64,000 bases of DNA, from the NCBI RefSeq assembly GCF_022690685.1, contig NZ_JALCYY010000018.1, positions 1-64,000 of the forward strand, written 5' to 3'. A program made the translations under genes and the position numbers. This document shows positions 1-64,000 of the stretch, piece by piece. The stretch comes from Anaeromyxobacter terrae (GTDB lineage: Bacteria; Myxococcota; Myxococcia; Myxococcales; Anaeromyxobacteraceae). The notes beneath the pieces were generated by a model that worked only from the letters and a program-made list of their open reading frames with translations, had not been told where the DNA came from and ran no database searches. Every line of letters begins with the position of its first letter. Within the stretch, counting starts at the first letter, position 1.

Positions 1-1634
1 CGGCCCGCCAGGCGCCGCCGGCCCGGCCGGGCGGCGCGCCGCCGAAGAGCGCGGCGCACCCGGCGGCCCGCCCGGCCCCGTCGCCCCTCCCCCCCGTGCC
101 GCCGCCGGCGCTCGGGAGCTATCCGCTCGTCGGCGACTGGCCGGCCGAGCCCTCCGGCAAGCACGTCACGCTCTCGGACACGGTCTCGCTCGACGACGCG
201 CTCGAGAAGATCGCCGACGCGGCGGGCTGGAACCTCGTCCTCAACACCGGCAGGACCGGCAACATCCAGCTCGTCCTGAAGCTCCGCGACGTGCCGGTCG
301 AGGACGCGCTCCGCGCCGCCCTGAGCGGAACGCAGCTCGAGGCGTCGCGGCGCCGCAACACGGTGGTGGTCGCGCCGTCGAGCGGACCGGTCGCGCGGCA
401 GCCCACGCTCGTGGGGTTCGAGAAGCCGAGCGGGAAGCGCTTCACCGGCGAGTTCCAGGAGACCGACGTCGACGACGCGCTCCGTCAGGTCGCTGCAGCG
501 GGCAGCCTCTCCATCGTCATCCCGCCCGGCGTGCGCGGCGAGGTGTCCGGGGTGTTCAACGCGACGCCGGTGGAGGACGCGCTGCGCGCGGTGCTCGACC
601 AGGCCGGGCTCATGGCGGAGCTCCAGGGCGGCGTCGTGGTCGTGCGCGAGCAGCCCTTCGGCGGCTTCGCCGGCATCGGCGCGGAGGCGCGCAGGTCGGC
701 CGAGCGCGCCCTGCGCGACGCGGACCGCGCCATGCGCGACGCCCAGCGCCAGTGGGGCGACGGGCGCGATACCGGCGAGGACGCCCGCGACCGCGTCGTG
801 AACGGCGACGTCACCATCCGCAGCGGCGAGGAGGTCCGCGACGTCGTCGCCATCCGCGGCAACGTCCGCCTCGAGCCGGGCGCGACGGCGCGCGACGTCG
901 TCGCGGTGCTCGGGAGCATCAAGCTGGAGGGCGGCGCGAACGTGCGCGACGCGACCGCGGTGCTCGGCAGCATCGAGGTCGGCCCCGGCGCGGTGGTGGA
1001 GCGGAACGCGACGAGCGTCGGCGGATCGGTCAAGCCCGATCCGCACGCGGCGATCGGCGGCGAGCAGACCAGCGTCTCGGTCCCGGGGCTCCCCGGCATC
1101 GGCGGGATCTTCGGGTCGAGCCTGCTCTTCGGCGGCGGCGACTCGGTGCTCTGGACGATCGGCCAGGTGCTCGCGAAGTTCGCGCTCTTCTTCGCGCTCG
1201 GGCTCCTCGTCGTCGCGCTCTTCCCGCGCCGCGTCGACTCCGTCGCGGGCACCATGCTCGCGAGCCCGTGGAAGTCGATCCTCACGGGCCTGCTGGGCAT
1301 CGTCGCGACGCCGGTGCTCGCGCTCCTGCTCGTCGTGACGATCATCGGCATCCCGCTCGTCGCGGTGCTCGCCCTGCTCGTCCTCGCCGCCGGGGTGCTC
1401 GGGTTCACGGCCCTCGCCTTCCACGTCGGCCGCTCGCTCCCGCTCCCGCAGCGCGGCGCGTGGGTCCTGCAGCTCGCGATCGGCACCGCGATCGTCGTGC
1501 TCGTCACGCAGATCCCGATCCTGGGCGGGCTCGCCTGGATCGCCGCCGCCCTCATCACCTTCGGCGCTGCCATCCGGACGCGGTTTGGGCAGCAGGGGCC
1601 GGTCCTGCCGACCACGGTCGCGCCGAGTGTCTAA
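1..1634 (+). CDS. STN-domain / bactofilin-like repeat membrane protein, 5' end missing
   Basis: The frame is open to the left edge, so the N-terminus lies outside the window; the first in-window start-like codon is GTG at 96. Numbering from there, two STN-like (secretin/TonB short N-terminal) repeats are seen at about 23-95 and 113-185, each with a VEDALRA-type helix. An Arg/Asp/Glu-rich helical linker (about 200-235) follows, then a beta-repeat of the bactofilin type at about 235-330, with alternating VVAIRGNV/VVAVLGSI units. Three to five hydrophobic segments (about 353-500) close the protein. STN domains normally sit in periplasmic transport proteins and bactofilin-like repeats form polymers or beta-helices. 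Having both on one membrane protein suggests an envelope scaffold, which is inference. A Pro/Ala-rich stretch precedes residue 1. It ends just before a hairpin-forming repeat. Confidence 0.8.
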   Translation, partial: ARQAPPARPGGAPPKSAAHPAARPAPSPLPPVPPPALGSYPLVGDWPAEPSGKHVTLSDTVSLDDALEKIADAAGWNLVLNTGRTGNIQLVLKLRDVPVEDALRAALSGTQLEASRRRNTVVVAPSSGPVARQPTLVGFEKPSGKRFTGEFQETDVDDALRQVAAAGSLSIVIPPGVRGEVSGVFNATPVEDALRAVLDQAGLMAELQGGVVVVREQPFGGFAGIGAEARRSAERALRDADRAMRDAQRQWGDGRDTGEDARDRVVNGDVTIRSGEEVRDVVAIRGNVRLEPGATARDVVAVLGSIKLEGGANVRDATAVLGSIEVGPGAVVERNATSVGGSVKPDPHAAIGGEQTSVSVPGLPGIGGIFGSSLLFGGGDSVLWTIGQVLAKFALFFALGLLVVALFPRRVDSVAGTMLASPWKSILTGLLGIVATPVLALLLVVTIIGIPLVAVLALLVLAAGVLGFTALAFHVGRSLPLPQRGAWVLQLAIGTAIVVLVTQIPILGGLAWIAAALITFGAAIRTRFGQQGPVLPTTVAPSV

Positions 1635-1638
1635 TTAG

Positions 1639-1709
1639 ACGGGGGCTGCGCCCCCGCCCCGCCGACGGCTGGCCGCCGTCGTCGGGGCCCCACCCCTGCT
1701 CGCCGGGTC
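1639..1709 (+). repeat. Dispersed hairpin-forming intergenic repeat, copy 1
   Basis: A 28-base block (1639-1666) is identical to the reverse complement of 43984-44011. Its core is a perfect 7-bp hairpin, CGGGGGC-TGC-GCCCCCG. A second block (about 1684-1709), rich in CCCCAC and ending in CGCCGGGTC, is nearly identical to the reverse complement of 43936-43960. The sequence between the two blocks differs between copies. It lies directly after the stop of the first gene and could act as a 3'-end structure. Confidence 0.8.
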
Positions 1710-1711
1710 CC

Positions 1712-1936
1712 GTGCGCCAACGCGTGGCGGCTTCGCCGCGAACGCGTCGGCGCCCCGGCGGGCTCGCTTTGCTCGCGGGGGCATGACCACGAGCCCTTCA
1801 AGCGCTGCGCCCCGGCTTCTTGCCGGGGGGGACGCACACGGGCCCCCCGGCTCGCTCCGTGCTCGCCTTGTCCAGTGCGCCGCCGCGTGACCTCTTCGCC
1901 GCGAACGCGGCGCGCTCCGGCGGGCTCGCTTTGCTG
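1712..1936 (+). repeat. Imperfect direct repeat pair in the 1635-2071 gap
   Basis: About 62 bases starting at 1712 recur with substitutions starting at 1875. Shared blocks are CTTCGCCGCGAACGCG and CGGCGGGCTCGCTTTGCT. The 437-base gap between the first two genes is filled by these repeats and copy 1 of the dispersed repeat. I see no convincing gene in it; its long frames on both strands are Arg/Ala/Pro-rich and have no recognisable domain. Confidence 0.6.
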
Positions 1937-2071
1937 TCCTGTTCGCGAACCCAGTCGGCTGTTTCGGCCTCGGGCACCGCGCCCCGGGCGGCCTCGGTGC
2001 CTCTCGCCGCCATCGCGGTGGCGGCCCCGGCGGAGCACGGCGCTTGCCGGGCGCGAGCAACGATCGGCCGT

Positions 2072-3970
2072 CTAAGGCCGCGGCCGCGGCGCTCCGGAGG
2101 GGAGCTTCGCGAGCGCCTCGACCGCGGCGCGGCGGACGCGGCCGTAGTAGTCGCTCCGCAGCGCCTCGAGCCGCCCGGAGGCGGGCTCGTAGCGGAGCTT
2201 CCCCAGGGCGCGCGCGGCGGCGGCGCGCACCTCGGGCCGATCGTTCGTGAGCTGCGCCGCGATGACGGGCGCGGCCTCGCTCGCGCCCAGCGCGGCGAGT
2301 GCGTCGATCGCCTGCGCTCGGGCGGGCGCGTCCGGTCTCGCGAGGTAGGCCGCGAGCGGCGCCGCTGCGCCGGGCGCGCCGGTCCGGGCGAGGGCCGCGG
2401 CGGCGGTCGCCGCGGCCGGGCCGTCGAGCAGCCCCGCGAGCGCGGGCACCGCCTCCGCGCTTCCCGCCTCCCCGAGCGCCCGCGCGAGGGCGTCCGACCA
2501 CTCCGGCTCGTCGAACTTCCCGGCGGCGGCCGCCTTCGCGAGCGCGCCGGCACCGCGCGTCCCCTGGCGGCCGAGCGCGTCGGCCGCGACGAGCCTCACC
2601 CTCGGATCCGGGTCCTCGAGCGCCGCGATCACGCGCTCGATCGCGCCCGGCGACCCGAGCTGGGCGAGCCCCTCCACCGCCCCTGCCCGCACCGGCGGCA
2701 GCGGATCGGAGGCGCGCTCGCGCAGGAGGCCGTCCGCACCGTCCGCGCGGAGCTTCCCTGCCGCCGCCAGCACCGCCCCGAGCTCCTCCGGCTCGCCCGC
2801 CGCGAGAGTCCCCGGCGCGCGCGCGGCGATCGCCGCCGCCCGGCGCATGAGCGCCGGTCCAGCCGAGGTCTGGCTGGTCCGCCCCAGGAACCGTGCGGCC
2901 GCGGTGCGGGTCGCCACGTCAGCGCGTCCCGGATCGAGCGAGGCTACGATGCGCGCCGCGGTCTCCGCCGTGGGCGCGCCGAGCGCCGCGAGGGCGGCGA
3001 TCGCCGCCGCGGCCCCAGGGCGCCCCAGACGCGCGACGAACGGGCGGACCTGGCACTCGGCCTCGCGCGCCGCCGCCGCCTCCGCCGCCCGCTCAGCGAT
3101 GACGGGATCCCGCGTCCGCTGCGCGACGCCGCAGAGGGCCACGCCGACCTCCGGCGCGGCCGGGAGCACCGCGAGCGCGTCGGCGGCCGCCGCGGCGATC
3201 CGCGCGGGACCGTCCGCAGCGACGAGCGCGAGCGCCGGCGCGGCGGCGGGATCTCCGAGCCGTGCGAGGGCCGCCGCCGCCGCCTCCGCGGTGGCCACGT
3301 CGCCCTCCGCGAGGAGCGCCTCCAGGAACGGTCGCGCGCTCCAGTCGCCCGCCTCGGCGAGGCCGCGCGCGGCCGCGGCCGCGAGCGGCGGATCCGGGTT
3401 CCGGTTCGGATCGACGAGCGGGAGGAGCCGCTTCACCGCGTCGGCGCGCGCGCTCGCGCCGATCTCCTCGGCCGCGCCGGCGCGCGCCGGGCCCGCGTTC
3501 GCCGCGAGCGCCGCGACGTTCCGCTCCCACAGCGCACGCGCCTCCGCCTCGACGGCCTCGCGCAGCGAGACCCCGAGCGCGTCGAGCGCCTCGGCGATCG
3601 CGGTGCGCGCCGCCGGTCCCGTCGTCCCGTACGCGCGCACGAGATCCTCTCGTCCGCCGCCCTCCGCGCCGAGCCCGACGAGCCCGCGGGCCGCTGCGGC
3701 GGAGACGTCCGGCGCCGGATCGAGGAGGAGCGCGCCCAGCGCCTCCGCCGCGCCGGGGCCGCCGCGCGCTGCGAACGCCTCCGCGGCGGCGCGGCGGACG
3801 AGCGCGCTCGGGTCGCGCTGGGCGACGAGGAGGACCGGGAGGTCGCCGCCGCGACCGAGCGCGCGCACGGCGGCGGCGCGCCGCTCCGGATCGGATGCAT
3901 CGAGATCCCCGCGCGTGCAGGCGAGGGCGCCGAGCGCGGCGGCGAGGACGAGGGCGCGTCGCGTGAGCAT
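2072..3970 (-). CDS. HEAT-repeat lipoprotein
   Basis: A 632-residue protein with a lipoprotein signal: two Arg, a hydrophobic core and a lipobox ending LGALAC (Cys18). Almost all the rest is helical HEAT/PBS-lyase-type repeats of about 30 residues, with recurring D(P)-x-VR-xxAAxAL units such as DPDPRVRLVAADALG and NDRPEVRAAAARALG. Such repeats form protein-binding solenoids. Lipidation and the absence of a catalytic domain suggest a periplasmic scaffold anchored to a membrane; the partner is unknown. It is the last gene of a minus-strand run and lies 72 bases past rluB. The extreme Ala/Gly/Arg content follows from base composition. Confidence 0.8.
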   Translation of the reverse strand: MLTRRALVLAAALGALACTRGDLDASDPERRAAAVRALGRGGDLPVLLVAQRDPSALVRRAAAEAFAARGGPGAAEALGALLLDPAPDVSAAAARGLVGLGAEGGGREDLVRAYGTTGPAARTAIAEALDALGVSLREAVEAEARALWERNVAALAANAGPARAGAAEEIGASARADAVKRLLPLVDPNRNPDPPLAAAAARGLAEAGDWSARPFLEALLAEGDVATAEAAAAALARLGDPAAAPALALVAADGPARIAAAAADALAVLPAAPEVGVALCGVAQRTRDPVIAERAAEAAAAREAECQVRPFVARLGRPGAAAAIAALAALGAPTAETAARIVASLDPGRADVATRTAAARFLGRTSQTSAGPALMRRAAAIAARAPGTLAAGEPEELGAVLAAAGKLRADGADGLLRERASDPLPPVRAGAVEGLAQLGSPGAIERVIAALEDPDPRVRLVAADALGRQGTRGAGALAKAAAAGKFDEPEWSDALARALGEAGSAEAVPALAGLLDGPAAATAAAALARTGAPGAAAPLAAYLARPDAPARAQAIDALAALGASEAAPVIAAQLTNDRPEVRAAAARALGKLRYEPASGRLEALRSDYYGRVRRAAVEALAKLPSGAPRPRP

Positions 3971-4042
3971 GGCCGGGCATGCTCCGTCAGGAGCCCGCCC
4001 AGGCGCAAGGAGGTGCGCGTGCGACCGCCTCGGCGACGCGCC

Positions 4043-5364
4043 TCAGCGGCCGCGCCGGGATCCGCCCCGCGGCTCGCGGCGGCCAGCGGCCCCGGTCCGA
4101 CCGCGGCCCTCTCGCGCGTCCCCGCGCGGCGGACGCTCGCCAGCACCCTGCGCGCGGCGGTCCTTCCGGCCGGACTGCTCCGGAGGGTTTGGACGGTCTC
4201 TCCGCTCGGGACGATCCGTGCGCCCCGCGCGATCCCTGCGGTCACCCCGGTCCGGACGGCCGGTCCGCTCCGCCCGGTCGCTGCGGTCGCCACGGTCCGG
4301 GCGATCTGCCCGCCCCGCGCGATCCCTGCGGTCACCCCGGTCCGGACGATTCGTCCGCTCCGCTCGGTCGCCGCGGTCCGGACGATCCACCCGCTCCGCC
4401 CGGTCGCCACGGTCCGGACGGCCGGTCCGCTCCGCCCGGTCGCGGCGTTCGCCACCCTCCGGACGAGCCGCGCGCTCCCCAGCCTCCGCCCGCTCCCCAC
4501 CGCCGCGCGCGCCTTCCCCGCGCGGCGCGGGAGCCTCTGGCGGAGCCGGCGGCCCGTGGCCATGCCGGCGCGCCGCACGCGGGAGGTCCCGGGGCGGCGC
4601 CGTCGCCGCTCCGGGGGCGCCGCCGCCGAGCCCGACCGCGGCCTTCAGGGCGCGCAGCTCGACCGGCGTGAGCGCCCGGAACTGGCCGGGCCTGAGGCCT
4701 TCCACGGTCACGCCGCCGAACTCGGGCCGGTAGAGCCGCTGGACGAAGAGACCCACCGCCTCGCACAGCCGCTTCACGAGGTGGAAGCGCCCCTCCCCCA
4801 CGACCACGCGGATCCAGACGTTCTTCTCGGCGCGCTCGTGGGGGACCGCCTCGAGGGCGCGCGCGGGTCCGTCCTCGAGCCGCACGCCCGAGACCATCCG
4901 CTCGAGCGCGCCCGGCGGCGGCTCGCCGCGCACCTTCACGAGGTAGGTGCGGCGATGGCCGTAGCGCGGGTGCGCGAGACGGTTCGAGAGCTCGCCGTCG
5001 TCGGTGAAGAGGACCGCCCCCTCCGCGTCGTAGTCGAGCCGCCCGACCGAGAACACGCGCTCCTTCACGCCGCGCAGGTACTCGAGCGCGGTGGGGCGGC
5101 CCTCGGGGTCGGACGCCGTCGTCACGCAGCCGGGCGGCTTGTAGAGCAGGTAGTAGCTCTTCGTGTCGCGGCGCGAGGCGAGCTTCCCGTCGACGGTGAC
5201 GAGGTCGCGGTCCGGATCGACCCTCGACCCGAGCTGGGTGACCCGCTGCTGGTTCACCTTCACGCGTCCGGCGAGGATGAGCTCCTCCGCCTTGCGGCGC
5301 GAGGCGACCCCCGCCTCCGCGAGGAACTTCTGCAGGCGCACGCCGTCTCCGCTCGCGCCGCCCG

Positions 5365-5368
<4 letters not shown>
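4043..5368 (-). CDS. rluB: Ribosomal large-subunit pseudouridine synthase (RsuA/RluB family) with Arg/Asp repeat tail
   Basis: This enzyme isomerises a uridine of 23S rRNA to pseudouridine. An S4 RNA-binding domain (about 9-55) precedes the catalytic core. The GRLDYDAEG motif carries the catalytic Asp (D112) and KPPG is at 77-80. The core ends near residue 245, the usual family size. The remaining ~190 residues are a low-complexity tail with about six RPDRGDRxxRAxR repeats, dense in Arg and Asp and probably disordered and RNA-binding. The start overlaps the scpB stop by 4 bases, implying translational coupling. The scpA-scpB-rluB order is common in bacteria. RluB rather than RsuA is chosen from that context. 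Confidence 0.9.
4193..4460 (-). repeat. In-frame tandem repeat encoding the RluB R/D-rich tail
   Basis: Imperfect units of 36-45 bases share GGTCCGGACG and CCGCTCCGCCCGGTCGC on the plus strand. They encode about six RPDRGDR(A/S/R) repeats of 12-15 residues. All unit lengths are multiples of three, so copy-number change would keep the frame. Confidence 0.8.
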
Positions 5369-6422
<1,054 letters not shown>

Positions 6423-6426
<4 letters not shown>

Positions 6427-7325
6427 CGATAGTCCTCTCCCCCGGGCGCCGGAGCGTCGTCGCCGAGGGTGTCCTTCGCCTCGACGAGGATCTCCGCGCC
6501 GGGGCCGGCCTCGTCGAGCGAGGCCTGGAAGATCCGGATGAGCTTCAGCTTCGCCATCTCGAGGATCGCGAGGAACGTCGCGATCACGTCGGCGCGCGTG
6601 TGCCGCCGCTCGGCCGGGCCGGAGAGGAGCTCCTCGAACGTCGCGCGGCGCGTGAGGCGCAGCACGTCGGCGACGCGCGCGATGGCGTCGGTGATGGTGA
6701 GGCGGTCCGTCACCACCTCGTGCGTGTGCTCGGGCCGCGCGTGCTTGAGGGCGCGATCGAGCGCCTCGATGAGCTTGAAGACGGAGACGTCGGCGAGCCC
6801 CTCGGGCCCGTCCGCCGCCGCGGGCCGCTCGACCCGCGCCCTGCGGGCGAACACCGTGCGCTCGAGGATGTCGCGCTCGCCGAGCTCCTCGCCGGCGGCC
6901 TTGTACTTCTGGTACTCGAGCAGGCGCCGCACGAGCTCGGCGCGCGGGTCCACCCCGACGTCCTCCACGCCGGCCGCGTCCTCGGCGACCTCGGTCCTCG
7001 GCAGGAGCAGCTTCGACTTCATCAGCATGAGCTGCGCCGCCATGTGCAGGAACTCGCCGGCGATGTCGATGTCGAGCTCGCGCATCGCCTCGAGCGTCGC
7101 GAGGTAGCTCTCCGTGATCCGCGCGATGGGGATGTCGAAGAGATCGACCTCGTGCTCCTTGACGAGGTGCAGGATGAGGTCGAGCGGGCCCTCGAACGGC
7201 GGCTCCCCGGCGCGGAGCGGCGGGAGGGTGACCCGGAACGCGTCCGCAGCGGCGCGCGCGGAGGCCTCCTCGGCCGCCTGCTCGGCGCCGGCGGCCGCGT
7301 CGCTCTCCGGGTGGTGCCTTGCCAT
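6423..7325 (-). CDS. scpA: Segregation and condensation protein A
   Basis: This is the kleisin subunit of the SMC-ScpAB condensin. It has the family signature FEGPLDLILHLV near residue 43, followed by DLFDIPIARITESYL, and a C-terminal winged helix (about 220-285) that binds the SMC head. At 300 residues it is slightly longer than usual because of an Ala/Glu-rich N-terminal extension. It overlaps scpB by 4 bases and lies 24 bases past trpS on the same strand. Confidence 0.93.
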
Positions 7326-7349
7326 CGCTAAGGGACGCCCCCGTGCTCC

Positions 7350-8348
<999 letters not shown>

Positions 8349-8353
8349 CGGAC

Positions 8354-9040
8354 CTAGGTGGCGATCGAGAGGGTCAGCTGCTGGAGGAGGCCGAAGACGA
8401 ACACGACCGGCGGGTAGATGAGCCCGCGGCCGAAGACGATGAGGCCGAGGAGGATGAACGGCGAGAACCGCGCGAACTGCTCCCACGCTGGCCTGAAGCG
8501 GTACGGCATGAGGTTCTCGGCGACGTGGCTGCCGTCGAGGGGCGGCACCGGCAGCAGGTTGAAGATCGCGAGCCCGGCGTTCACGATCATGAGCCGCTGC
8601 AGGAACTCGAGCGCGCCGCCGCCGGGCCGGACCGTCTCCGGAGAGAACCGGAAGATGAGGCCCAGCGCGATGGCGGCGATCGTGCCGAGGAGCAGGTTCG
8701 AGAGCGGCCCCGCCGCGCTCACGAGGATGTCCCCGGTCGACTGACGGACGCCCCGCCGGAACCGCGCCGGGTTGACCGGCACGGGCTTCGCCCAGCCGAT
8801 CGGCGCGCCGAGGAGCGGCAGCAGGAGCGTCCCGATGGGATCGATGTGCGGCACCGGATTCAGGGTGAGTCGACCGAGGCGTGCTGCCGTGTCGTCCCCG
8901 AGTCGCCAGGCGGACCACGCATGGAAGAACTCGTGGAACGTCAGGGAGAGCAGGAGCACGATGAGGTTCAGCACCCGCTCGAGGATGAGGGCGTTGTCCA
9001 ACCTAAAGCCTCGCAGGGAAAGGGGGTTCTTTAGCAGCAC
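8354..9040 (-). CDS. Site-2 protease (M50) family membrane metalloprotease
   Basis: A 228-residue intramembrane zinc protease of the S2P/M50 group. The zinc motif HEFFH is at 36-40 in the first long hydrophobic helix, and the third ligand lies in the LLPVPPLDGSH motif (about 160-170). Five or so hydrophobic segments are visible, and NPVPHIDPIG is also typical of the family. Small M50B members like this one lack PDZ domains and usually have unknown substrates. It sits between xerD and trpS on the minus strand. Confidence 0.88.
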   Translation of the reverse strand: MLLKNPLSLRGFRLDNALILERVLNLIVLLLSLTFHEFFHAWSAWRLGDDTAARLGRLTLNPVPHIDPIGTLLLPLLGAPIGWAKPVPVNPARFRRGVRQSTGDILVSAAGPLSNLLLGTIAAIALGLIFRFSPETVRPGGGALEFLQRLMIVNAGLAIFNLLPVPPLDGSHVAENLMPYRFRPAWEQFARFSPFILLGLIVFGRGLIYPPVVFVFGLLQQLTLSIAT

Positions 9041-9116
9041 GGGGGTGGCCGGTCAACGCGGACGACGGCCGCTCGCCCCCTCGGAGCCGAAGCTGCGCGC
9101 GCGCGGCCGGGCCGCT

Positions 9117-10013
9117 TCAGGCCCGCGGGTGGAAGCGGTCGTACAGCCGCTTCACGTGGCTGCGATCCACGTGCGTGTAGATCTGCGTCGTGGACACGTC
9201 CGCGTGCCCGAGCATCGCCTGGACGGCGCGGAGGTCGGCCCCGCCCTCGAGGAGGTGGGTCGCGAACGAGTGCCGGAGCTTGTGGGGCGAGATGCGGCGC
9301 CGGATGCCCGCGGCGCGGGCGTAGCGCCCGAGGAGCTTGGCGAACCCCTGCCGCGTCATCCGGCCGCCCCGCGGCGTGACGAAGAGGTCCTTGGTGCGGC
9401 GCCCGCGCAGGAGCCGCTCGCGGGCGATGGCGAGGTAGGCCTTCACCGCCTCCGCCGCCGGCGCGCCCACCGGGACGATCCGCTCCTTGTTCCCCTTCCC
9501 TCGCGCGATGAGCACCCGGGTCTCGAGGTTCACGTCGTTGACGCCGAGCGAGACGAGCTCGGAGACGCGCAGGCCGGTCGCGTACAGGAGCTCGAGCATG
9601 GCGCGGTCGCGCAGGCCCGCCGCGCCGCGCGGGTCGGGCGCCGCGAGGAGCCGCGCGATCTCGTCGTGCGAGAGGAGCTCCGGCAGGCGCCGGCCCGGCG
9701 CCGGGGAGTCGATCTCGTCGGCCGCGTCGAGCGCGGTCAGCCGCTCCGCGAACAGCAGCCCGTGCAGCGAGCGGATCGCGGAGAGCGCTCGCGCCTGCGA
9801 GCGCGGCGAGAGCCCGCGGCGGACGAGCTCGGCGAGGTGGACCTGGATCTCGGTCCGGCCGACCCGCTCCCAGGCGGTGACGCCGAGCGCGTCGAGGTGC
9901 TCGACGTAGCGCCGCAGATCGCGCAGGTACGCCTCCACGCTGTTCTCGGCGAGGCCCTTCTCGACGCGGACGTGCGCGATGAACAGGTCGAGCGCGGGCT
10001 CGAGCGGCGACAT
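9117..10013 (-). CDS. xerD: Tyrosine recombinase XerD
   Basis: XerD-type recombinase that resolves chromosome dimers at dif together with XerC. The SAM-like N-terminal domain spans about 5-90. The catalytic residues are all visible: R149 (TGLRVSEL), K173, H244 and R247 (HKLRHSF), H270 (LGHADVST) and the nucleophile Y279 (IYTHV). At 298 residues it has the standard length. No attachment site, excisionase or phage gene is nearby, and the neighbours are housekeeping genes, so it is read as the chromosomal recombinase rather than an element integrase. Confidence 0.92.
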   Translation of the reverse strand: MSPLEPALDLFIAHVRVEKGLAENSVEAYLRDLRRYVEHLDALGVTAWERVGRTEIQVHLAELVRRGLSPRSQARALSAIRSLHGLLFAERLTALDAADEIDSPAPGRRLPELLSHDEIARLLAAPDPRGAAGLRDRAMLELLYATGLRVSELVSLGVNDVNLETRVLIARGKGNKERIVPVGAPAAEAVKAYLAIARERLLRGRRTKDLFVTPRGGRMTRQGFAKLLGRYARAAGIRRRISPHKLRHSFATHLLEGGADLRAVQAMLGHADVSTTQIYTHVDRSHVKRLYDRFHPRA

Positions 10014-10066
10014 GGGGCGACGATAGCGCGGGGCGCCGCGCGGTCCAGTTCGCGGCCCGCTCGCGC

Positions 10067-10690
10067 TTACGCGAGCAGATCGGACACGTCGCCCTTGCCG
10101 ACGCGGAGCACCTGCGGCTCGGCGCCGGAGAGGTCGATCACCGAGGACGGCTCGTTCGGCTTGTAGCCGCCGTCGAGCACGAGCTCGAGGCCGTGCCCGA
10201 GCCTCTCCTTGATGTCGTGCGCGTCGATGAGCACCTCGCCGTCCGGGGTCGCCGCCGAGGTGGAGATGAGCGGGTGGCCGAGCCGCCGGACGATCTCGAG
10301 CGCGATGGGGCTGTCGGGGATGCGGATGCCGACGGTCTTCTGGCGGCGCAGGACGAGGTCGGGGACGAGCCGCGTCGCCGGGAGGATGAACGTGTACGGC
10401 CCGGGCACCTTGCGGCGCAGCACGCGGTAGGCGGCGTTGTCGACGATCGCGTAGCGCGAGATCTCGGCGAGGTCCTGGCAGATGAAGGACAGCTCGTGCG
10501 AGCGGGGCAGCTGCTTCAGCTGGTAGATCCGCTCGATCGCGCGCTTGTCGAAGAGATCGCAGCCCAGCCCGTAATAGGTGTCGGTCGGGAAGGCCAGCAG
10601 CCCGCCGGACGAGAGCACCGACACCGCCCGCTCGACCACACGGGGCTGGGGGTGCAGCGGATCGATCTCGACGATGGGGGCGACCGGCAT
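10067..10690 (-). CDS. Sua5/YciO/YrdC-family protein (threonylcarbamoyl-AMP synthase type)
   Basis: A 207-residue single YrdC-like domain with the nucleotide-binding signature AFPTDTYYGLGCDL (about 28-42) and the basic KQLPR motif; SVIDLSG lies near the C-terminus. Sua5/TsaC proteins make threonylcarbamoyl-AMP for t6A37 of tRNA. YciO relatives share the fold with a less certain role, and the sequence looks closer to YciO/TsaC than to long Sua5. The ATG at 10690 is preferred because AAGGAGG lies 5 bases upstream; an in-frame ATG at 10777 would add 29 unconserved residues. Confidence 0.87.
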   Translation of the reverse strand: MPVAPIVEIDPLHPQPRVVERAVSVLSSGGLLAFPTDTYYGLGCDLFDKRAIERIYQLKQLPRSHELSFICQDLAEISRYAIVDNAAYRVLRRKVPGPYTFILPATRLVPDLVLRRQKTVGIRIPDSPIALEIVRRLGHPLISTSAATPDGEVLIDAHDIKERLGHGLELVLDGGYKPNEPSSVIDLSGAEPQVLRVGKGDVSDLLA

Positions 10691-10861
10691 GGGCGCCTCC
10701 TTACTAGCAGTTTTCTCGGCCCGGTGGGAGGTTCGGAACGCCCCACCTTTCCAGCCGGCCCGTGCGTGGTCACGCACTCTCGGCGAAACGAGCGCGCCCG
10801 CCCGGGATCCCCGGACGGGCGCCTCGCGGCGTCGCCGCCGCGTTCAACTCCTCGCCGACCG

Positions 10862-11059
10862 TCAGCTGCGAGACTTGCCGCGCTCGATGAGCTCGCGGAC
10901 CTTCTGCCCGCCCTTGCGGCCGATCTCCTCGTAGAACGAGTGGCCGCGCTCGTCGCGGACGGCGATGCCGCCCTTGCGCCCCGCCTCCGACACCGTCATC
11001 CCACGGCGACCCTCTTCCGGCTCACCGCGCCGCGCGCCGCCCTTCTCTTCGTCCGCCAT
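10862..11059 (-). CDS. Small KGG-repeat stress-type protein
   Basis: A 65-residue, highly charged protein with two KGG motifs (AGRKGGIAV and IGRKGGQKV) around a HSFYEEIG unit. KGG repeats occur in GsiB/Con-10-like hydrophilic proteins linked to general stress or desiccation. It is a short paralogue of the gene at 11094-11486, sharing MTVSEAGRKGG and KVRELIE(R/K)GK. It lies 34 bases downstream on the same strand and has a G-rich ribosome-binding region before the ATG. Confidence 0.8.
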   Translation of the reverse strand: MADEEKGGARRGEPEEGRRGMTVSEAGRKGGIAVRDERGHSFYEEIGRKGGQKVRELIERGKSRS

Positions 11060-11093
11060 CGTACCCCCCCCTCAAGAGCACCTCATCGGTGCA

Positions 11094-11486
11094 TCAACGC
11101 TCGCCGCCCGTGTGCCCGGCGCCAGCGTCCTCCTCCGCCCCAGCCTTCCCCTTCTCGATGAGCTCGCGGACCTTGTGGCCGCCCTTCCGGCCGATCTCCT
11201 CGTAGAACGGCGTCCCGCGCTCGGCCTTGATCGTCTCGCCCCCCTTCTTCCCGATCTCCTCGTAGAAGCGCGGGCCGCGCTCGGCCTTGACGGTGTCGCC
11301 ACCCTTCTTGCCGATCTCCTCGTAGAACTTGCGACCCCGCTCGGCCTTGACGGTCTCGCCGCCCTTCTTGCCGATCTCCTCGTAGAACTTGCGACCCCGC
11401 GTCTCGCGGACCCGCACGCCGCCCTTGCGACCGGCCTCCGAGACCGTCATCGCTCCCTTGCTGCCGCCCTTCTTCTCCTCAGCCAT
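11094..11486 (-). CDS. KGG-repeat stress-type protein, four-copy repeat
   Basis: The ATG at 11486 (MAEEKKGG) gives 130 residues. After MTVSEAGRKGG come four copies of a 20-residue unit of the form FYEEIGKKGGETVKAERG, then a KVRELIEKGK end. The protein is hydrophilic and Lys/Glu/Gly-rich, like GsiB-type stress proteins. The start overlaps the end of the RimK-type ligase gene by 8 bases, so the two are co-translated or at least co-transcribed. A start at 11513 is possible but would overlap more and add nine unconserved residues. Confidence 0.83.
   Translation of the reverse strand: MAEEKKGGSKGAMTVSEAGRKGGVRVRETRGRKFYEEIGKKGGETVKAERGRKFYEEIGKKGGDTVKAERGPRFYEEIGKKGGETIKAERGTPFYEEIGRKGGHKVRELIEKGKAGAEEDAGAGHTGGER
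11161..11400 (-). repeat. 60-bp tandem repeat within the KGG gene
   Basis: Four 60-base units begin at 11161, 11221, 11281 and 11341. The last two differ at only two positions, which indicates a recent duplication. Each unit encodes one 20-residue KGG repeat, so copy-number change stays in frame. Confidence 0.9.
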
Positions 11487-12426
11487 TTGTCGCCCCCGTC
11501 CAGTCAGGAACAATGTGGTCGCTGGCCACGCGCCGGCGCAGCGCCCGACCGAGCACGTGCTCGGCGATGGCCTCCGCCATGTCGAGGCCCGTGGCCTCGA
11601 GGATCCCCTGCCAGCTGGGGTTCCCGTTCACTTCGATGACGGTGGGCCCTTCGGGTCCCACCACGACGTCGATGCCCGCGTAGTCGAGCCCGATCGCGGA
11701 CGCCGCAGCTTCGGCCACCGCCGCGAGCCGGGACCCGAGCGGCACCGCCTCGGCCCGGCCCCCGGTGGCCACGTTCGTGCGCCAATCCCCGGGAGGCGCG
11801 TGCCGCTCGATCGCGGCGCGTGCGCGCCCCCCGACCACGAACACCCGGACGTCGCGCCCGGGATGAGGAACGTAGCTCTGGAGGTAGACCGCGCCCTCTC
11901 GCGCGAGCCGCTCGCGGACCACGGCGCGCCCGCTGGTGTCCGCGCGGAGCCGCTCGACCCCGTCCCCGAGAGAGCCCGCGATCGGCTTCACGACCGCTTC
12001 CCCGAGCGCCGCGAGCGCGCCCTCCGCGCCACGCGCGGTCTGCGCCACCGCGGCGCGGGGCGTCCGCACGCCGGCGCGCGCCAGGAGCCACGACGTGCGG
12101 AACTTGTCCTGGGCGGCGAGGAGCGGGTCGATGCGGTTCACCACCACGGCGCCGGCGTCCTCGAGCGCGCGGTAGATCTCGAACTGCACGTCGGCGTCCC
12201 CCGCGCGGCCCATTCCCCGGGCGAGCACGAACGCGTCGAAGGTCTCGCCTTCGCGACCCTCCGCGGTCACCGATACGACGCCGTCGCTGTCCACGATCGC
12301 CGAGAGCTCCGCCGGATCGATCACCGCCGCCTCGCCGTGGCGAGCGCAGGCGCTGACGAGCCGCTTGCTGTGCCAATCGTCCTCGGGCCAGGCGGTCACG
12401 ATCCCGATTCGGATGACATCGTTCAT
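11479..12426 (-). CDS. RimK-type ATP-grasp ligase
   Basis: A 315-residue ATP-grasp enzyme. An N-terminal preATP-grasp domain (about 1-100) is followed by the ATP-grasp fold, with AAQDKFRTSWLL (about 108-119), VVKPIAGSLGDGV as the lysine/glycine-rich loop, and VIEVNGNPSWQGI carrying the metal-binding Glu and Asn. Family members add amino acids to carboxyl groups: RimK adds glutamates to S6, and LysX/MptN relatives use other acceptors. The protein it modifies cannot be read from sequence. It is followed, with an 8-base overlap, by a KGG-repeat protein. Confidence 0.85.
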   Translation of the reverse strand: MNDVIRIGIVTAWPEDDWHSKRLVSACARHGEAAVIDPAELSAIVDSDGVVSVTAEGREGETFDAFVLARGMGRAGDADVQFEIYRALEDAGAVVVNRIDPLLAAQDKFRTSWLLARAGVRTPRAAVAQTARGAEGALAALGEAVVKPIAGSLGDGVERLRADTSGRAVVRERLAREGAVYLQSYVPHPGRDVRVFVVGGRARAAIERHAPPGDWRTNVATGGRAEAVPLGSRLAAVAEAAASAIGLDYAGIDVVVGPEGPTVIEVNGNPSWQGILEATGLDMAEAIAEHVLGRALRRRVASDHIVPDWTGATNG

Positions 12427-12643
12427 GCGACGCTTGCTTCCCTTCCCCTACCCCGACCGCCCGCGCAACACGGTGTCCACGCCCGGTCGGCTGGACAAGA
12501 GCGCGCCATCCCGCATCTTTTCGGTGGTGCCCGAACGAGCCGCGCTGCGCTCCCCACGCGGAGGACGCAAGCACCGGGTCGTGAGAGATCGCGCGCCGCG
12601 AGCCGGCGCGGATGGGCTCCGCGATGACGCCTAGGGAGCGGGC

Positions 12644-15439
12644 CTAGCGCGAGCCCTGCTCGGGGCGGGAGAGCGCGGCGGTGAGCGCCGCGACCACGCG
12701 CGCCGCGCGCTCGCCCTCGAGCGGCGCGCCGTCGGGCGTGCGGACGTAGAAGGCGTCGGACGCACGGTGCCCCTCCGTGGAGATCCGGGCGAGATCCACG
12801 GAGAGGTTCAGCTCGTAGAACGTGCGGGCGAGCGTGTGCAGGAGCCCCACGCGATCGGCGGTGAACACGTCCACCACCGAGTGCGTGCGGGCGCTGTCGT
12901 TGTCGATGACGATCTTGGTGGGCACGCGCGGGAGCGGCTTCTCGGGGAGCGAGGAGGCACGCAGGCGGCGCGCGAGCAGCGCGTCGAGCGACTCCTCCCC
13001 TGCGAGCACGCGCGCGAGATCGGCCCGCGCCGCCCGCCAGCGCGCCGGCTCGACCGCGCCCTCCTCAGGCCCGCGCAGCTCGAACACGTCGAGCGCCCGC
13101 CCCGCGAGCCAGCCGAGGCCGGGATCCTCCGCGGTCGAGAACACCTCGGCGGCCTGGATGTCGATGCGGTGCGCGGCGAGCACGCCCGCGACGGTCGCGA
13201 GCAGGCCCGGCCGATCCCGCGCCGCGAGCGACAGCTCGGAGTAGCCGAGCGGCGGGTGGTGCCGGAGCGCGGTCGCGACCGGCAGGTCCCGCCCGAACCG
13301 CAGGAGCCGCAGGTGGCGCGGGGCGAGCGCGGGATCGACGGTGACGAAGTAGCGCGCCGGCATCGCCTGGACGAAGCGGGCGTGCTCCGCGTCGACCGCG
13401 CCCCCGCGCGCGCGGAGCGCGGCGGCGACGCGCTCGCGGCCCGCCGCCTCCGCGGTGCCCGGCTCCGGGCGGCGCTCGCCCCTCTCGAGCACCTCGCGCG
13501 TCTTCCCGTAGAGCTCGCGGATGAGCCGCGCCTTCCAGTCGGTCCAGGTGCGCGGCCCGACCGTCGCGATGTCCGCGTAGGTGAGGAGGTACAGCTTGTC
13601 GAGCCGGTCCTTCGTCCCCACCTCCTCGGCGAACGCGTGGATGAGGTCGGGGTCCGACAGGTCGCGCCGCTGCGCGATGGCGCTCATGCGCAGGTGCTTC
13701 AGGACCAGCCACTCGATGTCGGCGGCGTCGGCCGGGTCGAGCCCCATCCGCACGCACGCCTCGGCGGCGATCTCCGCCCCGCGCGCGGAGTGATCCTTCC
13801 CCGCCCCCTTGCCGATGTCGTGGAAGAGCGTCCCGAGGTACAGCGCGAGCGGCCGCTGCACCGTCCGCGCGAGGTCGCCGAGCCCGTCCTCCGTCACGTC
13901 GCCGCAGCGCAGCGCGAGGAGGCGCCGCACCGCGAACAGCGTGTGAACGTCCACGGTGTACACGTGGTAGACGTCGATCTGGCGTCGCGCCGTCACCCGC
14001 GCGAACTCGGGCAGGACGCGGGGAAGGACGCCGATCTCGTGCATCAGCGTGAGGAAGCGCCCGCGCGTCCCCGGGCGCGTGAAGCACGCGAGCAGCTCCT
14101 GGTTCAGCTCGGGATCGCTCGCCGCCTCCGGCGCCAGCTCCTCCGCGGCCTGCGCGGCGAGGTCGCGCGCGTAGGGGTAGAGATCGAGCTGCTCGCGATC
14201 GGCGGTCGCGAAGAGGCGCACGAGCGCGGCCGGGGACCGCCGCAGGACGTCGGTGTCGACCACGGTGAGCCGCCCGCGGAAGACCTTGAACTCCCCGCCG
14301 GGCAGGAGCCGCTCGGTCGAGCGCGCCGGCCGCCCGCCCATCACCGGCACCGCCCGCTCGGCGCCGAGGGTCGCCGCGGGCGGCGGCACCATGCGCCAGC
14401 CCATCGCCGCCTGCGGCTCGAGGCAGCGGTCCACGATCGCGTCGCTGGCGACGAGGACCGTCTTCGCCGCCAGGTAGTAGTGGCGCATGAACTCCTCGAC
14501 GGCCGAGCCGTGCTCGCGGTCGAGGTAGCCCATCGCCCGCGCCACCTCGGGCTGGACGTCGAAGGTGAGCTGGTCCCACTTGCGGCCGGCGAGGTAGTGC
14601 ATCTCGTTGCGGACGCGCCAGAGGAAGTCGCGCGCGCGCCGCATCTCGCGGATCTCGCGCTCGGGGAGGAGCGCGCGGGCGAGGAGCTCGGTGATCCCGG
14701 CCACCTTGAAGCGGACGCGGGCGAGCCAGAGGGCGGACTGGAGGTCCCGGAGGCCCCCCTCCGACTCCTTCACGTTCGGCTCGAGGAGGTAGATCGAGTC
14801 GCCGAACCGCTCGCGCCGCGCGCGCATCTCGTCGAGCTTGTCGGCGAGGAACTTCTCCACCTTCTGGGCCGAGAGCCCGTGCAGCTCCTCGCGCTCGAGC
14901 TCCGCGTACAGCGCGCGATCGCCGGCGAGCCAGCGCAGGTCGAGGAGCGCGGTGCGCGCGGTGTGATCCTCGGTGGCGAGCTCGTCGCAGGCCCGGAGGT
15001 CGCGCACGCCGTAGCCGACCTCGAGCCTCAGGTCCCACAGCGAGTAGAGGAACCGCTCGCTCGCGGCCTTCACGAAGGCGTCGGGCTCGCCCGGGCCGTG
15101 CAGCACGAGGAGATCGAGGTCGCTGAACGGCGCGAGCTCGCGCCGCCCGTAACCTCCGAGCGCGACGAGCGACACGGCCGTGGGCGCCCGCTCGTCGCCG
15201 GCCGCGACGCAGGCGCGCTCCCACAGCGCCGCGACGATCCGGTCCATCGCCGCGCTCTGGAGGCGGACCACCGTGTGGCCGCTCCCCCCTGCGCGGTGCA
15301 CCTCCTCGACGAACCGGCGCTGCGCGGCGAAGTCCGCCTTGACGTCGCCGGTGAGCGGCGGCAGCTCGGCCAGCCGCGCCTCGAACTCGAAGGGCGCCGC
15401 GGCCGGCAGGGTCGGGTGGACGTCGGGCAGGCGCATCAC
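12644..15439 (-). CDS. glnD: [Protein-PII] uridylyltransferase / uridylyl-removing enzyme
   Basis: This is the bifunctional nitrogen sensor that uridylylates PII when glutamine is low and removes UMP when it is high. The nucleotidyltransferase motif GGYGRRELAPFSDLDLL (about 95-111) holds the two catalytic Asp. A GlnE-like helical domain follows, then an HD hydrolase domain (LFHDIGKG, about 540-560) and two C-terminal ACT domains (about 750-830 and 860-930) that bind glutamine. At 931 residues it has the full domain set. It is followed on the minus strand, 217 bases away, by the rimK/KGG genes, and lies 22 bases past the amidase gene. Confidence 0.93.
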   Translation of the reverse strand: MMRLPDVHPTLPAAAPFEFEARLAELPPLTGDVKADFAAQRRFVEEVHRAGGSGHTVVRLQSAAMDRIVAALWERACVAAGDERAPTAVSLVALGGYGRRELAPFSDLDLLVLHGPGEPDAFVKAASERFLYSLWDLRLEVGYGVRDLRACDELATEDHTARTALLDLRWLAGDRALYAELEREELHGLSAQKVEKFLADKLDEMRARRERFGDSIYLLEPNVKESEGGLRDLQSALWLARVRFKVAGITELLARALLPEREIREMRRARDFLWRVRNEMHYLAGRKWDQLTFDVQPEVARAMGYLDREHGSAVEEFMRHYYLAAKTVLVASDAIVDRCLEPQAAMGWRMVPPPAATLGAERAVPVMGGRPARSTERLLPGGEFKVFRGRLTVVDTDVLRRSPAALVRLFATADREQLDLYPYARDLAAQAAEELAPEAASDPELNQELLACFTRPGTRGRFLTLMHEIGVLPRVLPEFARVTARRQIDVYHVYTVDVHTLFAVRRLLALRCGDVTEDGLGDLARTVQRPLALYLGTLFHDIGKGAGKDHSARGAEIAAEACVRMGLDPADAADIEWLVLKHLRMSAIAQRRDLSDPDLIHAFAEEVGTKDRLDKLYLLTYADIATVGPRTWTDWKARLIRELYGKTREVLERGERRPEPGTAEAAGRERVAAALRARGGAVDAEHARFVQAMPARYFVTVDPALAPRHLRLLRFGRDLPVATALRHHPPLGYSELSLAARDRPGLLATVAGVLAAHRIDIQAAEVFSTAEDPGLGWLAGRALDVFELRGPEEGAVEPARWRAARADLARVLAGEESLDALLARRLRASSLPEKPLPRVPTKIVIDNDSARTHSVVDVFTADRVGLLHTLARTFYELNLSVDLARISTEGHRASDAFYVRTPDGAPLEGERAARVVAALTAALSRPEQGSR

Positions 15440-15461
15440 GCGAATATAGCTGGGCGACGGC

Positions 15462-17261
15462 TCACCGCACGGCGGCGACCCGCGCCTCGCTGCGCGCGAA
15501 CGCAGTCACGGCCCGCGTGATCCCCGCCGCGACCTCGTCCTGGTAGCGATCGGACGCGAGCCGCTGCTCCTCGACGCGGTTCGAGATGAACGCGGTCTCC
15601 ACGAGCACCGCCGGCATCCGCGCTCCGAGGAGCACGTAGAAGAGCGCGCTCTTCACGCCGAGATCGCGCACCTCGCCGACGCGCGCCCGGACGCCCGTCG
15701 TGAGCTCGCGCTGCACGAGGCCCGCGAGCCGCTCCGATGCGCCGGCGCTCGCCTTCGCGTCGAGATCCGTGAGGATTCGCCCGGCGTCCCCGGCGCCACG
15801 GTCGGACGGGTCGATGCCGTTCTCGCGCGCCGCGAGCCGGGCCGCGTAGCGGTCGTCGGCGACGTTGAGGAAGTAGGTCTCGACCCCGCTCCGGTTGCGG
15901 CGGGGGTGCGCGTTCGCGTGGATCGACACGAACAGGTCGCCCCCCGCGGTGTTCGCGATCGCGGTGCGCTCCTCGAGCGCCAGGTACCGGTCGTCCTTGC
16001 GCGTCAGCGCGACCTCGAACCCCGCGGCGCGCAGCCGGGTCGCGAGCCGCTTGGCGATGGCGAGCGTCACCTGCTTCTCGCGCACCCGGCGCGGGCCGAT
16101 GGCGCCCGGGTCGTGCCCGCCGTGACCGGCGTCGACCACGATGCGCCGGATGCGCGTGGGCAGGTCGTGCTCCGGCGCGCGCTCGACGCGCTTGAAGGAC
16201 GCGGGCACCGCCGCGGTGCGGCCGGTCGCGGCGGAGGGCGGCTCGGGTGCCGGGCGCGCCGGCTCGGCGGGCGGCGGCGCCTCGGCGACGCTCCGGCGCG
16301 CGGAGACCGTCCCGACGTCCACGATGAGCCGCGGCGGGTCGTCGAGGCCGAAGAGCTGCACGCGATCGGTGCCGGGCAGGTCGAGCACGACGCGGACCGT
16401 GTCGGCGTCGTTCTGCGCGGCGCGCACCCGGTCCACCCGCTCGCCCGCGACCGGCCGCGCCAGCGCGCGTCCTGCGAGCGAGGCGGGACGGAGATCCACT
16501 GCGAGCCGGCGCGGAAGGCCGACCGCCGGCGCGAGCTCGAGCTTCTGCCAGCCCACCCAGTGCGACAGGTAGATGGCGACGCGCGTGTAGTCGTCGGTCG
16601 ACCAGGTGCGCACGTCGGTGACCCGCGCGCGCCCCTCCCCGCCCGACTCGCCGAGCGCGAGCGCAGGGGCGGAGCCGGCGCCGGTGAGGTCCGCCAGCGC
16701 GGCGTCGAGCTCGGGATCGGGCTCGGAGTCCTGCGGCGTCTCCTCGGGCGCGGGCGAGGTGGCGCCGCCGCGACCGCGCGACGGCTTCGGCGCAGGGCGG
16801 TCGTCTCCCGCCTCCCGGCGGATCGCGGCCGCGAGCACGCCCGCCTCGCGGGAGCCGAGCTTCGCTGCCCGCCCCGCGTTCAGCAGCGCCTTCTCGCGAT
16901 CCGCCTCGTCGGCCGACCAGCGGTAGAGCGCGTACCTCGCGCGCGCCGCCTCGAGGAACGCGGGCGCCCGGTCCTTCCCCTTCGCGGCACGGACGAGCCC
17001 CGCGATGGCGTGCTCCCAGTGGTGCCGGTAGCGGCGCTTCTCGCGGTCCTGCGTGAGCGCGCGCATCGCCGCCTTCGCGCTCTCGAGCCCGCTCTGCCTC
17101 GCGCGCGGCGACTGGCGCGCCTTCGCGGGGGCGCGAGCGGCGCGTGGGCCGGGCTTGACGGATCGCGACGCCGCCGCGGGCTTGGCGCGGTGCGTCGCGG
17201 CAGAGGTCCCGAGCGGGGCCGCGAGAGCGAGGAGGAGAAGGGCAAGCGACCCGCGGCCCAT
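15462..17261 (-). CDS. N-acetylmuramoyl-L-alanine amidase (AmiC type)
   Basis: A periplasmic zinc amidase that cleaves the amide between MurNAc and the peptide stem. The ATG at 17261 gives 599 residues with a clean signal peptide (MGRGSLALLLLALAAPL). An Ala/Arg-rich helical region with a TPR-like stretch (about 60-150) comes next, then an AMIN domain for envelope targeting (about 190-310) and an Amidase_3 catalytic domain (about 370-590). Zinc ligands are visible in VVDAGHGGHDPGA, the following REKQVTL glutamate and VSIHANAHP. AmiC-type enzymes act in daughter-cell separation. The upstream in-frame ATG at 17300 would spoil the signal peptide. Confidence 0.9.
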   Translation of the reverse strand: MGRGSLALLLLALAAPLGTSAATHRAKPAAASRSVKPGPRAARAPAKARQSPRARQSGLESAKAAMRALTQDREKRRYRHHWEHAIAGLVRAAKGKDRAPAFLEAARARYALYRWSADEADREKALLNAGRAAKLGSREAGVLAAAIRREAGDDRPAPKPSRGRGGATSPAPEETPQDSEPDPELDAALADLTGAGSAPALALGESGGEGRARVTDVRTWSTDDYTRVAIYLSHWVGWQKLELAPAVGLPRRLAVDLRPASLAGRALARPVAGERVDRVRAAQNDADTVRVVLDLPGTDRVQLFGLDDPPRLIVDVGTVSARRSVAEAPPPAEPARPAPEPPSAATGRTAAVPASFKRVERAPEHDLPTRIRRIVVDAGHGGHDPGAIGPRRVREKQVTLAIAKRLATRLRAAGFEVALTRKDDRYLALEERTAIANTAGGDLFVSIHANAHPRRNRSGVETYFLNVADDRYAARLAARENGIDPSDRGAGDAGRILTDLDAKASAGASERLAGLVQRELTTGVRARVGEVRDLGVKSALFYVLLGARMPAVLVETAFISNRVEEQRLASDRYQDEVAAGITRAVTAFARSEARVAAVR

Positions 17262-17392
17262 GAGACGACCAGTCTCGGCGACGGCGATATCGAGGTCCAC
17301 TTTTCGGCCGCACGGCGCCCGCGGTGGGGCGCTGTCCCACCCCCGCGCCCCGGCGTACGATTGGCGCCCTTGTTCCTCTGCGGAGGTGTCCC

Positions 17393-18058
17393 TTGGCCAA
17401 TCCCAAGCGCGTGGGCGTCGTCCTCGCCGGCTGTGGCTTCCTCGACGGCGCCGAGATCCAGGAGGCGACGTGCACGCTGCTGTCCCTCGATCGCCGCGGC
17501 GCGGAGCTCGTGGCCGCCGCGCCCGACGTGGAGCAGCTGCACGTCATCGATCACAGGCGCCAGGCGCCGGCGCAGGGCGAGCGGCGCAACGTCCTCGCCG
17601 AGTCCGCGCGCATCGTCCGCGGGCAGATCCGCGATCTCGCGGCGCTGTCCGCGAACGATCTCGATGCGCTCGTCTTCCCCGGCGGCTTCGGCGTGGCGAA
17701 GAACCTCTGCTCGTTCGCCGTCGAGGGGCGCTCGATGCGGGTCCTGCCCGAGGTGGAGCGGCTCGTGCGCGAGATGCGAGCCGCCTCGAAGCCGATGGGC
17801 TTCATCTGCATCTCGCCCGTGATCGCGGCGCGCGTGCTCGGCGCCGAGGGCGTGCAGGTCACCATCGGGAACGACGCGGACACCGCCGCGGCGATCGCGT
17901 CGTGGGGCGCGCAGCACGTCGAGCGGCGCGTGGACGAGATCGCGGTGGACGATCGGCTGAAGGTGGTGTCGACGCCTGCCTACATGCTCGGTCCATGGAT
18001 CTCCGCGGTCGCGACGGGGATCGACAAGCTCGTCTCGGCAGTGCTGGAGATGGCCTGA
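17393..18058 (+). CDS. elbB: ElbB-type DJ-1/PfpI family glyoxalase-like protein
   Basis: A 221-residue DJ-1 superfamily protein that resembles ElbB throughout: VGVVLAGCGFLDGAEIQEA at the start, DALVFPGGFGVAKNL (about 85-99), the nucleophile-elbow Cys in GFICISPV, and a C-terminal PAYMLGP. E. coli ElbB has glyoxalase activity and 217 residues. The chosen start is TTG at 17393 because GGAGG lies 6 bases upstream and the conserved sequence begins right there. An in-frame ATG at 17324 would add 23 unconserved residues. Confidence 0.87.
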   Translation: MANPKRVGVVLAGCGFLDGAEIQEATCTLLSLDRRGAELVAAAPDVEQLHVIDHRRQAPAQGERRNVLAESARIVRGQIRDLAALSANDLDALVFPGGFGVAKNLCSFAVEGRSMRVLPEVERLVREMRAASKPMGFICISPVIAARVLGAEGVQVTIGNDADTAAAIASWGAQHVERRVDEIAVDDRLKVVSTPAYMLGPWISAVATGIDKLVSAVLEMA

Positions 18059-18102
18059 GCGCTAAGCGAATCGAGACCGCCGAATGGGGTCCCGCGCGCA
18101 AA

Positions 18103-18117
18103 TGAGACGCTTTCTCA
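18103..18117 (+). promoter_or_regulatory. Short inverted repeat in the AT-richer leader of the first cytochrome gene
   Basis: TGAGA-CGCTT-TCTCA lies 121 bases before the first cytochrome start; the arms extend to AATGAGA/TCTCAAT with one mismatch. The 18100-18180 stretch is clearly richer in A/T than its surroundings, which suits a promoter region. I do not recognise the motif as a known operator. Confidence 0.3.
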
Positions 18118-18238
18118 ATCGACCAATCTGGGCGGCGACGACCCTGCGCATTTATGTCTCGGCTTCTTGAATATCGAGTAGGCTCCGCCGTCCCTAAGCC
18201 GGGCGGGCTGGTCCGCCCCGATCTCAGGAGCACGACAA

Positions 18239-18523
18239 GTGACCAAGTTCTTCGCTGCGCTGTTCGCCGTCGTCGTCGCCACCGCCACCTTCGCCGCTGA
18301 CACGGGCCCCGAGACCATCACGCTCGAGGCCAAGAACGGCAACATCACCTTCCCGCACAAGGCGCACCAGGGGAAGCTGAAGTGCGAGACCTGCCACGCG
18401 ACCGCCGCGGGTGGCAAGATCGAGGGCTTCGGCAAGGAGAAGGCCCACGGCACCTGCGTCGAGTGCCACAAGAAGGAGGCGAAGGGCCCGACGAAGTGCG
18501 CGGAGTGCCACAAGAAGGCGTAA
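18239..18523 (+). CDS. Periplasmic triheme cytochrome c7 (PpcA-like), copy 1
   Basis: The GTG start has AGGAG 8-9 bases upstream and gives 94 residues with a signal peptide ending ATFAADTG. The mature protein has three CxxCH heme motifs (CETCH, CVECH, CAECH) and three further His (FPHKAH and EKAH) that can serve as distal ligands, which fits bis-His c7 hemes. Such proteins shuttle electrons across the periplasm to outer-membrane reductases in metal-reducing Geobacter and Anaeromyxobacter. The downstream gene at 18726 is a close paralogue. A terminator follows directly, so it forms its own transcription unit. Confidence 0.92.
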   Translation: MTKFFAALFAVVVATATFAADTGPETITLEAKNGNITFPHKAHQGKLKCETCHATAAGGKIEGFGKEKAHGTCVECHKKEAKGPTKCAECHKKA

Positions 18524-18552
18524 CGCGCTCGTCGAGTCGTTCGCAGTGACGA

Positions 18553-18581
18553 GGGGCCGGGAGACCGGCCCCTTTCATTTT
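18553..18581 (+). terminator. Intrinsic terminator after cytochrome copy 1
   Basis: A perfect 8-bp stem, GGGGCCGG-GAGA-CCGGCCCC, is followed by TTTCATTTT. It lies 30 bases past the stop codon. Confidence 0.85.
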
Positions 18582-18725
18582 GTCCAAAGCCATCCGCGCC
18601 CACTGCGGCGGCCCGCCGCGCGCCGACAAACCGCAGCGACCTCTCACCGAGCGTCGCTCTACATTGCGACGCCACGCCGCGGCGGGATCCACCCGCCGTG
18701 CATGCGAACACGTGAGGTCACGCAG

Positions 18726-19010
18726 ATGAAGATCCGGATCGTTTCGCTCGTCGCCGCCGTCCTCTTCGCGGGTGCCGCCTTCGCGGCGGACGCGCCGGCC
18801 GCGCCGGTCACGCTCCAGGCGAAGAACGGAAACGTCACCTTCAACCACAAGACGCACGCCGCCGTGAAGTGCGAGACCTGCCACGCGACTGCCGCGGGCG
18901 GCAAGATCGAGGGCTTCGGCAAGGACAAGGCCCACGCCCTCTGCGTCGAGTGCCACAAGAAGGAGGCGAAGGGCCCGGCGAAGTGCGCGGAGTGCCACAA
19001 GAAGGCGTAG
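18726..19010 (+). CDS. Periplasmic triheme cytochrome c7 (PpcA-like), copy 2
   Basis: A 94-residue protein: signal peptide MKIRIVSLVAAVLFAGAAFA, then a mature domain nearly identical to copy 1. 43 of the last 47 residues match. The same three CxxCH motifs (CETCH, CVECH, CAECH) and distal-His positions (FNHKTH, DKAH) are present. The signal peptides and the segment before the first heme differ more than the heme domain, as expected for a tandem duplication under selection. The terminators after both genes indicate separate transcripts. Confidence 0.92.
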   Translation: MKIRIVSLVAAVLFAGAAFAADAPAAPVTLQAKNGNVTFNHKTHAAVKCETCHATAAGGKIEGFGKDKAHALCVECHKKEAKGPAKCAECHKKA

Positions 19011-19056
19011 GGCGCGCCGCAGCGCTCCTGGGATAGAAGTCAGGCTTAAGGGACGG

Positions 19057-19088
19057 AGGGGCCGCGAGTGCGGCCCCTCTTTTTTTTC
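19057..19088 (+). terminator. Intrinsic terminator after cytochrome copy 2
   Basis: A perfect 9-bp stem, AGGGGCCGC-GAGT-GCGGCCCCT, is followed by CTTTTTTTT. It separates the cytochrome from the convergent mutS gene and has a U-tract only in the plus direction. Confidence 0.92.
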
Positions 19089-19108
19089 CGGCGGTCTCTC
19101 GACCGTTG

Positions 19109-21763
19109 CTACCGGCCGTCGAGCTTCGCACGCCAGGACGCGAGGAGGTTCAGCGCGTCGAGCGGGCGGAGGGTGTCGGGCTCGGTGGCGCGGAGCGCGG
19201 CGGCGATCTCGAGGAGCGCGGGGTCCACCGGCGCGGGGGGCGGCGCGAACAGCCCGAGCTGGCTCTGCGGCTCCGGGCGCCGGGGCTTCCGGCCGCGGGC
19301 GAGCGCCGCGTGGCCGCCCTCGTCGACCTCGAGGGCCTCGAGGTTCTTCAGGATCTCTCTCGCGCGCGCGAGCACCCCGGCCGGCAGCCCGGCGAGCTTC
19401 GCGACCTCGATGCCGTAGCTCCGCGACGCGCCGCCGTGGACGAGCTTGCGCAGGAACACCACCTGATCACCCACCTCGCGCACGGCGACGGTGAGGTTCC
19501 GGACGGCGGGGCGCTCGCGGGCGAGGTCCTGAAGCTCGTGGTAATGCGTCGCGAAGAGCGTGCGGCAGCCGACCTCGTCGTGCAGGTGCTCCGCGACCGC
19601 CCACGCGATGGAGACGCCGTCGAAGGTGGAGGTGCCGCGCCCGATCTCGTCGAGCACCACGAGCGAGCGGCGCGTCGCGTTGTGCAGGATGGCGGCGGTC
19701 TCGGTCATCTCGACCATGAAGGTCGAGCGGCCGCGGGCGAGATCGTCGGACGCGCCCACGCGGGTGAAGATCCGATCGACGACCCCGACGCGCGCCCGGC
19801 GGGCCGGCACGAACGCGCCCATCTGCGCGAGGAGCGTGACGAGCGCCGCCTGCCGCATGACCGTGCTCTTGCCGGCCATGTTCGGACCGGTGATCACGTG
19901 CAGCGCGCCGAGCTTCTCGCAGTCGGGCGCGCCGCGCGAGGCGACGAGCACGTCGTTCGGGACGAACGCGGCCGGCCCCTCGGGGAGCACCGCCTCGACC
20001 ACCGGGTGGCGACCGTCGACGATCTCGAGCACCTCGGAGCCGTCCACCTCCGGCCGCGCGTAGCCGCGCTCCGCCGCGACGCGCGCGAGGCCGAGCAGCG
20101 CGTCCGCGGTCGCGGCCGCCTCGGCGGCGGTGCGGACGCGGGGCGCCGCCTCGATCACCTGCTGGCGCAGCTCCTCGAACAGGCGCGCCTCGATCCCGAA
20201 GCGCCGCTCCTCGGCGGTGAGCACCGTCTCCTCGAAGCGCTTCAGCTCCGGGGTGACGAACCGCTCGCCGCCGACGGTGGTCTGGCGCCGCTCGTAGTCG
20301 GCGGGCACCGCGTGGAGGTTCGCCTTCGTGACCTCGATGTAGTAGCCGAAGACCTTGTTGAAGCGGACCTTGAGCGAGCCGATCCCGGTCCGCTCCTTCT
20401 CGCGCGCCTCGAGGCGGGCGATGAACCCCTTGCCGTCCTCGGCGACGGCGACGATCTCGTCGAGCTCGGGCGAGAAGCCGCGCCGGATGAGCCCGCCCTC
20501 CTTGAGCGTCGCCGGCGGCTCCTCGGCGACCGCGCGATCGAGGTGGGCGCCGAGCTCCTCGAGGCCGCGCAGCCGCTCGCCCGAGCCGCGCAGCAGCGCC
20601 GCGGTCCGCGCGCCGAGGAGGTCCGCGAGCGCGGGGAGCGCGAGCAGCGCGCCGGCGAGGGCGCGCAGGTCGCGGGCGTTCCCCTGCCCCAGCACGAGGC
20701 GCGACAGGAGCCGCTCCGCGTCGGCGACGGGGCGGAGCGCCGCCGCGAGGTCCTCGCGCGCGACCGAGGAGCCCACGAGCTCCTCGACGGCGTCGAGGCG
20801 CGCGTGGATGCCGGCGAGATCGGTGAGGGGGTAGCGGAGCCACTCCGCGAGCCGCCGGCCGCCGGGCGCGGTCACGCTCCGGTCGAGGAGCGCGAGCAAG
20901 GAGCCCTTCTTGCGGGCGCCCACGAGCGTGCGCTCGAGCTCGAGGTTCGTGCGCGTCGCCTCGTCGAGGAGGAGGACGTCGTCGGTGCGCAGGCGCGAGA
21001 TCCGATCGACGTGGCGTGGCGACGCGCGCTGGGTGTCCGAGAGGTAGGCGAGCGCGGCCGCCGCCGCGGAGAGGCCGAGCGGCTCGCCCGCGACGCCGAA
21101 GCCGTCGAGGCTCGCGACGCCCAGGTGGCGCCGGAGCTTCTCCTCCGCCCGCTCGTAGTCCGCAGCCGGCCGGCGCGCGGCGGGGACCCCGACCGCCCGC
21201 AGGACGCGCTCGACGCGGGCGTCGTCCGCGCCGAGCGGCAGCACGAGCTCGCGCACGCCGGCGCGCCGGAGCTCGTCGACGAGCCGCGCGTCGTCCCGCA
21301 CCTCGCCACACTGGAGGTGCCCGGTCGACGCGTCGAGGAGCGCGAGCCCGGCGCGGTTCTCGCCGAGCGCGACCACGCCCAGGTAGCTCGCCTCGCGCGG
21401 ATCGAGCACCTGGTCGTCGAAGACCATGCCCGGGGTCACGACGCGCGTGACCTCGCGCTTCACGAGCGCCGACTTCCCCGGCTCCTCGACCTGGTCGCAG
21501 ATGGCGACCTTGAAGCCCTTCTCGAGCAGCTTCGCGACGTAGCCGCGCGCGGCGTGGTGCGGCACGCCGCACATCGGCACCTTGTCGTCGCCCTTCGAGC
21601 GCGCGGTCAGGGTGATCTGCAGCGCCTCGGAGGCGGTGAGCGCGTCCTCGAAGAAGAGCTCGTAGAAATCGCCGAGCCGGAAGAAGAGGAGCGCGTCCGG
21701 GTACCTCGCCTTCGTCTCGAGGTACTGCCGCATCATCGGAGTGGCCTGGGCGATCTCCGGCAT
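19109..21763 (-). CDS. mutS: DNA mismatch repair protein MutS
   Basis: This protein recognises mismatches and recruits MutL. The ATG at 21763 gives 884 residues beginning MPEIAQATPMMRQYL; the in-frame upstream extension (to 21889) is Arg/Pro-rich and unconserved. The mismatch-probing Phe-x-Glu is in LGDFYELF (about 32-39). The connector and lever domains follow, then the ATPase with Walker A GPNMAGKSTVM (about 625), VLDEIGRGTSTFDG and FATHYHEL. The C-terminal dimerisation helix region is present. The partner mutL is 19 kb away. Confidence 0.96.
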   Translation of the reverse strand: MPEIAQATPMMRQYLETKARYPDALLFFRLGDFYELFFEDALTASEALQITLTARSKGDDKVPMCGVPHHAARGYVAKLLEKGFKVAICDQVEEPGKSALVKREVTRVVTPGMVFDDQVLDPREASYLGVVALGENRAGLALLDASTGHLQCGEVRDDARLVDELRRAGVRELVLPLGADDARVERVLRAVGVPAARRPAADYERAEEKLRRHLGVASLDGFGVAGEPLGLSAAAAALAYLSDTQRASPRHVDRISRLRTDDVLLLDEATRTNLELERTLVGARKKGSLLALLDRSVTAPGGRRLAEWLRYPLTDLAGIHARLDAVEELVGSSVAREDLAAALRPVADAERLLSRLVLGQGNARDLRALAGALLALPALADLLGARTAALLRGSGERLRGLEELGAHLDRAVAEEPPATLKEGGLIRRGFSPELDEIVAVAEDGKGFIARLEAREKERTGIGSLKVRFNKVFGYYIEVTKANLHAVPADYERRQTTVGGERFVTPELKRFEETVLTAEERRFGIEARLFEELRQQVIEAAPRVRTAAEAAATADALLGLARVAAERGYARPEVDGSEVLEIVDGRHPVVEAVLPEGPAAFVPNDVLVASRGAPDCEKLGALHVITGPNMAGKSTVMRQAALVTLLAQMGAFVPARRARVGVVDRIFTRVGASDDLARGRSTFMVEMTETAAILHNATRRSLVVLDEIGRGTSTFDGVSIAWAVAEHLHDEVGCRTLFATHYHELQDLARERPAVRNLTVAVREVGDQVVFLRKLVHGGASRSYGIEVAKLAGLPAGVLARAREILKNLEALEVDEGGHAALARGRKPRRPEPQSQLGLFAPPPAPVDPALLEIAAALRATEPDTLRPLDALNLLASWRAKLDGR

Positions 21764-21887
21764 CGGGCCGTGGGTTCTACCACGGGGCACCCACCCGCGC
21801 GCCGCCGGAGGCGCGGCGCGGGTGCGCGGACGGACCCGCACGCCGCGTGGCGAGGCCGGGATCGCGGTGCTAGAGTCCGCCCGTCTC

Positions 21888-23567
21888 ATGCTCGAGCGAA
21901 CCCTCCAGGACCTGAACCGGCTCCGCCAGATCGCCTACGCGGTCGCGCGGCACGGCTTCGGCTCCTACCTCGAGAAGACGCGGCTCCGCGACGTGCTCGG
22001 GCGCGACGCCCCGCCGGCGGAGGGCGCGCCGCTGCCGCCGCCCGATCGCAAGACCGCCGCGCGGTTCCGCCAGCTCCTCGCCGAGCTCGGGCCCACGTTC
22101 ACGAAGCTCGGGCAGCTCCTCTCGACCCGGCCGGACGTGCTCCCGTCGCACTGGATCGACGAGCTCGAGTCGCTGCAGGACGACTGCCCGCCGCTGCCGA
22201 TCGCCGAGGTGCTCCACCAGATCGAGCGCGGCCTGGGCCGCCGCGTCGAGGAGCTGTTCGCCTCGCTCGACGAGGTCCCGCTCGCGAGCGCGTCGATCGC
22301 CCAGGTGCACCGGGCGGTGACGCACGCGGGCGAGACGGTCGTCGTGAAGGTGCAGCGCCCCAGGATCCGCGAGCAGATCGAGTCCGATCTCGCCCTCCTC
22401 CACTACCTCGCGCGGCTGCTCGAGGCGGTCGTCGAGGAGACCGGCATCTACACGCCGACCGGGATCATCGAGGAGTTCGACCGCACCGTCCACGAGGAGC
22501 TCGACTTCGGGAACGAGGCCCGGAACGCGCGCGAGATGCGGGACGCCGCCGAGGGGCGCGAGGTCGTCGTCATCCCCCGCGTCCACGCGGAGCTCTCCTC
22601 CTCGACGATCCTCACGCTCGACTACGTCGAGGGGAAGAAGATCTCCGACGTCCGCACCGAGGACGGCCACGACCTCGAGCAGGTCGCGAAGAACGTCATC
22701 GAGACGGCGTTCCGGCAGCTCTTCGAGGACGGGCTCTTCCACGGCGACCCGCACCCGGGGAACATCCTCGTCCTCCCGGACGACCGGATCGCCCTGCTCG
22801 ACTTCGGCCTGGTCGGCCGGCTCACGCGGCAGCAGCAGGAGTCGCTCGTCACGCTCATCGTGGCGGTCGCGCTGCGCGACCCGGACACCGTCGCGCGGCT
22901 CCTCAACCGGATCGGGGTCCCGGAGGCGCACACCCCCATCGCCGACTTCCGCGAGGACATCCGCGGGATCCTCGACCGCTACCTGGGCCTCAAGCTCGAC
23001 GAGATCCGGACCGCGACCCTGCTGCGGGATCTGCTCGATCTCGCGATCCGCCACCGGATCCGGATCCCGAAGGAGTACGCGGTCCTCGCGAAGGCCGCGA
23101 TCACGATCGAGGGGATCATCCGCCGGCTCCACCCGAAGCTGGACGTGCTCGAGGTGGGGCTGCCGTACGCGAAGGAGCTGCTCCTCGCGCGCTTCAACCC
23201 CTCCGACGCGTCCGGCGTCCTCATGAAGTCGCTCCTCAAGCTGCAGGGGCTCGCCGAGGACGTGCCGAGCCAGCTCAGCCAGATCCTGGTCGATCTCGAG
23301 GGCGGTAAGTTCCGGGTGAACGTCGCGGGCGACGCGATGGACCGGATCGGCGCGCAGGTCCGCGCGCTCGGGGTCATGGTCTTCCTCGGGCTCCTCGCGG
23401 CGGGGCTCACCGTGGGCGGCCTCGTGGTGCTCGCGAGCCCGACCGCCCACCTCCTCGGCTGGCTCGCGCTCGCGGGCTCCGTGCTCCTCTCCCTCTCCGC
23501 GGCCGGGTACCACGTCGCGACCGTGCGGATGAAGAAGATCTCCGTCCGGCAGCTCCTCCGCCGCTGA
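21888..23567 (+). CDS. UbiB/ABC1 (AarF) family protein kinase-like protein
   Basis: A 559-residue member of the UbiB/COQ8 atypical kinase group, whose bacterial members support ubiquinone or other isoprenoid-lipid synthesis. Diagnostic motifs are the KxGQ-type [16 protein letters not shown] (about 70-86), the Ala-rich loop ASASIAQVH, the nucleotide Lys in [15 protein letters not shown] as catalytic loop and LLDFGLVG for metal binding. Two hydrophobic helices at about 495-545 anchor the C-terminus. The start at ATG 21888 lies 124 bases from the divergent mutS. Confidence 0.9.
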
Positions 23568-23643
23568 CCGAACGCCCGGTGCTGGGGCTCGCCGCGCGTC
23601 GATCGTCGAACGCGGGCAGCGCGTCCGCTCGCGCAGTCCCCGT

Positions 23644-24549
23644 TCAATCGCCCGCGTCGGCGCAGACGAGCGCCGCGAGGGAGCCGAGCCAGGCGAGGTC
23701 CACGGCGGCCGCGACGCCGGCCGCCGCGACGGCGAGCATGAGGTTCGGCCCGGCGAGCACGAGCGCCGGCGCGTCCCTCACGAAGCCCGTCGCGGCGCCC
23801 CCGAAGGCCTCCACCGTCGCCGGCGCGAGCGACGCGATGAACCCGAAGACCATCGCCGCGAGGACGAACGTCCCGGGGCGCGCGAGGAACCGCCGCGCCG
23901 CGGAGGCGAACGCGGAGCCCGGGCCCTCCGCCCGCAGCGCCGCGCGCGCGACCGCAGCGTCCGCGACGACCGAGAGCGCGAGCGGGACGGCGATCGCGAG
24001 GGTCAGCGCGGCGGCGACCGCGAAGGCGAGCGCCGCGGAGCCGTGCCCGCCCGCCGCCTGGAGGGTGATGCGCAGCGCCGCGATCGCGAGCGTCACGGCG
24101 AACAGCCCCGCGGCGAGGTCGAGCACGAGGCCGAGGAGCGCCGTGGCGAGCACCCGCGGGGTCCCGTAGGCGACCCCCGCCGCGAAGCGCGGCGCGCGCG
24201 GCTCCCTTGCCGCCGCGCCCGCGAGCGTCGGCAGCGCGCCCGCGAGCCAGACGACCCGCAGCGCCGCGCCGCAGAGCGCCCCCGCGAGCCACAGGCCGAC
24301 GACGAGCGCCAGGAACCGGGGCGAGGTGGCGGTCGCGACCGCGCCGGCGATCGCCGCGCCGGGATCGAGCGGCCGGTGCGAGAGGGCGAGCAGCGCGCCG
24401 CGGACGACCAGCGTCCAGGCGACGACGAGGGCGGGCCAGGTGAGCGCGCGCCGGGCGATCGCGACGACGAGCCCTGGGGCGAGGAGCCAGGCCTCGCGGC
24501 GCAGCGCGGAGAGGCCGAGGCCGAGGGCGGCGCCGAAGGTCGGGGGCAC
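23644..24549 (-). CDS. Polytopic membrane protein of unknown function
   Basis: A GTG at 24549 ([10 protein letters not shown]) gives 301 residues, almost all Ala/Leu/Val-rich, with about six hydrophobic stretches and short charged loops. No catalytic or transport motif is evident. The frame stays open towards 25386 but that part is only the antisense of lexA. It resembles small membrane proteins of the DUF4013 or glycerophosphodiester-type integral membrane groups, but I cannot assign it. It is divergent from lexA across 108 bases and could share its control region. Confidence 0.65.
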
Positions 24550-24607
24550 GGGCGGACGGTAGCCGTCGCGCGCGCCGCGGGCAACCGCGTGGCCGCGTTC
24601 TTGCCTT

Positions 24608-24639
24608 CTGAACGTGGGGCCAGTATACCGGTGTTCAGT
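24608..24639 (+). promoter_or_regulatory. Candidate LexA operator upstream of lexA
   Basis: CTGAAC at 24608-24613 and GTTCAG at 24633-24638 form an inverted pair 19 bases apart. The 17-mer at 24623-24639 matches 13 of 17 positions of the box described for Myxococcus lexA (CTRHAMRYBYGTTCAGS). It lies 19 bases before the lexA ATG, as expected for autorepression. Confidence 0.5.
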
Positions 24640-24657
24640 CCAGCTCCAGGAGGACCG

Positions 24658-25359
24658 ATGGACGCGCTCACGGACCGGCAGCTCGAAGTGCTCCGCTTCA
24701 TCGCCCGGCAGATCGAGGACTGCGGCTACCCCCCGACCATCCGCGAGATCGGCGAGGCCCTCGACATCCGCTCGACGAACGGCGTCAACGACCACCTGAA
24801 GGCGCTCGAGCGCAAGGGCTACCTCACCCGCGACCCGGTGAAGTCCCGCGCCCTCATCCCGACGCCGCAGGGGCGCGAGACGCTCGGCGGCAACGGCGGC
24901 GCGCGCACGTCGAACGTGGTCCCCTTCACCCGCACCCCCGCCCCTGCCCTGAAGCCGATGGGCCGGCTCGTCGAGATCCCGATCATCGGCCGCGTCGCCG
25001 CCGGTCAGCCGATCCTGGCGCAGGAGCGCGTCGAGGACACGGTGCAGGTGGACTCGTTCCTGCTCGGCACGAACAAGAAGGTCTACGGCCTGCGCGTGCA
25101 GGGCGACTCGATGATCGGCGACGGGATCCTCCCCGGCGACTACATCTTCGTGAAGAAGCAGCTCCACGCCGAGGATGGGGAGATCGTGGTCGCCATGATC
25201 GACGAGGAGGCGACCGTGAAGCGCGTCTACTTCGAGGGCGACCGCGTGAGGTTCCAGCCTTCGAACCCGCGGATGGCGCCCATCTACGTGCGCGCCTCCG
25301 ACTTCCGCACGACGATGATCCTGGGCGTCGTGGTGGGCGTCTACCGCAAGCTCGGCTGA
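24658..25359 (+). CDS. lexA: SOS-response repressor LexA
   Basis: Self-cleaving repressor of DNA-damage genes. AGGAGG lies 4 bases before the ATG. The winged-helix DNA-binding domain spans about 1-65 ([11 protein letters not shown] as the first part of the HTH). The cleavage site is Ala115-Gly116 in RVAAGQP; the catalytic Ser151 is in QGDSMIG and Lys188 in ATVKRV. At 233 residues it is longer than E. coli LexA (202), owing to a Thr/Pro linker of about 30 residues between domains. A candidate operator lies just upstream, so autoregulation is likely. Confidence 0.96.
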
Positions 25360-25543
25360 GCGCAGGCCGGGCGCCCGCCTGACCACGCGTTCATCAGCGC
25401 GTCACGCCGCGTAGGCAACCTGTTTGCGGCCCACGTGGTGCTCCGCGGGTCGGCTTACCTCCCCCCACCTCTGCGCCTATCTTGCCGCTGAGTCCGGACC
25501 GGATTCCCGGCCGGAGATTCGATTCGTAGGGAGGGAGGCGAGG

Positions 25544-25783
25544 ATGGCGAAGGTGAACCCCCGGCTCGACGCGGCGCGGACGGCGTACCGGGAGGCCCTC
25601 GAGGCGGCCCGTGCGACCCCGTCCGCGGAGGCGTGGGCCCGGCTGCTCGCAGCGGGGAAGGAGCTCTCGGCGGCAGCGGAGCCGCCGCCGCGGAGCCGGC
25701 GGGGCCGGAAGCCCGCGGTCCCCGCGGTGGACGAGCCGCCCGGGCCGACCCCGGATCTGCAGAACCTGGAAGGCGCGGAGTAG
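25544..25783 (+). CDS. Small hypothetical protein
   Basis: The ATG at 25544 follows the purine-rich GGGAGGGAGGCGAGG and gives 79 residues. The N-terminal half is one or two amphipathic helices rich in Ala/Arg/Glu; the middle is basic (RSRRGRKP) and the end is acidic and Pro-rich. I do not recognise the family. The strong ribosome-binding site and strong third-position GC bias support a real gene. It is convergent with the gene at 25851 and shares a hairpin terminator with it. Confidence 0.65.
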   Translation: MAKVNPRLDAARTAYREALEAARATPSAEAWARLLAAGKELSAAAEPPPRSRRGRKPAVPAVDEPPGPTPDLQNLEGAE

Positions 25784-25796
25784 CGCCACGTGCCGT

Positions 25797-25849
25797 GAGG
25801 GGCGCCGGGTGCGGCGGGCCACGGCTCGCGGTGCCCGGCGCCTCTTCTC
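25797..25849. terminator. Hairpin between convergent genes
   Basis: GAGGGGCGCCGGG (25797-25809) pairs with CCCGGCGCCTCTTC (25834-25847) with one mismatch around a 24-base loop. It lies between two convergent stop codons, so it may serve both strands. A U-tract is weak or absent. Confidence 0.5.
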
Positions 25850-25850
25850 G

Positions 25851-27173
25851 TCAGGAGCGAGTCTTCGCCTGGCGCACGTAGCGATCGAGGTCCTCGCGGT
25901 CGATGAGCGAGAGCACCTCGATCGCGTTCTGCCTCTCCCCCCGCCGGTACAGGAGCCGCACGTCGGTCGCGACGCGCACCCGGTAGTAGCCCGGGAGCCC
26001 CTCGAGCGGGAGCGCCCGCAGGCTGGGGTGACGGTGATCCTGCGCGAGCAGGTTGGCCTGCTTGAAGGCGGCGCGCTGGATGCGCCGATCCCAGCCCTCG
26101 AGGGAGTCGTAGAACTCGCGGGTGTACACCGGCATGAGCCACGAGGCCGGCGCTTCCTCGAGCTCCTCGGCGCCCTCCGCCGCCGCGGAGACCTGGCCCG
26201 ACGGCGGCCGCTCCGCCTCCGCCCGCGCGCGCGCCTCTCGGAGCGCGGCCTCGAGCTCTCGCTCCCGCTCCTCCTGCCGCGCGAGCTTCGCCTCGAGCGC
26301 CGCGGCGCGCGCCTCGAGCTCCCGCGCCGCGGCGCGGGCCCTCTGCGCCTCCGCCGCCGCGTCGGTGGCGCGCACCGCGGCGAGCTCGGTGTCGGACCGC
26401 TCTCGCGCGCGCTGCGCGGCCTCCATCGCCTCCCGCGCGCGCGCCGCGTCGTCGACCGCCTGCGCCGCCCGGGCGCGGGCGTCCTTGAGCCACTCCTGGA
26501 GCTTGTCGCGCTGCTCCTCCGCCTTCTTCCGCCCCGACTCGACGCGCGCCCGCGCCTCGGTGAGCTCCTTCTCGAGCGTCGCGACCCGCGCGGCGAGGTC
26601 CGGGCCTTCCTCGCGCGGCGCGGCCTTCGCCGCCCCGCGCCCGGCCGCCTCGGGGAGGGGGCCGTAGTACTCCTTCACGAGCTCGTCGAGGAGCGGCGCC
26701 GCGCGCGCGCGGACGTCCGCGGCGGGATCGGCGAGGACGCGCCAGAGCGCGAGCGTGAGGCCGTGGTCCGAGGCGCCGGTGGTGAGGAGATCGTCGGCCG
26801 CGATCGCGTCGAGCGGCGTCCGGGCGAGCGGCGGCGCGCCGAACGCCTTGCGGAGCGCGTCGAGCACCCGGGCCCGTGCCTCCGGGCGAGCGCGGATCTC
26901 GTCGGCGAGCACGTCGCTCCGCTCCACGTCCGAGAGCGCCTCGGTGCGGAACCCGGGCACGGACAGTCCGAGCTCCTTCACGAGCGCGCGCGTCTCCTCC
27001 GGGAGGAGCGCGACGTAGAGGAACACGGAGAGCGCGTCGCGCGACAGCTCCTCGAGCGGCGCGTCGCCGCCCGGGTCCGGGAGCCCGGGCGCCTTCCGGC
27101 TGGGCGGCGCGCGCCTCCGCGCCGGCGCGGCGTCGCCCTTCTTGGCCTTGCCGCTCGCCTTCCGCGTCGTCAC
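25851..27173 (-). CDS. Coiled-coil protein with C-terminal RelE/ParE-like toxin-fold domain
   Basis: A 440-residue protein from a GTG start. Residues 1-30 are a basic tail, about 35-175 are helical and conserved-looking, about 185-325 are a long Ala/Arg/Glu coiled coil, and about 345-440 match the RelE/ParE/HigB fold. The last part runs FYDSLEGWDRRIQRAAF, then HPSLRALPLEGLPGYYRVRV, DVRLLYRR and LIDREDLDRYV, which are the strand and Arg pattern of RelE-family mRNA interferases and gyrase poisons. Free RelE toxins are about 90 residues and have an antitoxin gene next to them; here none is seen. It begins 6 bases after the preceding gene and closes a four-gene minus-strand set. Function is unknown. 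Confidence 0.75.
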   Translation of the reverse strand: MTTRKASGKAKKGDAAPARRRAPPSRKAPGLPDPGGDAPLEELSRDALSVFLYVALLPEETRALVKELGLSVPGFRTEALSDVERSDVLADEIRARPEARARVLDALRKAFGAPPLARTPLDAIAADDLLTTGASDHGLTLALWRVLADPAADVRARAAPLLDELVKEYYGPLPEAAGRGAAKAAPREEGPDLAARVATLEKELTEARARVESGRKKAEEQRDKLQEWLKDARARAAQAVDDAARAREAMEAAQRARERSDTELAAVRATDAAAEAQRARAAARELEARAAALEAKLARQEERERELEAALREARARAEAERPPSGQVSAAAEGAEELEEAPASWLMPVYTREFYDSLEGWDRRIQRAAFKQANLLAQDHRHPSLRALPLEGLPGYYRVRVATDVRLLYRRGERQNAIEVLSLIDREDLDRYVRQAKTRS

Positions 27174-27179
27174 GGGGCC

Positions 27180-28097
27180 CTACGGCGCGGGCGCCGCCGC
27201 CTCGCGCACCTCCGCCTGGAAGGTGGCGCCGGGCGGGAGCTTCCAGGAGTCCGGGACCGGGATCTGCGCCTGGAAGGTGGCGGGCCGGACGGCGCCGCTC
27301 GCGCCGCGGACGTCGGTCTGGATCTCGAGCTGGACGGTCGCGGCCTCGCGCGGGAGGAGCTCCACCCACCAGGTGCCGAAGAGCGCGCCGGGCGGGAAGT
27401 CGTCCTGGAACCGCTCGGGGTCGCTGAGCTTCTGGTACGGCTCCCCGCCCCCGCTCATCTCGCCGTAGGGCTTGCCGGCCGCGTCGAGGAAGTGGAAGGC
27501 GATGCGCCGGAACGCGACGGGCACGACGCTCCGCACGACGGTGCGCTCCCCGCCCCGCTCCCGCTCGAGGAACCGGGGGCTGCCCCAGAGCGCGAAGTCG
27601 ATGCGGAGCCCGGGTGAGCCGCCCTCCGGAGGCGTCCCCGGCTCGACGGCGAGGAGATCGAGGCGGAACCCCTCGGCGATCATCGACTGGACCGGCGCGT
27701 AGCGGCCCTCGCGCAGCAGCGCGAGCCGGCCGTCGGCGTACTTCTGGAAGTCCTCCAGCTGGGTCCGATCCTTCTCCTCGAGCTTCCCCTTGCGATCCGC
27801 GGCGGCCGCCTGGACGCCGGTCGAGCGCGCCGGCTCGCCCGGATGGCGGTTCCGGATCGCCTGCAGCTCGTCGAAGTACCAGCGCGACAGGGCCGCGACC
27901 TCGTCGCGCCACTCCGGCAGCCGGTCGGCGGGGATCGCGCGCGCCGCGCCCGCACGCTCCGAGAAGTCGCGCTTCAGCCGGGCGCGCTCGAGCCGGGCCT
28001 CGTAGGCGTCGGCCTTCTCGCGGGAGCCGGTGAGCAGGAAGGCGATCGCGAGCACGGCGAGCCCGATCGGCACCGCGACGAGGAAGAGCTTCTTCAT
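27180..28097 (-). CDS. Membrane-anchored protein of unknown family
   Basis: A 305-residue protein with one N-terminal transmembrane segment (LFLVAVPIGLAVLAIAFLL, residues 4-22) and no lipobox, so probably a signal anchor with the rest in the periplasm. A helical, charged region (about 25-140) contains WRDEVAALSRWYFDELQ. A beta-rich part follows, with RIDFALWGSPRF and FGTWWVELLPRE. No catalytic motif is recognised. It starts 5 bases after the metallophosphoesterase gene and ends 6 bases before the RelE-like fusion gene, so it belongs to that operon. Confidence 0.7.
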   Translation of the reverse strand: MKKLFLVAVPIGLAVLAIAFLLTGSREKADAYEARLERARLKRDFSERAGAARAIPADRLPEWRDEVAALSRWYFDELQAIRNRHPGEPARSTGVQAAAADRKGKLEEKDRTQLEDFQKYADGRLALLREGRYAPVQSMIAEGFRLDLLAVEPGTPPEGGSPGLRIDFALWGSPRFLERERGGERTVVRSVVPVAFRRIAFHFLDAAGKPYGEMSGGGEPYQKLSDPERFQDDFPPGALFGTWWVELLPREAATVQLEIQTDVRGASGAVRPATFQAQIPVPDSWKLPPGATFQAEVREAAAPAP

Positions 28098-28102
28098 GGG
28101 AT

Positions 28103-28942
28103 TCACTCCGAGCCGGAGACGAGCGCCTCGACGCTGCGCACCCCGGTACGATCGATCTCGTACACGTAGGCGCGCGCGCGCCGGACCGGCTCGTCCGCGA
28201 CGCGCGAGGCAGAGCCCGCGCAGAGGACCGGCGTCGCGCCGGCGGCGCCGGGCAGGTCGACCCGGAACGCGGTGTGACGGTGGCCGTGCAGCACGGCTGC
28301 CACCGGAAGGTCTGCGACGAGCCGGACGACCTGGTCGGCGTCCGCGAGCGGCATCCGGGCGACGTGGACGTCGGATGGGACGCGCTCGGGTGGGAGGACG
28401 ACGTGGTGGTGGAACGCGAGCACGACGGCGCGCCCGAGCTTCGCGTGCTCGCGGACGATCTCGCGCGCCGCGCGGAGCTGGTCGCCGCCGATGCGGCCGG
28501 GCGTCGTCCACGGGTCCTCGCCCCACCGCGCGCTGTCGAGCGCGACGAGCACCGCCTCGTCCCCGAGCGGCACGACGTGCGGGTAGCTCGGCACGGCCTT
28601 CTTCATGCCGAGGCCGTCCGGGCCGAGCGCCCGCAGGAACCGGGCGGTCTCGACGGAGTCCTCCGTCCAGAGATCGTGGTTGCCAGGGACGACCGTCAGC
28701 TTGCGCGCCTCCGCGAACGGGCGGAGCAGGTCGGCGGCCCGCTCGAACTCGCGGGGCTCGCCCGAGAACGTCAGGTCGCCGGTGACGACGAGGTGGTCGA
28801 CGCCGATCTCGCGGAGGGCGTCGAGCAGCCCCTTCGCGAGGCGAGCGGAGTGCTTCTCGCAGTCCCGGGCCGAGAAGCCGTTGCGGGGATAGCGGCTTCG
28901 GTCGGAGACGTGGAGATCGCTGATGTGGCCGAGTCGGACGAT
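28103..28942 (-). CDS. Calcineurin-like metallophosphoesterase with apparent ATC start
   Basis: The full motif set of a dinuclear metallophosphoesterase is present: ISDLH at the N-terminus, VVTGDLTFSGEP (about 46-57), VVPGNHDLW (about 81-89), AFHHH and LHGHRH. Substrate is unknown; relatives include the cAMP and UDP-diacylglucosamine hydrolases. Reading back from the motifs reaches an in-frame TGA with no ATG, GTG or TTG on the way. The best candidate is ATC at 28942 (giving MVRLGHISDLH), with GGGAGG 4 bases upstream. The first ATG is at 28606, after the GNHD motif, and would remove half the active site. It lies 46 bases past the upstream gene. Confidence 0.75.
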   Translation of the reverse strand: MVRLGHISDLHVSDRSRYPRNGFSARDCEKHSARLAKGLLDALREIGVDHLVVTGDLTFSGEPREFERAADLLRPFAEARKLTVVPGNHDLWTEDSVETARFLRALGPDGLGMKKAVPSYPHVVPLGDEAVLVALDSARWGEDPWTTPGRIGGDQLRAAREIVREHAKLGRAVVLAFHHHVVLPPERVPSDVHVARMPLADADQVVRLVADLPVAAVLHGHRHTAFRVDLPGAAGATPVLCAGSASRVADEPVRRARAYVYEIDRTGVRSVEALVSGSE

Positions 28943-28988
28943 GCGGCCTCCCGGGGCGGCGGCGATGCTATCTCAGCCCCGGCCCAGG

Positions 28989-30095
28989 TCAAACCTGCGG
29001 CGCGTCCGGCGTCACCGCGTCCGCGGCGCGCGGCAGGAGGATGCGCAGCGTCCTCCCGCGGCCCGGCACCGCCTCGTCCTCCACCTGGCCGCCGTGCGGC
29101 GCGACGAGCGCGCGCGCGACCGCCGCCGCGCCGCCGTCGTCCGCCGCGGCGCCGCCCGCGATCTCCACCACCGCGGCTGCGCCACGTCGCCCGACACTCA
29201 CCGCGATCTCCCCACCTCGGCCCGCGCCCGCGCCGACGGCGCGGAGCGCCTCGCGGATCGCCGCCCGCAGCGGCCGGTCGTCCCCCATCGCGAGCGCCGG
29301 CTCGAGCGCGCTCCGCACGCGCACGCCCGGCGGCGGCGCCCACGCCGCGAGCAGATCCGCCACCAGCGGCGCGAGCTCGAGCGCGCGCGGCGTGCCGGCG
29401 GCCTTCTCCGCCGCGTCGTGCAGCGTCCCCACGCGGCGCGCGGCCTCCTCCAGCGCCTCGTCGAGCAGCGAGAGCTGCTTGGCGGCGCGCGGCGGGAGCG
29501 GCGGCGCGAGGAGACGCAGATAGGAGGCGGCGGTGGCGGCGCGCGCGATGGGCGCCCTCACGCACGCGGCGGCTCCGGCCAGCACGTCGCCGAGCCGCGC
29601 CGGCGCGGGCCCGGTCGCGGGCCTCGACGCGGGCAAGGGCGGCGGCGCCGCGCGCGCCGGCTCCGCCCGGAGGACCACGACATCCACCGTGGGTGCATCC
29701 GACACGCGGACGAGCGCGGCGGTCGCCCGGACGCCGGTGCGCAGCGAGACCGCCCCGGACGTGGCGTCCGCCCGCCGGAGCCCGTGCCGCAGGACGGCGA
29801 GCGCCTCGGCGACGGTCGCGAGGTCCTTGCCCGCGAGCGGCGCCGCGTCCGAGCCCGCGAGCCGCTCCGCCGCCGCATTGGCGCGGGTGATGCGCCCGTC
29901 CCGGCCGACCACGAGGACGCCGTCCCCGAGCCGCTCGAGCGCGCCCGCGACGAGCCGCTCCGCCGCCTCGGGCAGCCCCGCGCGTCGCCTCGCGGCGAGC
30001 GCGCGCAGCGCTGCCACGGCGGCGACGGCGAGCGCGGCGCCTGCCAGGAGCGCGAGCGCATGCGCACCGGGCAACACGGCGCCCAAGGTGTCCAC
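28989..30095 (-). CDS. Degenerate PAS / histidine-kinase-like membrane protein
   Basis: A GTG start at 30095 gives 368 residues: one transmembrane helix (about 10-32), a PAS domain (about 43-140) with GVLVVGRDGRITRANAAAERL, an Ala-rich dimerisation-like region, and a HATPase-like end with HGGQVEDEAVPGRGRTLRI. At the H-box, where kinases have HELRTPL, this protein has ACVRAPI, so the phospho-acceptor His is Ala167. The N-box Asn and the DxG box are also lost. It is therefore probably a non-catalytic sensor or scaffold. The frame is open up to an ATG at 30266, and that extension contains a CGSC..C Cys cluster; the start is uncertain. It heads the four-gene operon. Confidence 0.65.
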   Translation of the reverse strand: MDTLGAVLPGAHALALLAGAALAVAAVAALRALAARRRAGLPEAAERLVAGALERLGDGVLVVGRDGRITRANAAAERLAGSDAAPLAGKDLATVAEALAVLRHGLRRADATSGAVSLRTGVRATAALVRVSDAPTVDVVVLRAEPARAAPPPLPASRPATGPAPARLGDVLAGAAACVRAPIARAATAASYLRLLAPPLPPRAAKQLSLLDEALEEAARRVGTLHDAAEKAAGTPRALELAPLVADLLAAWAPPPGVRVRSALEPALAMGDDRPLRAAIREALRAVGAGAGRGGEIAVSVGRRGAAAVVEIAGGAAADDGGAAAVARALVAPHGGQVEDEAVPGRGRTLRILLPRAADAVTPDAPQV

Positions 30096-30446
30096 CCGCT
30101 TGCTCTCGCGGAAGCAGTCCTTATGCAGAGGGCATGATCCGCAGACACGCGTGGTCCCCGGCGGAGGGTCCCGGCGCCGCCCCCCAGCAGATCTCCCACC
30201 GCGCCGGATACGTCTCCGGGAGCGGAGACGACGGGCGAATCCCGGGGTCCGGGCTGTGGGCCCCATCGAACGGTCCGGCTCGAACCGACCCGGGCGGAGC
30301 CGGGGGCGAACCCGACGGACGCACGGTGCCGCGCCCCGGTCGTACCGCCCTCAACGAGGACTGACGCCTCGGCAGCAGGGGCCGCAGGGTGCCGCTGCTG
30401 CTCGGCACGCCGCACCCGTAACGCCCGACAGGTCAAACGCTTTTCG
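30096..30446. other. Intergenic region between divergent genes
   Basis: This 350-base stretch upstream of lon and of the divergent kinase-like gene has no gene I can support. Short frames on both strands are Arg/Pro/Gly-rich without domains. The part nearest 30266 may instead be coding for a longer N-terminus of the kinase-like protein. Confidence 0.4.
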
Positions 30447-30475
30447 TTGATATCCGCTGCTCGCGCGGGTATCCC
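30447..30475 (+). promoter_or_regulatory. Sigma70-like promoter for lon
   Basis: TTGATA (30447-30452) and TATCCC (30470-30475) are separated by 17 bases and lie 30 bases before the lon ATG. AAGGAGA at 30494-30500 is the ribosome-binding site. No good heat-shock sigma32 consensus is visible. Confidence 0.45.
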
Positions 30476-30505
30476 ATCCCATCCGAATTCGGCAAGGAGA
30501 CGGCG

Positions 30506-32995
<2,490 letters not shown>

Positions 32996-33023
32996 GGGAA
33001 GCCCCGCTGCTACACTCGCGGGG

Positions 33024-34082
33024 GTGGAGCGGCTCGCGATCCTCACCGGCTCGGCCGGCGCCGTCCCGGACGCCGTCGCGGCGGCACTCGGCCGCGCCGG
33101 CTTCTCGGTCCGTCACGCACCCATCGGCGCGGACGGTCGCCCGCGCCTAGAGGTGGACGCGCGCGGCGTCGAGGCGGTCGTCCACCTCGGCGTCCGTACG
33201 CCGCGCGATCTCGACGAGCGGGCTCGCGCGGACGCCGAGGCCGCGGCGGCCAGCGCCGCCGCCGCGCTCGCCCGGGAGGCCGGCGCGCGGCGGCTCGTGC
33301 ACGTGTCGACCGCCGCGGTCTACGGGAGGCCGCGGAACCTCCCCTGCCGCGAGGGCGAGCTGAAGGCGCCCCGGACCGCGCTCGAGCGGATCCGCTGGCG
33401 CGCCGAGCAGGCGAGCTGGGCAGAGTTCCGGCGCGGCGCGCCGCTCACGGTCCTGCGCCCCACGATCCTGTACGGCCCCACCCTCACCGGCGGACCGGTC
33501 CGCGCGCTCACGTTCTTCGCGCTGCTCGATCCGGGCAACCGCCGGATCCCGATCATCCGCCGCGGCCCGGTCGCGCACCTCGTCCACCTGGACGATCTCG
33601 CGCGCGCGGTCGTCCACGTGGTGCAGCACCCGGACGACGGCGACGTGGTGGGGCGCGCGTTCAACGTGGGGGACGAGGCGCCGCTGCCGCTCGCGGAGCA
33701 CCTCTCGGCCGCCCTGGCCGCGCTCGGCTACGAGCCGGGCCGCCTCTTGCCGGCGCTGCCTCGTCTCACCGCGTCCCTGCTCTGGCTCGTGCAGCACGTC
33801 CCGGACCGAGCGCTGCTCGGGCCCATGAACCGGCGGCTGGAGCGCGCGTGGCGAACGCTTGCGGGGCGGAACGGCGCGACGGCGGCGCTCGCGCCGAGGG
33901 TGGAGCGCGAGGCGCTACACTGGATGACCGCGGATCACTACTACGACACCGCGCGCCTCGCGGCCCTGGGGTTCCGGTCGCTCCATCCGGTCTCCACCGA
34001 GGCCATCCCCGCGACCATCCAGGCGCTCGCGGCGCGGCGCTTCCTGCCGGGCTCGGGCACGGGCGCCCTCCCCGCCGGGTAG
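33024..34082 (+). CDS. NAD-dependent epimerase/dehydratase family protein
   Basis: A 352-residue extended short-chain dehydrogenase-like protein from a GTG start 28 bases after lon. The Rossmann start is degenerate: LTGSAGAVPDAVAAAL replaces the usual TGxxGxxG. HVSTAAVYGR retains the Ser/Tyr region, but the usual YxxxK is not obvious (the corresponding region reads ALERIRWRAEQA). VLRPTILYGP and HLVHLDDLARAVVHV are typical of the epimerase family. The substrate is unknown, and the changed nucleotide and catalytic motifs make activity uncertain. Confidence 0.75.
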   Translation: MERLAILTGSAGAVPDAVAAALGRAGFSVRHAPIGADGRPRLEVDARGVEAVVHLGVRTPRDLDERARADAEAAAASAAAALAREAGARRLVHVSTAAVYGRPRNLPCREGELKAPRTALERIRWRAEQASWAEFRRGAPLTVLRPTILYGPTLTGGPVRALTFFALLDPGNRRIPIIRRGPVAHLVHLDDLARAVVHVVQHPDDGDVVGRAFNVGDEAPLPLAEHLSAALAALGYEPGRLLPALPRLTASLLWLVQHVPDRALLGPMNRRLERAWRTLAGRNGATAALAPRVEREALHWMTADHYYDTARLAALGFRSLHPVSTEAIPATIQALAARRFLPGSGTGALPAG

Positions 34083-34113
34083 CCACGGCGGCGGCGAGCG
34101 GGCGCGCGCCGTC

Positions 34114-34141
34114 CCCCGCCGCAAGAATGGCTGCGGCGGGG
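34114..34141. terminator. Hairpin after the epimerase-like gene
   Basis: A perfect 10-bp stem, CCCCGCCGCA-AGAATGGC-TGCGGCGGGG, begins 32 bases past the stop. There is no U-tract, so it may stabilise the mRNA end or assist termination. Confidence 0.4.
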
Positions 34142-34227
34142 CATCCGTGTCATAGTTCAACGCCCGATCCGGTCACCGCTGTCGCGATCCGGAACGAGCC
34201 GCGGCGGGGTGCGCCGCGGGGTGCCGG

Positions 34228-36228
34228 GTGAGTCGTGCAGCACGAGGATACCCACGCGAGCGCGAGGCGTTCGAGGGCGAGGGGTCGGTGATCCGCAGGC
34301 TCGGACGATACGAGCTGCTCGAGCAGGTCGGGAGCGGGGGCATGGCCGTCGTGTACCGCGGCCGCGACACCGCCCTCGATCGCGAGGTCGCGGTGAAGCT
34401 CCTGCACCCGCACCTCGCCTCCGCGCCGGACTCCCGCGCCCGCTTCTCTCGCGAGGCCCGTGCCGTCGCGCGCCTCTCCCACCCCGGCATCGTCGAGATC
34501 TACGACTACGCGGGCGACGGGGCGGCCGACAGCTACCTCGTGACCGAGTTCGTCCGCGGCTGCACCCTCCGCGTGTTCGCACACGAGGTCGGGTTCGGCT
34601 TCCCGGAGATCGGCGCGCTCGTCGGACGCGCGCTCGTGGACGCGCTCGTGCACGCGCACTCCGCGGGCGTCATCCACCGCGACCTGAAGCCCGAGAACGT
34701 CCTCGTGCACGAGGGTGATCGACCGGCGGTCAAGCTCGCCGACTTCGGGATCGCGCGCATCCTCGCGTCCGACGAGCGCATGACGATGACGGGCGCGCTC
34801 GTCGGCTCGCCGCACCACATGGCGCCCGAGATCGTGGAGGGGCGCGAGGCGGACGCGCGCAGCGATCTCTTCTCGCTCGGGACCATCCTCTACTGGCTCG
34901 CGACGGGGAACTTCCCGTTCGCCGCGCCGAACCCCACCGCGATCCTCCGCCGCGTCCTGGAGGCGGACTTCGAGGACCCGCGCGCGGTGGACGCGCGCGT
35001 GCCCGACGCGCTCGCCGACCTGGTCGTCCGCTGCCTCTCGCTCGACCCGGAGCGCCGGCCGTCGAGCGCCGCCGAGGTGCGCGAGGTGCTCGATCGCCTC
35101 CTCGCCGAGAGCGGGCTCGAGCGCGCGCCCGACGAGCTCGTCGCCTTCCTGCGCGACCCCGCCGCGTTCAAGGCGGCGTTCCCGGCGCGGGCGGTGGTCG
35201 CGCTCTCCGCCCGCGGGGACGAGGCCCTGGCCGAGGGGGCCTCCGCGCGCGCGCTCGCGTTCTACTCGCGCGTCCTCGCCATCGATCCCGAGAACGCGGA
35301 GATCCCCGCCAAGCTCGCCCGGCTCACGCGGCGGCGGCGCCTCCAGCGGATCGCCCTCGGGGCCGGCGCGGCGCTCGCCGTCGCCGCCGCGACGGCCGCG
35401 GTCGTCGTCCTCGTGCCTCGCCCCGCGATCGCGCCGCCCGCATCGGCGGCCGCCGATGCGCGCGACGCCGCCCAGCCCGGTGCCGGCGCCTCGACCGCCC
35501 ATACCGGAGCGGGCGCGCTCCCTTCCGAGCCCGAGCCCGAGCCCGAGCCCGTGCGCGATCCGGAGCCGCGCCGCGAAGGCGATCCGGCCGCCGCGCCCGC
35601 CCGCGAGGCCCACGCCGGCCAGCGCCCCCGCGTCCCCCGCGGTGACGCGTCCGCCCGGCAGCACGAGAGCCCCGGCGGTCCCCCGGCCTCGCTCTCGGTG
35701 CATGTCCGGCCGTACGCGCAGCGCGCGCTGCTCGACGGGATCGAGGTGGCGCGCGGGGAGCAGCTCGTCCGGTTCTCGATCCCGCCGGGCCGCCCGCACG
35801 TCATCCAGCTCGAGCACGCCTGCTGCGCCCCGTTCGTCCGGGAGATCACCGCCGAGGAGGCGCAGCGGATCGTGGAGCTGCGCGTCCCCCTCGAGCCGCG
35901 CCCGGCCCGGCTGCGCGTAGAGGGGGATCCGGCGACGCGCGTGTACGTGGATGGCAAGCTAATCGGCACCGCCGGCGAGTCGCAGCGCGCCGCCTTCGCC
36001 ATCCCCGTGCCGTCCGGCGCGGAGAGCCCGTACGAGGCGCCCGCCCGGATCGGCCTCGAGGCGGCGGGCGCCGCGACGCGCGACGTGCAGGTGAAGCTGC
36101 GGGCCGGGGGCGAGGTGATCGTCGCCGCGCCGACGCCCGCGCCGCAGCCGCCCCCCGCCTTCGGCGGGCCCCAGCCCGCCGCGGCCCCGCCGGCCGCGCC
36201 CCACTCCGACGGAGCCGTGAAGCCGTGA
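34228..36228 (+). CDS. Membrane Ser/Thr protein kinase with C-terminal PEGA-type repeats
   Basis: A 666-residue Hanks-type kinase. The kinase domain (about 25-290) has the Gly loop GSGGMAVVYRG, VAVKLL with the catalytic Lys, HRDLKPEN, ADFGIAR and GSPHHMAPE as activation-segment end, so it looks active. A transmembrane helix (about 373-398) follows, then a Pro/Glu spacer with an EPEPEPEP run, and a periplasmic region (about 485-620) with PEGA-like beta units such as ARLRVEGDPATRVYVDGK. GTG at 34228 is used; GTG at 34288 (VIRRLGRYEL) is a possible shorter start. The next gene overlaps by 4 bases (GTGA). Such kinases are abundant in myxobacteria. Confidence 0.9.
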   Translation: MSRAARGYPREREAFEGEGSVIRRLGRYELLEQVGSGGMAVVYRGRDTALDREVAVKLLHPHLASAPDSRARFSREARAVARLSHPGIVEIYDYAGDGAADSYLVTEFVRGCTLRVFAHEVGFGFPEIGALVGRALVDALVHAHSAGVIHRDLKPENVLVHEGDRPAVKLADFGIARILASDERMTMTGALVGSPHHMAPEIVEGREADARSDLFSLGTILYWLATGNFPFAAPNPTAILRRVLEADFEDPRAVDARVPDALADLVVRCLSLDPERRPSSAAEVREVLDRLLAESGLERAPDELVAFLRDPAAFKAAFPARAVVALSARGDEALAEGASARALAFYSRVLAIDPENAEIPAKLARLTRRRRLQRIALGAGAALAVAAATAAVVVLVPRPAIAPPASAAADARDAAQPGAGASTAHTGAGALPSEPEPEPEPVRDPEPRREGDPAAAPAREAHAGQRPRVPRGDASARQHESPGGPPASLSVHVRPYAQRALLDGIEVARGEQLVRFSIPPGRPHVIQLEHACCAPFVREITAEEAQRIVELRVPLEPRPARLRVEGDPATRVYVDGKLIGTAGESQRAAFAIPVPSGAESPYEAPARIGLEAAGAATRDVQVKLRAGGEVIVAAPTPAPQPPPAFGGPQPAAAPPAAPHSDGAVKP

Positions 36229-37067
36229 TACCCCTCCTCATCGCGCTCGTGCTCACGGCCCCGCCGGAGCTGAAGCGCGCGAAGGACCGCTTCGAGTTCG
36301 GCGCGTACGCCGACGCGGCCGGCACGCTCCGGCGCTACCTCGCGACGAGCCCGTCGCTCAGCGAGGAGGAGGCGATCGACGCCTACCGGATCCTCGGCAT
36401 CTCCGAGTACCACCTCGGCGATCAGGCGCAGGCGCGCGCGGCGTTCGTGAACCTCCTCTCGCACGATCCCGACTACGCGCTCGATCCGTTCCTCGTCCCG
36501 CCGCCCATCGTCGAGTTCTTCGACCGCGTGAAGCGGGAGCACGAGCCCGCGCTCGCGCCGCTGCGCGAGCGACGCCGGGCGCTGCGCGAGCAGGAGCGGC
36601 TCGCGGACGAGGCGAAGCGGCGGCTGCTCGCGGAGGAGCAGTCGCGCACCGGGCCGCCGACGAAGGTCGTGCGCGTCCAGGAGCGCCTCTACCTGTTCAA
36701 CTGGATGCCGCTCGGCGCGGGCCAGTTCCAGAACGGAGATCGCGCGAAGGGGACCGCCATCGCCGCAGGCCAGATCGTGGCGGGGGTCGTGAACCTCTCG
36801 GCGATCATCTTCCACAACCAGCTCGCGGAGGACCGGACCCGCACCTGCATCTCCGGTCAGCCGGGCTGCTCGCGGCCGCCGTACTCCGACTCGGACCGCG
36901 TGCTCCTCGGTCGCGTCGAGGCGGTGAAGTACGTCTCCGCCGGCCTGTTCTGGGCGCTCTACGCGTACGGCGTGTGGGACGCGCACAAGCACTTCGTGCC
37001 CATCGTCGAGACGGAGGTCGCGCCCGGCGGCGGCAGCGGCTCGGTCAAGCTCGAGTGGGCGTTCTAG
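36225..37067 (+). CDS. TPR-like envelope protein coupled to the kinase
   Basis: The GTG start overlaps the kinase stop by 4 bases. The 280-residue protein has a short hydrophobic N-terminus (MIPLLIALVLTAPPEL), two TPR-like helix pairs (about 17-90, ending DPDYALDPFLVPPPIVEFF) and a charged helix (about 100-140). The C-terminal part has two hydrophobic segments: GTAIAAGQIVAGVVNLSAII, and the region ending in FWALYAYGVWDAHKHF. This arrangement recurs in myxobacterial proteins beside protein kinases; its role is unknown. It lies 9 bases before the sigma54 activator gene. Confidence 0.7.
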   Translation: MIPLLIALVLTAPPELKRAKDRFEFGAYADAAGTLRRYLATSPSLSEEEAIDAYRILGISEYHLGDQAQARAAFVNLLSHDPDYALDPFLVPPPIVEFFDRVKREHEPALAPLRERRRALREQERLADEAKRRLLAEEQSRTGPPTKVVRVQERLYLFNWMPLGAGQFQNGDRAKGTAIAAGQIVAGVVNLSAIIFHNQLAEDRTRTCISGQPGCSRPPYSDSDRVLLGRVEAVKYVSAGLFWALYAYGVWDAHKHFVPIVETEVAPGGGSGSVKLEWAF

Positions 37068-37076
37068 CGAGGCACC

Positions 37077-38896
<1,820 letters not shown>

Positions 38897-38900
<4 letters not shown>

Positions 38901-39535
38901 GGCGAACCGCCAGGGCGGCCGCGCTCGCGGCCGTGATCCTCTCCGGCTGCCCGCTGCCGCAGCCGCTGCCCGACTACCCCGAGGGCCAGCCGGTGACGCC
39001 GCCGCGCATCGTGGTCGACGACACGGTCCGCGCGGTGCTCCAGCCCGACTCGATCGTGCGCGTGCCGGCGGGCTGCCCGCGCGAGCCGGTCTACCGGCTC
39101 GGCGCGACGCTCCGCGACGCGATCACGAACGAGGTGGTCGTCGCTCGCTGGTTCGTGAACTACGACCCCACGAACCGCCCGAGCCTCACGCCGCAGCAGG
39201 ACAACGACATCCTCGCCCCGGCCGACGGGAGCGTCGATCCCACCCTGCGCGAGACCCCGGCGTTCGAGTTCCCCGCCTACCAGTACCCGAGCGCCGGCGG
39301 CAGCGGCGCGACCGGCGGCGCGGGCGCGCTGCACGTCGTCGAGCTCGTGGTGTCGAACGGCTTCGATCCCAACGCGGACTCGGCGACCGCCGCGCTCCCC
39401 TATCGCAAGCCGAAGCTCGGGTTCGAGGTCCAGGTCTATCGCTGGGTGTTCCTGACGGTGCCGCCCTCCCCGGACACCTGCACGGGCGCGGGGTGCGTCA
39501 CCTGCCCGGCGCCGCCCGTCGTCCCGGCCGGCTGA
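38897..39535 (+). CDS. Small lipoprotein of unknown function
   Basis: A GTG start overlaps the stop of the sigma54 activator by 4 bases and gives 212 residues. The signal ends with the lipobox AVILSGC. The mature part is Pro-rich and predicted beta-rich, with two Cys early and a Cys cluster at the end (CTGAGCVTC). No family is recognised. Coupling to the kinase/activator cassette suggests an envelope component of that signalling pathway, which is inference. Confidence 0.75.
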
Positions 39536-39546
39536 GCGGCGAGCGA

Positions 39547-39570
39547 GGCGGGGCGCGGGGGGCAGCCCCA
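39547..39570. repeat. Degenerate third copy of the dispersed hairpin repeat
   Basis: GGCGGGGCGCGGGGGGCAGC resembles the core block of 43984-44011 with substitutions. It lies between the convergent stops of the lipoprotein and the gene at 39576. Confidence 0.4.
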
Positions 39571-39575
39571 TCAGA

Positions 39576-40103
39576 TCATCTCCGCTCGGGCGGCCGCGCG
39601 AGCGCCTCGCGCGCCTCGCGCAGCGAGCCCGCGGCCTGGCGGGCGAGGTTCGCCTCTTCCTGCGCGAACCGGTTCACCTGGGCCCGGTAGGCCCGGTGGA
39701 GCTCCAGCACCGCGTCCCGGGCACGGGCGAGCTCCTTTCGCCCGCCGAAGCCCTGCGGATCCGGATCCGCCGCGTCGAGCCGGCAGCGATCGGCGAGGTC
39801 GTCGACGCGCTGCTCCCACTCCCGCGCCCAGATCTCCCAGCGCTGGATCGCGTCCTTCTCGCCGATCTCGTCCCCGAGACGCCAGGCCCGCTCGTTCTGC
39901 TCGGCGTGCAGCGCCTCGAGCTCGGTCACGCACACGCGCAGCGCGGCCCGCGTGGGGAGCGCGCCCGTTGCGGGGGGACGGTGGGGTCCGCGCAGGTTTC
40001 GCACCACGCTCGTCACCACCACCGCGAGCGCGACGGCGATGACGGCGAAGTACAGGAGCCAGAGCGCCGTCCGGTACGGCTTGTAGCGGGGGTCCCGTGG
40101 CAC
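39576..40103 (-). CDS. Single-pass membrane protein of unknown function
   Basis: A 175-residue protein with one transmembrane helix near the N-terminus (ALWLLYFAVIAVALAVVV, about 13-30) and a helical, charged C-terminal part rich in Ala/Arg/Glu, with two Trp (WEIWAREWEQRV) and two Cys at about 58 and 106. No motif is recognised. The first codons are M-P-R-D-P-R. Confidence 0.65.
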   Translation of the reverse strand: MPRDPRYKPYRTALWLLYFAVIAVALAVVVTSVVRNLRGPHRPPATGALPTRAALRVCVTELEALHAEQNERAWRLGDEIGEKDAIQRWEIWAREWEQRVDDLADRCRLDAADPDPQGFGGRKELARARDAVLELHRAYRAQVNRFAQEEANLARQAAGSLREAREALARPPERR

Positions 40104-40161
40104 GCGCGGGACTCTGCCAAACGGGCGGCGCCGCGTCGAGTGTTTGAGCGCCCGCGCGCTT

Positions 40162-40329
40162 CTAGCGGTGCTCCGCGAGCACCTCGAGGAACGTGCAGAC
40201 GCGACCGCTCCACATCGCGCGCAGGCATCGCACGTAGAAGATCGGGCCGAACAGCCGGACGATGGTCACGGAGTGGACCAGCACGTCCTTGCCTGTGATC
40301 GCGCCCTGCACGTCCGGCTGCGTTTGCAT
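40162..40329 (-). CDS. Possible small protein
   Basis: A 55-codon frame, too short for most ORF cut-offs, with strong G/C at third positions. It encodes a protein starting MQTQPDVQGAITGKD, with a hydrophobic middle (VTIVRLFGPIFYVRCL) and two Cys. The frame stays open upstream to about 40490 without a normal start codon; the part from about 40390 also has coding-like third positions, so the true start may be further up. No family is recognised. Confidence 0.4.
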   Translation of the reverse strand: MQTQPDVQGAITGKDVLVHSVTIVRLFGPIFYVRCLRAMWSGRVCTFLEVLAEHR

Positions 40330-40690
40330 CGGCGGTGCCGGGCGGCGCGGCGCGGAGCCCTGGCGAACCTCCTCGATCTGCGAGGGATTCGACGGGTCTC
40401 CCTTTGGGCGGGCCTGGGGAGACCGTGAACTTTCCTGCCACCAGCGTGACGGAATTACAGCCGGTAGGGACAGACGCCCGGCTCATTGCAGTCCTGAATC
40501 GAGGTCTTTCAACCCTGAAAGGTCGAAGCCCGTCAATTTTTCGAGGTCGTCCGGAACCTTCCGGGATTCGAGGAGATATTTTCAGGACCCGGCCGGGCAC
40601 GTTGATTGAATGTCATCCCTGACGGGAAGTCCGCACCGGCTCTGGGTCAACCCCCCCGCACTCCGAGCCGGCAGCTGGGCGTCCACTTGG
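40330..40690. other. AT-richer intergenic island
   Basis: The stretch around 40430-40640 is visibly richer in A/T than the rest of the window. It holds two small perfect stems (CTTTCA-ACCC-TGAAAG and CCGGAA-CC-TTCCGG). A 58-codon plus-strand frame starting GTGACGGAA near 40448 and ending near 40622 has mixed third positions and no recognisable domain, so I do not call it a gene. It could be promoter, small-RNA or eroded coding sequence. Confidence 0.35.
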
Positions 40691-40691
40691 G

Positions 40692-40752
40692 AGCTCTCGG
40701 CGCGGTCGCTCACACCGTCGCTCGTTCAACGCTGAAGACGGCGCCGAGAGCT
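40692..40752. repeat. Perfect 12-bp inverted repeat downstream of mutL
   Basis: AGCTCTCGGCGC (40692-40703) and GCGCCGAGAGCT (40741-40752) are exact reverse complements around a 37-base loop. In the plus direction GCCCTTTTCCC follows. It lies 17 bases past the mutL stop and may be a 3' structure or part of an RNA. Confidence 0.55.
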
Positions 40753-40768
40753 GCCCTTTTCCCACCCT

Positions 40769-42586
40769 TCAACGCCGACCGACCCGCCGCTCGAGCTCCG
40801 CGAGCGGGAGCTCGAACACCACCGGACGTCCGTGCGGGCAGCGCGCCTTGAAGTCGATGGCGTCGAGCCCGTCGAGCAGCGCGCGCGCCTCCTCCGGCGC
40901 GACGTCCTGGTTCGCGCGGACCGCCGCGTGGCAGGCCATCGTGGCGAGGAGATCGTGGAGCGCCTCGTCCACGGCGCTGCCGCTGCCGACGAGCTCGAGC
41001 TGACCCGCGAGATCGAGGAGCAGCCCCTCGAGATCGACCCCCGCGAGCGCGGCGGGCGAGCCCTTCACCGCGAAGCTGTCGCCGCCGAACGGCTCGACGT
41101 CGAACCCCAGCCGGCCGAGCTCCGCGAGCCCCCCCTCGAGCGCCCGGGCGACCGCCGGGGGGAGCGTCACGACCTGCGGCAGGAGGAATGGCTGCACGGG
41201 GAGCTGGCGTGTCCGGAACGCCTCGCGCAGGCGCTGGAACAGCAGCCGCTCGTGGCTCGCATGCTGGTCGATGACCACGAGCGTCCCGCCGGGCGCCTCG
41301 CAGAGGAGGTAGGTCCGAGCGTGCTGTCCGACGTAGCGGAGCGACGCGAAGTAGCCGCCGGGCCGCGCCGTCCCCGCCTCGTCGGAGATCGGGAAGGCGA
41401 ACGTCGCCGTCGCGCCCGGCGTCGGCCGCGGGGGCGGCACGAGCGCGCCGCTCCCCTCGGGCGCGTGAGCCTCGCGCGCCCAGGCGAGCACCGCGGCCGT
41501 CTCGTCGCCCCCGGCGGTCCCGTCGGCCGGCACGAGCGCGAGCGGCGCCGGTCCCGAGCCGCCCGAGGCCGCCGCGGCCCGCCCGTGCGCGAGCCAGGGC
41601 GCGGTGCGGAGCGTCCCCGCGATCGCGTGGAACAGGGCGTCGTACACCTCGCGCGCCTCCGCGAACCGCACCTCGAGCTTCTGCGGGTGCACGTTCACGT
41701 CGACGCGATCGAGGGGCAGCTCGACGAACAGCGCGCCCGCGGGGTGCCGGCCGGGCGGCAACGTCCCCGCGAAGGCGCGGAGCACCGCGTGGGCGGCGCC
41801 ACGGTCGCGGATGTAGCGGCCGTTCACGAACAGGTAGAGGGCGCGGCCGGTCGCCTCCGAGTGATCGGGAGAGCACACGAGGCCGCGCACGCGGACCGCC
41901 CCGCGGGCGGCGTCCACCGCCACGAGGTGCCGGTGCGCATCGCGGCCGAGCGCCTGCGCGGCGCGATCGGTGAGGTCCGCGCCGGCGCGGGAGCCGATCA
42001 CGAGGCGCCCGGCCGAGCGGAGCGTGAAGCCGACGTCCGGGCGCGCGAGGGCGAGGCGCACCACCGCCTCGCTGACGTGACCCGCCTCGGTCGCCGGCGC
42101 GCGCATGAACTTGCGGCGCGCCGGGGTGTTGAAGAAGAGGTCCCGGACCTCGATGGTCGTGCCGCGCGGGCGCGCGACGGGCCCCGCGGCGACCCGCGTC
42201 CCGCCCTCGAGCTCGATGCGCGTCCCGGCGCCGTCCTCGGCCGGGGAAGTATCGAGCCGGAACCGCGCCACCGATGCGATCGCCGGCAGCGCCTCGCCCC
42301 GGAAGCCCATCGTCGCGATGGCCGCGAGCCCGGCGGCGTCGCGCAGCTTCGAGGTGGCGTGCCGCTCGAGCGCGAGCAGGGCGTCGTCGCTCGCCATGCC
42401 GCAGCCGTCGTCGGCGACCCGCACCAGCGCGAGGCCGCCCTCCTCCACGTCGATCGCGACGGAGGTCGCGCCCGCGTCGAGCGCGTTCTCGACGAGCTCC
42501 TTCACGATCGACGCCGGGCGCTCGACCACCTCGCCCGCGGCGATCTGGTTCACGAGCCCCGGAGGCAGGACCTGGATGCGCGGCAT
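40769..42586 (-). CDS. mutL: DNA mismatch repair protein MutL
   Basis: MutL links MutS mismatch recognition to strand excision. The ATG at 42586 gives 605 residues. The GHKL ATPase domain opens with [18 protein letters not shown], then [15 protein letters not shown], and [12 protein letters not shown] variable linker (about 320-400) and a dimerisation domain (about 410-600) follow. I do not see the DQHAxxERxxYE endonuclease motif: the region reads [15 protein letters not shown], close but lacking the final pattern. The C-terminal CPHGRP is kept. It is divergent from the acyltransferase across 87 bases. Confidence 0.95.
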
Positions 42587-42673
42587 CGCGGTGTCGTACC
42601 ACACACCCCGGACCCGCGGCGCCGGGCCGCCCGGTCCCCGTCCGTCCGTTTGACGCCCCGGGTGTACCCGTCT

Positions 42674-43918
42674 ATGAGGTGCCCGATGCCTGGAGGGAAG
42701 AGGCGCGGCCGCGCCGGAGCTGGGAAGCGCACGCCGCGCGCGCGCAAGGCGGGAGCCCGCGCGCGCCCGGAGCCGAAGCCCGCCCGTCCCGTGCTCGGGA
42801 ACGACCCCTTCGCGCGCGGGGCCGCGCCGCGCGAGCCGGCGCCCGAGGTGACGCGGGTCGCGGGGAGCCGCCCGACTCCGACCCCGACTCCGACTCCGCG
42901 TCACGCCCCCTCCCCCTCCCCCAACGCCCCGACCGATCGCATCCGCGCTGCCGGGGAGCGGCTCGGCGCGCTCGAGCAGCGGGTCGAGAGCACGCTCGCG
43001 GGGCTCGAGCACCGGCTCGGCGACGTCGCCGCGCGCGCGGGGCTCGCGTCCGCCGCAGGCGAGCTTCGGGAGACCGTCGCGCGGCTGTTGCCGCGGGTGA
43101 AGCACGCGCTCGGCACTGCCATCGACCTGGCGCGCCTCCTCGAGCCGCCCGAGCGGCTCGACCGCTACGGGCTCGACGCGCGCTTCCACGAGCGGGCCCA
43201 GCCGCTGCTCGACCTGCTGTACGCGACATGGTGGCGCACCGAGGCGCGCGGCCTCGAGCGCGTGCCGGGGGCCGGCGCCGCCATCGTCGTGGCGAACCAC
43301 GCCGGCGTCGTGCCGTGGGACGCGCTCGTGCTCCGGCACGCGCTCCACCGCGACCACCCCGCCCGGCGGGACCTCCGGCCGCTCCTCGATGACCGCGAGG
43401 CCGGGCTGCCCCTGTTCGGCCCGCTCGCGATCCGGCTCGGAGCGGTCCGCGCCGCGCCCGAGCCCGCCGAGCGCATCCTGCGTGACGGGGCGCTCGTCGG
43501 CGTCTTCCCCGAGGGGAGCGCCGTCGCGCGGAAGGCGTGGGGCGAGCGCTACCACATCGAGCGGTTCGGCCGCGGGGGCTTCGTGAAGCTCGCGCTCCGC
43601 ACCGGCGCGCCCGTCATCCCCTGCGCCATCGTCGGAAGCGAGGAGGCCTCCCCGGCGATCTCCAGGCCAGGCTGGCTCGGCGCGGCGCTCGGCCTGGCCG
43701 CCCTGCCCACCGACTCGCTCAGGGTCGGCGCGGCCGCCCTCCTGCCGCTCCCCTCGCGCTGGTCGCTGCGGTTCGGAGACCCGATCGATCTGGGCGAAGC
43801 GGGTCCTGAGGCGGCCGACGATCCGTCGACGGTGAGCGCCCTCACCGAGCGGACCCGCTCGACGCTCCAGGCGATGCTCGACGAGGACCTCGCCGCGCGC
43901 CGCTCCGTGTTCCTGTGA
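42674..43918 (+). CDS. 1-acyl-glycerophosphate acyltransferase-like (LPLAT/MGAT type)
   Basis: A 414-residue protein. Residues 1-115 are basic and Pro/Thr-rich with a PTPTPTPTP run, probably disordered; then a helical linker; then the acyltransferase fold (about 195-400). The catalytic His209 and Asp216 are in [11 protein letters not shown], an H-x6-D spacing typical of MGAT-like members rather than the H-x4-D of PlsC. VFPEGS and PVIPCAIVG are also present. It probably transfers acyl chains to a lysolipid at the inner membrane. ATG 42674 is used; ATG 42686 is equally possible. Confidence 0.83.
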
Positions 43919-43935
43919 ATCAGCGAGCGAAGCGA

Positions 43936-44011
43936 GACCCGGCGAGCGGGGTGGGCCCCCGACGGCCCTTCGACGGGCTCAGGGTCGGCGGGGCGGGGGC
44001 GCAGCCCCCGT
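43936..44011 (-). repeat. Dispersed hairpin-forming intergenic repeat, copy 2
   Basis: The reverse complement of 43984-44011 is identical over 28 bases to 1639-1666, including the 7-bp CGGGGGC/GCCCCCG stem. 43936-43960 matches the second block of copy 1. The copies are inverted relative to each other and 42 kb apart. This one lies between convergent stops of the acyltransferase and pgi. Confidence 0.8.
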
Positions 44012-44038
44012 GAGATCTCGCGAGTCGCGAGCCGTCGT

Positions 44039-45421
44039 CTAGCCGAGCACGAGGGCCGGATCCGTCTGGGCCTGCGCCAGCAGCTCGTCGCGGGCCTTCT
44101 CGTAGCCGGGCCGCCCGAGGAGCCCCTGCGCGTAGCGCTTGCCGGCCTCGACGCCGGGCTGGTCGAACGCGTTCACGCCGTACAGGCCGCCCGCGTAGGC
44201 GGTCGCGAGCTCGAGGAGCATCAGGAGCTCTCCCACCGCGCGCGCGTCGAGGCGCGGGAGCTGGATCGAGATCGTGGGGCGCCCCGCCTTGCGCAGCGCG
44301 GCCTCCGTCGCGCGCCGCTCCGCCTCGATGAGCTCGCCCATCGTGTGGCCGTCGAGGTACGCGATCTCGGCGTGGCGCCGGTACGTCTCCGGGACCGAGA
44401 TCGAGACGTCGGCGCGCGGCTGGACGACCCGGACGAACGTCACGAGCTTGTCGTGCGGGCCCTCCATCATGAGCTGCAGCGAGGAGTGCTGGTCGGTCGC
44501 GCCCACCGCGCGGAACGGCGTCGGGCCGACGTCGGGACGCTTCCCGAGCGACTCCGCCCAGAGCTGGACGAACCAGTCGCCCGTGTCGCGCAGCCCGTCC
44601 GCGTACGGCATGAGCACGTGGATCCGCCGGCCCTTCCGCCGGTCCATGAGGTGCAGCACCGCGGCGTAGAGGAGCGCGGGGTTCTCGCGCAGCGCGGAGG
44701 AGCGGCAGCGCGCCTCCATCGCGGCCGCGCCGGCGAGGAGCGCGGTCAGGTCCACCCCGCCCGCGGCGGCCGGCAGGAGCCCCACCGCGCTGAGCGCGCT
44801 GAAGCGGCCGCCGACGCTGGCCGGGACCGGCAGCGCGCGCAGCCCCTCGGCGTCGGCGATGGCGCGGAGGGCGCCCTTCGCCGGGTCGGTCACGAGGACA
44901 CAGCGCGCGCGGTACCCCTCCTCGCCGAACCGAGCGAGGCAGCGCTCCCGCAGCGCGAGGTGCTGCGCCATCGTCTCGGCCGTGCCACCCGACTTCGTGA
45001 TGGTGGCGAAGCAGGTCTCCTCGAGATCGAGGGTGCCGAGGAGCGCCTCGAAGGTGGCCGGATCCGAGTTGTCTGGAAAGAAGACGCGCATGGCGCCGCG
45101 CCGGTCGCGCGGCAGGAGGTTGTGGAACGGGTGCGTGAGCGCGGAGAGGATCGCGCGGCCGCCCAGGGAGCTGCCGCCAATCCCGAGCACGACGAGGTTC
45201 TCGAACCGGGCGGCGAGGTCGCGGGCGAGCGCGGCGCTCGCGTCGGCGGTGGCCGCGTCGGCGGGCAGATCGGCGAAGCCGAGCTCGCCCGAGCGGCGCC
45301 GCGCCTCGAACCCCTCGAAGGCGGCCGCCGCGGCGGGGGCGAGACCGTCGAGCGCGTCCGCGCCGAGGCCGTCCGCGGCGGCGTCGAAGCAACCGTTCAC
45401 GTCGAGTGACAGGCGTTCCAT
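44039..45421 (-). CDS. pgi: Glucose-6-phosphate isomerase
   Basis: Interconverts glucose-6-P and fructose-6-P. Two SIS folds are visible: VVLGIGGSSLGGRAI (about 73-87) and TKSGGTAETMAQH for the phosphate, MMEGPHDK, and the C-terminal GVNAFDQPGVEAGK with the catalytic Lys. At 460 residues it belongs to the shorter bacterial class, against 549 in E. coli. AGGGGA precedes the ATG. The gene is last before the convergent dispersed repeat. Confidence 0.94.
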   Translation of the reverse strand: MERLSLDVNGCFDAAADGLGADALDGLAPAAAAAFEGFEARRRSGELGFADLPADAATADASAALARDLAARFENLVVLGIGGSSLGGRAILSALTHPFHNLLPRDRRGAMRVFFPDNSDPATFEALLGTLDLEETCFATITKSGGTAETMAQHLALRERCLARFGEEGYRARCVLVTDPAKGALRAIADAEGLRALPVPASVGGRFSALSAVGLLPAAAGGVDLTALLAGAAAMEARCRSSALRENPALLYAAVLHLMDRRKGRRIHVLMPYADGLRDTGDWFVQLWAESLGKRPDVGPTPFRAVGATDQHSSLQLMMEGPHDKLVTFVRVVQPRADVSISVPETYRRHAEIAYLDGHTMGELIEAERRATEAALRKAGRPTISIQLPRLDARAVGELLMLLELATAYAGGLYGVNAFDQPGVEAGKRYAQGLLGRPGYEKARDELLAQAQTDPALVLG

Positions 45422-45510
45422 GGGTTCCCCTCCCGGTGCGCCGCCACTCTAGCGACGGTCCCCCGGCCTGGCGAGGACTCGCGGCGCGGGGGCCCCGACG
45501 GTGAGCGGGG

Positions 45511-46395
45511 CTAGCTCCCCTGTCCGAGCACGGCGGAGCGTGGCGCCGCTGCCCCCACGGCCGTGCGGTGGGCGAGGCGGACGCGGTCCGGCGCCATCCG
45601 CAGGTCTCTCACGACACCCACCGCGGACAGGAGCCGGAGCGCGTAGAAGGAGACGTCGATCTCCCACCAGAAGAAGCCCTGGTGCGCGGTCGACGGGTAG
45701 AAGTGGTGGTTGTTGTGCCACCCCTCCCCGAGCGTCAGGAGCGCGAGCGCGAAGCTGTTCCGGGAGCCGTCGCCGGTGTCGTAGCGCCGGCGGCCGAACA
45801 CGTGGGCGAGCGAGTTGATGGCGAAGGTCCCGTGCCACAGGAACACGGTCGAGACGCAGAACCCCCAGAGGAACGCCGGGAGGCCGCCCGCGAGGAAGAG
45901 CGCACCGCCGAGCGCGACCGGCACGGCGAGGTGCCAGCGGTCGAGGAAGCGGAGCTCCGGATAGCCCGCGAGGTCCCTCACCCGCTCGAGCTTCGTCTCG
46001 TCGTGACGTCGCGCCAGGATCCAGCCGACGTGGCTCCACCAGAAGCCGCGCTCGAGCGGCGAGTGCACGTCCTCGGGGCCGTCGGAGTAGCGGTGGTGGT
46101 CCCGGTGGTGGGCGGCCCACCAGAGCGGCCCCTTCTGGACGGCCGACGCGCCGAGCACCGCGAGGATCAGCTGGAAGGGGCGCGAGGTGCGGAACGCGCG
46201 ATGCGAGAAGTAGCGGTGGTACCCGGCGGTCACGCCGAACATCCGCAGGAGGTAGAGGCCGACGGCGAGGGCGATCCAGCGCCCCTCGACGGGCGCGAGG
46301 AACGGCGTCGCGAGGGCGGCCGCGTGAACGGCGAAGAACGGGACGGAGCGCGTCCAGTGGATCGCGTCGAGGTTCCGAGGGGGCGTGGTCGTCAT
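45511..46395 (-). CDS. Acyl-CoA/acyl-lipid delta-9 type fatty acid desaturase
   Basis: Integral-membrane di-iron desaturase of 294 residues. The three His boxes are HRYFSH (about 60-65), HRDHH (about 97-101) and HNNHH (about 226-230), with hydrophobic pairs between them as in stearoyl-CoA desaturases. It introduces a double bond into saturated acyl chains and needs oxygen and an electron donor; no donor gene is adjacent. It is divergent from the small gene at 46563. Confidence 0.92.
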   Translation of the reverse strand: MTTTPPRNLDAIHWTRSVPFFAVHAAALATPFLAPVEGRWIALAVGLYLLRMFGVTAGYHRYFSHRAFRTSRPFQLILAVLGASAVQKGPLWWAAHHRDHHRYSDGPEDVHSPLERGFWWSHVGWILARRHDETKLERVRDLAGYPELRFLDRWHLAVPVALGGALFLAGGLPAFLWGFCVSTVFLWHGTFAINSLAHVFGRRRYDTGDGSRNSFALALLTLGEGWHNNHHFYPSTAHQGFFWWEIDVSFYALRLLSAVGVVRDLRMAPDRVRLAHRTAVGAAAPRSAVLGQGS

Positions 46396-46562
46396 CTCCT
46401 GGCGATCTGACGAGCGGCAGTCATGGGCGGGTCACCGCGAGCACGGAGCCCCCGGACGCTCGCTGGAGCGCGGGGGATGCGCCAGACGCGATCGAGGACC
46501 ACCCTTCGTGTGGGAGGGCCGGGGACGGCGGGGAGCTCCCCCGCCGACCCCCTGGCTGCGCC

Positions 46563-46973
46563 ATGGAGATGCTCGAGACCCCCGCGGCGGTCGAGGCGCC
46601 GAACGACGTCCAGAAGGAGGCGTTCATCCGCCTCATGGCCGAGACGCTTCCGCTCGCGGGCTACTCTGGCGTCCGGGCGGACCTGCCGGGCTGGGACCAG
46701 CCCGAGGTGATCCACGGCGCGATGCGCGACCACCGCCCCGCGCTCTTCTGCGACGCGCCGAAGCCGGTGTTCCTCGACGTGCTCTCCCCTGGACCGGTGA
46801 CGCTGGAGGACGTCGCGAGCCGCTGGCAGCTCTTCGCCTCTGCCGCGGAGCTCACCGGGGGCGAGTTCCACGTGGTGATCCCGCGCTGGGTGGCAGGCCG
46901 CGACGGGAAGCAGATCGCGAAGCAGATCGCGGAGCTCGTCGGCGTCCGGATCGGCTTCATCTGGACGGTCTAG
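46563..46973 (+). CDS. Hypothetical protein, possibly a restriction-endonuclease-like fold
   Basis: A 136-residue soluble protein, MEMLETPAAVEAPND at the start. It has a regular mixed alpha/beta pattern: FIRLMAETLPLAGYSGV, then DHRPALFCDAPKPVFLDVLS, EFHVVIPRW and a C-terminal hydrophobic strand VRIGFIWTV. I do not recognise the family, and the fold suggestion is only from this strand pattern. It is convergent with the gene at 46989. Confidence 0.7.
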   Translation: MEMLETPAAVEAPNDVQKEAFIRLMAETLPLAGYSGVRADLPGWDQPEVIHGAMRDHRPALFCDAPKPVFLDVLSPGPVTLEDVASRWQLFASAAELTGGEFHVVIPRWVAGRDGKQIAKQIAELVGVRIGFIWTV

Positions 46974-46988
46974 GCTCGCCCCCGCCGG

Positions 46989-47810
46989 CTACGGCGCCGC
47001 CGCGGCCGAGGACGTGGGGGGCGCGGACGGACCGCCGCCCTCGCCCGCCGTGGCCACCGCGCGGAGGAACGTCCAGAGATCCTCGCTCGCCTCGGCCCCG
47101 GGCGGCTCGATCCCGTCGCTGCGAGCAGGGTGGTTTCGCATGAGCTCCCGGAAGCGATCGTGCGACAGCCGGTCCGCGACGGCGGTGAGATCCGGCCCGC
47201 GCTCGCCGCCGGCGCTCCGCAGCCGGTGACAGGCGACACAGCGCGCGCCGAACTCGCCCGATCCGAGGCGGGCCCGGTCAGGGGCGCCCGGGGGGGCGGC
47301 GAGCGCCGTCCCGAGCGTGCCTTGCCAGGAGACGATCTCGAGCGCGCGCACCCCGTGCGCCCACCAGGACGCCTGCCGGGGGTCCGTCGTCAGCCCCGCC
47401 TGCTCCAGGTTGGGCCACGCCAGGACGCGCATCGCGATCGGCGCGCCGTCGGTCCGGTCCGCGAGGACCGGCCGCAGCTGGCGGATCACGGTGAGCGGGA
47501 TCGGGACCGCCGTGCCCTCGGTGGTGCGCACGATCACCGTGTCGGTCCCCTTCTTCGGCGCGACGCGATCCGAGACGAGGAGCGCGAGCGGCGTGCCCTC
47601 CCAGAGCGCCTCGCGCCCGGTGACCGGGTCGACGCCGCGCACGCCGCGACGGGGCATGGCGGCGAGGTCCTTCTCGCCGACCGCGTACGGGCCGCCCTCG
47701 ACCGCGCCACGGATCTCGATCACCTTCTCTCCCTGCGCGGTACGCGGCAGGCGCGGTCCGGAGGAGCAAGCGGCGAAGGCGAGCAGGAGGACGAAGCGCA
47801 GGTTTCTCAT
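46989..47810 (-). CDS. Lipoprotein with molybdopterin-oxidoreductase-like domain and C-terminal cytochrome c
   Basis: The ATG at 47810 gives 273 residues with a lipoprotein signal (lipobox LAFAACS). Residues about 35-165 resemble the Oxidored_molyb (sulfite-oxidase) fold: KVIEIRGAVEGGPYAV, then WEGTPLALLV, and VPIPLTVIRQLRPVL. I see no obvious Cys cofactor ligand there. The C-terminal domain (about 185-255) is a monoheme cytochrome c with CVACH and a distal Met-type region (FRELMRNHP). It is probably a membrane-tethered periplasmic electron carrier or receptor for a small redox substrate. It is divergent from the small gene at 47860. Confidence 0.72.
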   Translation of the reverse strand: MRNLRFVLLLAFAACSSGPRLPRTAQGEKVIEIRGAVEGGPYAVGEKDLAAMPRRGVRGVDPVTGREALWEGTPLALLVSDRVAPKKGTDTVIVRTTEGTAVPIPLTVIRQLRPVLADRTDGAPIAMRVLAWPNLEQAGLTTDPRQASWWAHGVRALEIVSWQGTLGTALAAPPGAPDRARLGSGEFGARCVACHRLRSAGGERGPDLTAVADRLSHDRFRELMRNHPARSDGIEPPGAEASEDLWTFLRAVATAGEGGGPSAPPTSSAAAAP

Positions 47811-47859
47811 CGGCTGCCTTTCGGGATATCTTGCGCGCACCCTAAAGGAGCGATCCCGA

Positions 47860-48075
47860 ATGGCACGCGCGTTCATCGGAAGCATGGAATGCCGGGTCCT
47901 GGTGGACAAGGATCTCGGCGACAGCTGGGCCGTCGCAGTGTACCCGCCGGCCTCCGGCAAGGCGTCGAGCGCGCCGCTCGTCGTCAAGATCCAGGGAAAC
48001 GACAAGGAAAAGGCGACGCTCGGCGCGCTCGAGGTCTTGCAGAAGGCCGGCAAGATCGATCGCTTCGAGCTCTGA
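47860..48075 (+). CDS. Small conserved-looking protein of unknown function
   Basis: AAAGGAG lies 9 bases before the ATG, giving 71 residues: MARAFIGSMECRVLVDKDLG at the start, a short Gly/Ser/Lys middle, and an amphipathic end ATLGALEVLQKAGKIDRFEL. Codon use is normal for the window. The pattern suggests a small alpha/beta domain, but no family is recognised. Confidence 0.72.
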   Translation: MARAFIGSMECRVLVDKDLGDSWAVAVYPPASGKASSAPLVVKIQGNDKEKATLGALEVLQKAGKIDRFEL

Positions 48076-48137
48076 GCCGCAGCCGGGCCCGCCGCCGCGT
48101 CGCGCGGTCCCGCCGCCAGAGGGGCGCGCCCGCGGCC

Positions 48138-48884
48138 TCACCCCGGCTCCGTCCGCACCACCGCGCCGGCGGGGAGCGCCGCGAGCAGCGCCGCCAGCGC
48201 CGCGTCCACCCGCGTCCCGTCCTTCGCCTCGATCGTCACCTTCACGCGGTGATCTGCGTCGTCGAAGCGCGGGTAGCTGCCGATCTCCACCGCCGGGTGT
48301 GCGTCGGCGACGCGCGCGAGCGCGGGCGCGATCTCCTCCTCCCCGAGCGCGAGGAAGACGCACGCGAGGTGGAACGGCGCGGCCGCGAGCAGCGGCGCGA
48401 TCCGGTCGAACTGCCAGCGGAAGAACTGGGGCACGCCCGGGAGCATGACGACGTTCTCGACGGCGATCGTCGGGAACGACGGGTCGCCGAGCAGGCGCGT
48501 CCCCTCGGGTACGTCCGCCATGCGCAGCGTCGCCTCGGGCGGCTCCGCGCCGCCGTGGTGGCGGCGGTGCATCGCGCGGAGGCTCTCGACGAGCGCGCCC
48601 GACCGGACGAGGCGGCGCCCGAGGGCGCGCGCGACCGCCGGGACCGTCACGTCGTCGTGCGTGGGGCCGACCCCGCCCGAGGTGAACACCCAGCTGGCGC
48701 GGCGACGGGCGCGGTCCACCGCCTCGACCACCTCGTCGACGCGATCGGGCAGGGTCAGGATCGCGTCGAGCCGCACGCCGAGCTCGTGCAGGCGCCGCGC
48801 GGCCCACGGGCCGTTCTCGTCCTGCACCTTCGCCGAGAGCACCTCGTTGCCGATGACGACGAGGATCGCCGTGGGACCGGGCAT
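48138..48884 (-). CDS. CinA-like molybdopterin-binding domain protein
   Basis: A 248-residue protein of the MoaB/MogA/CinA N-terminal type: AILVVIGNEVLSAKVQDENG at the start, WVFTSGGVGPTHDDVT as the molybdopterin-binding loop, and VVMLPGVPQFF later. Full CinA has a C-terminal nicotinamide-nucleotide amidase domain, which is absent here. Single-domain versions are of uncertain function. Confidence 0.85.
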   Translation of the reverse strand: MPGPTAILVVIGNEVLSAKVQDENGPWAARRLHELGVRLDAILTLPDRVDEVVEAVDRARRRASWVFTSGGVGPTHDDVTVPAVARALGRRLVRSGALVESLRAMHRRHHGGAEPPEATLRMADVPEGTRLLGDPSFPTIAVENVVMLPGVPQFFRWQFDRIAPLLAAAPFHLACVFLALGEEEIAPALARVADAHPAVEIGSYPRFDDADHRVKVTIEAKDGTRVDAALAALLAALPAGAVVRTEPG

Positions 48885-48963
48885 CCCCTCTAACTAGAGG
48901 GCGCGCGCGCGATCCGCAAATCGCGCGACGGGGCGGGGCGCCCGGCGCGCGTGCCGGCGAGGC

Positions 48964-49608
48964 TCAGCGGAGCTTCTCGACGGCCGCCCAGACCGCGTCC
49001 GCCACGGCCTCGACGGGCGCCTCGCCGTCGAGCTCCACCACCCGCTGCCCCGCGGCGCGGAGCCGCTCGATGCCGCGGTCGTAGCTCCGCGCCACCGCGC
49101 GCTGGAAGTCAGAGACCTCGTACAGCTCGGGGTCCATCGTCGCGGCGCGCCGCCGCTTGAGCGCCACCGCCGCCCGCGCGCGCAGGAACAGCGTCACGTC
49201 CGGCGTCGCCGCGTGGGCGTTCACCGCCTCGACCCAGGCGAGATCGCGGGTCGTGAGGCCCTGGTAGGCGAGGGACGAGAGGGTGAAGCGATCCGAGACG
49301 ACGTCCACGCCCTCGGCCAGCTTGGGTGCGATCTCGGCGGCGACGTGGTCGAGCCGATCGGCCGCGAAGAGCAGCGCGAGCGCGCCCGGGTCGAGCTCAC
49401 CCTCCCCGCGCCCGCCGACGACCCGGCGCGACAAGGCCTGGCGGACGAGGCTCCCGATCGGACCCCCGGACGGCTCGGCGGTGACGTGGACGGTGCGGCC
49501 GGCCGCGCGGAGGCGATCGCCGAGCAGGCGCGCCTGCGTCGTCGTCCCGGCTCCGTCGAGCCCCTCGAGGACGATGAAGCGGCCGCGCCGGTCGCGCCTC
49601 GCCGGCAT
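48964..49608 (-). CDS. tmk: Thymidylate kinase, P-loop variant
   Basis: Phosphorylates dTMP to dTDP. The fold and the DRFTLSSLAYQG motif (the DR(Y/F) signature) identify the family, and SERDxx-type loop and LID residues follow. The P-loop reads EGLDGAGTTTQA, so the usual GKS/T lysine is Thr. The codon is clearly ACG. At 214 residues the length is normal. It starts 1 base before the stop of the next minus-strand gene. Confidence 0.9.
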   Translation of the reverse strand: MPARRDRRGRFIVLEGLDGAGTTTQARLLGDRLRAAGRTVHVTAEPSGGPIGSLVRQALSRRVVGGRGEGELDPGALALLFAADRLDHVAAEIAPKLAEGVDVVSDRFTLSSLAYQGLTTRDLAWVEAVNAHAATPDVTLFLRARAAVALKRRRAATMDPELYEVSDFQRAVARSYDRGIERLRAAGQRVVELDGEAPVEAVADAVWAAVEKLR

Positions 49609-49609
49609 G

Positions 49610-49981
49610 TCAGTGATCGAGCCCGAGCATGCCGCGGAGCGCGAGCATGCGGGAGAAGAGCGCGTCCTCGTCGCGCATCAGCCGCCGCGCGCGGAGCGCC
49701 TCGCGCAGCGTGAGGATCACGAGGACGGCGGTGAGCACGACGGCGAGGAAGAAGAACACCGGCGGGCCGGTCGGGATCTTCCGGACGACGCCCGGCGCCA
49801 GGGTGCCCCAGCGATCCCATCCGAGCTTCACGGCGAGGCCGACGCCGATGAGCGCCGCGAAGCCGATGTACGCGCCGCGCCGGACGTGGTCGATCGAGCG
49901 GCGGATCTCGAGGCGCGCCGCGAGCGCGTCGTGCTCGGCGCGGAGCGCGGCGGTGTCCTGGGCGGGGGGGACGGTCTCCAT
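49610..49981 (-). CDS. Small two-helix membrane protein
   Basis: The ATG at 49981 gives 123 residues: a short helical N-terminus (ALRAEHDALAARLEIRRSI), two transmembrane segments (YIGFAALIGVGLAVKLGW and FFFLAVVLTAVLVILTL), and a short cytoplasmic tail (RRLMRDEDALFSRMLALRG). No family is recognised. It sits between thrC (11 bases) and tmk (1 base), so it is part of that operon. Confidence 0.75.
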   Translation of the reverse strand: METVPPAQDTAALRAEHDALAARLEIRRSIDHVRRGAYIGFAALIGVGLAVKLGWDRWGTLAPGVVRKIPTGPPVFFFLAVVLTAVLVILTLREALRARRLMRDEDALFSRMLALRGMLGLDH

Positions 49982-49992
49982 CGGGGCCGTTT

Positions 49993-51351
49993 CTACCGCT
50001 GACCGAAGCGGGCGGCAATCGCGTCCTGAACGGCCCCGAGCGTCGCCGGCAGCTGGACGCCGGGGTTCCTGAGCTGCGAGGCGATCCCCGGCAGCGTGCC
50101 GTCGTGGTAGCCGACCTTGAAGTCCGAGAACTTGAGCCCGTGCGCGGTGGAGATCACCACGACCCGCTCGCCGCGGCGGATCGCGCCGCGCGCGGCGAGC
50201 TTCTCGAGCGCGGCGAGCGCGACGCCGGTGTGCGGACAGGTGAACAGCCCCGCGCGATCGGCGCGCGCCGCGGCGTCCGCGAGCTCCTGCTCCGTGGCCT
50301 GCTCGACGACGCCGTCGAGCGCCTCGAGCGCCCGCAGCGCGCGCTTCGCCGACACGGGCGCGCCGATCTGGATCGCCGACGCGAGCGTGCGCTGCGCCGG
50401 GACCGGAGCGACGTCCACCGCCGCGGTCGGCTTCACGCCCGCGCCGCTCGTCGCCCGCCAGAGGGGGTTCGCCTGCGCCGCCTGGGCGACCACGAGGCGC
50501 GGGAGCCGGTCGACGAGCCCGAGCTCCTTCATGAGGAGGAAGCCCTTGCCGACCGCGCTCGCGTTGCCGAGGTTGCCGCCCGGGATCACGATCCAGTCCG
50601 GCGACGTCCAGCCGAGCTGCTGCGCGATCTCGATCGAGGCGGTCTTCTGCCCCTCGATGCGCAGCGAGTTCATCGAGTTCGCGAGGTAGATGTCCTTGGT
50701 GTGGGCGAGGTCCCGCACGACGCGCATGCAGCCGTCGAAGTCGGTGTCGAGCTCGAGCACGAGCGCGCCGTTCGAGATGGGCTGGACGAGCTGGGCGGTC
50801 GAGATCTTGCCCCGCGGCAGGAGGACGACGCTCGGGATCCCGGCGGCGGCGCAGTAGGCGCTGAGCGCGGCGGAGGTGTCGCCCGTCGAGGCGCAGGCGA
50901 CCGCGCGCACCGCCTGCCCGCGGGCGCGCATCTCCTTCACGGCAGAGACGAGCACCGTCATGCCGAGGTCCTTGAACGACCCGGTGTGCGTGACGCCGCA
51001 CTCCTTCACCCAGACGTCGTCGAGGCCGATCTCGCGGGCGTAGCGGTCCACGCGGAGGAGCGGGCTGCCGCCCTCGAACATCGAGACGACGTTCTCGATC
51101 GCGAGCTGCGGGTAGACCCACTCCTTCTTGCCCCACACCCCGGAGCCGTACGGCCACGCGCCGAGCTTGAACCGGGAGTCGAAGAGCGCCTTCCACTCGG
51201 CGCCGGAGCGCGCGGCGAGCGCCGCGCGATCGTGCTCGACCTCGAGCAGGCCGCCGCAGCGCGGGCACTCGTAGACGACGTCGACGAGCTCCGCGCGGAA
51301 GTCGCAGCCCTGCGCGCAGCGGAACCAGGCCGAGGGGGCCGGGGCGGACAT
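49993..51351 (-). CDS. thrC: Threonine synthase
   Basis: PLP enzyme that converts O-phosphohomoserine to threonine. A Cys-rich N-terminal stretch (FRCAQGCDF and [10 protein letters not shown]) may bind zinc. The PLP Lys is in GSFKDLGM, with [13 protein letters not shown] and TACSTG-type [11 protein letters not shown] loops for the phosphate. At 452 residues it is a fold-type II, class-1 threonine synthase. It follows the aminotransferase by 4 bases. Confidence 0.93.
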
Positions 51352-51355
51352 CGGG

Positions 51356-52552
51356 TCACCTCCCCTTCTGCAGCATGCCGTGGACGCGCTCCGCGGCGAG
51401 GGCGAGGCGCGCCTCGTCCTCCACGAGCGCGATCCGGACGAAGCCCTCGCCGGCTGCGCCGAACCCGACGCCCGGCGCGACGCACACCCCCGCCTCCTCG
51501 ACGAGCCGGCGGGCGAACTCGAGCGAGCCGAGGGGGCGGAACGGCTCCGGGATGGGCGCCCAGGCGAACATGCTCGCCGCGGGCTGCGGGATCCGCCACC
51601 CCGCCGCGCCGAACGCGGCGACGAGCGCGTCCCGGCGGCGCTGGTACCGCTCGCGGTTCGCGGCGACGTCGTCCTCGCACTCGTCGAGCGCCGTCACCGC
51701 CGCGAGCTGGGTCGGGCCGAAGAGGCCGTAGTCGAGGTAGCTCTTCACGCGCGCGGCCGCGGCGACGAGCGCGGCGTTCCCCACGCAGAACCCCACGCGC
51801 CACCCCGCCATCCCGTAGCTCTTCGAGAGCGACATGAACTCGAGCGTGCGCTCGCGCGCCCCAGGGATGGTGAGCATCGCCGGCGCACGCCCGCCGTCGA
51901 ACACGAGGTCGCAGTAGGCGAGGTCGGAGATGACGAAGAGGTGCCGCGCCTCGGCGAAGCGGAGGACCTTCTCGAGGAGCTCGGGCGTCGCGACCGACGC
52001 GGTCGGGTTCGCCGGGAAGTTCACCACGATCCCCTTCGGGCGCCGCTCCGCCTTCTCCGTCGCCTCGACGAGCGAGTCGAAGAAGTCGAGGCCCGGCCCC
52101 ACGCGGACGGGGATCGTCTCCGCGCCGGCGAGCACCGCGCCGTAGGCGTGGATGGGGTACGTCGGCGTGGGGGCGAGGACCGCGTCGCCTTCGGACAGGA
52201 GCCCGAGCAGCGCGTGGCCGATGCCCTCCTTCGAGCCGATGGTGATGAGCACCTCGCGCTCGGGGTCGACCTCGACGCCGTGCCGGCGCTTCCACCAGCG
52301 CGCGGCGGCGGCCCGGAGCTCGGGCAGGCCGCGCGGGTCGAGGTACCGGTGGAGGCGCGCGTCACCCGCCGCCTCCCTCAGCCGCTCGACGACGCGCGCC
52401 GGGGCGCCGCGGTCCGGGTTCCCCATCGAGAGATCCACGACGTCCACGCCGCGCGCCTTCGCCTCGTCGCGGAGCCGGTCGGTGATCGTGAAGACGTAGG
52501 TGGGGAGCCGCTTGACGCGGGCGAACACCTCGGGGTCGTGGAACGTTTTCAT
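51356..52552 (-). CDS. PLP aminotransferase class I/II (alanine/LL-DAP aminotransferase type)
   Basis: A 398-residue fold-type I enzyme. [14 protein letters not shown] near the N-terminus, [23 protein letters not shown] and [15 protein letters not shown] (PLP Lys) are all conserved. The sequence is closest in style to AlaC/DapL-like enzymes, but the substrate is not decided. It lies 4 bases before thrC and may therefore serve amino-acid synthesis from aspartate. The region before the ATG at 52552 lacks a good ribosome-binding site. Confidence 0.87.
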
Positions 52553-52607
52553 GGAGGACCCGCCAATTTGCCGGGAGCCGCCCCGTATTTCAAGGGGTCG
52601 GGGCGCC

Positions 52608-53138
52608 TCACGGAGACGGGCGCGCGCCGCAGGACGGGCACGAGCTGCCGCGGACGAGCGCGCCGCAGCCGCAGACGCGCCCTCCCGGCGAGGCAGGCTC
52701 ACCGCTCGCCCCGGGCGCGACCGGAAGCCGCATCCCGCACTGCCCGCAGATCCGCTCGCCGGGGAGCGCCGGGCTCCGGCAGTAGCGGCAGGTGACGAAC
52801 ACCGGGAGCGGCGTCGGGTCGTCGTCGCCCGTCCCCTGCTGCGCCGTCCGCTCGAGGCCGTCCAGCGCTGGCGCGTCGACGTCCTGCGGGGCAATGCGCG
52901 TCTGCTCGATCTCGAGCGGCGGCGGGGTCACGGCGCCGGCAGCCGTGTGGGCGGTCGGCTCGAGGCCGTCCACGGGGGACGCCTCCGGCGCCGACGTGGC
53001 GGCGTGGCGGGTCGGCTCGAGCCCCTCGAGCGGCGCCAGGCCCGCGGCGAGCTCGGCCTCCGCCGCGAGCGGGTTCCCGCACAGCTCGCACACTCCTCCC
53101 TCGGCCTGGGAGTGGTCGCACACCGGACAGACGATCAT
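52608..53138 (-). CDS. Zinc-ribbon protein with repeated GLEPT-type motif
   Basis: The ATG at 53138 gives 176 residues. An N-terminal CPVC...CELC knuckle pair and, after a linker, CRYC...CGQC and CGC...CPSC pairs make three small zinc ribbons. The Pro/Ala-rich linker (about 35-100) repeats a short motif: LEGLEPTRHAA, VDGLEPTAHTAA, LEIEQTRIA and LDGLERTAQQ. These Thr sites, each after an acidic context, could be phosphorylation targets recognised by FHA domains; this is inference. The end has no other domain. Confidence 0.75.
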   Translation of the reverse strand: MIVCPVCDHSQAEGGVCELCGNPLAAEAELAAGLAPLEGLEPTRHAATSAPEASPVDGLEPTAHTAAGAVTPPPLEIEQTRIAPQDVDAPALDGLERTAQQGTGDDDPTPLPVFVTCRYCRSPALPGERICGQCGMRLPVAPGASGEPASPGGRVCGCGALVRGSSCPSCGARPSP

Positions 53139-53158
53139 CGGCTGACGAGTGTAGCGCA

Positions 53159-53782
53159 TCAGCCGGCGTCGCCGGTGAGCGGCACGAAGCGGACCGGGAT
53201 GAGGTCCGTCGAGGCGTTCGCGCCGTCGTTGCCCTTCTCGACGGCGCGCAGCACCTGCCAGTCCGGCGCCTCGCCCACCGGGAGCACCATCCGGCCGCCG
53301 GGGGCGAGCTGCGCGACCAGCGCGGGCGGCACCTCGGAGGCGGCGGCGGTCACGATGATCCGGTCGAAGGGCGCGGCCTCCGGCCAGCCCGCCCCACCGT
53401 CGCCGGTGCGGAGGCGGACGTTCCCGAGCCCGAGCGTGCCGAGCAGGATCTCTCTCGCGCGATCCGCGAGCGTCGGGACGATCTCGATCGAGAACACCTC
53501 CGCCGCGAGTCGCGCGAGGATCGCCGTCTGGTATCCGGAGCCGGTCCCGACCTCGAGCACGCGCTCGCGGCCGGCGAGGCGGAGCTGCTCCGTCATGTAG
53601 GCGACCACGAACGGCTGGGAGATGGTCTGCCCGAAGCCGATGGGCAACGGGTGATCGGCGTCCGCCGAGCGGCGGAGGTGCGGGGGCACGAACAGCTCGC
53701 GCGGCACCTCGGCGACGGCGCGCAGGACCGCGGGATCGCGGATGCCCATCGCCTCGAGGGCGCGCGACAGGTCGGCGCTCAC
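53159..53782 (-). CDS. pcm: Protein-L-isoaspartate O-methyltransferase
   Basis: Repairs isoaspartyl residues using S-adenosylmethionine. The motif I is VLEVGTGSGYQTAILARL (about 95-112), with the N-terminal PIGFGQTISQPFVVAYM typical of the family and FDRIIVTAAASEVP for the later motif. At 207 residues it has standard length. It is 49 bases from recG on the minus strand. Confidence 0.93.
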   Translation of the reverse strand: MSADLSRALEAMGIRDPAVLRAVAEVPRELFVPPHLRRSADADHPLPIGFGQTISQPFVVAYMTEQLRLAGRERVLEVGTGSGYQTAILARLAAEVFSIEIVPTLADRAREILLGTLGLGNVRLRTGDGGAGWPEAAPFDRIIVTAAASEVPPALVAQLAPGGRMVLPVGEAPDWQVLRAVEKGNDGANASTDLIPVRFVPLTGDAG

Positions 53783-53831
53783 TCCCTCATCCTAGGCCCG
53801 GGTGGCGCGCGCGGAGACGCTCCGCGGCCGG

Positions 53832-56516
53832 TCACCCGATCTGCGCGAGCGAGAGCCGCTCGGACCAGCGCTCCCCGAGCGCCTCGGCGGCCGCCCGGTG
53901 CTCGGGACGGCGGAGCTCTGGGTCGGCGTCGACGAGGGAGAACGCGTCCTCGCGCGCTTCCTCCAGGATGGCCTCGTCGCGGTAGAGGTCGGCGACCTCG
54001 AAGAGCTTCTGGCCCGACTGGCGCGTGCCGAGGAGCTCGCCGGGGCCGCGGATGCGCAGGTCAACGCGCGCGATCTCGAACCCGTCCTGCGTCTCCTCCA
54101 TCGCGTGGAGCCGCTCGCGCGCCTCGTCCCCCACCCGCTTGAAGTGCGCGATGAGGAGGCAGTGGCTCCGCGCTGCGCCGCGACCGACCCGCCCGCGGAG
54201 CTGGTGGAGCTGGGAGAGACCGAACCGCTCCGCGTGCTCCACGATCATCACGCTCGCGTTCGGCACGTCCACGCCGACCTCGATCACGGTGGTCGCGACG
54301 AGCACACGGATCGCGCCCGCCCGGAAGCGGTCCATCACGGCCTGCTTCTCGTCGGCCTTCAGCTTGCCGTGGAGGAGCCCCACCTCGTGGCCGGCGAAGA
54401 CGCGGCGCAGCTCCTCCGCGCCGGTCGTCGCGTCGGCGAGGTCGGTCTTCTCGGACTCGGCGACGAGCGGGTAGACGACGTACACCTGCCGTCCCGCCTC
54501 GAGCTCCCGCCGCGCGAGCTCGTACGCCGCCCGGCGCTGCGAGTCGCCGTAGACCTTGGTCGCGACGGGCGTTCGGCCCGGGGGCAGCTCGCCGATCTTC
54601 GACTGGTCGAGGTCGCCGTAGAACGCGAGGGCGAGCGTGCGCGGGATCGGCGTCGCCGTCATCACGAGCACGTCCGGGCGCCGCCCCTTCCCGATGAGCT
54701 TCGCGCGCTGCAGCACGCCGAAGCGGTGCTGCTCGTCGACCACAACGAGGCCGAGGCGGTCGAACCCGACGTCCTGCTCGAGGAGCGCGTGCGTCCCCAC
54801 GGCGATCCGCGCGGTCCCGTCGGCCACCCTGGCGCGCGTCTCCTTCTGCCCCTTGCCACGCGCGGCGGCCGCGACGAGCGCGACCTCGATGCCGGTCCCC
54901 GCGAGCCATCCCGCGAGCGTGCGCGCGTGCTGCTCGGCGAGGATCTCCGTCGGGACCATGAGGGCGGCCTGGTGGCCGGAGCGGACGGCGAGCATCATCG
55001 CCGCGAACGCGACGGCGGTCTTGCCGCTCCCCACGTCGCCCTGCAGCAGCCGGTTCATCGGCTCGGGCCGGCCCATGTCGCGGGCGATCTCGTCGAGCGC
55101 GCGGGCCTGCGCGCCGGTGAGCTGGAACGGGAGCAGCGCGAGCGCGCGCGCGATGGCCGCCGGCGAGGCGTCGAAGGCGATGCCCGGCTCGGTGCGCACG
55201 CCCCGCCGGCGCAGCGCGAGCGCGAGCTGCAGGAAGAAGAGCTCCTCGAACACGAGCCGGCGGAAGCCGGGCGTGGCCCGCTCCGCCGCTAGCGCGAGGT
55301 CGGTGCCGGGCGTCGGGAAGTGCGCGTCGTGCAGCGCCACGGCGCGCGAGACGAGCTCCCGGCGCGCACGGACCGCGGGCGGCAGGTCGTCCACGACGAG
55401 CGGGGCGTGCTCGTCCACGAGCCGCTTCACGAGCTTGCGCAGCGCCGGGTGCTGGTAGTCGGCGGGGCCGGCGTAGATGGGGACGATGCGTCCGAAGCTC
55501 GCCGAGTCGCCCGCCGCGAGCTTCTCGACCTCGGGCTGGCTCATCTGGAACCGGCGGCCGAAGCCCTCGGTCACCTTGCCGGAGCAGAGGAGCCCCTCGC
55601 CGGCCGCGAACTGGCGCAGCCGCCACGGCGGCGGGTTGAAGAACACGAGCTCGAGCGCGCCGGACGCGTCCGAGACCCCGACCTTGAGGAGCGGCCGCCC
55701 GTTGCGCATGCGCTGCACGCGGACGTGCTTCACCGTGCCGAGCACGATTCCCTCGTCGCCGGCGCGCAGCTCCGCGATGCGCCGGACGTGGGTGCGATCC
55801 TGGTAGCCCTTCGGGAAGAACTCGAGCGCCTGCTCCACGGTGGCGCGCCCGCGCTCCTCGAGCTGCGCGCGGGTCGCCGGGTGGACGCGAGGCAGCGAGG
55901 CGAGCGGCATCGCGAGCTGCTTGCGGCGGGCGGCGCGCTCCTCCGGCGAGCGCGGCGGGGGAGCCTCGGTCCAGCGGTCGATGACCGGAGTGGGAGGGGT
56001 CGGCGCGGTCGGGCTCGAGCTCGAGCTCGCGTTCGGGGTCGCGGTCGGGGTCGCGGTCGGGGTCCGGGTCGCGGTCGCGGTCGAGGTCGAGGTCGTCGCG
56101 GTCGATGTCGGGGCCACGGGCGCGGCCGCGGTCCTCCTCCCCCCACCGAGCTCGGTCCGCCCGAGCCTCGCGACCTCGCGCAGCTCGTCCGGCACGGGGA
56201 TGAGCGCGGAGAGCCCCCCTGCGATGCGCGCGAGGGAGGCGCGGCGACCCTCCGCGGGGAGCGCGTCGAAGCCGTCGGCCTCGGCGGCGAGCCGCTGCAG
56301 GGCGGGCGTGTCGGGGGCGCCCGCGGCGCGGGCGCGCGCGATGGCGCCGCGCGCCAGCTCGCCGAACCCCTTGAGGCGGGGCGCGCCGGCGAAGCCGTCC
56401 TTGACCGCGAAGCGCAGCGGGGGCACGAGCGCCGCGAGCGCCTGCTGCGCGGCGGCGAGGCCGGGGACGGACTCCCCGGCGGCGGGCGCATCGCCCTGGC
56501 GGCCCCTCCGCTCCAC
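53832..56516 (-). CDS. recG: ATP-dependent DNA helicase RecG with N-terminal extension
   Basis: Branch-migrating helicase for replication-fork rescue. From a GTG start it has 894 residues. An Ala-rich helical part (about 1-130) and a Thr/Ala/Pro/Ser linker (about 135-180) precede the wedge/OB domain (about 205-380). The helicase domains follow (about 420-830) with Walker A GDVGSGKTAVA, the DExH motif VVDEQHRFG and QLRGRVGRG. E. coli RecG has 693 residues. The linker is encoded by a hexamer repeat. Confidence 0.93.
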   Translation of the reverse strand: MERRGRQGDAPAAGESVPGLAAAQQALAALVPPLRFAVKDGFAGAPRLKGFGELARGAIARARAAGAPDTPALQRLAAEADGFDALPAEGRRASLARIAGGLSALIPVPDELREVARLGRTELGGGRRTAAAPVAPTSTATTSTSTATATRTPTATPTATPNASSSSSPTAPTPPTPVIDRWTEAPPPRSPEERAARRKQLAMPLASLPRVHPATRAQLEERGRATVEQALEFFPKGYQDRTHVRRIAELRAGDEGIVLGTVKHVRVQRMRNGRPLLKVGVSDASGALELVFFNPPPWRLRQFAAGEGLLCSGKVTEGFGRRFQMSQPEVEKLAAGDSASFGRIVPIYAGPADYQHPALRKLVKRLVDEHAPLVVDDLPPAVRARRELVSRAVALHDAHFPTPGTDLALAAERATPGFRRLVFEELFFLQLALALRRRGVRTEPGIAFDASPAAIARALALLPFQLTGAQARALDEIARDMGRPEPMNRLLQGDVGSGKTAVAFAAMMLAVRSGHQAALMVPTEILAEQHARTLAGWLAGTGIEVALVAAAARGKGQKETRARVADGTARIAVGTHALLEQDVGFDRLGLVVVDEQHRFGVLQRAKLIGKGRRPDVLVMTATPIPRTLALAFYGDLDQSKIGELPPGRTPVATKVYGDSQRRAAYELARRELEAGRQVYVVYPLVAESEKTDLADATTGAEELRRVFAGHEVGLLHGKLKADEKQAVMDRFRAGAIRVLVATTVIEVGVDVPNASVMIVEHAERFGLSQLHQLRGRVGRGAARSHCLLIAHFKRVGDEARERLHAMEETQDGFEIARVDLRIRGPGELLGTRQSGQKLFEVADLYRDEAILEEAREDAFSLVDADPELRRPEHRAAAEALGERWSERLSLAQIG
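56036..56108 (-). repeat. Hexanucleotide repeat encoding the RecG linker
   Basis: About ten GGTCGS-type units (plus strand) encode TA, TP, TS and TR dipeptides. Being six bases long, gain or loss of a unit keeps the reading frame. Confidence 0.8.
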
Positions 56517-56543
56517 GGGGGCGAGGCTACCAGCGCGGTCCGA

Positions 56544-57050
56544 CTACTCGCCGGACTCGGCCGGGAGCTCCTCCTCGATGAACGCGATGGACTGGATCTC
56601 GTACTCCTTCTCGCCGCCGGGGGTGCGCACCGTCACGGTGTCCCCCTCCTCGCGGCCGATGAGCGCGCGGGCGATGGGGCTCGTGACCGAGATCCGGCCC
56701 TGCTTCAGGTCGGCCTCGAGCTCGCCGACGATCCGGTAGGTCACCTGATCGCCGGAGTCGGATTCCTCGAGCGCCACGGTCGCGCCGAACACCACGCGGT
56801 CCCCGACGTGCTTCGAGACGTCGATGACCTCGGCGCTGGCGATCCAGTGCTCGACCTGCAGGATGCGACCCTCGATGTGGCTCTGCTTCTCCTTGGCCGC
56901 GTGGTACTCCGCGTTCTCGGAGAGATCGCCGTGGGACCGCGCCTCGGCGATCTCCTTCACGATCTTCGGGCGCTCGACGTTCTTCAGGCGCTTGAGCTCC
57001 TCCTTGAGCCGGAGGAGGCCGCCCTTCGTCATGGGGACGCGCTCGGACAT
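56544..57050 (-). CDS. greA: Transcription elongation factor GreA
   Basis: Rescues backtracked RNA polymerase. The coiled-coil N-terminal half (about 1-80) has MTKGGLLRLKEEL and SHGDLSENAEYHAAKEKQ; the acidic tip residues (DLSENAEY) are those that reach the active site. The C-terminal FKBP-like half ends with SPIARALIGREEGDTV. At 168 residues it has normal length. GGAAGG precedes the ATG. carB is upstream on the same strand, separated by a terminator. Confidence 0.95.
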   Translation of the reverse strand: MSERVPMTKGGLLRLKEELKRLKNVERPKIVKEIAEARSHGDLSENAEYHAAKEKQSHIEGRILQVEHWIASAEVIDVSKHVGDRVVFGATVALEESDSGDQVTYRIVGELEADLKQGRISVTSPIARALIGREEGDTVTVRTPGGEKEYEIQSIAFIEEELPAESGE

Positions 57051-57062
57051 CTTCCACCTTCC

Positions 57063-57105
57063 GAAAAAATGACTGCGGCCGGCCCGAGAAGCCCGGGGCG
57101 GCCGC
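57063..57105 (-). terminator. Intrinsic terminator of carB
   Basis: On the minus strand GCGGCCGCCCCG and CGGGCCGGCCGC form a long GC stem, followed by AGTCATTTTTT. It lies between the carB stop and the greA ATG, so greA should have its own promoter or depend on read-through. Confidence 0.8.
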
Positions 57106-57141
57106 TTCCAGACCTTTCAGTAGAGCGCCCGGGGCTTGCTG

Positions 57142-60393
<3,252 letters not shown>

Positions 60394-60502
60394 ATGGGGC
60401 CGGGAACCTAGCACACCTCGGGCCGACCTCGACACGGCCGGCGACCCCCCTCGGCGCACGCCGGCGGAGCGCCGCCCGGCGTCCCCCGGGCGACCGCGGC
60501 CC

Positions 60503-60955
60503 CTAGGCGCCGAGGCGGGCCGCGGCCTCGCGCTCGCGGGCGGCGAGGAGCGCCGCGAGCAGCGCGCGGACCTTCGGGAAGCGCTCGGCCAGCACCGCCA
60601 CGATGGGCGTCGGGAAGCCGACCGCCGTCAGCTCCGTGCGGGCGACGAGCGACCAGGCGCGCGACGACCCGCCGAGCACCCGGGGCGCGCCGAAGAAGGC
60701 CCCGCGCTCGAGCGTCGACACGTCCGCCGGGCCTGCCGGCGTCCCGGCGCACGCCACCGCGGTCCCCTCGACGACGAGGAAGACGCCCTCCCCGCCCTCC
60801 CCGCTGACGAGCTCGCCGGGCGCAAAGGTCACGAGCTGCGCGACCAGGAGCAGGTCGCGACGCGCCGAGTCGTCGAGCGATCGGAAGAGGGGGCTCGACT
60901 CCACGAACGCCGTCGTGGCCAGGTCCCCCCATACCTCTCGCGGCCCGGTCGCCAT
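60503..60955 (-). CDS. Cyclic-nucleotide-binding-domain protein, phosphate-binding cassette degenerate
   Basis: A 150-residue single cNMP-binding beta-roll: [17 protein letters not shown], then [21 protein letters not shown], and [13 protein letters not shown]. In true cAMP binders the cassette reads GE...RxA; here the Glu position is Ala ([15 protein letters not shown]), so cyclic-nucleotide binding is doubtful. No HTH or other domain is attached. It lies 109 bases from carB and the pair could be co-transcribed. Confidence 0.8.
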
Positions 60956-60981
60956 GCGCGGCCGGACGCTACCACGAAGAG

Positions 60982-61019
60982 ACGACGCCCCGCGCGGCGC
61001 GGAGCCGGCGGGGCGTCGT
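60982..61019. terminator. GC-rich hairpin, family member A
   Basis: ACGACGCCCCGC (60982-60993) and GCGGGGCGTCGT (61008-61019) are perfect 12-bp arms. The sequence is highly similar to the hairpin at 61747. It lies past the stop of the beta-barrel gene; no U-tract follows, so termination is not proven. Confidence 0.55.
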
Positions 61020-61088
61020 GACCCTCGGTGCGCCCCATCCCGCGGGGCGCGTCGCGGCTGCGGCGGCGATGGGCCGCGCGCGGCCGGG

Positions 61089-61607
61089 CTAGAAGTAGAA
61101 CCGGAGGAAGGCGAGGCCCGTCGTGAACACGCCCGAGCTGTCCCCGGAGGCGTCGGAGTCGGAGCGGAAGCCGAGCTGCGCCTCGGCGCCGAGGGAGAAG
61201 TTCGTCGTGAGGTAGTGCTCGCCGCCGATCGCCGCGGCGAGGATGACGTCAGTGCCGCTGTGGTCGTTGACGCCGTCGTCGACGCTCGCGAAGTTGAGCT
61301 TTAGCCGGCCGCCCATGTAGAGGTCGAAGGGGGCGGCGAGGCGCTGGACGTAGAAGAGGCCGACGCCCACCGTGACGTCGCTCCGGTCGGGCTGAGCCGC
61401 CGGACGGTCCTGCGTCAGCACCCCGAGCGACGGTTCGATGCGAAGCGTCGGGGCGACCGAGATGGGCGCGTAGACCTCGATCGTCCGCGAGCCGGCGCCC
61501 TCCAGCGGGACGATGGAGATGCCGAGGCCGAAGGGCCGGCGCGCTTCCTGCGCGTGGGCGGCGGCGGAGAGCGCGAGGGCGGCGAGGGCGAACACGAGCT
61601 TCTTCAT
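61089..61607 (-). CDS. Small outer-membrane beta-barrel protein
   Basis: A 172-residue protein with a signal peptide (MKKLVFALAALALSAAAHAQ). The mature part alternates polar and hydrophobic residues in beta strands (DVTVGVGLFYVQRL, FDLYMGGRLKLNF, DVILAAAIGGEHYL, GLAFLRFYF). It ends in Phe, as outer-membrane barrels do. It resembles small OmpX/opacity-like barrels and has no other motif. Role unknown. Confidence 0.8.
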   Translation of the reverse strand: MKKLVFALAALALSAAAHAQEARRPFGLGISIVPLEGAGSRTIEVYAPISVAPTLRIEPSLGVLTQDRPAAQPDRSDVTVGVGLFYVQRLAAPFDLYMGGRLKLNFASVDDGVNDHSGTDVILAAAIGGEHYLTTNFSLGAEAQLGFRSDSDASGDSSGVFTTGLAFLRFYF

Positions 61608-61746
61608 GAGGCTCCTTTCCTTTCACGCACGCTCGGTGCGTCGTGGACTCGCCGGACTGTAGTCCCGGACGACGAGGCGCCGAAGAAAAGGGCCGTGCGC
61701 GGCGAGACGCCGCGCCGGTGCGTTACGCGGCGGGCGTCGAGACGGA

Positions 61747-61780
61747 GACGCCCCGCGCGGCGCGAGGCCGGCGGGGCGTC
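61747..61780. terminator. GC-rich hairpin, family member B
   Basis: GACGCCCCGC (61747-61756) and GCGGGGCGTC (61771-61780) are perfect 10-bp arms, with nearly the same loop as the hairpin at 60982. It lies just past the stop of the aminotransferase gene. Confidence 0.55.
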
Positions 61781-61802
61781 GAGAGGCGCGGAGCGCGCGA
61801 TC

Positions 61803-63005
61803 TTACTCGAGGCTCTTCGCCATCTCGGCGATGCGATCGCAGCCCTTGTCGATCTGCTCCATCGACGTCGCGAACGAGAGCCGCATGTACCCGGGCGCGC
61901 CGAAGGCCGAGCCGGGGACGGCCGCGACGAGGTGCTTCTCGAGGAGGAGGTCGATGAGCTTGCCGTCCGTGCCGAGCGGCCCGGTCGCGCCGGGCGCCTT
62001 GCGCGAGAGGAGCGCGCTCACGTCGGGGAAGGCGTAGAACGCGCCGCCCGGATCGAAGCAGCGGACGCCCGGGATGGCGTTGAGGCGCGCGACGATGTGC
62101 TTGCGCCGCTCGTCGAACGTCTTGCGCATCTTCTCGACCTCCTCGTCCACGCCGGGCAGCGTGAGCGCGCCGAGCGCCGCCTTCTGGGAGATCGAGGCGG
62201 GGTTCGAGGTCGAGTTGTCCTGGAGCTTCTGCATCGCGGAGATGAGCGCCTGCGGGCCCGCGGTCCAGCCGATGCGCCAGCCGGTCATCGAGTACGTCTT
62301 CGACGCGCCGTTCACGAGCGCGACCTGGGGCTGGAGCGAGGGATCGAGGTCGAGGACGTTCTCGAAGCGGCCCTTGTAGACGAGCTTGTCGTAGATGTCG
62401 TCGGAGACGATCAGGATCTCCGTGCCCTTCACCGCGGCGATGACCGTCTCGAGCGTACGCCGCGAGAGCATCGCGCCCGTGGGGTTCGACGGGCTGTTCA
62501 CGATGATCGCCTTCGTCCGCGGCGTGATGGCCTTCTTGATCTGCTCCGGCGCCGGGTCGAAGCCCGTGTCCATCGTGGTCTCGACGAGCACCGGGACGCC
62601 GCCCGCGACGCGGACCATGTCGGCGTACGAGACCCAGAACGGCGTGAAGATGACGACCTCGTCGCCCTCGTTCAGCAGCGCCTGGAACAGGTTGTAGAGG
62701 GCGTGCTTGCCGCCGCAGGAGACGAGCACCTCGGTCGCCTTGTAGGTGACCCGGTGCTCCTTCTGGATCTTCGCGGCGATCGCCTCGCGCAGCTCCGGGA
62801 TGCCGTTCGTGGGCGTGTACTTCGTGAAGCCCTGGTCGATCGCCTTCTTCGCCGCGTCCTTGATGACCGCGGGCGTGTCGAAGTCGGGCTCGCCGGCGCC
62901 GAAGCCGACGACGTCGATGCCCTTCTGCTTCATCTCCCGGGCCTTGGCGGTGATGGCCAGGGTCGGCGACGGCTTCACGGCATCGAGGCGCTTCGCGAGC
63001 TTCAT
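61803..63005 (-). CDS. aspC: Aspartate aminotransferase-type PLP enzyme
   Basis: Class I aminotransferase of 400 residues, from ATG 63005 with GAGGAG upstream. VVGFGAGEPDFDTP, VNSPSNPTGAML, IYDKLVYKG and GASKTYSMTGWRIGW (PLP Lys) are typical of the aspartate/prephenate aminotransferase I-beta group. The name aspC is used loosely; prephenate use is also possible. It is 109 bases from coaD. Confidence 0.9.
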   Translation of the reverse strand: MKLAKRLDAVKPSPTLAITAKAREMKQKGIDVVGFGAGEPDFDTPAVIKDAAKKAIDQGFTKYTPTNGIPELREAIAAKIQKEHRVTYKATEVLVSCGGKHALYNLFQALLNEGDEVVIFTPFWVSYADMVRVAGGVPVLVETTMDTGFDPAPEQIKKAITPRTKAIIVNSPSNPTGAMLSRRTLETVIAAVKGTEILIVSDDIYDKLVYKGRFENVLDLDPSLQPQVALVNGASKTYSMTGWRIGWTAGPQALISAMQKLQDNSTSNPASISQKAALGALTLPGVDEEVEKMRKTFDERRKHIVARLNAIPGVRCFDPGGAFYAFPDVSALLSRKAPGATGPLGTDGKLIDLLLEKHLVAAVPGSAFGAPGYMRLSFATSMEQIDKGCDRIAEMAKSLE

Positions 63006-63114
63006 GATCGGTGTCTCCTCGGGCGAGGTGTCGTGGCCGCCCACCGGGGCGGCCAAAGGGCCGAGGATAGCAGAACCGATGTGTGCAACGCGCCCCGAAC
63101 GCGGGAGCGGACGG

Positions 63115-63612
63115 CTAGCGGCGCCCCGGGGTGCCGAGCTTGCGCCGGAGCCCCTCCGCCACGTTGGGCGGGACGAGGCCGGAGACGTCGCCGCCGAAGG
63201 TGGCAACCTCGCGCACGAGCTGCGCCGAGACGAAGAAGTAGTCCTCGCCGGTCATGACGAAGACCGCCTCGAACTCGGGCAGGAGCTTGCGGTTCATGTT
63301 GGCGAGCTGGAACTCGTACTCGAAATCCGAGACCGCCCGGAGCCCGCGGATGACGGTGTAGACGCCCTTCGAGCGCACGTAGTCCACGAGGAGCGCGTTG
63401 AAGGAGTCCACCTCCACGCGCGGGTCGTCCCCGACCGCCTCGGAGATGAGCGCCATGCGCTCCTCCGCCGTGAACAGCGGCGACTTCTGGGGGTTGTTCG
63501 CCACCGCCACGATCAGCCGATCGAACACCTTGAGGCCGCGGTTGATGATGGCCAGGTGACCGTTCGTGAGCGGGTCGAACGAGCCGGGGTAGATGGCGGT
63601 GCGACGAGGCAT
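63115..63612 (-). CDS. coaD: Phosphopantetheine adenylyltransferase
   Basis: Transfers AMP to 4'-phosphopantetheine in CoA synthesis. The nucleotidyltransferase motif [10 protein letters not shown] (about 10-19) and the loop [17 protein letters not shown] are clear. At 165 residues it has the normal length. rsmD lies 18 bases upstream on the same strand, a pairing common in bacteria. Confidence 0.95.
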
Positions 63613-63630
63613 GCGGGCGCGGAGTATCCC

Positions 63631-64000
63631 TCACTCCCTCACGTAGATCGAGATCCCGGTACCACCGTAGTGACGCCGGTCCGCGAGCGCGAGCCCGCCG
63701 ACGCGATCCGGCGGTGGACGCCGCGCGTCATGCTCCGCGACGGCGCGGGCGCCCGGCGCGAGGCACCCCTCGGCGAGCGCGAGCGCCGCCTCCGGACCCT
63801 CCGCGTACGGCGGATCGACGAAGGCGAGCGCGAAGTGGCCCCGCGGCAGGCGCGGGACGACCTCCTCGACCCGCCCGCGGCGGACGTCGACCCGCCCCGC
63901 GAGCCCGCACGCCGCGGCGTTCCGGGCGATGAGCTCCGCCGCCGCGCGGTCCGCCTCGACGCAGACGGCACGGGCGCAGCCGCGGGAGAGCGCCTCGAGG
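63631..64000 (-). CDS. rsmD: 16S rRNA guanine-N2 methyltransferase RsmD, N-terminus outside window
   Basis: The last 123 codons of a frame that is open to the right edge. The catalytic AFVDPPYAEGP (DPPY) motif and the C-terminal end HYGGTGISIYVRE fit RsmD, which methylates G966 of 16S rRNA. The N-terminal SAM-binding motifs lie beyond the window. It precedes coaD by 18 bases. Confidence 0.88.
   Translation of the reverse strand, partial: LEALSRGCARAVCVEADRAAAELIARNAAACGLAGRVDVRRGRVEEVVPRLPRGHFALAFVDPPYAEGPEAALALAEGCLAPGARAVAEHDARRPPPDRVGGLALADRRHYGGTGISIYVRE

Follow-up and report, generated by a model that had tools for sequence, protein, structure and literature searches.

What does an amino-acid ligase of the RimK family act on when its gene runs into that of a small repeat protein predicted to be disordered? 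The locus that raises this question lies in the window, by which we mean the whole 64,000-nucleotide stretch of Anaeromyxobacter terrae DNA that was analysed. Its minus strand carries, in order, GlnD (15439..12644; Pfam GlnD_UR_UTase, 2e-44), the ligase (12426..11479; 315 residues, stop codon 11481-11479), a KGG/LEA_5 protein that we call KGG1 (11486..11094; 130 residues, five repeats), a second KGG protein, KGG2 (11059..10862; 65 residues, one FYEEIG motif), TsaC of the Sua5/YrdC type (10690..10067; NCBIfam TIGR00057, 3.6e-61) and XerC (10013..9117). GlnD and TsaC thus flank the ligase-KGG cassette upstream and downstream. Among named relatives the closest is Anaeromyxobacter soli SG29; the two ligases share 95% identity. 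A search of 10650-12750 found no sigma-70 promoter or intrinsic terminator, a result that carries little weight in a GC-rich genome.

An earlier sequence-only reading had noted an 8-base overlap between the ligase stop and the KGG1 start, with a second KGG gene following, and had proposed KGG1 as the target of amino-acid addition, citing ribosomal protein S6 as a known RimK target. The layout is borne out, KGG2 included, and all coordinates hold: positions 11486-11479 read ATGGCTGA, and although a longer listed open frame for KGG1 begins at TTG 11513, the ATG at 11486-11484 is the conserved start. The overlap exceeds chance. It recurs in all 13 cassettes of the home family, f1 (8 bp in 12 of them, 11 bp in one), and KGG2 lies downstream in each. 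In substitution rates computed from nine of these 13 cassettes, identity at four-fold degenerate sites is 0.53 over the ligase gene as a whole and climbs to 0.78 in its final 12 alignment columns, which fits a constrained start or ribosome-binding region for KGG1. The probable ribosome-binding region is the purine-rich stretch ACGGGGGCGACAA at 11487..11499, inside the 3′ end of the ligase gene, which is conserved in relatives in the form ACGGGGGCGACAC / GCGGGAGCGAACC.

The enzyme belongs to the RimK family (Pfam RimK PF08443, 3.8e-27, 95.5 bits; NCBIfam rimK_fam TIGR00768, 177 bits with a cut-off of 143.4), and most orphan members of this family carry an annotation as S6 ligase or generic glutamate ligase. 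It falls below the cut-off of every specific equivalog tested: MptN, the tetrahydromethanopterin glutamate ligase, which is its top-scoring NCBIfam model (211 against 350 bits); LysX (150 against 275.6); the GAK-system ATP-grasp TIGR04356, itself a hypothetical equivalog (120 against 300); S6-specific RimK, PRK10446 (109 against 331); and the graspetide enzymes MvdC (25 against 425) and GRASP_SAV_5884 (52 against 350). The KGG-linked ligases form a clade of their own, separate from both RimK and the methanopterin-cluster ligases (support 92/98), and phage relatives are remote, at 20-24% identity. The predicted structure is of modest quality (pLDDT 69, pTM 0.53). Foldseek places RimK first, but because the global superposition is poor (TM ~0.47, rmsd 13) the match gives support at the level of the fold only.

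Pseudomonas RimK contacts its poly-Glu chain through S7, R8, S14, R64, S68, R189 and N262, according to the part of PMC10092738 that treats these contacts, and we mapped the contact residues through Salinivibrio RimK and not the Pseudomonas sequence itself. The ATP-grasp catalytic residues K108, K147, R208, R216, N218, E265 and N267 are kept in 19/19 KGG-linked ligases, and the donor and catalytic side, comprising the equivalents of RimK R189, R203, R211, E260 and N262, is likewise intact in all 19. The two poly-Glu acceptor contacts R8 and R64 are lost throughout, R8 being replaced by Ala or Gly and R64 by Ala, Val, Leu or Gly, whereas RimK paralogues retain R8 in 16/17 and R64 in 17/17. Since the catalytic residues are preserved and the poly-Glu contacts are gone, the acceptor probably differs from that of RimK, and judging by these residues the protein is probably an active enzyme with a rebuilt acceptor groove.

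Two familiar acceptors can be set aside on indirect grounds. S6 is ruled out by the low S6-model score, by the lack of a significant N-domain match (Rimk_N, 14.8 against 26.4 bits), by the missing acceptor residues and by a separate RimK paralogue in the same genome, which has the RimK N-domain and scores 315 bits to the S6 model, just below its 331-bit cut-off. The comparison with S6 drawn earlier therefore fails in detail, the more so as the C-terminus of KGG1 is unconserved. Methanopterin deserves consideration because the nearest plasmid relatives of the ligase, ~36% identical, sit beside mch and fae in methanopterin/methylofuran clusters, where RimK-like enzymes extend the poly-Glu chain of the coenzyme, as a passage of PMC8141765 describes. 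Those plasmid ligases differ in having Ile at the R211 equivalent in 4/4 cases, where the KGG-linked enzyme keeps Arg, and they and MptN fall outside the KGG-linked clade. We found mch in 0/60 relatives, so these organisms have no methanopterin pathway, judged by mch as marker, and methanopterin is rejected as the acceptor.

The partner, KGG1, is a repeat protein that resembles GsiB and LEA group 1 and is predicted to be disordered. It exceeds the gathering thresholds of both Pfam LEA_5 (PF00477, 4.4e-11, 43.5 against 40 bits) and Pfam KGG (PF10685, 2.6e-10, 40.8 against 20.4 bits), and AlphaFold2 gives it a mean pLDDT of 37 and no confident fold. KGG2 passes the KGG threshold (2.8e-4, 21.6 against 20.4 bits) and lies below that of LEA_5 (16.6 against 40). 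Firmicutes plasmids encode relatives of KGG1 that bear the name 'general stress protein' or KGG domain protein and share 43-50% identity with it, but no ligase is listed beside the four copies looked at. Elsewhere in the A. terrae genome (G000), further KGG-like matches occur at C66:154978-155028 (L001, L159) and C60:4407-4568 (L160), and the strongest single KGG repeat sits in a 522-residue open frame.

The KGG1 gene (11094-11486) evolves in a manner unusual for a predicted-disordered protein, with a core that is near-invariant between genera while its synonymous sites have strongly diverged: across nine f1 genomes the core is 99.3% identical, and four-fold sites are only 57.9% identical. The ligase is rejected as the cause of this extreme conservation, as the ligase-free family f9 is frozen to much the same degree (97% identity of the core, two genomes).

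How faithfully do the two genes travel together? A profile built from 20 ligases and searched against 195 Myxococcota genomes found an orthologue in 21, all at 312 bits or above, with the next match at no more than 185 bits. KGG1 (E 1e-12 or better) is present in 105 of the 195, among them all 21 with the ligase, so that a ligase without KGG occurs in 0 of the 21 ligase-bearing genomes. Co-occurrence, which had been proposed as a check, thus holds in one direction: the ligase implies KGG, but KGG does not imply the ligase, which is missing from 84 of the 105 genomes with KGG1. Many relatives therefore have a KGG1 that functions with no such enzyme. In gene order, the ligase precedes KGG genes in 21/21 genomes; in one of these, G044, it is split across two contigs and its C-terminal part adjoins KGG1. 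Within f1, both genes occur in 13 genomes, neither in 11 and a single gene in none. Among the plasmid matches listed (30 of 57 ligase records), no record has both a ligase and KGG.

Part of this adjacency is inherited synteny, because the cassette occupies a conserved AmiC-GlnD-[ligase-KGG]-TsaC block. The whole cassette is missing from three sister genera within f1. At nine of ten GlnD loci in f1 genera without it, TsaC follows GlnD directly; the tenth shows no ligase, KGG or TsaC within reach. On the GlnD tree, presence and absence of the cassette within f1 take at least three changes. KGG also occupies this position without a ligase, as AmiC-GlnD-KGG-TsaC in f7 and GlnD-KGG-TsaC in f4, which indicates that its place is older than the ligase or independent of it. 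The pair stays together elsewhere: G030, G032 and G037 have the two genes side by side although GlnD and TsaC are absent from the 11-13 kb examined around them, which favours a functional link.

The KGG content of the block varies. Ligase-free f7 has about four KGG genes of varying repeat number between GlnD and TsaC (L115, L051-L059). The KGG gene that immediately follows the ligase in f6 and f8 encodes an Ala/Lys/Arg-rich, histone H1-like N-terminal half joined to a KGG repeat unit (L102:5982-6479, L103:6315-6644, L108:6122-6424), and similar short Lys/Arg-rich KGG proteins are found in f7 as well.

A tree of rpoB and rpoC places ligase-free f4 as sister to ligase-bearing f2 (98/95). These two fall in one clade with f3, which also has the ligase (100/98), and f8, again with the ligase, groups with f5 and f7, which do not have it (94/97). 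With this topology, loss of the ligase in several lineages is likelier than a single gain, and f4 in particular, being sister to f2, has probably lost it.

Four KGG1 repeats carry the motif FYEEIG, and it is the second Glu of this motif that tracks with the ligase. In A. terrae the four candidate acceptors are Glu37 (codon 11376..11378), Glu57 (11316..11318), Glu77 (11256..11258) and Glu97 (11196..11198), all on the minus strand. Written as FYExIG, x is Glu in 4/4 repeats in 20 of the 21 ligase-bearing genomes and in none of the 84 that are ligase-free (105 KGG1 proteins). The lone exception, G030, reads Q,E,E,E and has the most divergent ligase of all; counted by family, f8 is the one that combines the ligase with Gln in repeat 1. 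Where the ligase is absent, x is T,E,E,E in 70 genomes of f4 (two more are fragmentary), E,Q,Q,E or E,Q,A,E in seven of f7 (one more is fragmentary), E,Q,Q,E or A,A,A,E in f9 and S,A,A,A in f5. The departure of f4 from the all-Glu pattern is therefore confined to one of the four sites, the Thr of repeat 1. Fragmentary rows aside, the first Glu of the motif never varies, whether the ligase is there or not. The second residue varies in Firmicutes GsiB-like proteins (D, N, K, E, Q), so that Glu at this place is not a general KGG requirement, and the ligase-tracking Glu is missing from the second KGG paralogues of f3 and f8.

We scanned 102 columns of the KGG1 core for residues fixed in at least four of the five ligase-bearing families and in only one of the four ligase-free ones. 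Five columns qualified: 14 (Thr) and 37, 57, 77 and 108 (all four Glu), of which 37, 57 and 77 belong to the FYEEIG sites. Permutation of the family labels gave 2/126 for the four FYEEIG sites and 9/126 for all Glu columns; scan and permutation exclude three fragmentary KGG1 rows (G055, G098, G099), which the count of 20/21 against 0/84 includes. By parsimony on the rpoBC topology, with 16 genomes and the ligase assumed to be ancestral, the four sites changed five times on ligase-bearing and eight times on ligase-free branches, compared with 78 and 38 changes elsewhere in the protein (Fisher p = 0.06). The correlation was noticed post hoc and then counted, and it spans nine families in which the 70 genomes of f4 amount to one event. 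In our view it is a lead, phylogenetically thin and not a proof, that points to a testable site.

We favour the reading that a dedicated ligase modifies the KGG1 protein encoded beside it, most likely on the side chains of the second Glu of FYEEIG, and put its probability at about 40%. The grounds are the enzyme family, the intact catalytic residues, the changed acceptor groove, the conserved pairing and the correlated glutamates. The ligase would use ATP to activate a carboxylate as an acylphosphate and would then join an amino acid to the side-chain carboxylate of the second Glu of the repeats, rather than to the C-terminus. Either a single amino acid or several, probably Glu, would be added in this way, and the modification may alter the charge or the chain branching of KGG1 as a disordered stress protein of the GsiB/LEA type. 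We infer KGG1 as the substrate, the second Glu as the site and Glu as the probable addition, and stress protection would be its purpose. The earlier proposal of KGG1 as target thus survives in outline, through the conserved pairing and the internal repeat glutamates, and loses its S6-like detail. Further points against modification of KGG1 are that the protein is kept without a ligase in four-fifths of the genomes that have it (84/105) and that conservation of its core is similar in f9. A bolder version we consider doubtful: in it, a new RimK-family ligase attaches one or more amino acids to the second Glu in every FYEEIG repeat, and lineages that lost the enzyme swapped that Glu for Gln, Ala, Ser or Thr.

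The ligase might instead make a small molecule that serves the same stress response, be it a modified cofactor or a gamma-glutamyl or oligo-amino-acid compound, with KGG1 merely co-expressed. That its best NCBIfam model, MptN, is a small-molecule ligase, that its plasmid relatives adjoin mch and fae and that its acceptor groove is unlike that of RimK all speak for this, but the 211-bit score stays under the MptN cut-off, mch is missing from all 60 relatives, and beside the ligase we saw no conserved small-molecule biosynthesis gene, its constant partner being KGG. The Glu correlation in KGG1 would also go unexplained, and on balance we hold this to be rather unlikely. It is less probable still that the two genes are passive neighbours, a ligase of unrelated role having come to lie beside KGG in an inherited GlnD-TsaC block and the two being lost jointly through their overlap. 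One deletion can remove both of two overlapping genes, KGG holds the same position in f7 and f4 although no ligase is there, and an independent-pairs test cannot reach significance because it has only three pairs; yet the pair is intact without the flanks in G030, G032 and G037, and a ligase without KGG is found in 0/21 genomes.

The remaining alternatives keep KGG1 or KGG2 as substrate and change the chemistry. LysX and ArgX, which with their carrier LysW would be the closest functional analogue, being RimK-like ligases that act on a small protein encoded nearby, add their amino acids to the C-terminal Glu of LysW, and this counts in favour of tailing at the C-terminus of KGG1 or KGG2. RimK adds residues to the end of S6, according to PMC10092738. 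Against such tailing, the KGG1 C-termini of ligase-bearing genomes vary in sequence and length (with ends such as GER, DDR, DHR, EHH, RGE, HEK, KKE, EEEE and KGD), and unlike LysW they have no conserved C-terminal Glu; KGG1 from ligase-free genomes mostly has Glu as its last residue (13 of the 14 C-termini read), the opposite of what tailing would lead one to expect; and the ligase has lost the poly-Glu contacts of RimK. We accordingly reject tailing of KGG1, whose C-termini are not conserved, and find C-terminal addition to either protein very improbable. The lowest probability falls to graspetide-like cross-linking, in which the ligase would link the Glu side chains of FYEEIG to those of Lys, Ser or Thr in the same KGG1 molecule and so staple the repeats. 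KGG1 is repeated and rich in Glu and Lys, the same Glu correlation would fit, and Foldseek lists the graspetide ligase PsnB (E ~1e-17), although below RimK, LysX and ArgX and with a query model of modest quality. The graspetide-enzyme models are far under their cut-offs, and we recognised neither a protease nor an exporter gene in the cassette, whose flanks are partly annotated.

To our knowledge, KGG, GsiB and LEA group 1 proteins are widespread stress proteins for which no mechanism has been agreed. In the papers covered by our literature search we found no modifying enzyme for them, and no link between a RimK-type ligase and a KGG protein. One paper, PMC11942099, contains both the RimK and the KGG words, but its topic, judged from title and abstract, is mammalian metabolism. 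Should the bolder version hold, a disordered stress protein of the LEA/GsiB type would have its own dedicated post-translational modification, which would be a bacterial counterpart, in kind and not by descent, of the side-chain glutamylation of tubulin. Modification of KGG1 would also give the RimK family a new acceptor. With a linked ligase and a predicted site, the modification of KGG1 is directly testable by mass spectrometry.

What the first reader, a model, noticed from the sequence alone, without database searches (positions are those of the whole stretch)
25851..30095. Four-gene cluster: degenerate sensor kinase, metallophosphoesterase, anchored protein and coiled-coil RelE-like fusion
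The four minus-strand genes are spaced 46, 5 and 6 bases apart, so they look like one transcript. The kinase-like protein lacks its phospho-acceptor, the third gene is of unknown family, and the last carries a toxin-fold domain. I know of no described system with this make-up. A membrane-linked sensing or defence module is an inference.
Basis: partly seen in the sequence, partly recalled or inferred. Interest (0 to 1): 0.75.

Follow-up and report, generated by a model that had tools for sequence, protein, structure and literature searches.

The report
Lone RelE nuclease operon in Anaeromyxobacter
What looked like one four-gene system is really a three-gene operon with its own promoter, plus an optional upstream gene; its key protein is a conserved mRNA-cutting "toxin" domain tethered to a long rod and lacking any antitoxin gene, and one of its genes starts with the very rare start codon ATC.

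Summary
The four ORFs are real and correctly placed (Anaeromyxobacter, between lon and lexA; gaps 46, 5 and 6 bases), but they are not one conserved unit. A promoter, TTGACC-N16-TAGCAT at 28992-28965, overlaps the stop of the kinase-like gene. It is the only such site in the window and recurs upstream of the second gene in 15 of 17 family loci, including genera without gene 1. The operon is therefore metallophosphoesterase (MPE), membrane protein (G3) and coiled-coil-RelE (CCR). Gene 1 is an optional PAS pseudokinase. G3 and CCR occur apart in other families of the order.

The striking part is CCR: a HEAT-like helical domain, a 129-residue coil and a RelE nuclease domain. Its equivalents of RelE R61 and R81 are invariant (Y87: Y in 28, W or F in 4 of 32), the domain is 77% identical across families, it is inherited vertically, and no antitoxin gene accompanies it. 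The MPE keeps every catalytic motif and starts at ATC in 14 of 14 loci outside one genus.

Best explanation: a domesticated, tethered, ribosome-dependent mRNase beside a phosphodiesterase suited to 2',3'-cyclic phosphate ends. Fold, residues, promoter and start codon are sequence-supported; activities and coupling are inferred. A defence role is not supported.

The parts
28989..30095 (-). Gene 1: membrane-anchored PAS protein with a degenerate histidine-kinase-like C-terminus (pseudokinase); optional neighbour, not part of the conserved operon
   Evidence: Pfam PAS_4 6.5e-7; HisKA not matched, HATPase_c at best 0.06-0.19 in 2 of 7 homologues. Phospho-acceptor His replaced by Ala177 in 7 of 7. 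Present only in g1 and one g2 genome. dN/dS about 0.23-0.33.
28965..28992 (-). Promoter of the MPE-G3-CCR operon: TTGACC, 16 bases, TAGCAT; the -35 hexamer overlaps the stop codon of gene 1
   Evidence: Only hit of the pattern in the 64 kb window. The pattern has 14 hits in 1.65 Mb of the 60 fetched regions (both strands), and all 14 are accounted for by the 14 sites upstream of MPE. Independent scan finds this one site.
28947..28952 (-). Shine-Dalgarno sequence GGGAGG, 4 bases before the ATC start
   Evidence: A GGAG core stands at this distance in nearly all ATC loci although the flanking bases vary; L064 is the exception.
28103..28942 (-). Gene 2: metallophosphoesterase of the class III phosphodiesterase type, start codon ATC at 28942-28940
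   Evidence: Pfam Metallophos 3.6e-12. DxH, GD, GNHD, H and GHxH all invariant in 17 homologues. ATC in 14 of 14 non-g4 loci; next canonical start in the window at codon 112, after the metal motifs.
27180..28097 (-). Gene 3 (G3): bitopic membrane protein of an unnamed order-wide family; one N-terminal membrane helix, helical stalk, Ig-like beta sandwich
   Evidence: 123 of 145 genomes of the order, nearly always single copy. AlphaFold2 mean pLDDT 89.3. No specific PDB relative.
25851..27173 (-). Gene 4 (CCR): helical N-domain, coiled coil and RelE nuclease domain
   Evidence: AlphaFold2 mean pLDDT 84.6 with confident N-domain, coil and RelE domain; 32 homologues aligned; vertical tree.
26658..27065 (-). 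CCR N-domain, residues 37-172, all-helical, HEAT-like second half
   Evidence: Pfam HEAT in 12 of 31 homologues, best 8.6e-6; eight helices predicted.
26211..26597 (-). CCR coiled coil, residues 193-321, one unbroken helix
   Evidence: the least conserved of the folded segments (34% mean pairwise identity).
25854..26141 (-). CCR RelE domain, residues 345-440, with R398, R400, R406, R426 and Y432 at the RelE K52, K54, R61, R81 and Y87 positions
   Evidence: 77% mean pairwise identity across families. Foldseek top hits all RelE/YoeB/YafQ-type toxins. VIA-align Z 11.3, rmsd 2.1 over 80-82 residues.
30506..32995 (+). lon protease gene, divergent syntenic flank
   Evidence: 89-98% identical and adjacent in the family loci where both ends are on the contig.
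24658..25359 (+). lexA, convergent syntenic flank
   Evidence: 75-97% identical and adjacent in the family loci where both ends are on the contig.

Best explanation
The locus is a vertically inherited Anaeromyxobacteraceae operon, MPE-G3-CCR, set between lon and lexA, read from a promoter just upstream of MPE, and preceded in some species by an unrelated, fast-evolving PAS pseudokinase. Its best-conserved product, CCR, is a domesticated RelE: a complete RelE-type nuclease domain held at the end of a long coiled coil on a HEAT-like helical platform. It most likely enters the ribosomal A site and cuts mRNA when the platform places or releases it; the fused part takes the restraining role that a separate antitoxin has in relBE (inferred). 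RelE cleavage leaves a 2',3'-cyclic phosphate that RelE itself does not open, and the MPE beside it has the full class III motif set with the GNHD histidine that determines 2',3'-cyclic phosphodiesterase activity. The MPE is therefore proposed to open these ends, or the 2',3'-cNMPs that follow (inferred). Expression is kept low by the ATC start codon (start shown by sequence, effect inferred). G3 is a periplasmic-facing membrane protein with its own order-wide role, carried in the operon but not needed by it, since g4 species lack it.
For: Promoter. Synteny and gene content. Tight, often overlapping MPE/G3/CCR spacing. RelE fold: including RelE on the 70S ribosome (4v7j, Z 9.6, 89 residues) and Cami1 (8phj, Z 9.7, 96 residues). 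Profile against PDB: only RelE chains, best E 0.03. R61 and R81 equivalents 32 of 32; Y87 equivalent Y in 28, W in 3, F in 1. RelE R61, R81 and Y87 are the critical residues and the product is a 2',3'-cyclic phosphate not hydrolysed further (PMC2807027). REL dN/dS about 0.02-0.07 against 0.14-0.37 for whole CCR. Tree follows families and genera. MPE motifs invariant; role of the GNH[D/E] histidine (PMC3407115). ATC start; precedent for conserved weak starts (PMC13009471).
Against: No activity was measured. Fold and residues do not prove catalysis: E. coli RelE has Lys where CCR has R398 and R400, although those lysines mattered little in vitro. MPE and CCR are linked in only one family, by common descent, so the link is weak evidence for joint function, and one genus (g3) keeps CCR without MPE. 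CCR is missing from most Myxococcaceae, so it is not essential in the order. G3 faces the periplasm by prediction and is hard to fit into an RNA pathway. The partner or signal of the N-domain is unknown.
Confidence: 0.5

Rival explanations
1. Four-gene membrane-linked sensing or defence module: the PAS pseudokinase senses, the MPE relays, G3 anchors, and CCR is the toxin effector that stops growth on infection.
For: Tandem order with short gaps. RelE domains are effectors in known defence systems such as Cami1 (PMC11229360). MPE has distant similarity to an anti-phage phosphoesterase model (79.6 bits, cut-off 420).
Against: Promoter inside the cluster; gene 1 and G3 absent in whole genera; G3 and CCR scattered elsewhere. 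Vertical tree. Single chromosomal copy between lon and lexA. No phage, plasmid or viral relatives. No PADLOC match to a system.
Confidence: 0.07
2. CCR is a catalytically dead or non-nuclease RelE-fold protein that uses the fold to bind the ribosome or another target, for example as a structural or ribosome-hibernation factor.
For: Chromosomal fixation and long vertical descent are unusual for an active toxin, and the coiled coil suggests a scaffold. ParE-type members of the same superfamily are not RNases (PMC11980606). The best Pfam match of the domain is ParE_like, below cut-off.
Against: The residues that carry catalysis in RelE (R61, R81, Y87) are kept, which ParE-type gyrase inhibitors lack; PDB profile hits are RelE, not ParE.
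Confidence: 0.3
3. Ordinary chance clustering: unrelated lineage genes accumulated between lon and lexA and are co-transcribed without shared function.
For: Gene content varies by genus, G3 and CCR live apart elsewhere, and CCR alone remains between lon and lexA in g3.
Against: MPE-CCR order, overlapping or near-zero gene gaps and one conserved promoter are kept across five genera.
Confidence: 0.35
4. The MPE is really translated from an upstream or downstream canonical start, and the ATC start is an annotation illusion.
For: Some loci have canonical codons upstream in the open frame; ATC is the usual Ile codon in GC-rich DNA, so its identity alone says little.
Against: In the window and five other loci no canonical codon exists between the upstream stop and ATC. 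In eight of the nine that have one it lies beyond the promoter (in L061 and L064 by a degenerate or very close -10). Downstream starts would cut off the DxH metal motif. Shine-Dalgarno sequences point to ATC, and g4 species have TTG one codon away.
Confidence: 0.08

Closest known systems
E. coli RelE (relBE type II toxin)
   Same: BECR/RelE fold; R61 and R81 equivalents invariant and Y87 kept or conservatively replaced; profile hits only RelE in PDB
   Different: Fused to a HEAT-like domain and a 129-residue coiled coil; no antitoxin gene; single-copy, vertically inherited, extremely conserved
Cami1 (CARF-RelE effector of type III CRISPR)
   Same: RelE nuclease domain as C-terminal part of a larger regulated protein without a RelB-type antitoxin; structural match Z 9.7 over 96 residues; Cami1 cleaves mRNA at the A site (PMC11229360)
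   Different: No CARF domain (N-domain all-helical), no CRISPR genes among the flanks seen, long coiled coil instead of a ligand sensor
Multidomain BECR-fold toxins of Gerdes 2025 (PMC11980606), including fused toxin-antitoxins and ToxM
   Same: RelE/ParE-superfamily domain inside a multidomain protein
   Different: No antitoxin domain found and no membrane helix in CCR. That survey states that multidomain BECR proteins without an identifiable antitoxin were left out
Class III metallophosphodiesterases Rv0805, CpdA and Lmo2642
   Same: Complete DxH-GD-GNHD-H-GHxH signature; best PDB profile hit Lmo2642 5e-8, then Rv0805
   Different: Substrate unknown; ATC start; operon with CCR
Conserved non-AUG start genes: infC, cvfC1 and ccpN of Staphylococcus (PMC13009471)
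   Same: Non-canonical isoleucine-type start kept across a family with a good Shine-Dalgarno sequence
   Different: AUC instead of AUU or AUA; different lineage; no ribosome profiling here

Membership tests
RelE-type ribosome-dependent mRNase | RelE/BECR fold | tested here: met
   Foldseek E 2e-4 to 1e-3, prob 1.00; VIA-align Z up to 11.3
RelE-type ribosome-dependent mRNase | Catalytic Arg, Arg and Tyr (R61, R81, Y87) | tested here: met
   R406 and R426 in 32 of 32; Y432 is Y in 28, W in 3, F in 1; in E. coli Y87F kept activity (PMC2807027)
RelE-type ribosome-dependent mRNase | A-site mRNA cleavage on the ribosome | not testable with these tools
   Needs biochemistry
Type II toxin-antitoxin module relBE | Adjacent cognate antitoxin gene | tested here: not met
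   No conserved small partner gene beside CCR across the loci compared
Type II toxin-antitoxin module relBE | Mobile or patchy distribution | tested here: not met
   Tree follows taxonomy; single copy; no plasmid or phage hits
Cami1 | CARF sensor domain | tested here: not met
   N-domain all-helical, HEAT hits, no CARF hit
Cami1 | Type III CRISPR locus | tested here: not met
   Family loci are flanked by lon and lexA; cas genes were not searched genome-wide
Class III metallophosphodiesterase | D-x-H, GD, GNH[D/E], H, GHxH motifs | tested here: met
   All invariant in 17 sequences
Class III metallophosphodiesterase | Hydrolysis of cyclic nucleotides | not testable with these tools
   Needs biochemistry
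Sensor histidine kinase (gene 1) | Phospho-acceptor His in the DHp helix | tested here: not met
   Ala177 in 7 of 7 homologues
Sensor histidine kinase (gene 1) | HATPase_c domain | tested here: not met
   No hit in P0001; E 0.06-0.19 in 2 of 7 homologues, far below cut-off; N and G1 boxes not seen, GRG remnant kept
Sensor histidine kinase (gene 1) | PAS sensor domain | tested here: met
   PAS_4 6.5e-7
Known anti-phage defence system | Match to a defence model above its cut-off | tested here: not met
   PADLOC hits only coiled-coil or weak MPE matches; NCBIfam DS9_1 79.6 bits of 420

The most novel reading that the evidence does not exclude
CCR founds a class of domesticated, antitoxin-free RelE nucleases that act as regulated housekeeping mRNA-cutting factors on the ribosome. 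In Anaeromyxobacteraceae CCR is operonically paired with a cyclic-phosphate-opening phosphodiesterase, and the output of the operon is throttled by a conserved AUC start codon.
Probability: 0.22. Interest if true: 0.78.

Novelty: new variant of a known kind. Interest (0 to 1): 0.5.

Why it matters
RelE domains are known as toxins kept in check by antitoxins, or as triggered immune effectors. A RelE with its catalytic residues kept across most families of an order, inherited vertically, without an antitoxin gene and built into a long scaffold, suggests that this nuclease has been tamed for routine use, and it gives a direct test of what a tamed A-site nuclease does. The conserved ATC start across several genera is an unusual case of a non-AUG start outside infC, and gene finders that allow only ATG, GTG and TTG would truncate or miss this MPE.

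Tried and rejected
Four-gene unit: rejected on promoter, gene content and scatter. Defence system: rejected for lack of model matches and mobile-element links. EAD or death-like N-domain: two weak single-member Pfam hits (EAD2 0.003, EAD7 0.005) on different stretches, so not pursued. G3 fold: Foldseek and VIA-align gave only generic Ig-like sandwiches (best CrdA Z 8.0, 101 residues), so no function can be read from it. The small + strand ORF between lexA and CCR as an antitoxin: judged unlikely because in g5 and g6 loci only 15-40 bases separate lexA and CCR, leaving no room for it. infC as an in-genome ATC example: its frame has an ATG with a Shine-Dalgarno sequence only 2 bases away and an ATC two codons further in, undecided. 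Whole-protein searches of the order with the coiled-coil protein and with gene 1 failed for technical reasons, so the RelE domain was used for CCR and gene 1 was judged from synteny. One literature search was swamped by the word 'release'.
Full report
Setting. The window comes from an Anaeromyxobacter; the closest named relative found is A. soli (94% identity over CCR). The four genes lie on the minus strand between lon (plus, 30506-32995) and lexA (plus, about 24658-25359).

Are they one unit? No. (a) Across 17 family loci plus a g3 locus, lon and lexA flank CCR wherever both ends are on the contig. MPE is next to CCR in genera g1, g2, g4, g5 and g6; the gene-1 pseudokinase is detected only in g1 and one g2 genome; G3 is absent in g4; in g3 only CCR remains. 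(b) The pattern TTGAC[ACG]-N16/17-TAGCAT occurs once in 64 kb, at 28992-28965, where the -35 hexamer overlaps the stop codon of gene 1. An independent consensus scan gives the same single site in 25300-30600, with 0.0 expected. The pattern stands upstream of MPE in 15 of 17 loci, counting the window, and in a degenerate form in the other two. In 60 fetched regions (1.65 Mb counting both strands) the pattern has 14 hits in all, and all 14 are these MPE sites. Genera without gene 1 have it too. (c) MPE, G3 and CCR are spaced tightly, often overlapping by 1 or 4 bases between G3 and CCR. So the operon is MPE-G3-CCR. Read-through from gene 1 is possible but not needed. (d) Outside the family, G3 (123 of 145 genomes) and CCR are found apart. 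The 23 sampled G3 loci there show no other cluster gene, and the 15 sampled CCR loci show neither MPE, G3 nor gene 1.

Gene 1. A membrane helix, a PAS domain (PAS_4 6.5e-7) and a kinase-like tail. In all 7 homologues the residue at the His position is Ala177, five before the invariant Pro182. N and G1 boxes are not seen; a GRG remnant of G2 stays. HATPase_c reaches only E 0.06-0.19 in two homologues. It diverges fast (39-50% identity outside its nearest relatives) under weak purifying selection (dN/dS 0.23-0.33). Pseudokinase is a fair name; a partner was not found.

MPE. All class III phosphodiesterase motifs (DxH, GD, GNHD, H, GHxH) are invariant in 17 sequences. PDB relatives are Lmo2642 (5e-8) and Rv0805. 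The GNH[D/E] histidine determines 2',3'-cyclic nucleotide phosphodiesterase activity in CthPnkp, Rv0805 and a YfcE mutant (PMC3407115).

ATC start. In the window the MPE frame has no ATG, GTG or TTG between the upstream stop, 10 codons away, and codon 112; the metal-binding DxH motif is at codons 9-11. A GGGAGG Shine-Dalgarno sequence ends 4 bases before ATC. The same ATC, mostly with a similar Shine-Dalgarno sequence, stands in 14 of 14 loci of g1, g2, g5 and g6; the three g4 loci have TTG one codon later. Six loci, the window included, have no canonical start upstream at all. In eight others the nearest one lies upstream of the promoter, hence outside the predicted mRNA (for L061 this relies on a degenerate promoter). 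L064, with a -10 site ending about 8 bases before ATC and no Shine-Dalgarno sequence, is an outlier. Conserved non-AUG starts with strong Shine-Dalgarno sequences that lower expression and are modulated by IF3 are described for Staphylococcus (PMC13009471). The lowering effect here is inferred.

G3. Single N-terminal membrane helix, helical stalk and Ig-like sandwich at mean pLDDT 89.3. Structural matches are generic. It is an unnamed family, nearly always single copy, in the order. Its periplasmic orientation is inferred from the Lys/Arg-rich N-terminus.

CCR. AlphaFold2 (mean pLDDT 84.6) gives an N-domain of eight helices (about 45-170), one helix 193-321, and a RelE fold 345-440. The second half of the N-domain matches HEAT in 12 of 31 homologues, best 8.6e-6. 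The C-domain matches RelE-superfamily toxins only, with VIA-align Z 11.3 at best, Z 9.6 (89 residues) to RelE on the 70S ribosome and Z 9.7 (96 residues) to Cami1. A sequence profile finds only RelE in PDB, weakly (E 0.03). Aligned on that match, RelE K52, K54, R61, R81 and Y87 correspond to R398, R400, R406, R426 and Y432. The four Arg are invariant in 32 sequences; Y432 is Y in 28, W in 3 and F in 1. In E. coli RelE, R61, R81 and Y87 are the critical residues, Y87F and the lysine mutants kept activity, and the product is a 2',3'-cyclic phosphate that RelE does not open further (PMC2807027). Mean pairwise identity is 77% in the RelE domain, 42% in the N-domain and 34% in the coil; REL dN/dS is about 0.02-0.07. 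The tree recovers families and genera, with f7 inside f6, and no phage, plasmid or viral relative was found. No conserved small gene sits beside it. CCR is therefore a vertically inherited, probably active RelE without a dedicated antitoxin gene.

Mechanism. Shown by sequence or model: the operon, promoter, start codon, RelE fold and residues, MPE motifs and vertical descent. Inferred from known families: A-site mRNA cleavage by CCR and 2',3'-cyclic phosphodiesterase activity of MPE. Inferred only: control of the nuclease by the N-domain and coil, and coupling of the two activities. Cami1 is a precedent for a RelE domain governed by a fused domain instead of an antitoxin (PMC11229360).

Relation to the literature. 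The 2025 survey of multidomain RelE/ParE proteins left out those without an identifiable antitoxin (PMC11980606), so CCR falls in a stated gap. I found no description of it; the library is open-access only, so an earlier mention cannot be excluded.

Limits. Taxonomic scope: 195 genomes of the phylum for the RelE domain and a close-relatives-only scan of the species genome collection; more distant phyla were not searched in depth. The N-domain was not folded alone. dN/dS values are simple pairwise NG86 estimates. The copy counts are of genomes, not independent events.

Noticed in passing
window 28940-28942 (-): MPE starts at ATC, kept in 14 of 14 loci of four genera with a Shine-Dalgarno sequence in nearly all; a gene finder limited to ATG, GTG and TTG would truncate this gene.
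   Followed up: yes
L141 1430-1480 (infC of the same genome): infC has GGAGGA only 2 bases before an ATG but 8 bases before an in-frame ATC two codons later, so the true infC start may also be ATC.
   Followed up: partly
window 27180-28097; L068-L090: G3 is an unnamed, nearly always single-copy membrane protein family in 123 of 145 genomes of the order, in varying gene neighbourhoods.
   Followed up: partly
window 25544-25783 (+): Small basic-tailed ORF (about 79 aa) convergent with CCR, between lexA and CCR; g5 and g6 loci have no room for it there.
   Followed up: partly
L138 4943-7018: A 691-residue protein of another class in the phylum carries a diverged RelE-like domain (31% identity) at its C-terminus, a different multidomain arrangement.
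   Followed up: no
L064 10515-11376: G3 of this g2 genome is split over two frames, and its MPE promoter ends about 8 bases before ATC with no Shine-Dalgarno sequence; assembly error or decay.
   Followed up: no
L065-L067 upstream of MPE: In g4 the -10 hexamer ends about 9-10 bases before the TTG start, so the MPE mRNA may be nearly leaderless.
   Followed up: no
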